Notes under the pieces: model-generated | What the model was told of the DNA's origin: nothing | Databases searched by the model: none | The model's input: only the letters and a program-made list of their open reading frames with translations | In this document: in pieces, positions 1 to 36,448 of the stretch | How positions within the stretch are numbered: position 1 is the first letter of the stretch | How the letters are laid out: every line of letters starts with the position of its first letter | NCBI GenBank assembly: GCA_039714795.1 | Contig: JBDLIP010000005.1 | Coordinates: forward strand, 1-36,448 | DNA: 36,448 nt | Direction: 5' to 3' | From: Pseudomonadota bacterium | GTDB lineage: Bacteria > Pseudomonadota > Alphaproteobacteria > JAGOMX01 | Program-made: the position numbers and the translations under genes

Positions 1-117
1 GTTGTTAGTAAAAATTCTTTTCCTAGGAGGGGATGGAAAGGATGGGTAACCTTGAAACAGGTGTGCTCATTGTATGCAGTTGACTGACTTATTAAACAAG
101 ATGGGTTATGGAAACTT

Positions 118-302
118 ATGACGATCGATTCAATTGATGCCACCAAAACAATAGAGCACACCGAGCTGTTAATCTGCTTTATGATCGTCTAAACCTCAAT
201 AGCCAAAACAGCAGCAAACCACCCTCCAGTGATCCAAATAGAGAAAAGACCAGTCGATCAAAGGTGAAGAACCCTCCAAACTTCATTTCAAATCCATGGT
301 AA
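118..302 (+). pseudogene. IS66-family transposase (TnpC) N-terminal remnant
   Basis: The reading frame at about 153-302 encodes the motif LNSQNSSKPPSSD, which is characteristic of the N-terminal region of IS66-family TnpC transposases (after the leucine-zipper-like helix, before the zinc-binding region). An ATG at 118 opens a different frame (MTIDSIDATKTIEH...) that resembles the start of such proteins but stops after about 24 codons. This suggests a frameshift between the two parts. The motif frame stops at 300-302, and the catalytic DDE region is absent. No IS66 terminal repeat was recognised. It is a short dead fragment, and the family assignment rests on this one motif. Confidence 0.6.
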
Positions 303-390
303 TAAAATAATGCTCTTTCATTTTTACCTTGCAAATCTGGACCAAGAGTCCATAATTGCAAGGATGATAACACGAAGAATATACACTTAA

Positions 391-1541
391 CTGTTACACT
401 TGCTCGATCATTATCCAGCGGTTGCATTGCTTGGCCCCCGTCAGGTTGGTAAAACAACGCTTGCTCTTGAGCTTGCTAAAGACCGACAAGCGATTTATCT
501 CGATTTGGAATCTGACAAAGATCGATCTAAGTTAGTAGATCCTGAACTTTACCTTTCAGATCATGAGGATAAGCTCGTGATTCTTGACGAAGTCCATCGG
601 CTCCCAAATTTATTTCAGAATCTACGTAGCCTCATCGATCAAGGTCGAAGGAAAGGCTTGAATGTAGGGCGTTTTCTACTGCTTGTGTGTTGGTTCAGCT
701 TCTGTAGATCTTTTGAGACAATCTGGTGAATCACTTGCAGGACGCGTTTCTTACCTTGAGCTTGTTCCCTTGGATATTCTTGAAGTTAATAGCAAGCAAA
801 TTGATAAACTCTGGATCAGAGGCGGATTTCCAAGCAGCTTTCTTGATTCTACAGAAAACATGAGCCTTAAATGGCGCCGCGATTTTATCAAAACCTACCT
901 CGAACGGGATAATACCGCAAATTGGGCCAAAGATTCCTGCTGAAACCCTTGGTCGTTTTTGGATGATGCTGGCGCATAATCAGGGTGGTTTACTCAATGC
1001 TGCAGCACTTGCGCGCGGCCTAGGTGTTGATGGTAAAACCATCGCTAAATATCTGGACCTGCTTGTGGACTTATTACTGGTTCGCAGACTTCCCCCCTGG
1101 CACAATAATCTTGGCAAACGTCTTGTCAAATCCCCAAAGATTTATGTGCGGGATAGTGGCATTACTCACGCACTTTTAAAATTACAAAACAAAGAGGCAG
1201 TGTTGGGACACCCTATTGTAGGTATGAGTTGGGAAGGATTTGTTATCGAAAACCTTATTGCAGTCGCCCCAGAAGATACCGATACATACTTTTATCGCTC
1301 ATCAGTGGGAGCTGAAATTGATCTTCTTTTGCGCTTTCCTGGAGATCAATTATGGGCCATAGAAATTAAGCGCAGCCTAACTCCAAAGCCGCGTAAGGGC
1401 TTTGACATTGCTTGTGATGATTTAAAACCCGATGCACGCTACGTCGTCTATCCTGGGTTGGAACAATTTCCAGTTTCTGCTCATACCAGAGCCATCAACT
1501 TATTTGATCTAGCTAAAAAAGCAAGAGCTATACCGAAGTGA
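391..1541 (+). pseudogene. AAA ATPase with DUF4143 domain, broken by two frameshifts
   Basis: Three successive frames together encode one protein of about 377 residues of the AAA_14/DUF4143 ATPase family, whose biological role is poorly defined. The Walker A motif GPRQVGKTT lies at about 430-456 and the Walker B-like VILDEVH at about 577-597. The C-terminal part (VGMSWEGFVIENL, then GAEIDLLL and IEIKR) is the PD-(D/E)XK-like DUF4143 domain. The first frameshift is at about 685-691, where seven extra bases interrupt an expected LLGSAS. The second is one extra base at about 911, after which the expected RDIPQIGP continues in a new frame. The start is also damaged: an in-frame stop sits at 388-390, no ATG follows, and the usual N-terminal 20-30 residues are missing. 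The last codons and the TGA stop (1539-1541) are contributed by a 119-bp repeat element. It is almost certainly non-functional. Confidence 0.85.
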
Positions 1542-1647
1542 AATCAAAACCTCCGTTTCCTGATACGCTCAAAGTGCTCATTTACACTTGTAAACTGCGC
1601 GCTTCTCGCTATCATTAAACTAGAGGTTTTGATTTCACGAGAGTATA
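1529..1647 (+). repeat. 119-bp palindromic TA-bounded repeat, copy 1
   Basis: First of three near-identical copies. Both ends read TATA, and the terminal inverted repeats are about 26 bp (inward sequence TATAC, a variable triplet region, then GTGAAATCAAAACCTC with one mismatch in this copy). The centre is palindromic around TTTACA/TTGTAAA, and the arms between centre and ends also pair imperfectly, so the whole element can fold into one long hairpin. It lies between the convergent ATPase pseudogene and tolB and supplies the stop codon of the former. No protein is encoded. Size, TA boundaries and lack of a transposase suggest a MITE moved by an IS630/Tc1-mariner-like enzyme, or an element of the Rickettsia palindromic type. 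That classification is inference. Confidence 0.85.
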
Positions 1648-1669
1648 CACTGTAGCTGGAAAACCCAGC

Positions 1670-3016
1670 TCAAGGAATCAAAGGAGACCATGAAGGACTT
1701 ACTGCACTTTCTCCCCTGGGTGTGGGAATGATGCGCTCATTGTGTCCTGTGATATCCACCATATACAGTTTGCCTGGAAGTTGGCTGCGACCTCTACCTC
1801 GATCAGACCTTGTATACATAAGAACGCGGCCATTTGGAGCCCACGTGGGTTCTTCAACCAAATAACCTTGAGCAATGAGCCTCTCACCGGTTCCATCAGG
1901 CTTAATGACACCGATATAAAAGCTTCCCTGATACATTTTTGTAAAAGCAATCAGGTCACCGCGCGGTGACCATACAGGGGTGGCATAACGACCATCTCCA
2001 AAGCTGATACGATGGATGCCAGAGCCATCAATATTCATGACATAAAGTTGCTGCGTCCCCCCACGGTCTGAATTGAAAACCACCTGTCGACCATCGGGCG
2101 ACACGCTGCCTGAGGTATCAATTACAGAGCCATAAGTTAGTCGCTGATATGTCCCTCCGCCCAGATTTACCATATACAAAGAACTGTTACCACGATCTGA
2201 GAGACTAAAAATCAAACGATTGCCATCGGGCAAAAAGCGTGGTGCAAAAGTCATATTTTTAAATTTCCCGATCACCTTCACGCTTTTATTTTTCAGATTC
2301 ATCAGTTTTACCCGAGGCGTCTTGCCATCGAGACCATAATCCATAAAGGTAATCTGTTGCACCGTTGGTGAAAACCGTGGTGTAAGCGTTAGCTTATCAC
2401 CTCTGGTGAGGTAATGGTGATTGGCTCCATCTTGATCCATCACTGCAATGCGTGTGCGTTTCTTTTTTCCTGCACCCGTTTCAGAAACGTAGGTTATGCG
2501 CGTGTCAAAGTACCCCTTTTCTCCCGTCATTCTTTGATAAATAGCATCAGCAATCTTGTGGGCAGCTCGGCGCCAGTCTTTTTTATTGAATGTCATGGAC
2601 AGGCCTTCAATTTGCTGTTCGGCAAACACATCAAACAGGCGAAAATCCACACGGAACTGATCACCAGACATCTCTGTGACCTTACCAACTACAAGTGCTT
2701 GGGCTTGCAGCAAACGCCAGTCAGCAAACCTTGGTGCGCCATTTACAGCAGTTGAGTCTTGAATAAAAGCAGCAGGATCAATGGGACGAAACAGTCCTGA
2801 ATTTTTAAGATCATTGGTGAGAACTTTGGTAACATCAAGAGCCACCTGGGTTTCCGAACTTGCATCTTTACCAGCTATAAAATTGGTAATGGCAATGGGA
2901 GTTGGAGCCATGGTTCCTTGGGTAATATCTACGTTGAGAGAAGCGTATGCGGTCGTACATAGATCACTAGTGATCCATAATGTTAAAAATAGAAAAAGAG
3001 AGAGAAATCTTTGCAT
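1670..3016 (-). CDS. tolB: Tol-Pal system protein TolB
   Basis: Periplasmic beta-propeller protein of the Tol-Pal envelope system, which links TolA and the lipoprotein Pal and helps constrict the outer membrane at division. A signal peptide spans roughly residues 1-26 (hydrophobic FLSLFLFLTLWI, likely cut after AYA). The N-terminal domain runs to about residue 160. It is followed by TolB-type propeller blades with repeated motifs such as SPDGRQVVFNSDRGG and WSPRGDLIAF. The length of about 448 residues is normal. An ATG also exists at 3022, but an AAAGGA Shine-Dalgarno sequence abuts that codon, whereas it sits six bases before the ATG at 3016, so 3016 is preferred. The gene starts 12 bases after the tolA stop and ends the operon. 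pal does not follow. A 6-bp hairpin (1654-1670) overlaps the stop but has no T tract. Confidence 0.96.
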   Translation of the reverse strand: MQRFLSLFLFLTLWITSDLCTTAYASLNVDITQGTMAPTPIAITNFIAGKDASSETQVALDVTKVLTNDLKNSGLFRPIDPAAFIQDSTAVNGAPRFADWRLLQAQALVVGKVTEMSGDQFRVDFRLFDVFAEQQIEGLSMTFNKKDWRRAAHKIADAIYQRMTGEKGYFDTRITYVSETGAGKKKRTRIAVMDQDGANHHYLTRGDKLTLTPRFSPTVQQITFMDYGLDGKTPRVKLMNLKNKSVKVIGKFKNMTFAPRFLPDGNRLIFSLSDRGNSSLYMVNLGGGTYQRLTYGSVIDTSGSVSPDGRQVVFNSDRGGTQQLYVMNIDGSGIHRISFGDGRYATPVWSPRGDLIAFTKMYQGSFYIGVIKPDGTGERLIAQGYLVEEPTWAPNGRVLMYTRSDRGRGRSQLPGKLYMVDITGHNERIIPTPRGESAVSPSWSPLIP

Positions 3017-3028
3017 GATCATTCCTTT

Positions 3029-3907
3029 CTAAAGCATTTCTTTGGGATTAAAGGTGAATGTAAATTCTTTCCATTGTTTATATTTGTTAGCTGGCAGCTT
3101 TAACGGGCTGCAATTAGGGTGTAGTACAGCACGCAGTGCACTTTCTGCAGCTATTTGGTAGTAGGGCCCTTGCTGTGTTGACATTGAATTTACAACCTTT
3201 GCGTGCCGCACGGTTCCGTCAGGATTAACTGAAACTGAGATTTTAACTACCAAATTTTCAGCATCACGAGCCCCTGCTGGAATGTTCCAACAGCCTGCAA
3301 TCTGCCGCCTTAAAGCATCCAATTCACTCATTGAAAGCCTATCACTGATATCTCCAGAATGCACAGGAGTATCTTCGTTTACCTTTCCCGCATTAGCAGT
3401 CATCGGTACCGCAGCTGCGCTTTTTTGTAGATTTTTCAACACCGAATTAAAATCACGCTGCGGCGTTTTTTTCTTAGCTGGTGGTGTGACCTTTTTTTTA
3501 GGCTTCACCTTAGGTTGAACTTTTTTAGGCTTGGGAGTAGGTTTAGGAGTTACTTTAGGTTTTTCCTTGGGTTTGTCTTTGGGTTTAATGGGCGCAGGTT
3601 TCAGTTTAGGAACTGACTCTGAAACAGGTGGAGTTGATGGTTGCGGGAGAGGTTTTGGTTTTTTCTCCACAGGTTTCGGGACATGTTCCGGAGTTGGTTT
3701 TTTGGCAAGCTCAGGTGGTTTTTCTAAGATTTCTTCAACGGGTGATTTGCGGGGTGCCTTGGTTGTTTCTGAAATCTCTGGCACCACTTCAATGGCAATG
3801 GGTTGCAACGTAACCAGGGTATTTGGCGCCCAATGCGGCAACCCAAGAATAAGGAGGGTCAGCACAAAGACGTGCAAACTGGCTGAAAGAGTAACCCCTT
3901 GCTTCAT
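3029..3907 (-). CDS. tolA: Cell envelope protein TolA (TonB/TolA family)
   Basis: Inner membrane-anchored, periplasm-spanning protein that couples the TolQR proton-driven motor to TolB and Pal. A single N-terminal membrane anchor lies at about residues 8-26 (LHVFVLTLLILGLPHW). A proline- and lysine-rich linker follows at about residues 50-155 (many PKP and KPK repeats), which is expected to be extended. The C-terminal domain at about residues 195-292 (CWNIPAGARDAENLVVKISV, NPDGTVRHAKVV, and a run ending FTFNP) matches the TolA/TonB C-terminal fold. The length of 292 residues suits alphaproteobacterial TolA. Its start overlaps the tolR stop by 4 bases (ATGA), which suggests translational coupling. 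Assignment rests on architecture and position, since the linker itself is not diagnostic. Confidence 0.93.
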   Translation of the reverse strand: MKQGVTLSASLHVFVLTLLILGLPHWAPNTLVTLQPIAIEVVPEISETTKAPRKSPVEEILEKPPELAKKPTPEHVPKPVEKKPKPLPQPSTPPVSESVPKLKPAPIKPKDKPKEKPKVTPKPTPKPKKVQPKVKPKKKVTPPAKKKTPQRDFNSVLKNLQKSAAAVPMTANAGKVNEDTPVHSGDISDRLSMSELDALRRQIAGCWNIPAGARDAENLVVKISVSVNPDGTVRHAKVVNSMSTQQGPYYQIAAESALRAVLHPNCSPLKLPANKYKQWKEFTFTFNPKEML

Positions 3908-4377
3908 GACTGCCTTGATTTTTGCCGAGTGTTGCCTGCATATTTTGGCATTTCTGTCAGGAGCGCCACCTTTTCAAATCCAGCTGCTGTAATGGTTCCC
4001 ATCACCTGCATCATTTTGCCGTAGCTAATGGTGCGATCACCGCGGATAAAAATTCGTGTTTTGGTGTTTTCTAAAGCAATTGCTTTAAGGCGCGGCGCTA
4101 AGGCTTCCAATGAAACAGTGGTTTCTTGCAAAAAAATTTCACCTTGGGGCGAAATAGATACCACGAGCGGTTCAGTTTTTTCATTGACGGTTCCTGCATC
4201 CACTTCTGGCAGATCTACAGGAACTCCTACTGTCATTAATGGCGCCGTCACCATAAATATAATCAGCAACACCAACATCACATCCACAAAGGGTGTGACA
4301 TTGATTTCACTCATCGCTCTAGGGCGGCGCCGCAGTCCATTTTGTGAGCGTGAGGAAGAGTTGATAGAGACCCCCAT
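3904..4377 (-). CDS. tolR: Tol-Pal motor subunit TolR (ExbD family)
   Basis: ExbD/TolR-family proton channel subunit of the inner membrane. A cytoplasmic N-terminus (about residues 1-28, with an arginine-rich RRRPR) is followed by the signature EINVTPFVDVMLVLLIIFMV at about residues 24-43. Within it Asp32 is the conserved protonatable residue of the single transmembrane helix. The remainder (about residues 50-157) is the periplasmic domain, with IRGDRTISYGKMMQVM typical of the family. Five bases separate it from the upstream tolQ stop, and its own stop overlaps tolA by 4 bases. It is full length at 157 residues. ExbD is the alternative name within the family, but the tolQ-tolR-tolA-tolB context favours TolR. 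Confidence 0.96.
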   Translation of the reverse strand: MGVSINSSSRSQNGLRRRPRAMSEINVTPFVDVMLVLLIIFMVTAPLMTVGVPVDLPEVDAGTVNEKTEPLVVSISPQGEIFLQETTVSLEALAPRLKAIALENTKTRIFIRGDRTISYGKMMQVMGTITAAGFEKVALLTEMPKYAGNTRQKSRQS

Positions 4378-4382
4378 AAAAC

Positions 4383-5117
4383 TTAAGCCTCTTCTAGATG
4401 ATTGGAAAAGATTGAGCCAACTTCTTGGACAAAACCATCGAGATGCCCGGCATAACGATCCAAATCATGAGAAAGTTTGTTATACGCAATCACCGCAGGG
4501 ATAGCTGCAATCAATCCCAGCGCTGTTGCAAACAGGGCTTCAGCGATTCCTGGAGCCACCACTGCAAGGTTGGTGCTTTTCATCAAGGCGATTCCCTGGA
4601 AACTATTCATAATCCCCCACACTGTTCCGAACAAGCCAATAAAGGGCGCTGTTGCCCCCACGGTTGCCAAGAAACCAAGGTGTTGTTCCAGTAAGTCCAG
4701 TTCACGATTTGCTGTTAGCCGCATAGTTCGATTCAGCTTTTTTAAAATCCGATCTTGTGCCTCAGTTGAACTCATGATTCCTTTCTTGCCCACACGTCTC
4801 CATTCCTGCATGGCTGTTGCAAAAACGCTGCTGAGAGGATCTTTAGGGGGAGTTGCCGTGTGATCATAAATTGCATCCAATGACTTACCAGAGGTCAGCA
4901 AGATTTCAAATTTTTCTCCTGCAGCGGTGTAACGACGCAGGGTCATTGATTTGGAAAAGATAATCGTCCAGCACCAAAAAGAGGCTCCAATAAGCAATAG
5001 AATGACAACTTGGACGATAAAATCAGCCCCTAGAAATAATCCAAAGAGAGAAAAATCGGGCGTGGCACCTGACGTTCCCATCGTTGTTGCATTCATCGTT
5101 GTACTTATCTCACTCAT
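4383..5117 (-). CDS. tolQ: Tol-Pal motor subunit TolQ (MotA/TolQ/ExbB family)
   Basis: Inner membrane proton channel subunit that works with TolR to energise TolA. It has three membrane segments: about residues 33-55 (FIVQVVILLLIGASFWCWTI), then a pair in the C-terminal half around LGFLATVGATAPFIGLFGTV and IAEALFATALGLIAAIPAVI. The latter two are the conserved MotA/TolQ/ExbB core. An ATG at 5147 would add ten residues inside ybgC. The ATG at 5117 is preferred because GGAGA lies about seven bases upstream and because it forms an ATGA overlap with the ybgC stop. That gives 244 residues, close to the family norm. The downstream neighbour is tolR. Confidence 0.96.
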   Translation of the reverse strand: MSEISTTMNATTMGTSGATPDFSLFGLFLGADFIVQVVILLLIGASFWCWTIIFSKSMTLRRYTAAGEKFEILLTSGKSLDAIYDHTATPPKDPLSSVFATAMQEWRRVGKKGIMSSTEAQDRILKKLNRTMRLTANRELDLLEQHLGFLATVGATAPFIGLFGTVWGIMNSFQGIALMKSTNLAVVAPGIAEALFATALGLIAAIPAVIAYNKLSHDLDRYAGHLDGFVQEVGSIFSNHLEEA

Positions 5118-5572
5118 TGCGTGTTTCTCCTTAACGCTATCTTGCAAAATCTATTCATTTCTAAAGCATCTATAAATGCAACCGGGATTCGAATTGGCTT
5201 TTTTTGGTTATCGATGCAAGCAAGCTTTACACTTATTTGCACCAGTTTTTCTCCCTGCCTAATGATTTCCTGTTGCATTGTTACAGTCATACGACGGAGT
5301 TCCGTCACACTAGTCTGCACAGCAAGGCAATCATCCAAAAAACCCGGATGCAGATAGTCTACCGTACATTGACGTACAACGAAAGCCTGTCGATTTTGTT
5401 GCAACATCAATGAGTGATGTAAACCAAACTCTCTGAGCATCTCAGTTCTGGCACGTTCTGCAAACTTTAGATAATTGGCATAGTACACGATACCGGCTGC
5501 ATCCGTATCTTCGAAGTACACACGAACATTGTGGATGTGTTTTTGCGTAGAATTCAGTAAATCATCCGGCAT
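5114..5572 (-). CDS. ybgC: Tol-Pal associated acyl-CoA thioesterase YbgC
   Basis: Hot-dog fold thioesterase of the 4-hydroxybenzoyl-CoA thioesterase/YbgC family, which hydrolyses acyl-CoA and is commonly encoded with the tol genes. The family signature at about residues 19-33 ([16 protein letters not shown]) includes Asp24, equivalent to the catalytic Asp18 of E. coli YbgC. The following [14 protein letters not shown] is also typical. It has 152 residues, slightly longer than E. coli YbgC because of the N- and C-terminal ends. Its ATG at 5572 is preceded by GGAGG eight bases upstream and lies within the last codons of ruvB (11-base overlap). Its stop overlaps the preferred tolQ start by 4 bases. 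Confidence 0.95.
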
Positions 5573-6599
5573 TCATTTTGCCTCCAATCAGCTTAAGCTG
5601 TGGATCAACTGGAGCTTGCAGACCTAGATAGCCATACCCTTCACTTGTCAGAACGCGACCCCTTGATGTTCGGTGGATAAGTCCCTGTTGAATAAGGTAA
5701 GGCTCAATCACATCTTCGACCACATCCCTTTGCTCTGAAAGAGCTGCTGCGAGTGTTTCAACACCCACTGGTCCGCCGCCATAGTGCACAGCTAAACGCT
5801 CTAGGTATTGCCGGTCCATTGCGTCCAGTCCTCGATCATCAATGTCTAAACGGTTTAAAGAGTGTTGTGCTGTTGCCAGATCAACGACTTCTTTGTTCAT
5901 TACAGTTGCAAAGTCACGCACTCGCCGCAACAATCGTCCGGCGATACGCGGTGTGCCTCGAGAACGTCGGGCAATCTCTTTTGCGCCTTCTGGATTTAAA
6001 TCTAGTTTCAGTAGTTGCGCTGAACGACGGATGATCAGTTCAAGTTCTGCAAGGGTATAAAACTGTAGATGTACGGGTATCCCAAAGCGATCTCGAAGAG
6101 GCGCTGTAATTAAGCCAGCTCGGGTGGTGGCTGCCACAAGCGTAAAAGGGGGCAAATCAATTTGCACCGAGCGCGCAGCTGGCCCTTCTCCGATCATAAT
6201 GTCAATTCTGTAATCTTCCATTGCCGGGTAGAGAATTTCTTCAACCGCCGGATTCAGTCGGTGAATTTCATCGATAAACAAGACATCATTGGGTTGTAGG
6301 TTTGTTAAAACTGCGGCTAAGTCACCTGCTTTAGCCAAAACTGGTCCTGAAGTTGAGCGAAACCCAACCCCAAGCTCACGAGCTACAATTTGCGATAATG
6401 TTGTTTTACCAAGACCTGGAGGGCCATGTAATAAGACATGATCTAGGGCGGATTCTCGTCGTTTTGCTGCCTCAATAAAAACGCATAAATTGGCACGCGC
6501 TTGCTCTTGGCCGATAAACTCGCGCATATTAAGGGGACGCAGTGACTTATCAGCCTCGTCTTCTGCGAGCTTTTCGGTTTCAATGACACGATCACTCAT
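5562..6599 (-). CDS. ruvB: Holliday junction branch migration helicase RuvB
   Basis: Hexameric AAA+ motor that drives Holliday junction branch migration together with RuvA. Residues 21-36 ([13 protein letters not shown]) are the usual RuvB start, followed by Walker [10 protein letters not shown] at 59-67 and Walker [10 protein letters not shown] around 107-115 (Asp110, Glu111). The sensor-type motif [18 protein letters not shown] comes next, and the C-terminal winged helix includes [14 protein letters not shown]-like sequence (here [15 protein letters not shown]). The length of 345 residues is standard. Its start overlaps the ruvA stop by 4 bases, and its end overlaps ybgC by 11 bases. Confidence 0.98.
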
Positions 6600-7207
6600 G
6601 CAACTGCCCTTGAGAGTTTTGCAAGGGCCGCGCGAATTAAATCGGTAACCTCAAGGGTTTCAGTTGCCGCATCCTGAATTTGCCGCAAGACTTCAGAAAC
6701 TTGAGCTTGCTTGTATCCCAGCTGTGTTAGTGCCAATCGGGCTTCCTCGTAAGCTGGGGAAACTTGCGCCACACTGGATCCACCAGTCGCGCTAATACCA
6801 GAAGCACCTAAACTCTTTTCCTTCAACTCGTTGACAATGCGGGCGGCCAACTTACCCCCCACACCGTCAGCCCTGGTTAACAGTGTTTTATCTTGCGAGG
6901 CAATTGCCACATGAATATCATTTGGAGTTAATACCGACAAAATAGCAAGCGCAACTTTCATACCCACGCCCTGAACGGTTGTCAAAAGGCGAAACCAATC
7001 TTTTTCATTTTCACTGTAAAAACCATATAACTGCAAACTTTCCTGTCGCATAACCGTTTCAATGAAAAGTGTTATGGACTCTCCTAAAGCTGGAAACATG
7101 CTCAACGTCTTTTGTGAACAGGCCACTTGGTAGCCCACACCATTTACGTCAATAACTAAGAAGCCATCTCCTAGTGTATCAATCACTCCTCTTAATTTAG
7201 CAATCAT
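6596..7207 (-). CDS. ruvA: Holliday junction DNA helicase subunit RuvA
   Basis: Tetrameric Holliday junction-binding protein that targets RuvB to the junction. The N-terminal OB-fold domain ([20 protein letters not shown], then [11 protein letters not shown]) is typical. The helix-hairpin-helix region follows ([17 protein letters not shown] and [19 protein letters not shown]). After a Ser/Gly-rich linker, the C-terminal domain III ([20 protein letters not shown]) contacts RuvB. It has 203 residues, the normal length. It overlaps both ruvC upstream and ruvB downstream by 4 bases, so the ruvCAB genes are likely translationally coupled. Confidence 0.97.
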
Positions 7208-7710
7208 GCAGCGATTCCCTTATTCCAAAAATTGCTTGTCGTACTAAAATGTGCATGACAAACAGCAGTTGCCAGCGCATCAGCTGTATCAGAAGTTAAA
7301 GCCCCGCATGTTGGCAGGACGTGCTGCATCATGATTTTCATTTGTTCTTTGGTTGCATGGCCGGTGCCAACAACGGATTTTTTGATTTGATTGGCTGTGT
7401 ATTCACTTACCTTGAGTCCTTTGTATGCAGGCGTTAATAGGACTACACCTCTTGCTTCTCCAAGTTTCAAAGTCGTCGTTGGGTTGTTATTAACAAAAGT
7501 TTTTTCAACAGCCGCGTCTTGCGGTTGATGTAAATCGATCACCTGACAAATCTCTTTGAAAATATGGCTCAAGCGCTGCGCCATATCCAGGGATGTGTCA
7601 GGAGAGATAAGCCCATGAGCAATGTGGCCAAGCTTTGAGCCATCTATTTCAACTATACCCCATCCAGTTCTGCGCAGACCTGGATCTAATCCTAAAATTC
7701 TTCTTACCAT
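7204..7710 (-). CDS. ruvC: Holliday junction resolvase RuvC
   Basis: Homodimeric endonuclease that resolves Holliday junctions by paired nicks. The RNase H-like catalytic carboxylates are all present: Asp9 in LGLDPGLRRTGWG, Glu69 in AAVEKTFVNNNP, and Asp141 and Asp144 in SDTADALATAVCH. It has 168 residues, near the usual 165-175. It lies 23 bases downstream of yebC and overlaps ruvA by 4 bases. The order yebC-ruvC-ruvA-ruvB is widely conserved in alphaproteobacteria. Confidence 0.98.
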   Translation of the reverse strand: MVRRILGLDPGLRRTGWGIVEIDGSKLGHIAHGLISPDTSLDMAQRLSHIFKEICQVIDLHQPQDAAVEKTFVNNNPTTTLKLGEARGVVLLTPAYKGLKVSEYTANQIKKSVVGTGHATKEQMKIMMQHVLPTCGALTSDTADALATAVCHAHFSTTSNFWNKGIAA

Positions 7711-7733
7711 AATCAGTTAATTACCTACTAATG

Positions 7734-8480
7734 TTACGATTTCAACTGCTCCAGCACCTCATCTGAAACTTCATAATTTGCTGAGATGGATTGCACGTCG
7801 TCATTATCCTCCAGCACCTCCAATAACTTAAAAAGAGACTGCGCATGATCCAAATCTACTGCGGTTGTATTTTTGGGAATCCACGACAAGCAAGCTCTTT
7901 CTGGATCACCAAATGTCTCCGCCATGGCTTCACGCACGGCGTGTAGATCATCAGGATTACATTGAACCTCATGTAACTCACTGCCAGATTCAACATTGGT
8001 TGCACCTGCTTCCAGGGCACCTTCAAAGATTTTTTCTTCAGAGATAGTATCAGCTGGATATTCTATTAGCCCAATCCGATCAAACATAAAAGCTACACTA
8101 TTGGTTTCGCCCAAGTTGCCGCCAAACTTGGTAAATGCGGAGCGAACTTCAGAGGCAGACCGATTGCGGTTATCGGTTAACACATCAACAATGAGCGCAA
8201 CCCCTCCGGGTCCATAGCCCTCATAACGCATTTCTTCGTAGTCGGCAGCTCCGTCTTCACCCGACCCCCTACTGATTGCCCGCTCCATCGTATCCTTGGG
8301 CATATTTGAAGAACGCGCCAAATGAATAGCAGATCGCAATCGGGGGTTAGAATCTGGATCAGGCCCAGAGCGGGCTGCAACGGTAAGCTCACGAATGATT
8401 TTGGTAAATACCTTGGCGCGTTTTTTATCCTGCGCGCCCTTACGGTGCATAATGTTTTTAAATTGGGAATGACCTGCCAT
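7734..8480 (-). CDS. yebC: YebC/PmpR family protein (TACO1-like)
   Basis: YebC/PmpR family protein. Members have been described as DNA-binding regulators and, more recently, as factors that help ribosomes translate difficult sequences. The start MAGHSQFKNIMHRKGAQDKKRAK is close to the family signature ([21 protein letters not shown]). The segment YEGYGPGGVALIVDVLTDNRNR is diagnostic, and the C-terminal ends are typical at 248 residues. The ATG at 8480 has an AGGTGA Shine-Dalgarno about nine bases upstream. It is probably the first gene of the yebC-ruvCAB-ybgC-tolQRAB unit, because 85 non-coding bases with a dyad precede it. Confidence 0.96.
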   Translation of the reverse strand: MAGHSQFKNIMHRKGAQDKKRAKVFTKIIRELTVAARSGPDPDSNPRLRSAIHLARSSNMPKDTMERAISRGSGEDGAADYEEMRYEGYGPGGVALIVDVLTDNRNRSASEVRSAFTKFGGNLGETNSVAFMFDRIGLIEYPADTISEEKIFEGALEAGATNVESGSELHEVQCNPDDLHAVREAMAETFGDPERACLSWIPKNTTAVDLDHAQSLFKLLEVLEDNDDVQSISANYEVSDEVLEQLKS

Positions 8481-8499
8481 GGGCTCGTTTCACCTAAAT

Positions 8500-8532
8500 A
8501 AACTATAATGGTTTCTAATAACCCTATAGTTT
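8500..8532. promoter_or_regulatory. Dyad symmetry upstream of yebC
   Basis: A perfect 8-bp inverted repeat, AAACTATA (8500-8507) and TATAGTTT (8525-8532), encloses a second pair, GGTT (8510-8513) and AACC (8520-8523). It lies about 20-50 bases before the yebC start. The minus strand also carries TTGACG further upstream, but no convincing 17-base spacing to a -10 was found. It may be an operator or a promoter with overlapping dyad; there is no T tract, so it is not a standard terminator for trmJ. Confidence 0.35.
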
Positions 8533-8565
8533 CATATCCCGTTTGCAAGCGTCAACCCTTACAAT

Positions 8566-9333
8566 TCATTCTTTATTCTCCTTGCGGGAATGGTAAGGAT
8601 GCGCCAGGCTAGAGACGATTCCACGCAAAGTTCGGACTTCTTGGGCGGTAAATGCGCTGCGCAAAAACATATTGCGAATGTTGCGAACCATGACCGGGCG
8701 CTTGTCTAGTACCCTTAAGAATCCAGAAGCATCTAGCTCTCGTTCGAGGTGTTCGAAAAAACCCAACAGCTCTTCCTTGGTAGCAAAGGGACTGTCATCT
8801 TTTTTAAGGCGTTCAGGTTCGGTATCATGCTGGATTTTAAACCACTCATAGGCAATTAGCAAAACGGCCTGCGCCAGATTGAGTGAGGAATAGTCCGGAT
8901 TGAGGGGGACGTGAATCAGACCATCAACAAGGCTCATATCCTCATTGTCCAGGCCCGTGCGTTCTGGACCAAACAAAACACCAACTCGAGAGCCCTCTTG
9001 AGTAAGGCTCTGCATTTTTTCAGCCAATTTTTGCGGCGTTAGCACATACTTATTCATATCGCGAATACGCGCTGTGGTTCCAAACACCAGGTTCAAATCA
9101 GCAATTGCCTCTCGGGTTGACTCAAATACTTGTACATTGTCAAGAATGACATGAGCTCCAGCTGCTGGTTTAATGGCGTGGATATTTGGCCAGCCCCCTT
9201 TGGGTTGGACCAAGCGAAGTTGGGTTAGCGCCCCATTGTACATGGCACGTGCCGCTGTGCCGATATTTTGTCCCAGCTGTGGCTTGACCAGAATGATCAC
9301 CGGTGTATTGTCTGAATCTACTTGCGGCGCCAT
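8566..9333 (-). CDS. trmJ: RNA methyltransferase, TrmJ/TrmH family (SPOUT)
   Basis: SPOUT-class SAM-dependent methyltransferase of the TrmJ (TrmH group 1) family. These typically 2'-O-methylate position 32 of tRNAs. Motif 1 (IILVKPQLGQNIGTAARAMYN, about residues 13-33) has the conserved N and R used for catalysis. Motif 2 is VGVLFGPERTGLDNEDMSLVD, and motif 3 includes VPLNPDYSSLNLAQAVLL. The C-terminal extension (about residues 170-255), with LERELDASGFL, is typical of TrmJ rather than TrmL. It has 255 residues. The start lies inside the cysS end (16-base overlap), with AGGGA just upstream. Exact substrate specificity is inferred. Confidence 0.92.
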   Translation of the reverse strand: MAPQVDSDNTPVIILVKPQLGQNIGTAARAMYNGALTQLRLVQPKGGWPNIHAIKPAAGAHVILDNVQVFESTREAIADLNLVFGTTARIRDMNKYVLTPQKLAEKMQSLTQEGSRVGVLFGPERTGLDNEDMSLVDGLIHVPLNPDYSSLNLAQAVLLIAYEWFKIQHDTEPERLKKDDSPFATKEELLGFFEHLERELDASGFLRVLDKRPVMVRNIRNMFLRSAFTAQEVRTLRGIVSSLAHPYHSRKENKE

Positions 9334-10697
9334 AGAGTCCCTTGCGGAGTATCTTCTAGCTCAATATTGTGTTCATGCAACAGATCGCGAATGCGATCGG
9401 CCTCGGAAAAATCTTTTTGTTTGCGGGCTTGATTGCGAGCTTCAATCCAGCGGGTAATTCTTTCCTCTGTGAGTTGACCGTGTGCCGCGGGCCGAGTCCA
9501 CGTCATCCAGTCTTCAACTGATTGCTCGAGAAACCCGAGAAACTGCGCTGATCCCAGCAAAGTTTCCTGCAATAGATGTTTGTCCTCGGGCGATTGTGCC
9601 GTATGAATTGCTTGCGCCAACTCAAACAAGCAGGCAAGAGCCAATGGAGTATTAAGATCATCTGCAAGTGCTGCCAGCATCTTTGGGGCGATCTCTCCCG
9701 GCGTGACGTCAGCTGCACCACGCAAGCTATTATAGAGTCGATCCAGGCTGTTTTTTGCTTGCTCGAGAGAGCGATCGCTCCAATTCAGGGATTGCCGGTA
9801 GTGGGTCGACAGCAACAAGAAGCGTACCGTTTCTCCGTGGTGCTGTTGCAGAGCATCATGCAGTGTTACGAAGTTCCCCAGTGACTTCGACATCTTTTCT
9901 CCATTTACTGTGAGCATACCATTGTGCATCCAGTATCGAGCAAAGGTCTCCGGTCCGTTTGTGGCAACACTTTGGGCGAGTTCGTTTTCATGATGCGGAA
10001 AGATCAGATCTTGTCCGCCGCCATGAATATCAAAGCTAGCTCCTAGGTATTTGCAACTCATAGCTGAGCATTCAATGTGCCAACCCGGACGGCCTCGTCC
10101 CCACGGACTTTTCCACCCTGGAAGATGAGAGGCAGAGGGTTTCCACAACACAAAGTCGGCCGGGGCGCGTTTGTAGGGGGCAATTTCAACACGAGCTCCG
10201 GCAAGCATATCGTCCAGGCTGCGTTTGGACAAAGCGCCGTAACTGCTTAAGCTTGCCACACTAAAGAGCACATGACCTTCAGCAACATAGGCGTGCCCCT
10301 TATCCAGAAGGTCATTGATCATAGCAATCATTTCAGGAATATGATCTGTTGCCCGTGGCTCCCGAGATGGGGGCAGTGCGTTCAGTGCGGCAATGTCTTG
10401 GTGAAAGTAGGCAATGGTTTGTTGGGTCAGAGCTTGGATCGGAATGCCTTTTTCAGCGGCTCGGTTGTTAATCTTATCATCCACATCGGTAATATTGCGA
10501 ACATAGGCAACTTCAGCATATGTGTGCCTTAAAATGCGATACAGCGCATCGAACACCACAATCGGGCGTGCATTACCAATGTGCGTTCGATCATAAACCG
10601 TTGGTCCACAAACGTAGAGGCTGACCTTTCCGGGTTGTTGCGATTTAAACGGCTCTTTTTGATGGGTGAGGGAATTGTGGAGTTTTAAATCGATCAT
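9318..10697 (-). CDS. cysS: Cysteinyl-tRNA synthetase
   Basis: Class I aminoacyl-tRNA synthetase charging tRNA-Cys in the cytoplasm. The active site signature HIGN is at residues 39-42 and KMSKS at 268-272. Zinc ligands typical of CysRS are visible as Cys30 (YVCGPTVYD), Cys210 (WHIECSAM) and the HHENE motif around 235-239. The C-terminal DALR/anticodon-binding portion ends in [20 protein letters not shown], which is the standard CysRS tail. It has 459 residues, a normal length. Eight bases separate it from gltX, and its 3' end overlaps trmJ, so the three probably share a transcript. Confidence 0.98.
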
Positions 10698-10705
10698 GGG
10701 TTGGA

Positions 10706-12055
10706 TTAAGCTCGTTTGCCGGCAAGACGCTGGGAGGTTTTTTGATAGCCAATTTGTGGCAATAATAACTTCATTTCTGGTCCGTGCGAGATCCCGGTTA
10801 AAGCCTCACGCAACGGCATGAAGAGTTGCTTGCCTTTGCGCCCGGTTTTTTCTTTAATTTGTGTCGTCCACAGTTTCCAAGTTTCTTCTGTCCACGGTTC
10901 CGGCGGCAGTAAATCTTTTGCCTGGCCAATATATTCAGTATCCTGAATCAGTGGAGTGATTTCTCCACGGCAAATTTGTACCCACTCTTTAACGTCTTCA
11001 AGACGATTGAGATTGGATTGGATCAATTGCCAAAAATCTGCATCTACATCTGCAAGTCCTAAAGCGTGCAAGCGCTTTTGTATGCTTGCAAAGGGTAGGC
11101 TATGCAATAGTTTGGCGTTCATCTGATACAACTCATCTGGGGAAAATCGAGGCGAAGAGCGCGTTACGTGCGCTAAGTCAAACTCATCAATGAGTTGCTG
11201 CATGGAATCTGTTGGTTCAGGAGACTCGGAGGTGCCAATTTTGGCCAATAGACTAGTGAGCGCCATGGCTTCAATGCCTTCTTGCCGGAAATACCGGATG
11301 CTTAGGCTCCCCAATCGCTTGGAAAGCCCTTTTCCAGCTGCATCCATTAATACAGGTAGGTGGGCATAAGTCATCTGCTTTGAATCATGCCCAAGAGCTT
11401 CGATCAGTTGAATTTGTATGGCGGTGTTGGCGATGTGGTCGTCGCCCCTTAGGATATGGGTCACGCCCATATCAATGTCATCAACCACAGAACAGAGCAT
11501 ATAAACGGGACTGCCATCTTCGCGAACCAGGATTGGATCGCTTAGATGATCGGCTTTAAAAGACAAAGGTCCACGGATAAGGTCATGCCATTCGATCAGT
11601 CCAGGGGTCAACTGTAAACGCCAGTGCGGTTTTCGACCCTGTTGGGCAAATTTTTCGATTTGCTCAGGAGTGAGCGAAAGAGCAGCGCGATCATACAAAG
11701 GAGGTTTGCCCTGAGCCAGTTGTTGCTTGCGTTTGAGCTTGAGTTCTTCAGCGGTTTCATAACAAGGGTACAGCTGGCCTGTTTGCTTCAGGGTTTCAAG
11801 AGATTTTATATGCTGTTGGCACCGCTCTGTTTGTCGGTAACAGTGGTCAAATGTCAATCCTAACCATCTAAGGTCATCCTGGATGACTTGAACAAATTCT
11901 TCTGTGCTGCGCTCGGCATCAGTGTCGTCAAGGCGCAAAATAAATTGCCCGTCTTGCTTTTTGGCAAACAGCCAATTGACCAGGGCGGTGCGAACATTTC
12001 CAACATGTAAGTAGCCTGTGGGGCTAGGGGCAAAACGTACTACAGTGTGGCTCAT
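10706..12055 (-). CDS. gltX: Glutamyl-tRNA synthetase
   Basis: Class I synthetase that attaches glutamate to tRNA-Glu. Alphaproteobacteria often carry two GltX paralogues, and one can act on tRNA-Gln before amidation. The HIGH-type motif is FAPSPTGYLHVGN (residues 8-20), and the KMSKS-type motif is GLSKR in DAAGKGLSKRLGSLSI. LDDTDAERS and LRGDDHIANTAIQ are further family blocks. The ATG at 12055 (MSHTVVRFAPSPTG) matches the family N-terminus. A TTG at 12070 would add five residues and is less likely. It has about 449 residues. Which paralogue this is cannot be settled from one locus. Confidence 0.95.
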   Translation of the reverse strand: MSHTVVRFAPSPTGYLHVGNVRTALVNWLFAKKQDGQFILRLDDTDAERSTEEFVQVIQDDLRWLGLTFDHCYRQTERCQQHIKSLETLKQTGQLYPCYETAEELKLKRKQQLAQGKPPLYDRAALSLTPEQIEKFAQQGRKPHWRLQLTPGLIEWHDLIRGPLSFKADHLSDPILVREDGSPVYMLCSVVDDIDMGVTHILRGDDHIANTAIQIQLIEALGHDSKQMTYAHLPVLMDAAGKGLSKRLGSLSIRYFRQEGIEAMALTSLLAKIGTSESPEPTDSMQQLIDEFDLAHVTRSSPRFSPDELYQMNAKLLHSLPFASIQKRLHALGLADVDADFWQLIQSNLNRLEDVKEWVQICRGEITPLIQDTEYIGQAKDLLPPEPWTEETWKLWTTQIKEKTGRKGKQLFMPLREALTGISHGPEMKLLLPQIGYQKTSQRLAGKRA

Positions 12056-12180
12056 GCTTGCGGTATCCAATTAGTTCAGTGCTGATCCTTTACCCATAGC
12101 AGATTACAGCTTTACTGACCAGACTGTGTCTTGAATGACACATACGGCGATATTTCTGCTTTGCCTGCAAGGCCTGTTAA

Positions 12181-12208
12181 TTGACCCAGAATCTGGTTGA
12201 ACTATAGT
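12181..12208 (+). promoter_or_regulatory. Predicted sigma-70 promoter for the outer membrane protein gene
   Basis: TTGACC (12181-12186) and TATAGT (12203-12208) are separated by 16 bases, five of six matches to each consensus hexamer. Transcription would start near 12215, giving a leader of about 68 bases before the ATG at 12283. Further upstream, TGTGTC-N6-GACACA (12125-12142) is a perfect 6-bp dyad between the divergent gltX and outer membrane protein genes and could be an operator. No direct evidence supports that role. Confidence 0.65.
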
Positions 12209-12282
12209 GAGCGGTGAGGATGGTGCAGCAAAGAGCGCATCATTTAGGTGTTAAATCAAGTAATTTTGAGAGGATCAAAATC

Positions 12283-13005
12283 ATGAAAAAGTTTGCAGTT
12301 GCTCTAGCAACGACAGCCCTGGTCTCAGGTGCTGCTCTTGCAGATGCTAAGAAATTCGACGGCCCCTTTATTGGTGCTCAGATTGGTATAGCCCAAAGTG
12401 ATGGGAAGTTTGAAGTTCAAGACCGTTCTGTTAACTCTCTCAACCAAGTGCAAGGAGGGGATCTTTCTACCAAGGGTGTTGTTGGTGGTATCCACTTAGG
12501 TTGGGATAAAGTGTTTCAGAACAAGTGGTTGCTTGGTTTGGAGGTGTATGGTGACTTGTCATCTCTAAATGGTAAAGCGAGCCTCAGTCAAACAAATACG
12601 GCAGGTTTTGGTGGTAGCAATAAGGTTGACATGGACTGGTCTATTGGTGTGAATGTTCGTGGTGGTGTGATCATCAGTGATACATTGGCGTATCTAAGTC
12701 TTGGCTGGGTCGGGAGTGACTGGGAAATTAGACAGACAGATAATCGCCCAGGATCTGATAATCGAAATGCCAAGAAAGACAAGTTCAAGTCTGGTTTCCG
12801 GGTTGGTTTAGGTATGGCGACCATGCTAAATGATAATCTAATGCTGGGAGTCGAAGCTGCTTATTCCTGGTACGATGATATCAAGGTGTCACGCACTGAT
12901 GCTGATCCTATTATTGCTGATAGAGAGACTTTAATTTCCAAATACGATCCTGAAGTCTTAGAAGCTAAGCTTAAACTTAGCTGGAAGATCAGAGGCATCA
13001 GCTAA
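12283..13005 (+). CDS. Outer membrane beta-barrel protein (opacity/OmpA-like porin)
   Basis: Secreted outer membrane protein of 240 residues. A clear signal peptide (MKKFAVALATTALVSGAALA, cut before DAKKF) is followed by a barrel with alternating hydrophobic/polar strands, such as FDGPFIGAQIGIAQSDGKFE, GGIHLGWDKVFQNKWLLGLE and LMLGVEAAYSWYDDIKV. This is the layout of eight-stranded opacity-type or Omp25/31-type barrels. It ends in a beta strand (LEAKLKLSWKI). The ATG at 12283 is chosen because it begins the signal peptide and has AGAGG eight bases upstream; an upstream ATG at 12214 would place 23 charged residues before it. It is monocistronic, with its own promoter and terminator. Specific function is unknown. 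Confidence 0.85.
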   Translation: MKKFAVALATTALVSGAALADAKKFDGPFIGAQIGIAQSDGKFEVQDRSVNSLNQVQGGDLSTKGVVGGIHLGWDKVFQNKWLLGLEVYGDLSSLNGKASLSQTNTAGFGGSNKVDMDWSIGVNVRGGVIISDTLAYLSLGWVGSDWEIRQTDNRPGSDNRNAKKDKFKSGFRVGLGMATMLNDNLMLGVEAAYSWYDDIKVSRTDADPIIADRETLISKYDPEVLEAKLKLSWKIRGIS

Positions 13006-13041
13006 AACCTGATCTTTACTAACTATTTGCTAGATCTATCG

Positions 13042-13073
13042 AACCGAGGTCAGAAATGGCCTCGGTTTTTTTT
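13042..13073 (+). terminator. Rho-independent terminator after the outer membrane protein gene
   Basis: The stem AACCGAGG (13042-13049) pairs with CCTCGGTT, with a loop of about 10 bases, followed directly by a run of eight to nine T residues ending near 13073. It lies 36 bases after the TAA of the barrel gene and separates it from proS. Confidence 0.88.
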
Positions 13074-13147
13074 ATAGACCGCAGCAACAGGTTTGTGTCA
13101 AGATAGTTCAGAATCACGACTTACAACTCACAAGATGTTTGCCGCTC

Positions 13148-14437
13148 ATGAAACGTAGCCATTCTTTTTTAACGACTTTAAGAGAAACACCGGCAGAAGC
13201 AAAAATTGTTTCGCATCGTTTGATGTTGCGTGCTGGCATGATTCATCAGACCTCTGCGGGAATTTATTCTTGGCTACCCTTGGGATTGCGGGTGCTGAAA
13301 AAGATTGAGCAAATTGTTCGGGAAGAGCAAGACAAAGCAGGGGCCCAAGAAGTTATTTTACCGCTAGTGCAACCGGCGGATTTGTGGCGCGAAAGCGGGC
13401 GCTATGATGCGTATGGCAAGGAAATGTTACGCTTTTGCGACCGGCATGAGCGAGACATGCTGTATGGTCCCACCGCAGAAGAGGTGATTACGGATGTATT
13501 TCGCCATGCGGTAACCAGCTATAAGCAACTGCCGCAACTTTTGTACCAAATTCACTGGAAGTTTAGAGATGAAATCCGGCCGCGGTTTGGGGTGATGCGC
13601 GGACGTGAATTCCTAATGAAAGACACATACTCCTTTGACATTAGCCAAGAGGCCGCGCGCCTTAGTTACCAATTAATGTTTCGTACATATTTAAAAACCT
13701 TTGCCCGGCTTGACTTAACCTCGGTTCCTGTTAAAGCACCTACAGGTCCCATTGGCGGCGATCTAAGTCATGAGTTCCAAGTATTGGCTGAAACCGGTGA
13801 GAGCGAGATTTTTTATGACGTTCAGTTAGAGCAACTCCGCCAGGATCCAGCGGAGGTTGACATTGATAAGCTGATCCAAATTTATGCAGCCGCCGACGAA
13901 TTGCATGATCCCAAGACCTGCCCAGTACCTGAGGATCAGCTTAAAACAGCTCGCGGCATCGAAGTCGGGCATATTTTTTATTTTGGCACCAAGTATGCAG
14001 AGCCGATGAACGCCCATGTCAGCAATCAAGACGGCGAAAGGGTACCGGTGCATATGGGCAGCTATGGCATTGGGGTTTCCCGGTTGGTTGCAGCTATTAT
14101 CGAAGCGCACCACGATGCCAAAGGTATTATTTGGCCGGAAAGTGTTGCGCCATACAAAGTAGGATTGGTTAATGTTCGCACTGGCGATCAGCCTTGTGAT
14201 GCTTTGTGTGATCAGATCTACCAAAGCCTCAGTAATGCAGGCGTTGAGGTGCTCTACGATGACCGCCCAGAAAGAGCGGGAGTTAAGTTTGCCGACATGG
14301 ATTTGATTGGGCTGCCCTGGCAAATTATTGTTGGACCTCGAGGAGCCCCGCAACGTCAGGTTGAGCTGAAAAATCGCCTCACCGGTGAGGTTGTAACCGA
14401 AGGGGTTGCAAGCGCCATAGAGCGCATGATTGCTTAG
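13148..14437 (+). CDS. proS: Prolyl-tRNA synthetase (short alphaproteobacterial type)
   Basis: Class II synthetase charging tRNA-Pro. Motif 1 region [19 protein letters not shown], motif 2 [21 protein letters not shown] and motif 3 [16 protein letters not shown] are all present, followed by the anticodon-binding domain (VNVRTGDQ to the C-terminus). The protein has 429 residues and lacks the roughly 180-residue insertion (INS) editing domain found in E. coli ProRS; this short form is the usual one in alphaproteobacteria. The ATG at 13148 ([18 protein letters not shown]) matches family starts. A TTG at 13139 would add three residues. No strong Shine-Dalgarno is visible. Its stop directly abuts the next gene's ATG. 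Confidence 0.96.
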
Positions 14438-15685
14438 ATGTTTAAAGCATTTGAAAGAAAAATAGCCTTTCGCTATTTGCGCACCAGGCGCAGAGAGAGT
14501 TTTATCTCAATCATTGCCGGATTTTCAATTTTGGGAATCACCCTAGGTGTGGCAACCCTGATCATTGTGATGTCGGTGATGAATGGTTTTCGCGATGAGC
14601 TAACCAAACAAATACTGGGATTCAACGGACATCTGGGAATTCACTCTGCACGTCACACGAATTGGATTGATTTTCAGCCTCTTACTGCACAACTCAAAAA
14701 TATTGGTACCATTAAGGCCGTAACCCCTATGATTGAACGCCAAGCCATGGTGATGAAGCATGGCATTGCCCTAGGGGCGATGGTGCATGGGATCGAAAGC
14801 AAAGATCTAAAGAATCGCAAAACCATAGCTGCGAATATTCGCTTTGGTGATTTAAACGCATTTACTGCGCCTGATACGGTGGTCATTGGACAACGTATGG
14901 CTGAAAAACTAAGGGTGTTTCCCGGGGATTCAATTACCCTTGTGTCGCCAAAAGGCACAGCCACTGCTTTTGGGACAGCCCCGCGCATGCGATCCTTTAG
15001 AATCGGTGCTATCTTTGCCGTGGGCATGCACGCCTATGACCTGACCAATATCTTTATCCCACTTGAGACAGCCCAGAAATTCTTCCAAACGGGACCTGGA
15101 ATTTCTGGTGTCGAGATTTTTGTGCAAAACCCTGATGATATTGAATCTGTGCGCCGGGACATTGAAGCGATTGCCGCGCCAAATTTAAGAATTGTTGATT
15201 GGCGGCATGCAAATGCCCCCTTTTTTCAAGCGCTACAGGTCGAGCGCAACGTGATGTTCATCATTCTTACACTCATTATTTTGATTGCTGCCTTCAATAT
15301 CATTTCTACCTTGATTATGCTGGTCAAGGATAAGGGACACGATATTGCCATCATGCGTACCATGGGGGCAACCCGACAGATGGTTATGCGGATTTTCTTG
15401 TTGACGGGAACCAGCATTGGAATTGTTGGCACGGTTTTTGGAACCATGCTTGGGTTGGCATTTGCACTGAATATCGAAACCATTAGGCAAGCTTTGCAGT
15501 CACTTACAGGCACAGAACTGTTTAGTGCGGAAATTTATTTTCTTTCGCAATTGCCAGCAAAAGTGAATTTCCCTGAAGTGATTGTTGTTACATCAATGTC
15601 TTTGGGGCTTTCGTTTCTGGCAACACTTTACCCTTCTTGGCGTGCTGCACGCCTTGATCCAGTTGAGGCGTTGCGTTATGAGTAA
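14438..15685 (+). CDS. lolC: Lipoprotein-releasing ABC transporter permease LolC/LolE family
   Basis: Inner membrane permease that extracts lipoproteins for transfer to LolA. The N-terminal region (AFRYLRTRRRESFISIIAGF type, here IAFRYLRTRRRESF) leads into a first membrane helix (GITLGVATLIIVMSVMNGF). A large periplasmic domain spans about residues 45-265. Three C-terminal helices follow (VMFIILTLIILIAAFNIIST, then IFLLTGTSIGIVGTVFGTML, then VIVVTSMSLGLSFLATLYPS). LVKDKGHDIAIMRTMGA is the FtsX-like coupling motif. It has 415 residues. LolC and LolE cannot be told apart here, and a single permease (LolF-like) may serve as homodimer. It starts immediately after proS and overlaps lolD by 8 bases. 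Confidence 0.93.
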   Translation: MFKAFERKIAFRYLRTRRRESFISIIAGFSILGITLGVATLIIVMSVMNGFRDELTKQILGFNGHLGIHSARHTNWIDFQPLTAQLKNIGTIKAVTPMIERQAMVMKHGIALGAMVHGIESKDLKNRKTIAANIRFGDLNAFTAPDTVVIGQRMAEKLRVFPGDSITLVSPKGTATAFGTAPRMRSFRIGAIFAVGMHAYDLTNIFIPLETAQKFFQTGPGISGVEIFVQNPDDIESVRRDIEAIAAPNLRIVDWRHANAPFFQALQVERNVMFIILTLIILIAAFNIISTLIMLVKDKGHDIAIMRTMGATRQMVMRIFLLTGTSIGIVGTVFGTMLGLAFALNIETIRQALQSLTGTELFSAEIYFLSQLPAKVNFPEVIVVTSMSLGLSFLATLYPSWRAARLDPVEALRYE

Positions 15686-16358
15686 CCCTCCCCTTTTAGA
15701 GCTACAAAAAGTTTCACACCTGTACCAGCAAGGAAAAAGTTCTTTGCAGGTGTTGTGCGAGGTTAGCCTTTCTTTGGTTCCTGGTGAAATTGTGGCTTTG
15801 GTTGGACCGTCTGGTGCTGGCAAGTCAACCTTGCTGCATATAGCAGGGCTCTTGGAAAGCCCTTCTGAGGGGGCAGTTTTGATTAATGGTGAGTCGAGTG
15901 AACGACTGTCTGATCGCAAACGAACCCAGCTCAGGCGGAAAACCATTGGATTTGTCTACCAGTTCCATCATCTGTTGCCGGAATTTTCAGCGCTTGAAAA
16001 TGTAGTGATGCCACAATTGCTGTGTAATACACCCGCACGAGAAGCTGCAAAGCGTGCTGAGGAGTTGATTGCCAAAATGAAACTTACCAATCGAGTCACG
16101 CACCTTCCATCCCAATTGTCGGGGGGAGAGCAACAACGTATTGCAATTGCCCGCGCTCTTGCCAACCGCCCTCAAATTTTGTTAGCTGATGAACCCACAG
16201 GTAATTTGGATACAGCAACATCTGATATTGTTTTTCAGGAATTAGTGGAGTTAATTCGTCATTCAAAGACCGCCGCGCTGATTGCTACACACAATTCTGA
16301 CCTGGCATCTCGCATGGATCGCAAGATTACGCTGGTTGATGGAAATATTGTTAATTAA
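15678..16358 (+). CDS. lolD: Lipoprotein-releasing system ATPase LolD
   Basis: Cytoplasmic ABC ATPase powering the LolCDE lipoprotein export complex. Walker A GPSGAGKST is at residues 43-51, the ABC signature LSGGEQQR at 147-154, and Walker B ILLADEP at about 167-173. GFVYQFHHLLPEFSALENV is the LolD-type Q-loop region. It has 226 residues. The ATG at 15678 lies within the last codons of the permease gene (8-base overlap), with GAGG about ten bases upstream. A longer frame starting further upstream would translate permease sequence and is rejected. Its 3' end overlaps the convergent small gene by 4 bases. Confidence 0.96.
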   Translation: MSNPPLLELQKVSHLYQQGKSSLQVLCEVSLSLVPGEIVALVGPSGAGKSTLLHIAGLLESPSEGAVLINGESSERLSDRKRTQLRRKTIGFVYQFHHLLPEFSALENVVMPQLLCNTPAREAAKRAEELIAKMKLTNRVTHLPSQLSGGEQQRIAIARALANRPQILLADEPTGNLDTATSDIVFQELVELIRHSKTAALIATHNSDLASRMDRKITLVDGNIVN

Positions 16359-16741
16359 CCCAAAATTTCAATATTATAGTCCATGGACAAGGACGTAAAA
16401 TCGTTATAGCCCGTGACACCATTAAGGATTAGCGATCCTCCTCCCATAAAATTAAAGACCAAAGCATTTCCTGTGTCCATAACAGATTCAACGTTGTCAT
16501 CCAAATCAGCTAGATTTTTGCCAACCAAATCATCAAAAAAGAGAGCATCGTGAAATAATTCGAAATCTTCAACTATTAAGTTATTGGGGATTCCTTGCAC
16601 ACCACGCGCATTTCCCTCAAGATGAACGATGAACGCTTCTTTGGCATCAAGAACCCCTTGAGGCTCAGATCCAACAACCGGAAAGATTCCAGGAAGTACA
16701 TCATTAATGTTCGTTTCTTTGATATCCATAATAACCACCAT
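16355..16741 (-). CDS. Small protein resembling a type I secretion (RTX-like) C-terminus
   Basis: Acidic protein of 128 residues (or 124 from the ATG at 16729), not confidently recognised. Its second half (IVEDFELFHDALFFDDLVGK, then NALVFNFMGGGSLILNGVTG) resembles the DF-rich, G-rich C-terminal segment of RTX/VCBS-type proteins secreted by type I systems, where phrases such as V-F-F-G-G-L-L-G-V recur. There is no signal peptide and no cysteine. No ABC or membrane-fusion partner is nearby. A promoter-like sequence (TTGACA at minus-strand position about 16786-16791) and a 13-bp inverted repeat lie upstream, suggesting the gene is expressed and possibly regulated. It could be a stand-alone secreted protein or the tail of a decayed adhesin. 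Confidence 0.55.
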   Translation of the reverse strand: MVVIMDIKETNINDVLPGIFPVVGSEPQGVLDAKEAFIVHLEGNARGVQGIPNNLIVEDFELFHDALFFDDLVGKNLADLDDNVESVMDTGNALVFNFMGGGSLILNGVTGYNDFTSLSMDYNIEILG

Positions 16742-16759
16742 CCGTAAATATTTTTACTT

Positions 16760-16791
16760 TCTTATATAAGTATTGTATCATTTAATTGTCA
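16760..16791 (-). promoter_or_regulatory. Predicted promoter of the small RTX-tail-like gene
   Basis: On the minus strand a perfect TTGACA -35 box is followed after about 18 bases by TATATA, within an A/T-rich tract leading to the start codon at 16741 or 16729. The match to the -10 consensus is partial. No other gene reads in this direction, so it would serve the small protein alone. Confidence 0.5.
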
Positions 16792-16808
16792 AAAAATAAA
16801 GTGAAACA

Positions 16809-16843
16809 AAACAATAACTCAGACATAATATGAGTTATTGTTT
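16809..16843. promoter_or_regulatory. Perfect 13-bp inverted repeat in the lolD/miaB intergenic region
   Basis: AAACAATAACTCA (16809-16821) and TGAGTTATTGTTT (16831-16843) are exact reverse complements separated by nine bases. The arms are A/T-rich, so it would be a weak terminator. It sits just upstream of the TTGACA of the small minus-strand gene and could be an operator for it. The full gap 16742-17047 contains only the promoter, this dyad, the 119-bp repeat and the miaB leader. Confidence 0.5.
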
Positions 16844-16865
16844 ATTGTAGTAACTTGCAGCGCTT

Positions 16866-16984
16866 TATACTCTCGTGAAATCAAAACCTCTAGTTTAATG
16901 ATAGCGAGAAGCGCGCAGTTTACAATTGTAAATGAGCACTTCGAGCGTATCAGAAAACAGAGGTTTTGATTTCACTTCAGTATA
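16866..16984 (-). repeat. 119-bp palindromic TA-bounded repeat, copy 2 (inverted)
   Basis: Second copy, in opposite orientation to copies 1 and 3, with the same length of 119 bp and the same TATA ends. It differs from copy 3 at three positions, all in the half nearest the 16984 end. The half nearest 16866 is identical in all copies. It sits 63 bases before the miaB start. Its right edge plus flank reads TATACT (16983-16988), a possible -10 box for miaB, though the matching -35 is poor. Confidence 0.85.
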
Positions 16985-17047
16985 TACTTGAAGATAAGCT
17001 GATGCAGGGTTACAGTACGGAATCATTGTGATCAAGGAATACGGACG

Positions 17048-18406
17048 TTGATACGTAAAAAGCTGTATATTAAGACCTACGGATGCCAAATGAATGTCTA
17101 CGATTCAAGCCGAATGGCTGATGTGGTTTCTCCCCTAGGGTTTGTTGCTGTCAGAGAACCTGATGCTGCTGACATGATTATTTTAAATACATGTCATATC
17201 CGCGAAAAAGCAACTGAAAAAGTCTTTTCGGACCTAGGGAGACTGCGTGAGCATAAGGAACGACGCGCTTTAGAAGGTAAGCAGACTTTAATTGCTGTTG
17301 CAGGGTGTGCGGCACAGGCCGAAGGAGATGAGATCATGCGACGTGCTTCCTATGTCGACATGGTGTTTGGACCACAGGCCTATCATCAGTTGCCAGAAAT
17401 GATTGCCAAGGCAGCGCGCAAGGTAGATGAAAAAGGACGTGGGATTCTTAATGTTGATTTTCCTGTGCAGTCTAAGTTTGATTCACTACCTCAGACCACA
17501 ACTGAGCAGAACGTTTCTGCTTTCCTAACGATTCAAGAAGGATGTGACAAATTTTGTCGCTTTTGTTGTGTGCCGTATACACGAGGCGCTGAGTTCTCGC
17601 GGTCCATTGATGAGGTTTATCAGGAAGCCTCACATCTAGTGAACAAAGGCGCTAAAGAAATTACTCTGCTGGGACAAAATGTGAATGCCTACCACGGAGT
17701 ATCTCCTGAAAATGCTTCCCAAGAGTGGGGTTTGGGACGACTAATGCAACACCTGAGTAGAATTGCTGGGTTGCATCGCATCCGATATATGACCTCACAT
17801 CCAAGAGACGTTGATCAGGAATTGATTAGGACACATGCTGAAGATCCGAAGGTAATGCCTTATATTCATCTTCCGGTCCAATCGGGATCGGATGCAATCT
17901 TAAAGGCTATGAACCGTAAACACACCAGTGATAAATATCGCCAGATTATTGAGCAGTTTCGTAAAGCGCGCCCGGATATCGCGTTCTCCTCTGATTTTAT
18001 TGTCGGCTATCCAGGTGAAACAGAAGCTGATTTTGAAGACACGTTAAGGCTGGCTGCTGACGTTCAGTTTGCCCAGGCCTATTCATTCAAATACAGTCCG
18101 CGTCCTGGAACGCCCGCAGCTGCACTGGAGGATCAGATACCTGAAGCTGTAAAATCAGAGCGGCTGAATCGCCTGCAAGATTTATTGCGCCAGCAACAAA
18201 ATGCATTTAATGAGGGGACTGAGGGAACCACACAAACAATTCTTTTAGAGAAAAAGGGGCGTGAATCTGGTCAACTGGTAGGGCGCACGCCATATTTACA
18301 AGTTGTACACATACAAGCGCCTGAAAGTATGGTTGGGCAAATTATTGATGTGAAGATTACACAATCGGGTACGAATACCTTGCATGGTGAGGTTGTTAGT
18401 GCCTAA
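17048..18406 (+). CDS. miaB: tRNA-2-methylthio-N6-dimethylallyladenosine synthase MiaB
   Basis: Radical-SAM methylthiotransferase that adds the 2-methylthio group to i6A37 of tRNAs. The N-terminal UPF0004 domain contributes Cys13 (KTYGCQMNVYDS), Cys49 (LNTCHIREKATEKVF) and Cys87 (VAGCAAQ) for one 4Fe-4S cluster. The radical-SAM motif is C166-x3-C170-x2-C173 (EGCDKFCRFCCVPYTRG). A C-terminal TRAM domain ends the protein. It has 452 residues. The start is a TTG at 17048, as no ATG or GTG is available after the in-frame stop at 17000-17002; AAGGA lies about nine bases upstream. It is convergent with, and overlaps by 11 bases, the DUF2155 gene. The phoH-ybeY neighbours common in other genomes are absent. 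Confidence 0.96.
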   Translation: MIRKKLYIKTYGCQMNVYDSSRMADVVSPLGFVAVREPDAADMIILNTCHIREKATEKVFSDLGRLREHKERRALEGKQTLIAVAGCAAQAEGDEIMRRASYVDMVFGPQAYHQLPEMIAKAARKVDEKGRGILNVDFPVQSKFDSLPQTTTEQNVSAFLTIQEGCDKFCRFCCVPYTRGAEFSRSIDEVYQEASHLVNKGAKEITLLGQNVNAYHGVSPENASQEWGLGRLMQHLSRIAGLHRIRYMTSHPRDVDQELIRTHAEDPKVMPYIHLPVQSGSDAILKAMNRKHTSDKYRQIIEQFRKARPDIAFSSDFIVGYPGETEADFEDTLRLAADVQFAQAYSFKYSPRPGTPAAALEDQIPEAVKSERLNRLQDLLRQQQNAFNEGTEGTTQTILLEKKGRESGQLVGRTPYLQVVHIQAPESMVGQIIDVKITQSGTNTLHGEVVSA

Positions 18407-18890
18407 GGAGCGCATCCTTGACCCAAACATCGTAAACTGCGTGTTCGAGGGCGGAAAGAGCTGGGTTCGAGGCGAACATCCAGCCTGAAAAAACCATTTC
18501 TTTTTCCTCACCAGGTTTGCAGTCGTAGATTTCTAAAAAACATGCTGAATCAGGGACTTCCTCAGGTGGGGTACGATACGCTGCACGAACGTAGAGCTCT
18601 AAGGTCCCAAAGCGCACAAGTTGATTGATGAGGACTTTTGCTGTAAAGACACGCGCTGTAATTTTATCCAGACCCTCAATCACAACCTGATCTGCTTTGA
18701 CCCACCTCTCTATGTCCTCAACATCTTCGAGGACGTCTTGTTGTTGTTCAATAACCTCAAACGAGTCGATTGCGCTTAGCGTGCTGTTGTTATCTGTTGC
18801 ATTAGTACTGGCATTCAATACAACAGCGCTACAAAGTATAACAAATATTTTCTCAAGAATTCGATTTTGCATCATCAGTCTTCTTTTCAT
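18396..18890 (-). CDS. DUF2155 domain protein, exported
   Basis: Alphaproteobacterial DUF2155 family protein of unknown function, probably periplasmic. A signal peptide is visible (MMQNRILEKIFVILCSAVVL, then ASTNA). The domain lies in the C-terminal half: GLDKITARVFTAKVLINQ, VRFGTLELYVRAAYRTPPEE, and VFSGWMFASNPALSALEHAV followed by YDVWV, the family hallmark. Starts at 18890, 18875 or 18872 are all possible; the later ones trim a basic MKRRL. The gene overlaps the mlaD 3' end by 38 bases and follows NDUFA12 and mlaD, a grouping seen in other alphaproteobacteria. Confidence 0.88.
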   Translation of the reverse strand: MKRRLMMQNRILEKIFVILCSAVVLNASTNATDNNSTLSAIDSFEVIEQQQDVLEDVEDIERWVKADQVVIEGLDKITARVFTAKVLINQLVRFGTLELYVRAAYRTPPEEVPDSACFLEIYDCKPGEEKEMVFSGWMFASNPALSALEHAVYDVWVKDALLRH

Positions 18891-19320
18891 TGTAGATCAT
18901 TTTACCAATCAGAGATTCAAGACTAACGGAGGATTGTGTGTAGATAATTTCGCCGCCGGGGCGAATTGTTTCATCCGATCCCCCTGGGACCAGAGCGATG
19001 TATTTTCCGCCTAGCAATCCTTCACTAGCAATCTCTGCTGACGTATCTTGTGGCATCAAGAGGTTTGGGGCAATCTCTAGAGTGACCACGGCCAAATAAG
19101 TCTTTGTGTCAATGCGTTGATCTGTGATAACCCCAACCTTAACTCCGCCGAGGCGTACATCGTTGCCAACATGCAAACCATCGATTCGTTCAAACTTAGC
19201 AGACAAAGGATAGCCGGTGGTTGGCGTTAGATCGGCACTTACGTAGGCAAACCCTAAAAAGAAGCCAGCAATAACAATGACGACAGCTCCCATTACAGTT
19301 TCGATAAGGTTATGGCGCAT
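18853..19320 (-). CDS. mlaD: MlaD family phospholipid-transport substrate-binding protein
   Basis: Periplasmic MCE-domain protein anchored in the inner membrane, part of the Mla pathway that moves phospholipids between the membranes. An N-terminal membrane helix is at about residues 7-30 (VMGAVVIVIAGFFLGFAYVS). The MCE domain follows (YPLSAKFERIDGLHVGNDVR, LGGVKVGVITDQRID), with SEGLLGGKYIALVPGG conserved. It has 155 residues from the ATG at 19320; a TTG at 19329 would add three. The mlaE, mlaF and mlaB partners are not in this window, so they must be elsewhere if the pathway is complete. It lies 24 bases after the NDUFA12 gene. Confidence 0.92.
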   Translation of the reverse strand: MRHNLIETVMGAVVIVIAGFFLGFAYVSADLTPTTGYPLSAKFERIDGLHVGNDVRLGGVKVGVITDQRIDTKTYLAVVTLEIAPNLLMPQDTSAEIASEGLLGGKYIALVPGGSDETIRPGGEIIYTQSSVSLESLIGKMIYNEKKTDDAKSNS

Positions 19321-19344
19321 AAGGTTCAACTTTCATAAATATAC

Positions 19345-19722
19345 TTAACTCTCGGAAGAATCATCACGCAGTTTAGAGGATTCCCAGCTTTGATAATAGG
19401 GTAAATTATTAACACTTGCAGAATCTTGTGGGTTTGGCTGGTAGGCATGCACTGTTCCGGTTAAATTGGGAAGATGCGATTTTTCCCAAGGATGTGGCTG
19501 GACTTCAACCTTTGGGACTTCGTCTGTTGTGCCGTGCAACCAGCCATGCCATGCTGCAGGCACTTTGGATGCTTCACTCATGCCTTGGTAGATGACCCAG
19601 CGCCGAGCTGTTTTTCTCAAGTGCTTTGCAAGGAGTGGGCGTTCAATAAAGTATTTGTTTCCAAAGGAATCTGTGCCAATGCACTTGCCTTTAAATTTCG
19701 TAAAAAGCCATGTTGATAGCAC
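19345..19722 (-). CDS. NADH:ubiquinone oxidoreductase subunit NDUFA12 family
   Basis: Bacterial homologue of mitochondrial complex I supernumerary subunit NDUFA12 (B17.2), a peripheral subunit associated with respiratory complex I in alphaproteobacteria. The signature is ARRWVIYQGMSEASKVPAAW followed by HGWLHGTTDEVP, preceded by GTDSFGNKYFIERP. It has 125 residues; the tail (about residues 85-125) is variable. The start is GTG at 19722, chosen because GAGGT lies six to seven bases upstream. It is the first gene of a minus-strand set with mlaD and the DUF2155 gene. The main nuo operon is not in this window. Confidence 0.93.
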   Translation of the reverse strand: MLSTWLFTKFKGKCIGTDSFGNKYFIERPLLAKHLRKTARRWVIYQGMSEASKVPAAWHGWLHGTTDEVPKVEVQPHPWEKSHLPNLTGTVHAYQPNPQDSASVNNLPYYQSWESSKLRDDSSES

Positions 19723-19773
19723 GATCTGACCTCGTTAAGTGTTTACCAGGATTCAACCAAGTTTCTCGTTCCT

Positions 19774-19803
19774 CTTATAACCTATTTATTCGCTAAAGCC
19801 CAA
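19774..19803 (-). promoter_or_regulatory. Predicted promoter for the NDUFA12-mlaD-DUF2155 genes
   Basis: On the minus strand TTGGGC (19798-19803) and TATAAG (19774-19779) are separated by 18 bases. The -10 matches five of six consensus positions and the -35 three. It lies about 50 bases upstream of the GTG start. The divergent rimP gene must use signals to the right of this. Confidence 0.45.
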
Positions 19804-19810
19804 TAAAACC

Positions 19811-19850
19811 TTGCTATTTGCTCTATATTTTTGCTACTTTGCTCTATCAG
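19811..19850. repeat. Two tandem 20-21 bp repeats upstream of rimP
   Basis: Two consecutive units of the form TTGCTA followed by TTTGCTCTAT (19811-19830 and 19831-19850, differing by a few bases) lie between the divergent NDUFA12 and rimP genes. They could be paired binding sites or a slippage duplication. No known regulator motif was recognised. Confidence 0.45.
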
Positions 19851-19901
19851 TTGCATGGCTGTTTGATGGGTACCGAAAGGGTATGGTGATTAAATCAATC
19901 T

Positions 19902-20375
19902 ATGAGAGTTGTAGAGCAAATAGAACAATTATTGGATGAACCGCTCAGCAGGCTTGGTTTTGATATTGTGCGTGTGCAGATACAAGACTCAAAGCGCCAG
20001 GTTTTGGAGGTTATGATTGAGCGAAGAGATCGAGCCCCTGTAGCTTTGGACGATTGTGTGGCCGTGAGTCGGGAAGCTGCAATCCTGCTAGATGTTGAAA
20101 ACTCTCTTAAAAGTGCTTATGTATTAGAGGTGACATCTCCGGGAATGGATCGCCCCCTGGTTAAGCCTGAAGATTTCAAGCGGTTTGTTGGTAGCACAAT
20201 CAAGCTCCAAACAATGATCCCCGTCGATGATCAAAAGCGATTTCGAGGTACTTTAAAGGGTTTGGAAGACGAAAAGGTTGTAATTGAGGTAGAAGTAGGA
20301 AAGAATGAGGGGAAAGTTGTGCGGATCCCTCTATTAGAGATTAGCAGAGCTAATTTGGTGCCTGAATTTGGGTGA
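19902..20375 (+). CDS. rimP: Ribosome maturation factor RimP
   Basis: Cytoplasmic factor needed for 30S ribosomal subunit maturation. The N-terminal domain contains VVEQIEQLLDEPLSRLGFDI followed by VRVQIQ, and LEVMIERRDRAPVALDDCVA is the strand-helix region. The segment YVLEVTSPGMDRPLVKPEDF is the diagnostic RimP motif. An SH3-like C-terminal domain carries FRGTLKGLEDEKVVIEVE and LLEISRANLVPEF. It has 157 residues. It is followed after 40 bases by nusA, the usual partner. The start lacks an obvious Shine-Dalgarno. Confidence 0.95.
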   Translation: MRVVEQIEQLLDEPLSRLGFDIVRVQIQDSKRQVLEVMIERRDRAPVALDDCVAVSREAAILLDVENSLKSAYVLEVTSPGMDRPLVKPEDFKRFVGSTIKLQTMIPVDDQKRFRGTLKGLEDEKVVIEVEVGKNEGKVVRIPLLEISRANLVPEFG

Positions 20376-20415
20376 ATTACGTAAAAAATGCAAACGACAA
20401 TTTGAGTGAAAAAGA

Positions 20416-21957
20416 ATGACCACACAAGGACAACGCCTAGAAATTTTGCAAGTAGCTGATGCTCTGGCCCGGGAAAAGGGAATTAACCGTGAAGAAGTTG
20501 TAGATGCCATTGAGCAAGCAATACAAAAAGCCGGCAACGCAAAATATGGGTTGGAAAATGATATTCGTGCCCACATCGATCGTAAAACGGGTGACATCAC
20601 CTTGATGCGCTATCAAGAGGTGGTGGAAGAGCTTGAAAACGAGCATATGCAAATTACCTTAACGGATGCTCAAAAAAAGGATCCGGCGATAGAAACGGGG
20701 CAGTTTCTTTCTGAGATACTTCCTCCTGTTGACTTTGGGCGTGTTACTGCGCAGACAGCTCGGCAAGTGATTGTGCAAAGGGTCCGTGAGGCAGAACGCG
20801 AACAGCAGTACGAAGAGTTCAAAGATCGTATTGGGGAGATCATCAACGGTCTCGTTAAGCGAGTTGAATTTGGAAATGTGATTTTGGATTTGGGTCGTTC
20901 GGAAGGATTCTTGAGGCGAGATAATGTGATTCCACGTGAAACCCTAAGGGTTGGCGATCGAGTGCGGGCATATATTGCTGAAGTCCAACGTGATAATCAT
21001 GCACCGCAAGTATTGTTATCAAGAACCCATCCCCAATTTATGGCAAAATTATTTACTCAAGAAGTACCTGAGATTTACGATGGGACGATTGAAATTAAAT
21101 CCGTAGCGCGTGATCCGGGAAGTCGAGCTAAGATTGCAGTTTATGCAGCTGATACGACTCTCGATCCAGTTGGAGCTTGCGTGGGAATGCGCGGCAGTCG
21201 CGTACAAGCCGTGACAGGTGAGTTATATGGCGAAAAGGTTGATATTGTTCCCTGGTCGGCTGATCCTGCAACATTTGTTGTAAATGCATTAGCACCAGCT
21301 GAGGTTTCCAAAGTGGTTGTTGAAGAAGAAGAAAACCGAATAGATGTCATTGTTCCCGATGAGCAATTAAGTATTGCTATAGGAAGGCGCGGGCAGAATG
21401 TTCGTTTGGCGAGTGAGCTTACGGGATGGAATCTCGATATTATGACTGAGTCAGTCGACTCAGAGCGTCGCAAAGAGGTGATGGAAACTCTGTCTAAAGT
21501 TTTTGTAAAAGCGTTGGATGTTGATGATGTGATTGCACGTCTCCTGATCACTGAAGGATTTAGCAGCGTTGAAGAAATTGCCTATATTGATTTAGCTGAG
21601 CTAACCACTATTGAAGGGTTTGATGAGGAACTGGCCGCAGAGTTGCAAAATCGTGCCAAAGACTTTTTATCAGTCCAGGAAAAAGTGCAAACGGAAGAGT
21701 ACCAGGAATCAGGTGTGACGGAAGATTTGGCTCGTTTAGAAGGTTTGACGCCTGAAATGCTGGTGATTTTGGGTAATAACAATATCAAGACTTTAGATGA
21801 CTTTGCTGACCTTGCAACAGATGAAGTTCTGGAACTCCTCGGTAAGTTTAACTTTACGGAAGAAGAGGTGGGTGACCTAATACTTACTGCCCGCTCTCAT
21901 TGGTTTGAGGATGAGCACAAAGAAATTCAACCCGAGATGAAGATAGAAGAGGACTGA
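20416..21957 (+). CDS. nusA: Transcription termination/antitermination factor NusA
   Basis: RNA polymerase-associated factor controlling pausing, termination and antitermination. The N-terminal domain occupies about residues 1-130. An S1 domain follows ([20 protein letters not shown] with [15 protein letters not shown]). Two KH domains come next ([20 protein letters not shown] and [20 protein letters not shown]). Two C-terminal acidic helix-hairpin-helix repeats ([20 protein letters not shown] and [20 protein letters not shown]) complete it. It has 513 residues, the long proteobacterial form. It lies 40 bases after rimP and 28 before infB. The YlxR (DUF448) gene that usually sits between nusA and infB is missing. 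Confidence 0.98.
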
Positions 21958-21985
21958 TACAATTTCGATCAGCAACATTAAAGCT

Positions 21986-24574
21986 ATGAGTGACAAAAAC
22001 GAAGAAAACGGAAAGAATACCCTAAGTTTGAAGCCGAAAAAGCTTGAACTTAAGAAGGTGGTAAGCGCAGGGCAAGTGCGCCAAAGCTTTTCTCATGGCC
22101 GCTCGAAAACGGTTGAGGTAGAGGTCAAAAAGAAGCGGCGGACGATCTCGAAGGAACAGCTAGCGTCTACTACTACCACTAATGAGGAGTCTGCACCTGA
22201 GCCTTCAAAAAAACCTATCTCGCAATCGGCAGAGCAAAGTTTACCTGCAGAAACTGACAAGGAAGAAGACACTAAATCCCAGGCTATTCCACATGGATTA
22301 ACCAAAGAAGAGTGGGAAGCGCGCATTCGGGTGGTGAAGGCTGCAAAGAAAAGACAAGACGAGGAAGCAGCTTCTGATCACAATGAACAGCCTACGGGAC
22401 GCACGCGTGTAGAAGTGGTCCACGAAGCACCACAACCCTTAAAGAAGAAAGAGGAAAAAACCGAACCCAAACCAGAACAAAAGATTGAAGAGTCTGCTAC
22501 AGATGCTGATGCGGAGACTGGACAACAGAAATCTGTTCCTACTCCTACACCTACATCTTCTCACAAACCTCCTGTGAAAGGTAAAGATGCAACAGAAACG
22601 GAAGAACGTAGCCGGCGCCAAGCAGAAGCATCGCGTAGCGCTAAGCCGCGTCGCACAGAACCAAAACGCCGTGAAGGCAAGCTAACCTTACAGCAGGCCT
22701 TAGTGGCAGGTGAATCTGGTGACAGTTCTGGACGTGTCCGCAGTGAAGCTGCTCTGCGCCGAGCACGAGAAAAAGAAAAGCAAAAAGCTGCTGCTGCCTC
22801 CCAGCCAACGCAAAAAATTGTGCGGGAAGTTGTAATCCCGGAAACACTTACTGTACAAGAGCTCTCCAATCGTATGGCGGTCAGAGTGGTTGATGTAATC
22901 AAGTCACTCATGAAAATGGGAATGATGGTCACCATTAACCAAGTCATTGATGCTGATACAGCAGAATTGGTTGTGGAAGAATTTGGTCATACCTCAAAAC
23001 GCGTTTCTGAGGCGGATGTTGAAAGTACGCTGCAAAAGATTGAGGACTCACCTGAATCATTAAAACCCCGTGCACCTGTGGTGACGATTATGGGGCACGT
23101 TGATCATGGAAAAACCTCCCTCTTAGATGCTTTGCGACAAACAGATGTCGTAGCCAAAGAAGCAGGTGGCATTACTCAGCATATTGGTGCTTATAAGGTA
23201 CGTTTGCAATCCGACCAAGAAATTACGTTTATTGACACACCTGGTCACGCTGCGTTTACTGCAATGCGTGCGCGTGGAGCGCAAGTCACGGACATTGTCA
23301 TCTTGGTTGTAGCGGCAGACGATGGAATCAAAGAGCAAACCGTTGAGGCCATCAATCACATTAAAGCTGCGGGTGTGCCTATGATTGTGGCTATCAACAA
23401 GATTGATAAACCAGGCGCTGATCCAGATCGGGTTCGTCAAGAATTGTTGAGCCATGAACTGGTCGTAGAAGAGTTGGGAGGGGATGTTATCTCGGTTGAG
23501 GTTTCAGCAAAGAAAAAGCAGAATCTTGATAAATTGGAAGAAAACATTTTGCTGATTGCTGAGATGCATGAACTCAAGGCCAATCCGGATCGTTCTGGAC
23601 AGGGTATGGTCGTTGAAGCCAAGATGGAACAAGGTCGAGGAGCCATTGCGACAATTTTGGTGCAGAGTGGAACGATTAATATTGGAGACATTTTTGTAAC
23701 CGGTTGTGAATGGGGAAGAGTTCGTGCTCTTCTTGATGATCACGGTAAGAGTATTAAGCAAGCAGGTCCTGCAACACCTGTTGAAGTGTTAGGACTGAAT
23801 GGCATACCTGATGCTGGTGATGATTTTGCTGTCGTAGCCAATGAAGCCCAGGCGCGAGATATCAGTGAATATCGCAGGCGGAAATCTAAAGCCCAGCAAT
23901 CTGCTGCCAGGCAACCTGCTACTTTGGAAGATATTTTCGCCAGTACGTCTGAACAAGAGAAAAAGCGGTTGGCTGTTGTCATCAAAGGAGATGTGCAAGG
24001 ATCTGTTGAGGCAATCAGTAACAGCTTGACCAAGATCGTTAATGATGAAGTTGAAGTGAGTGTCCTACACACTGGTGTTGGAGGCATTACTGAAAGTGAT
24101 GTGAGCCTTGCTCATGCCTCAAATGGTCTTATTATTGGATTCAACGTGCGAGCAAATCCCCAAGCACGTGATTGTGCCAGTCGTGACAAAGTTCCGATTC
24201 AGTATTATTCTGTGATTTATGATGTTATTGATGAAGTCAAATCTGCCCTTAGTGGTCTATTAAGCCCCGGCATTCGCGAAACAGCATTGGGACGCGCAGA
24301 AATTAGAGAGGTCTTTGACGTTAGTAAGGTCGGAAAAATTGCTGGTTGTATGGTAACCGAAGGACTCGTCAAACGTGGGGCCAAGGTTAGGTTATTGCGT
24401 GATGATGTGGTCATCCATACAGGTGATTTGAAAACTCTAAAACGCTTTAAGGACGATGTTAAGGAAGTACGTGAAGGATCCGAATGTGGTATAGCCTTTG
24501 AAAATTTTCAAGACATTCGGGAAGGCGATACCATCGAGTGTTTTGAAGCCGAAGAGGTTGCACGTACGGTTTAG
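21986..24574 (+). CDS. infB: Translation initiation factor IF-2
   Basis: GTPase that places initiator tRNA on the 30S subunit. A long, charged, low-complexity N-terminal region (about residues 1-280, rich in K, E, S and T) precedes the IF2N domain ([20 protein letters not shown]). The G domain has G1 GHVDHGKTS at about residue 369, G3 DTPGHAAF, G4 NKID and an SAKK-type G5. The C-terminal beta-barrel and initiator tRNA-binding domains follow, with [19 protein letters not shown]. It has 862 residues, normal for proteobacteria. rbfA and truB, common downstream partners, do not follow. Confidence 0.98.
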
Positions 24575-24637
24575 CAAATCGTCTTCTCCACGATTCTGTA
24601 CGGGTGTTGGTAGAAATTTATAGTAAGGACTTGGATC

Positions 24638-26446
24638 GTGTCTAATTCTACTGTTAAATTTTGGGCGCTTGAGACGTCAACAAAATCTCTGTCACTTAGA
24701 TTGATACAAGAGTACCTGAAACCTTACCGGCGTGCGTGTATTTTTGGTTTAGTGTGCATGGCCGTGGGAGCTGCCTGTACTGCTTTGCTAGCCAAGCAAA
24801 TGGAGCCTATCATTGATGAGGTTTTTGTAGCGCGCAATGCCGGTATGCTTATGGTGGTCGCCCTGCAAGTATTTGTGATTTTTTTGCTTAAAGGTTTGTC
24901 GGACTACGGATCATCTGTCACGATGACCCATGTAGGCGAAAAAATTGTAGCTGATATGCGATCCCAGCTTGTAGCGCATGTGCTTCGGGCTGATTTAAGC
25001 TTTTATCATGCCACCCCCAGCGGAGAGCTCATCTCTCGTTTTACCACGGATGTTAATATGCTGCACCGGGTTGTCAGCCGCACATTGACCAGCCTTGGTA
25101 AGGATAGCCTCACTCTTATTTTCCTTATTGGATTTATGTTTTATACGGACTGGCTACTGGCTTCTCTGGCATTCTTTGCTTTTCCCCTAGCTATTTTTCC
25201 GATTTTGCGTATCGGCAAACGCATGCGCAAGTCATCCGGATTGATTCAAAGAGAGCTGGCCTCATTTACAGTTTTGCTATCGCAAATTTTTAATGGTGCT
25301 CGCCTGATTAAGTCCTATGGAATGCTGAACCACGAATGCAAAAAAGCCAACAGCTTGATTCAGCGGGTTTTTAAATTAGTGATGAAAGCGACACGAACCC
25401 GTTCAGCGTCACACCCGATAATGGAGCTCTTAGGCGGTTGTGCCATCGCTGCTGTTATTTATTATGGCGGATATCAAGTTATTGCAGGTCATCAAAAATC
25501 AGGGGCATTTTTTGCTTTTATTACAGCGTTGTTATTGGCTTATGAGCCATTAAAAAAGCTTGCCAATCTCAATGCCGAGCTACAGGAAAAACTTGCAGCT
25601 GCAACAAGAGTGTTTGCTGTTTTGGACATGCAACCCAAAATTGTTTCCTTGCCAGACGCAAAACCTTTGAAAATTACAAAAGGAGCAATTGAATTTTCCA
25701 AGGTCAATTTTTCCTACACAAAAGAGCAACAGACCATAGATCACATTGATCTATTAATTCCGGCCGGAAAAAAAGTGGCCTTGGTAGGTTCAAGTGGCTC
25801 AGGTAAATCGACTCTCATGAATCTAATTTCCAGGTTTTATGATATCGAAGATGGGAGTATAACAATTGACGGCCAAGCAATTCGAGACGTGACACTTGAG
25901 TCTTTACGCCACAACATCGCCCTTGTTAGCCAAGAAGTGACGTTGTTCGATGACACGGTTAAGAATAACATTATCTACGGGCGACCAGATGCAAACCTAG
26001 ATGAGATCCAGACAGCAGCTCGAGCAGCCGCTGCGCATGATTTTATTCAAGAGTTGCCTCAAGGTTATGAGACTCTTGTAGGAGAACATGGCATCAAACT
26101 TTCAGGCGGACAACGGCAGCGACTAGCAATTGCTCGAGCTATGCTGAAGAATGCTCCCATCCTGTTGCTAGATGAAGCGACCTCAGCGCTTGATAGTGAG
26201 TCAGAGCAGCAAATTCAGGCAGCACTGAACAGCCTGATGCGAGGTCGTACGACCCTGGTCATTGCTCACCGGCTATCAACAGTACTTGATTCTGATATTA
26301 TTTATGTGATCGAGCAGGGGCGTGTTGTTGCCTCTGGACCCCACAAACAGCTTTTGGCAAGCAACGAACGATATGCCAAACTGTGTAAAGCGCAACTTTC
26401 TGATCCAACTCATGTCTCTCAAACCTCTCATCAAAAAACTGCTTAG
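24638..26446 (+). CDS. msbA: Lipid A export ATP-binding/permease protein MsbA
   Basis: Half-size ABC exporter that flips lipid A-core across the inner membrane. The transmembrane domain (about residues 1-330) has helices such as ACIFGLVCMAVGAACTALLA and LTLIFLIGFMFY. The ATPase domain has Walker A GSSGSGKST at about 384, signature LSGGQRQR at about 488 and Walker B LLLDEATSALD at about 509. It has 602 residues. The start is GTG at 24638, with AAGGA about nine bases upstream. It overlaps the next gene by 35 bases. Assignment to MsbA rather than another multidrug half-transporter is supported by the lipid A genes that follow. Confidence 0.93.
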   Translation: MSNSTVKFWALETSTKSLSLRLIQEYLKPYRRACIFGLVCMAVGAACTALLAKQMEPIIDEVFVARNAGMLMVVALQVFVIFLLKGLSDYGSSVTMTHVGEKIVADMRSQLVAHVLRADLSFYHATPSGELISRFTTDVNMLHRVVSRTLTSLGKDSLTLIFLIGFMFYTDWLLASLAFFAFPLAIFPILRIGKRMRKSSGLIQRELASFTVLLSQIFNGARLIKSYGMLNHECKKANSLIQRVFKLVMKATRTRSASHPIMELLGGCAIAAVIYYGGYQVIAGHQKSGAFFAFITALLLAYEPLKKLANLNAELQEKLAAATRVFAVLDMQPKIVSLPDAKPLKITKGAIEFSKVNFSYTKEQQTIDHIDLLIPAGKKVALVGSSGSGKSTLMNLISRFYDIEDGSITIDGQAIRDVTLESLRHNIALVSQEVTLFDDTVKNNIIYGRPDANLDEIQTAARAAAAHDFIQELPQGYETLVGEHGIKLSGGQRQRLAIARAMLKNAPILLLDEATSALDSESEQQIQAALNSLMRGRTTLVIAHRLSTVLDSDIIYVIEQGRVVASGPHKQLLASNERYAKLCKAQLSDPTHVSQTSHQKTA

Positions 26447-27146
26447 ATCTTCATTATGCATCAATATAGTGAGCTGGATTGCAGCCCACTATATGCGACT
26501 TGTCTTTCATACTAATTCTTGGAAGTTTATCCATGAAGAAATTCCACAGGAATATTGGAGCCAGGACAAGCCTTTTGTGGGGTGTTTCTGGCACGGAAGA
26601 TTAGCGATGATGTCCTTTTGCTGGCATCATACCTCTACCGTTTACATGCTTATTTCTGCGCATCGAGATGGGCAAATTATTACTAAAAGTATCGGATATC
26701 ATGGCATCAAAACCATTGTCGGATCTACTTCTAAGGGGGGCAGCCAAGCGCTTCGTTCAATTTTGAAAGTGCTCAAATCGGGTCATAGTATTGTTATTAC
26801 TCCCGATGGCCCCAGAGGACCAAGATTTAAAGTGAATCCAGGATTGATTGCCATTGCTCGAATGGCAAAAGTTGATATTGTTCCTGGTACCTTTTCAATC
26901 CAAAGACGTCTTATCTGGAAATCATGGGATCGACTCATATTTCCCCTTCCTTTTGGGCGAGGAGTTTTTGTGTTTGGCAAACCCATCCCTTACGCTTCGC
27001 TTAAAGACAAAGATGCAACCCAGGCTCTCACACTCGAACTTGAACAACGACTCAATGATATCAGTAAACAAGCTGACGCTCTGTGTGGACATCAGCCGAT
27101 TGAATCCTTAAAAACAGATCAGGAGGAACCAGCATGTTATTCTTAA
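26412..27146 (+). CDS. DUF374 lysophospholipid acyltransferase family protein
   Basis: Membrane-associated acyltransferase-like protein of the DUF374 family, frequently encoded with waaA and lpxK. Catalytic-type HGRL is at residues 61-64 (FWHGRLAMM), and TPDGPRGPRFKVNPG (residues 130-144) matches the substrate-binding motif. The N-terminal hydrophobic stretch LCINIVSWIAAHYMRLVFHT suggests a membrane anchor. The ATG at 26412 is preferred because MSLKPLIKKLLRSS matches DUF374 starts; the longer frame merely translates the msbA 3' end. It has 244 residues and overlaps waaA by 13 bases. Its exact acyl acceptor is not established. Confidence 0.9.
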   Translation: MSLKPLIKKLLRSSLCINIVSWIAAHYMRLVFHTNSWKFIHEEIPQEYWSQDKPFVGCFWHGRLAMMSFCWHHTSTVYMLISAHRDGQIITKSIGYHGIKTIVGSTSKGGSQALRSILKVLKSGHSIVITPDGPRGPRFKVNPGLIAIARMAKVDIVPGTFSIQRRLIWKSWDRLIFPLPFGRGVFVFGKPIPYASLKDKDATQALTLELEQRLNDISKQADALCGHQPIESLKTDQEEPACYS

Positions 27147-28423
27147 AGATCTATCAAGCACTTGTTTGGCTTTTGCAGCCTTTGATTTTTTGGATAATAA
27201 AACGGCGAATATCCAATAGTAAGGAGGAACCACAGCGTATTCAAGAACGCTATGGAGAGGCTACCAAAAAACGTCCCCAAGGTCAGTTGATTTGGATTCA
27301 CGCTGCCAGTATTGGAGAATCGCGTTCAATCTTGATTCTTATCGAACGACTGTTGCGGTGCTATCCACACTGGCATATCCTGGTGACAACGCATACCATG
27401 ACATCAGCTAGGGTTATGGCCAAACATCTTCCACCACGCGCAATGCATCAGTACATTCCTTATGATCATCTTCAGTGGGTAACTCGTTTTATTGACTATT
27501 GGAATCCCAGTCTCGTGCTTTGGGTTGAATCTGAATTATGGCCGACGTTTCTAACGACACTGGGACAAAGAAAGATACCGGTGATTTTGGTTAATGGAAG
27601 ACTTTCCCAGCGTGCTTTTCAGCAATGGTCCAAACTAAAATCCCTAAGTAGTGTTGTCTTTAGCCAATTTACCTGCTGCTTAACTCAATCTAAAGAGGAT
27701 GCCCAGCGCTTTCAGAGTCTAGGGGCCAACAATGTCCATATAACTGGTAATTTGAAATTTGCTGCTCATCCCCTGGAAATTAATGATATGGAACTACAAA
27801 CTCTGAAGAATGCCACTAAAGATCGCCCCGTGTGGCTGGCTGCAAGTACCCACCCAGGGGAAGAGGAATTGGTGGCATGTGCCCACCGTCAGTTGAAAAA
27901 AAACCTGCCAAACGCTCTTTGTATTATTGTGCCGCGGCACCCTGCAAGGAGTGAAGCAATTCTTGAACTTCTTACGGACAAAGGTTTATACACCACTACG
28001 CGCTCTGAGCAAGAGCAGCTAGAGAAAATCACGGAGGTTTATCTTGCCGACACGTTAGGTGAGCTTGGGTTATTTTATAAGCTGGCACCCGTTGCCTTTA
28101 TTGGAGGTTCTCTCGTTCCTATAGGAGGACATAACCTGATTGAAGCGGCACAACTGAACTGCGCCATCATCCATGGTCCGCATATGCATAAGTCACTTCA
28201 GTTGGAGCAAGAATTTGCTGCAGCGAATGCGGCAATTACCGTGGAGTCTTGGCAGGGCTTGGCAGATAATGTTTCAGTCTTGCTAGCTAATTCAGACAAA
28301 CAAAAAAAGATGACCCAATCCGCAAAAGCCATTGTGAACCGGCATACCGGCGTGACCGATACGATTTTGCAGCATGTAGCTGAGATAATTCCGCAGGAGC
28401 CTCTAGATGCTCAAAGCGCCTAA
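27134..28423 (+). CDS. waaA: 3-deoxy-D-manno-octulosonic acid (Kdo) transferase
   Basis: Inner membrane-associated GT30 glycosyltransferase that adds Kdo to lipid A precursor from CMP-Kdo. The N-terminal segment (KIYQALVWLLQPLIFWII) is the membrane anchor. LIWIHAASIGE at residues 52-62 contains the catalytic Glu62, and WLAASTHPGEEE and FIGGSLVPIGGHNLIEAAQL are family hallmarks of the donor-binding domain. It has 429 residues. A perfect AGGAGG lies seven bases before the ATG at 27134. It overlaps DUF374 by 13 bases and lpxK by 17. It could be mono- or bifunctional; the sequence does not tell. Confidence 0.97.
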   Translation: MLFLKIYQALVWLLQPLIFWIIKRRISNSKEEPQRIQERYGEATKKRPQGQLIWIHAASIGESRSILILIERLLRCYPHWHILVTTHTMTSARVMAKHLPPRAMHQYIPYDHLQWVTRFIDYWNPSLVLWVESELWPTFLTTLGQRKIPVILVNGRLSQRAFQQWSKLKSLSSVVFSQFTCCLTQSKEDAQRFQSLGANNVHITGNLKFAAHPLEINDMELQTLKNATKDRPVWLAASTHPGEEELVACAHRQLKKNLPNALCIIVPRHPARSEAILELLTDKGLYTTTRSEQEQLEKITEVYLADTLGELGLFYKLAPVAFIGGSLVPIGGHNLIEAAQLNCAIIHGPHMHKSLQLEQEFAAANAAITVESWQGLADNVSVLLANSDKQKKMTQSAKAIVNRHTGVTDTILQHVAEIIPQEPLDAQSA

Positions 28424-29396
28424 ATTTTGGTATCAACCACCCAGTCTACTAAGTGCTATGTGCGCTCCGATTGCTGCAGGATATAATTTGGCACAGCGTA
28501 TGCGGCAAAAGGCTACCACTGCCTATAAAGCAAAAATTCCGGTAATATGTGTTGGCAACCTTACAGTGGGGGGAGCTGGCAAAACACCTACAGTTATGGC
28601 ACTGGTTCGCCTTTTACAGCAACAAAAATTGGAAGATATCCACATTCTGACTAGAGGGTATGGTGGATCACTTAAGGGTCCTATCCTGGTGGATTCCAAG
28701 CAACATACGTTTTGCGATGTGGGCGATGAGGCTTTGCTGCTTGCCCAGGTTGCTCCAACCTGGGTTGGTGGTAATAGAGTTGCAAGCGCAAAGGCAGCTG
28801 AGCAGGTAGGTGCTCAAATGATTATAATGGACGATGGCGGGCAAAATCCAACGCTGCACAAAGATTGTTGCTTTATGGTTGTTGATGGGCAAAAAGGACT
28901 TGGTAATGGTCGTATTCTTCCCGCTGGTCCGTTAAGGGAAAAATTACCGCATGGGCTTTCTAGAACTGATGCGGTGGTTTTAATTGGTAAAGATCAGCAC
29001 AACTTGTCCAAGACCTTGTCCAAGACAATGGGTAAGTCGTTTGTCAACGCGCACATTGTACCACTGGCTGAATCAACCCAAAGCATTAAGGGCAAGCAGT
29101 TGCTTGCTTTTGCTGGCATTGGCCTTCCTGATAAATTCTTTAGTGCACTTGAGCAATATGCAGGAGAGATTCTCGAAAAAGTTGCCTTTCCGGATCACTA
29201 CCCTTATCGCGTGCGTGATTTACAACCTTTGGTCCAAAGAACAAAAACACAAGACATTCAATTGGTAACCACCGAAAAAGATTTTATGCGGATCCCTGCG
29301 TCGTTGCAACCGTTGGTAACTCCTTTTAGAATTCGCCTGGAGTTTGAGAATCAGGATGCTGTCATTTGCCGTTTAAAACAATTGCTTGCCACATGA
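28407..29396 (+). CDS. lpxK: Tetraacyldisaccharide 4'-kinase LpxK
   Basis: Membrane-associated P-loop kinase phosphorylating the 4' position of the lipid A disaccharide. Its hallmarks are the Walker A variant GNLTVGGAGKTPT at residues 50-62, LTRGYGG, the segment VGDEALLLAQ, and DDGGQNPTL (a D-D-G-Q-N/H-type motif). The start MLKAPKFWYQPPSLLSAMCA is typical. It has 329 residues. It starts inside the waaA end, with GGAG upstream, and overlaps lpxL by 4 bases. A 12-base tandem duplication (29004-29027) repeats LSKT in-frame and appears tolerated. Confidence 0.96.
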   Translation: MLKAPKFWYQPPSLLSAMCAPIAAGYNLAQRMRQKATTAYKAKIPVICVGNLTVGGAGKTPTVMALVRLLQQQKLEDIHILTRGYGGSLKGPILVDSKQHTFCDVGDEALLLAQVAPTWVGGNRVASAKAAEQVGAQMIIMDDGGQNPTLHKDCCFMVVDGQKGLGNGRILPAGPLREKLPHGLSRTDAVVLIGKDQHNLSKTLSKTMGKSFVNAHIVPLAESTQSIKGKQLLAFAGIGLPDKFFSALEQYAGEILEKVAFPDHYPYRVRDLQPLVQRTKTQDIQLVTTEKDFMRIPASLQPLVTPFRIRLEFENQDAVICRLKQLLAT

Positions 29397-30292
29397 AAAA
29401 GCAAATAAATACCCTATTTAAAATATTTATTCGCCATCCCTTGGAGGCATTGGTAACAGTGCTTGCTTATCTGACATTTCGATGTTTGCCGATGTCGCAA
29501 GCCTCTGCATTGGGAGGATGGCTTGTTCGCAAAGTTGGTCCTTTTTCCAGCGCGCAACGCACAGCAGAGAAAAACCTAAAATGGGTTTTTCCCAACAAAA
29601 GCACGCAAGAGGTTAAATCTATAATTGAAAAAGTATGGGACAATTTTGGTCGCGTTATGGGGGAGTACCCCAATCTAGTTCCTATCAATGTTTATGAAGA
29701 TTCACGCTTTGAAATAATCGGGCAGGAATATATCGATCAACTTCGCGACGATGGCATGCCGGGTATTATCTTTGCAGCACACTTGGCCAGTTGGGAAGTG
29801 GCGATCATGGCGGCCAGTCAGCGAGGATTAAAAGTCACCCAACTTTATCGAGCCACCAACAATCCTTATGTCGATAAAATAGTGCGCATGGTGCAAAGGC
29901 AAATTGGACAAGAGGTGTTAACCAAGGGCCCAGGTGATGCTAGAAAAGTGCTCGCATCCTTAAGACGCGGTGATCATTTGTTTATTCTTGTGGACCAAAA
30001 AATGAATAGAGGCACATCAGTTCCTTTCTTTGGACGGCCTGCCATGACAGCTCCAGCTGCGGCTCGTATGGCGCTTAGGTTTCAATGCCCTCTTGTACCT
30101 GCAAGAGTCGAGCGTCTTGGCGGTGTGCGCTTTCGAATCACTTACTATCCGCCAATGCATCTCCCTAGCAGCAAAGACGATCCTGAGGCTGTTTATACCT
30201 TGTTGTGTCAAATGAATGAAATGCTTGAGGGATGGATTAAAGAACGGCCAGATCAATGGCTCTGGTTGCATAATCGTTGGCCGAAAGACTAG
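29393..30292 (+). CDS. lpxL: Lipid A biosynthesis acyltransferase (LpxL/HtrB family)
   Basis: Late acyltransferase adding a secondary acyl chain to Kdo2-lipid IVA. The catalytic H-x4-E is His130 and Glu135 in FAAHLASWEVA. LVDQKMNRGTSVPFFGRPA is the conserved substrate region, and an N-terminal membrane segment precedes it. The ATG at 29393 is preferred because it forms an ATGA overlap with the lpxK stop; a TTG-initiated frame from 29366 translates the lpxK end. It has 299 residues. The LpxL versus LpxM choice cannot be resolved by eye. A 119-bp repeat begins 32 bases after its stop. Confidence 0.93.
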   Translation: MKKQINTLFKIFIRHPLEALVTVLAYLTFRCLPMSQASALGGWLVRKVGPFSSAQRTAEKNLKWVFPNKSTQEVKSIIEKVWDNFGRVMGEYPNLVPINVYEDSRFEIIGQEYIDQLRDDGMPGIIFAAHLASWEVAIMAASQRGLKVTQLYRATNNPYVDKIVRMVQRQIGQEVLTKGPGDARKVLASLRRGDHLFILVDQKMNRGTSVPFFGRPAMTAPAAARMALRFQCPLVPARVERLGGVRFRITYYPPMHLPSSKDDPEAVYTLLCQMNEMLEGWIKERPDQWLWLHNRWPKD

Positions 30293-30323
30293 GTAGTTGT
30301 CTAGCATTTGTTGTAAAAATAGC

Positions 30324-30442
30324 TATACTGAAGTGAAACCAAAACCTCTGTTTCCTAATACGCTCGAAGTGCTCATTTACAATTGTAAACTGCGCGCTTC
30401 TCGCTATCATTAAACTAGAGGTTTTGATTTCACGAGAGTATA
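30324..30442 (+). repeat. 119-bp palindromic TA-bounded repeat, copy 3
   Basis: Third copy, in the same orientation as copy 1. Its final 60 bases are identical to the corresponding halves of copies 1 and 2. It lies between lpxL and the AmpG-like gene. The right-end TATA plus flanking bases forms TATAAT (30441-30446), a perfect -10 hexamer for the AmpG-like gene, though a matching -35 is weak. Insertion at TA dinucleotides is the simplest explanation for the shared TATA ends. Confidence 0.85.
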
Positions 30443-30477
30443 TAATCATTAGTGTATCAGTTACGGTGACCCATAGA

Positions 30478-31773
30478 GTGCAAACCTTATTAAATTCCAG
30501 CAGAATTTACCTTGAACGCCGGGTGTTTGGTGTTTTATTGCTTGGGTTTTCCAGTGGTCTTCCGTTTTTGTTGACACTAGGAACACTGCAAGCTTGGCTG
30601 GAAAGAGTTGGTATCTCAAAAACCACCATTGGTTTGTTCGCGCTTGCAACAGCCCCTTATGCCCTCAAATTTTTGTGGGCGCCTTTAACAGATCACCTAC
30701 CTATTCCCTATTTATCAAGCAAGCTGGGCTTAAAACGCAGTTGGCTCTTGTTGAGTCAGTTAACGCTTGCCCTTGCTTTGATGGGTCTTGGCACAACAGA
30801 CCCAGCTCAAAATATTGCCCATACGGCTTTTGCTACCTTTCTTGTTTGTCTGTGTGCGTCATTTCAAGATAATGCGATGGAGGCATACCGTATTGAAACC
30901 CTGAACGAAAAAGAAATGGGGCCTGGTGCAGGAGCATCCGTGCTCGGATTTCGCATTGGTATGTTGGTTTCAGGAGGGGGTGCGCTTTATTTGGCCGCAT
31001 ATTGTCCTTGGAAGGTTGTGTACGCGTTAATGGCTACATGTGTCAGCATTGGGATGGTTGCGACCCTGCTGATTCCAAATTCAGACCGAGAACGAACAAT
31101 AGCGTGCCAGCGGAAAAAGCCGCACCAAGCAATGTGGCCTGCCATTACATCTTTTTTACAAAACCAGGATTGGAAAATAATTTTGTTATTCATCCTTTGT
31201 TATAAGGTAGGCGATACCGGCTTGAACATGATGAGCATTCCCTTCTTACTTGAAATGGGATTTTCTAAACTAGAGATTGCCTCAATTGCCAAGACATTCG
31301 GTTTTTTTGCCATGGTTGCAGGCGGTTTTATCGGTGGGTTGCTGCTGCTGCATCTATCGCTTTTAAAAAATCTCGCCCTGGGTATTTCCTTATTAATGAC
31401 TTCTTCTGTGATGTTTATGATCCAGGCTGTTCTAGGACATGACACGACTTTTTTGATGTTAACGATGGGAGTTGAAAATCTTGCCTGTGGCATGAGTGCA
31501 GCTGCTCTGATTGCCTATTTATCGAAGTGTTGTCATGTCCCATATACAGCAACCCATTATGCCTTGTTTTCCTCCTTCAGCTCCGTGGTGCGTATAGGGC
31601 TTTCTGTAGGAGCAGGGTGGCTAGCTGATCAAGTTTCATGGATGACTTTTTATGGGATCATTGCAGTGGGTTGCTTGCCTGCTTTGATGTTATTGAGTCG
31701 ATTTTCCTTGCATTTTTATGAACCTAAGCGCAGTTCTCTTGCGTATGAGCAGAAAATTGTGCAAACCAGTTAA
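30478..31773 (+). CDS. ampG: AmpG-family MFS transporter (muropeptide permease-like)
   Basis: Inner membrane major-facilitator protein of the AmpG family, which imports anhydromuropeptides for cell wall recycling; some members in intracellular bacteria may have other substrates. About 12 hydrophobic segments are visible. RVFGVLLLGFSSGLPFLLTL, LQAWLERVGIS and GAGASVLGFRIGMLVSGGGA are family hallmarks. The start is uncertain: an upstream TTG at 30424 lies inside the 119-bp repeat, whereas GTG at 30478 (preceded by GGTGA) gives a typical N-terminus and about 431 residues. A decayed copy of its last codons lies downstream of cfa. Confidence 0.82.
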   Translation: MQTLLNSSRIYLERRVFGVLLLGFSSGLPFLLTLGTLQAWLERVGISKTTIGLFALATAPYALKFLWAPLTDHLPIPYLSSKLGLKRSWLLLSQLTLALALMGLGTTDPAQNIAHTAFATFLVCLCASFQDNAMEAYRIETLNEKEMGPGAGASVLGFRIGMLVSGGGALYLAAYCPWKVVYALMATCVSIGMVATLLIPNSDRERTIACQRKKPHQAMWPAITSFLQNQDWKIILLFILCYKVGDTGLNMMSIPFLLEMGFSKLEIASIAKTFGFFAMVAGGFIGGLLLLHLSLLKNLALGISLLMTSSVMFMIQAVLGHDTTFLMLTMGVENLACGMSAAALIAYLSKCCHVPYTATHYALFSSFSSVVRIGLSVGAGWLADQVSWMTFYGIIAVGCLPALMLLSRFSLHFYEPKRSSLAYEQKIVQTS

Positions 31774-31800
31774 TATCTACATGAAGGAGTGAGAGTCAAT

Positions 31801-33123
31801 ATGACTGCTATTCTATCCGATAAACGCTTGTCATCAGGTATACAAAGATGTTTTGAGCACTTATCCGAAACCTTACAAATTCCTATAAATGTCTCATTAT
31901 GGGGAACACCAACGATTCATCTTAGAGGCGCCTCTGCATCAGATTTGTCGATTACAATTAACGACAAGGGCGTTGTTGCGTCTCTCTTGAAAGGCCCATC
32001 TTTGGAAAACCTGCTGCGCCATTATGCTGCGGGAAACATTGTTCTTGAAGGCTCGAAAGACCTCATTACTCTTGGTGAAACTCTTCGAGAGCAGATTAAG
32101 AAAAAAGATCTAAAACGCTTAAAAAAATCTCTTTTTCTAAAAAATTTGTGGCCGTTCCTTTTTGTAAAATCTACCAAATCCTCTTTGAGGCATGAATATA
32201 CCGAAGATGAAACCGGATTTAATCAGAAAAAACGCGTCAATAAAGACTTTATTCAGTTCCACTATGATGTGAGTAATGAATTTTATCAGCTCTTTTTGGA
32301 CCCTGAAATGCAATATTCTTGTGGGAATTTCAAAAACTGGGATGAATCCCTAGAGCAAGCTCAGCAGAACAAGCTGGAGATGATTTGCCGTAAACTGCGA
32401 TTGAAAGACGGGGAGCGCTTTTTGGACATTGGCTGTGGATGGGGAGGTCTTGTATGCTATGCAGCTCAGCGCTATGGAGTTAAAGCCCATGGTGTTACCC
32501 TTTCCCAAGCTCAGTATGATTTTGCTCAAGAAAAAGTGAAAAGGCTGGGGTTGGAGGACAAAGTGACTCTTGAGATTCGAGATTATATAACCTTGGAGGG
32601 AACATACGACAAAATAGCCAGTATCGGCATGTTTGAGCATATTGGAGTCGACAATTTTCCTAATTATTTTAAGAAAGTCAGATCCCTCTTGCGAGATAAT
32701 GGGCTATTTTTAAATCATGCTATTGCACGCCGAACAAAAGTGAACAAGAAAAAATCGCGCCGGATTACCCCTGAAAAACATTTGATATTGAAATATATTT
32801 TCCCCGGCTCTGAACTGGCTCCTATTGGAGATTCTGTAGATTCAATGGAAGCCTATGGGTTTGAGATTCATGATGTGGAAGGATGGCGCGAACACTATGC
32901 GCTTACCTGTAAACACTGGTGCCAGCGTCTATCTAAGAATAAGGACAAAGCTATAAAATTGATTGGCAAAGAGCGGTATTTGATGTGGGTGACATATCTT
33001 GCCGGCGTATCTTTTGGATTTCACAGTGGGACGATTTTAATTTATCAAACTTTGGGCTCAAAAAGGGCCAAGGCAAAGGGACTTTCAGAACTTCCGCCAA
33101 CCCGGCAAGATCTTTATGGATGA
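31801..33123 (+). CDS. cfa: Cyclopropane-fatty-acyl-phospholipid synthase
   Basis: SAM-dependent enzyme that converts unsaturated acyl chains of membrane phospholipids to cyclopropanes. The N-terminal lipid-binding region is followed by the CFA signature FIQFHYDVSNEFYQLFLDPE at residues 150-169. The SAM-binding motif FLDIGCGWGGL is at 207-217, and IASIGMFEHIGVDNFPNYF follows. It has 440 residues. ATG at 31801 is preferred; a GTG at 31789 overlaps the Shine-Dalgarno AAGGAG (31784-31789). It lies 27 bases after the AmpG-like gene and is probably co-transcribed. Confidence 0.95.
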   Translation: MTAILSDKRLSSGIQRCFEHLSETLQIPINVSLWGTPTIHLRGASASDLSITINDKGVVASLLKGPSLENLLRHYAAGNIVLEGSKDLITLGETLREQIKKKDLKRLKKSLFLKNLWPFLFVKSTKSSLRHEYTEDETGFNQKKRVNKDFIQFHYDVSNEFYQLFLDPEMQYSCGNFKNWDESLEQAQQNKLEMICRKLRLKDGERFLDIGCGWGGLVCYAAQRYGVKAHGVTLSQAQYDFAQEKVKRLGLEDKVTLEIRDYITLEGTYDKIASIGMFEHIGVDNFPNYFKKVRSLLRDNGLFLNHAIARRTKVNKKKSRRITPEKHLILKYIFPGSELAPIGDSVDSMEAYGFEIHDVEGWREHYALTCKHWCQRLSKNKDKAIKLIGKERYLMWVTYLAGVSFGFHSGTILIYQTLGSKRAKAKGLSELPPTRQDLYG

Positions 33124-33142
33124 TTTTGATTGCGTACTCATT

Positions 33143-33202
33143 TTTTAAGAGCAAATGCGAGTTTCTCTTGCTTATGAGCCAAAAATTGTTCAAACTAACT
33201 AA
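33143..33202 (+). pseudogene. Remnant of the 3' end of an AmpG-like gene
   Basis: The bases 33157-33202 translate to SLAYEPKIVQTN then a stop, almost the same as the end of the AmpG-like gene (SLAYEQKIVQTS then a stop, 31730-31773). Similarity at DNA level extends upstream, with an internal stop at 33146-33148. This looks like the tail of a second permease copy left by tandem duplication and deletion around cfa. Confidence 0.7.
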
Positions 33203-33216
33203 TGTCAAACGATTGT

Positions 33217-33293
33217 CGGGGTGTAGCGCAGCCTGGTAGCGCGCCTGCTTTGGGAGCAGGATGTCGGGAGTTCAAATCTCTCCACCCCGACCA
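33217..33293 (+). tRNA. tRNA-Pro (TGG anticodon)
   Basis: A complete cloverleaf: the acceptor stem CGGGGTG pairs with CACCCCG (33283-33289), the D arm carries AGCGCAGCCTGGTAGCGC, and the anticodon stem CCTGC/GCAGG encloses the loop TTTGGGA with anticodon TGG. The T arm carries GTTCAAATC. The CCA end (33291-33293) is encoded. It reads proline codons CCN. Confidence 0.96.
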
Positions 33294-33303
33294 TTAAAGC
33301 TCA

Positions 33304-33576
33304 TTATACCCATGCTGAATCAAGATGTTGACCTAAGTAAGGTGCCAGGCATAAAGGTATGTGTTCGTTTGATTTTTGTATCCGTCGGGTAAAACGCCTG
33401 GATAATCTATTTGCGAGGCCCTCTACCTCGAAACTGTTTACGGGATGGGGATCTGTAAGCTCAAAAGCTTTAGTGCCTATGGAGTAGGGTCCGGTTGGTT
33501 TAGGAAGCAAAAAGGCTTTGCAAACAGCAGGATGCACATGAAAAATGCAAAAGAGTAGTGCAAAAAATCTAATCAA
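33304..33576 (-). pseudogene. Truncated, frameshifted PAF-acetylhydrolase-like fragment
   Basis: A 90-codon frame starts at a TTG (33576) overlapping the end of the histidine phosphatase gene. It begins with a plausible signal peptide (FFALLFCIFHVHPAVC) and then LLPKPTGPYSIGTKAFELTD, which resembles the start of secreted platelet-activating-factor acetylhydrolase-type alpha/beta hydrolases. Around codon 60 an alternative frame reads FYPTDTKIKRTHTFMPG, in which FYPTD resembles the expected WYPTD strand, so a frameshift is likely. The catalytic nucleophile region is missing. It ends near the tRNA-Pro gene. Family assignment is tentative. Confidence 0.45.
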
Positions 33577-34195
33577 TATCTTGCCTATTTAAACTAACGA
33601 TTCTCCATAAGTTGCCGCTTGCAGGTGGCTCACACAGTACAAGCTCACAGTTACCAATGAACATAGGCGTTTGGTATCCCATTGGTTTGGTTAAAGTTGC
33701 AAAGGCACCGCCATGGGAAACAATAAGGGGAATGCCAGAAAGAGATTCGCGCACACACTCATTGACAGCATTAATGACGCGGCTTGCAAAATCTTGGTAA
33801 GGTTCAGCTTCTGTATGAGTTTTTCCTGCCATCCACTGTTGCACTATTTGCCTAGACTGAGCGGTGATATCTGTTCCTTCAAGAATACCAAAGCAGCTCT
33901 CCCGCAGATTTTTCTTGATTGAATGCTGCACGCTCAACTCTTCATTGATCACCTCGGCCGTTCTCTTAGCCCGGAGCAGATGGCTCGAGAAAATATGCGA
34001 TATGGGTGTACCTCCCAGAAACGATTTGACCGCATGGACTTGATTAAGTCCCGCTTCATTCAAAGGAATATCACGACTGCCTTGATACCTGGCGCTTTTA
34101 TTCCATTCGGTTTCGCCGTGCCGCAGGAAATAGAAGGGCAAAGGTGTTAGTTTGGGAGTTTCGCCATGTGTTAAACTTGTCTTTTTCACCACCAC
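33569..34195 (-). CDS. Histidine phosphatase family protein
   Basis: Phosphoglycerate-mutase-like phosphatase with a phosphohistidine intermediate. The catalytic motif FLRHGETEWN is at residues 23-32 (His26). GSRDIPLNEAGLNQ and FSSHLLRAKRTAEVI are typical, and the second catalytic histidine lies in IVSHGGAFATL. It has 208 residues. The substrate is unknown; related small phosphatases act on phosphosugars or nucleotides. It is divergent from the CYTH gene, with 47 bases between them. Confidence 0.9.
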   Translation of the reverse strand: MVVKKTSLTHGETPKLTPLPFYFLRHGETEWNKSARYQGSRDIPLNEAGLNQVHAVKSFLGGTPISHIFSSHLLRAKRTAEVINEELSVQHSIKKNLRESCFGILEGTDITAQSRQIVQQWMAGKTHTEAEPYQDFASRVINAVNECVRESLSGIPLIVSHGGAFATLTKPMGYQTPMFIGNCELVLCEPPASGNLWRIVSLNRQDID

Positions 34196-34242
34196 GTGCT
34201 ACCTTTTTCTCATATTTGACTACATGACATGAGTATACCCCT

Positions 34243-34911
34243 TTGTCAGCTCATCTTGAAATTGAAAAGAAATACCAAATCGTAGAAACAGACCTTGGAC
34301 CTCTGCTTGCTCAATTCGAATACGTCAGTGAAAAGCGCATCATAGATGAGTACTTCGACACTGTTGATGGCAAGTTTTACCAAGAGGGTATTTTCATTCG
34401 CATCCGCAATCAAAAAACACTGGATGTTAAATTCAACCCCGATCACTTGGGGCAAAGAGGCGTCCACGAGCATGTCTTTTGTGCTGAATATAGCTTTCAA
34501 GAACCATTTGCCAATCAAGACTTCAAAACGTTTGAAGCTTTGGGACAACTTATTGGGACTCAGCAACCTTTTAGCTCCAGCTTTTCTTCATTTCTCAAAT
34601 CAAACCAACTGGTTATACTCTTGCTGATCGACAAAATTCGTAAAACCTATAAACAAGGACACTTTGCCTTAGTTATCGATGCAATTGCGGGCTTGGGCAC
34701 GATTCTTGAGATAGAATATACGGGAAAGAATACGAATCCAGATGTTGAGCAGATTGTATCGGAAATCGATGAACTAATGCAGGAAGTGCCAACAGTTCCC
34801 TTAGCCACTGGAAGTTTCGAAATGCTTTTAAAAAAGCAAAATTTTGAGTTGTACAGAAAAGGTAAGTATCTGTTGGAAGAGGACAGAGAATTGGATAAGA
34901 CTGCTGCATGA
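34243..34911 (+). CDS. CYTH domain protein
   Basis: Member of the CYTH superfamily (class IV adenylate cyclase / thiamine triphosphatase fold), which binds triphosphates in a beta tunnel. The hallmark E-x-E-x-K is Glu6, Glu8 and Lys10 (LEIEKKY), followed by RIIDEYFDT, IRIRNQKTLDVKF and LEIEYTGK, charged residues expected in the tunnel. It has 222 residues. The start is TTG at 34243; there is no ATG in frame after the stop at 34225-34227. The substrate cannot be predicted. Its stop overlaps the next small frame by 4 bases. Confidence 0.82.
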   Translation: MSAHLEIEKKYQIVETDLGPLLAQFEYVSEKRIIDEYFDTVDGKFYQEGIFIRIRNQKTLDVKFNPDHLGQRGVHEHVFCAEYSFQEPFANQDFKTFEALGQLIGTQQPFSSSFSSFLKSNQLVILLLIDKIRKTYKQGHFALVIDAIAGLGTILEIEYTGKNTNPDVEQIVSEIDELMQEVPTVPLATGSFEMLLKKQNFELYRKGKYLLEEDRELDKTAA

Positions 34912-35144
34912 AAAAATTCCTTGCTCTCTCGTTTCTGCTTGTTGTTGCTCTTATTACCTCTGGCCACGCCGAAAGCAAGCAAGCAACGTGCTTTGCCGAT
35001 ATTGCTCAAGATTTTGCCAATGCTGACCAAGACACACTAGTCATTTTCAATTTTTTTGATGAAGAATCACGGAGCACTTGTTTGGCTTTAAGGCTGCTTT
35101 GCCAAGTCAATCTCTATCGGTTGTTCGGGGTAATTGCCTGCTAA
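34908..35144 (+). pseudogene. Truncated exported protein, possibly DUF2608-like (HAD-related)
   Basis: A 78-codon frame with a clear signal peptide (MKKFLALSFLLVVALITSGHA), then DIAQDFANADQDTLVIFNFF. The last part resembles the first catalytic strand of DUF2608/HAD-type proteins (expected DTLVIFDFDE), but the key aspartates are missing or shifted near a run of seven T residues. After about residue 55 the frame reads antisense to the NUDIX gene and loses family features, so it is probably an N-terminal remnant. It overlaps the CYTH stop by 4 bases. Confidence 0.42.
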
Positions 35145-35651
35145 GATATCTGGTAAATAATTTTTTAGCACCACAGGATAGATAATTTCATCATGATTAC
35201 TAATTTCCTCCAAGCTGAACCAACGTAATTCTTTGATTACCTGTTTTTCTGATTCCGTCAGGTTTTGTGTAGAGACAGACTTTTGTTGCGTGCGTGCCAC
35301 AATAAATTGCTGCTTGAGTCGGGTTAGGGTGCCTGAAAGTACAAGCTCAAACTCACCAAACCAAACAAGGGGGCCAAATTCTACATCATTTTCTTGCAAT
35401 CCAGTTTCTTCGTGCAGCTCTCGAATAGCGGCTTGCATTATAGATTCTCCTGGCTCAATTTCTCCGCCCAAAGGAAACCAGAACCGACCATTGTAAGTAC
35501 CATCCTTTGCAGTGGTTTTGGGATCATCTGCACACATTAACAACAGCTCGTTCTTTGGACTGAGCAGAAGAATTTTAACGCTATTGCGGGTAGGAATTTG
35601 CTTTTGGTTGGTACACATATTAGTTGACCACCGTCTATCATTCGGACTCAT
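35088..35651 (-). CDS. NUDIX hydrolase
   Basis: Nudix-family hydrolase that cleaves nucleoside diphosphate-linked compounds. The Nudix box is complete at residues 63-85 (G63, E69, R77-E78, E81-E82, G84; core sequence REL-HEETGL). It has 187 residues from ATG 35651, or 176 from ATG 35618 (MCTNQKQIP), which also has GGTGG upstream; the choice is open. It overlaps the acetyltransferase gene by 14 bases and is convergent with the truncated DUF2608-like frame. Confidence 0.88.
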   Translation of the reverse strand: MSPNDRRWSTNMCTNQKQIPTRNSVKILLLSPKNELLLMCADDPKTTAKDGTYNGRFWFPLGGEIEPGESIMQAAIRELHEETGLQENDVEFGPLVWFGEFELVLSGTLTRLKQQFIVARTQQKSVSTQNLTESEKQVIKELRWFSLEEISNHDEIIYPVVLKNYLPDILAGNYPEQPIEIDLAKQP

Positions 35652-36147
35652 TCAATCCACCCACATACCATTCTGAAGCAACACTTAACCCTAGGCGTTT
35701 AAGAAAGCAACGTTTTGGCTGGTCATGAGCTCCACATACAACCAGGATTTGTGTAGCTCCTTTAATTTTTGCTTGCGCTTTCAATTCATCCACAAGACGG
35801 TTTCCAATTGAGGGCCACAAGTATAGATCCTCAACACAAAAATCATCGACCATTAACGTTAATCCTCCTGGATCATAAACCTCAGGAACTTTCATCAATC
35901 TCCCAATCACAAAACCAACCACCTGCCCATGGGATTCAGCCACCAAAAGAAGGTGATCTTCCTGGGTAATCAGCGTTTCAAACCACCTAGATTGCGCTTT
36001 GTTTGCGTCTGTAGCATGGCGCCAAAATTGTGGGTGCGCTTTTTCGTAGGATAACCGTTTGGCGTGGGAAAGAGCAACCATAGTTGGAATATCCGATCGT
36101 TGTGCAGAGCGAATAGTCACGTTGAGTTCTGTAGGTTTTCCATGCAT
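35638..36147 (-). CDS. GNAT family N-acetyltransferase
   Basis: Acetyl-CoA-dependent acetyltransferase of the GNAT superfamily, acceptor unknown. From the ATG at 36147 it has 169 residues: LNVTIRSAQRSDIPTMVALS is the first strand and helix, HLLLVAESHGQVVGFVIGRL the central strand, and MVDDFCVEDLYLWPSIGNRL the acetyl-CoA-binding segment, followed by VDELKAQAKIKGATQILVVC. The open frame continues upstream without a stop into the remains of another GNAT gene, so a fusion product starting at TTG 36291 is possible but less likely. Confidence 0.8.
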   Translation of the reverse strand: MHGKPTELNVTIRSAQRSDIPTMVALSHAKRLSYEKAHPQFWRHATDANKAQSRWFETLITQEDHLLLVAESHGQVVGFVIGRLMKVPEVYDPGGLTLMVDDFCVEDLYLWPSIGNRLVDELKAQAKIKGATQILVVCGAHDQPKRCFLKRLGLSVASEWYVGGLNESE

Positions 36148-36369
36148 TTCACTTCGCCATACAAGCAAATGCGTCTTGCATCCAGCAAAACACCCAGACC
36201 CTCCCATAACAAAATCTCCTACATGGACGAACCCCGCTTTTTCATACACATGCTTGGCTCTGGGATTGCTTATATCTGGATCAATCAACAATGTATCTGC
36301 ATTTTCATCAACGTGCTTTGGGACTGGGTTAGTCGTATTCCCTAAAGTGTCTTGGATTTTAATAAAAAC
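36148..36369 (-). pseudogene. C-terminal remnant of a second GNAT acetyltransferase
   Basis: The frame immediately upstream of, and continuous with, the intact GNAT gene reads DTLLIDPDISNPRAKHVYEK then AGFVHVGDF. This is the typical GNAT C-terminal motif (I-D-P-x-N-x-R-A-x-x-x-Y-E-K-A-G-F). No start codon with a full domain exists before the upstream stop at 36370-36372, so only about 50-70 residues remain. It was probably a separate gene (N-terminus lost) now joined in frame. Confidence 0.6.
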
Positions 36370-36411
36370 TTAACTAGATTGTACTCCTGTCAACCAAAAA
36401 GGAGTAAGAAA

Positions 36412-36448
36412 ATGCTTTCAGAAATTATATGTGTGGACTGTCAGTCTG
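36412..36448 (+). CDS. Partial coding sequence at right edge
   Basis: An ATG at 36412 is preceded by GGAGT six bases upstream and opens a frame (MLSEIICVDCQS) that runs off the window after 12 codons. The A-rich leader and strong Shine-Dalgarno support a real start. A TTGGAT (36352-36357) and TAGATT (36375-36380) pair, 17 bases apart, is a weak promoter candidate. The product cannot be identified from so few residues. Confidence 0.5.
   Translation, partial: MLSEIICVDCQS

Follow-up and report, generated by a model that had tools for sequence, protein, structure and literature searches.

A decayed copy of the ampG gene end behind cfa, left by an earlier duplication or insertion of a gene in an alphaproteobacterial genome

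Why should the end of a permease gene be found a second time, in altered form, on the far side of an unrelated lipid gene? This question is raised by the forward strand of the window (the whole stretch of DNA analyzed here, 36,448 nucleotides), in which a gene for an AmpG-family muropeptide permease (30424..31773; TIGR00901 subfamily, MFS_1), a gene of the cfa family for cyclopropane-fatty-acyl-phospholipid synthase (31801..33123), and a gene for tRNA-Pro (TGG; 33217..33293) follow one another. More specifically, the permease scored 411 bits against TIGR00901 (cut-off, 350) and remained below the cut-offs of the AmpG equivalogs NF008238 and NF008867. The cfa product matched the CMAS domain (PF02353) with 302 bits against a gathering score of 27, marking it as a putative synthase, and reached none of the NCBIfam cut-offs listed. 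The 3' end of cfa is complete, as homologues align up to residue 439 of 440.

The two gene ends form a direct repeat of 65 nucleotides (nt), 75% identical and spaced 1,429 nt apart. Copy 1 (31713..31777, forward strand) takes in the final 61 bases of ampG plus 4 bases beyond its stop codon. Copy 2 (33142..33206, forward strand) begins 18 bases past the stop codon of cfa, the point at which the similarity ends, and sits between cfa, close upstream, and the tRNA-Pro gene directly downstream. The best gapped local alignment recovered exactly this stretch. In the same register, ungapped blocks upstream of the repeat (31640-31709) were identical at 1 to 5 of every 10 positions and those downstream (31780-31829) at 1 to 2 of 10, and alignment around both copies showed that no permease similarity survives beyond the 65 nt.

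As a stretch this short might resemble another by coincidence, the ampG end was aligned locally with the 3 kb that follow it, and the resulting score of 53 was compared with three controls. None exceeded 34: the maxima were 31 for 1,000 mononucleotide shuffles of the ampG tail, 34 for 3,000 first-order Markov sequences, and 31 for 620 real 100-mers taken from other parts of the window. These controls refute a chance match, and the roughly 25% difference between the copies is not what misassembly would be expected to produce, so that similarity by chance or through an assembly artefact can hardly be entertained. Consistently, the assertion of the preliminary description that the tail after cfa mirrors the tail before it was borne out, the similarity extending past the last 40 bases of the gene to 65 nt.

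Within the repeat, a core of 39 bases including the stop codon can be read in both copies, as SLAYEQKIVQTS-stop at the end of ampG (31735-31773) and as SLAYEPKIVQTN-stop, in frame, in copy 2 (33164-33202). The two cores differ at seven positions, of which five are third, two are second, and none are first codon positions, a third-position bias that is weak (binomial P = 0.045) and that hints, as far as codon positions can tell, that both tails diverged while coding. The coding capacity of copy 2 for a permease has been lost: only the last 12 to 15 codons can still be read, an ATG at 33155 in frame with the core opens a peptide of only 15 residues (to 33202), a TAA stands in frame upstream of the core at 33146, and there is no longer reading frame. 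Similarity above background thus coexists with lost coding capacity for the protein.

That short frame, started by ATG and kept open across the core, is what a functional reading could point to, in which the repeat would serve as a gene for the 15-residue peptide, as a recombination site, or as a promoter or RNA element for tRNA-Pro. Some integrative elements re-encode a gene end at their recombination site, and the two repeats here flank exactly one gene. Against such a role, cfa is the sole sizeable plausible gene between the copies, where neither the open reading frames nor a domain search revealed an integrase; copy 2 carries no promoter-like or terminator-like consensus, and the matches in the region do not exceed those in shuffled sequences; shuffled versions fold as well as the intergenic RNA itself (z-score, -0.05); and apart from the tRNA nothing in the window matched an Rfam family at gathering score. 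A degenerate motif made from the tail occurred twice in this genome, both times at this locus, and was absent from 384 other genomes of the class (as from the 7 others of an earlier search) and from viral contigs, which likewise speaks against a maintained function. We therefore regard a functional repeat as improbable. Because it has no longer frame, no notable fold, and no relatives, 33142-33206 is best read as a non-functional, dead 3' remnant of ampG; that it derives, in decayed form, from the end of such a gene is well supported. A search for a third copy in the genome gave, as the best further match to 33130-33216, only 19 nt at 95%, and the tail was absent from all 30 AmpG protein ends inspected.

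The frequency of such scraps was assessed by surveys of gene ends. Among 113 AmpG gene ends followed by 300 or more bases of sequence (the window included, and several being one gene counted twice or more), the window ranked first, followed by locus L140 with a score of 40 and locus L011 with 39; the latter is a gapped match of G+C-rich stretches, which we took as chance. A sample from the same genome, made up of the window, 14 kb of contig C23, and 20 stretches of 20 kb each, contained 298 gene ends, of which 3 recurred downstream at a score of at least 44, namely, those of the ampG described here, of a large gene trailed by decayed partial copies of its own 3' end, and of a gene with a heptamer simple repeat; none of 302 mid-ORF controls did so. 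For the larger ORFs at 80 loci from a wider contig collection, 1 tail in 603 reached 44 (at L146, and not of ampG), as did 3 of 527 mid-ORF controls, all in L146. Gene-end scraps are therefore uncommon yet not unique, and at a score of at least 44 no excess was seen at ampG, the ampG tail of L140 falling below this cut.

Two routes could have left an ampG end behind cfa, and they fit about equally well. Our best explanation, to which we would give close to an even chance, is homology-facilitated illegitimate recombination that brought in cfa and left the ampG remnant. Under this explanation, the lineage would have gained cfa on a DNA fragment beginning inside a related ampG allele; the shared sequence would have let this fragment pair with the resident ampG, and its other side would have been joined near the end of the resident gene by illegitimate recombination. 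The outcome would be one intact ampG with the incoming tail, then cfa, with some 60 terminal bases of the resident ampG displaced downstream towards the tRNA. The acquisition of cfa, the order of these events, and the relative age of the copies are our inference; the repeat, its place right after cfa, the absence of a function signal in the tests applied, and the patchy distribution of cfa are observed. In favor of such an insertion, the repeat is real and its motif was found only here, the similarity breaks 18 bases behind the cfa stop, where copy 2 begins, a single event yields the layout, and five of the seven core mismatches fall at third positions, an argument that is weak and that the duplication route would predict equally. 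Recombination of this kind was invoked for 3' ends shifted downstream at type VI secretion system (T6SS) loci of Vibrio cholerae and is, according to the authors of that study, rare (PMC5361080).

Acquisition of cfa can be weighed against its distribution. The gene had no match at an E value of 1e-10 or below in the two other genomes of the same order that were compared (G001 and G002, 87% and 91% complete). Among the matches listed from 384 other genomes of the class, those in nine genomes reached from residue 14 or earlier to residue 439 (38 to 60% identity), one further match, to the catalytic part, started 159 bases from a contig end, and the remainder covered the catalytic part only. Its occurrence in the class is thus patchy, and since it was also not found in the two genomes of the order, cfa may have been acquired by this lineage. 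A one-step gain would explain both this patchiness and the clean position of cfa between two tails. On the same side of the argument, no ampG match lay within flanks of up to ~1.5 kb around the 10 nearest cfa homologues. Against it stands the absence of a donor with an ampG-cfa order among 114 other AmpG loci, as well as a composition of cfa that is not clearly atypical: the GC content (0.411) is the second lowest of 20 window genes, but the codon distance (0.277) is mid-range (0.178 to 0.375), so that foreign composition was set aside as not clear. Plasmids offered no close mobile source, each of the 298 records with a cfa match being below 60% identity.

The other route, proposed in the preliminary description, is a tandem duplication of ampG, in which cfa either lay between the two copies or entered at a later time, and a subsequent near-total deletion of the second permease. 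We hold this to be quite possible, if short of an even chance. Of the 58 other genomes searched, 2 do have adjacent AmpG matches (G008, contig C1, and G056, contig C31), and on contig C18 (L193) of the genome studied here a large gene precedes a tandem series of decayed copies of its 3' part. Likewise, a frameshifted ampG 3' fragment of ~250 nt at L140 fits decay in progress, but it equally fits a one-step insertion. The route requires more than one event, neither a 5' nor an internal part of a second permease turned up, the similarity ending 18 bases past the cfa stop, and the ampG-cfa-ampG order was found at none of the 114 other AmpG loci. The duplicated and decayed ampG end of the preliminary description is accordingly retained, whereas the deletion of a second permease from a tandem pair would be one of two nearly equal possibilities, as no similarity extends beyond the 65 nt.

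Relatives gave further information on both routes. Across 115 AmpG loci, counting the window and the C23 locus of the same genome, cfa was nearby in the window only, and two AmpG ORFs were present at one locus only (L023, from G008). The search for the ampG-cfa-ampG order in relatives suggested by the preliminary description thus came back empty, with neither this order nor cfa in the flank at any of the other 114 loci within the flanks examined (~1.5 kb for 29 and up to 6 kb for 80, several genes being counted twice or more). Two adjacent AmpG matches, the lack of which in relatives would by its own terms have counted against it, do occur in G008 and G056; both genomes are more distant than those of the same order, and one member of the G008 pair was reported with two TAA codons inside. 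Neither this genome nor the same-order genomes G001 and G002 contained two or more adjacent full permeases, the G001 gene being cut at a contig end. The idea that the locus once held an array of ampG genes found no backing either, since the only other AmpG found in this genome, on C23, is ~37% identical and ends in a different tail.

More specifically, G002 carries one distant AmpG (32 to 35%), and G001 an ampG fragment that is 72% identical over 50 residues and cut by the contig end (C247:4669), the remainder of which was not found in that genome. Because this gene breaks off there, G001 does not disclose a cfa-free state of the locus. In G001, G002, G007, and G021, tRNA-Pro lies among other genes, and a tblastn search found none of nine window proteins in those stretches. 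With tRNA-Pro in such other company, an ancestral adjacency of ampG and the tRNA gene is unproven. Scanning the wider contig collection with a single AmpG protein returned 26 pattern matches, none a relative, while a scan with a profile of nine AmpG sequences provided the best 80 of 571 relatives, which are too distant (best identity, 48%) for the history of the tail to be read from them.

Gene remnants in the form of 3' pseudogene fragments are known to result from tandem duplication and decay. The remnant described here resembles them in being a partial copy near its intact parent without a usable frame of its own, and differs in comprising only the last ~61 bases and in being separated from its parent by the unrelated cfa. 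As a scar left in the genome by an earlier duplication or insertion of a gene, the feature is an ordinary one. The locus documents a single rearrangement by which a gene for membrane lipids came to stand between those for a wall-recycling permease and a tRNA, and shows on a small and checkable scale how a scrap can be left behind when a gene is gained or duplicated; the general picture is unchanged by it.

PMC5361080 also describes displaced 3' ends together with orphan immunity genes at T6SS loci of V. cholerae, and orphaned 3' regions at Rhs loci. In common with these, as portrayed there, our locus has an upstream homologous anchor, a new module, and resident 3' material downstream; in contrast to them, its cargo is a lipid-modifying enzyme, its remnant does not work, and no donor is known. 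In the available parts of PMC5814848, PMC2635572, and PMC2408715, in each of which the word AmpG occurs once, an arrangement of ampG, cfa, and a remnant is not described.

A similar layout was observed at L140:3756-6215 (JALOOY010000003.1, Thermodesulfobacteriota), where an intact ampG is followed by two genes that we read, from their sequences, as PIN-domain toxin-like and antitoxin-like, and then by the ampG 3' fragment, whose best blocks are 88 to 91% identical and another 77%. Both loci therefore share the order of intact ampG, other genes, and decayed ampG 3' fragment. They differ in phylum and in cargo, and the L140 remnant is longer and less diverged, its aligned part ending before the stop codon. 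The ampG 3' end might be a repeated docking point, at which incoming genes bring a new permease tail with them and leave the resident one downstream; the toxin-antitoxin-like pair of L140 and cfa in the window would then be two independent cases of it. We consider this very doubtful, and lowered our estimate of it slightly because of the lack of an excess at ampG at scores of at least 44.

Several other repeats and truncated features were noted. A near-palindromic element of 119 bp (TATACTGAAGTGAAA...TTTCACGAGAGTATA) lies at 30324-30442, with further copies at 16866-16984 and 1523-1647. This genome contains at least 40 copies (40 were scored out of 167 first-look candidates), whereas G001 and G002 yielded no match at an E value of 0.01 or below. 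Folded as RNA, it forms a single long hairpin (z, -8.8), and TATAC and GTATA ends were counted by eye in 22 of 29 distinct sequences (30 loci). It looks like a MITE-type element, possibly of the IS630/mariner kind. One copy abuts ampG and holds its listed TTG start; because this start falls within a repetitive element, the true start of ampG is probably further downstream. On contig C18 (L193:1-3966), partial copies of the 3' end of the large gene, which we read as an NTPase/TPR gene, stand in tandem behind it, and one of them still ends in the same NPGYYILLPF-stop as the gene. On the same contig (L193:8938-11139), arrays of the heptamer TCAGAGG/TCAGAAA and its complement flank a gene that we read as ATPase-like, and lengthen the frame of the preceding gene into a repeat tail of the QRSEVRGQ type. 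Finally, an ORF of the window at 34908-35144 (78 aa, with a signal-peptide-like start) terminates where it overlaps the 3' end of a convergent ORF that we read as NUDIX-like (35088-35651), and may be a truncated gene.
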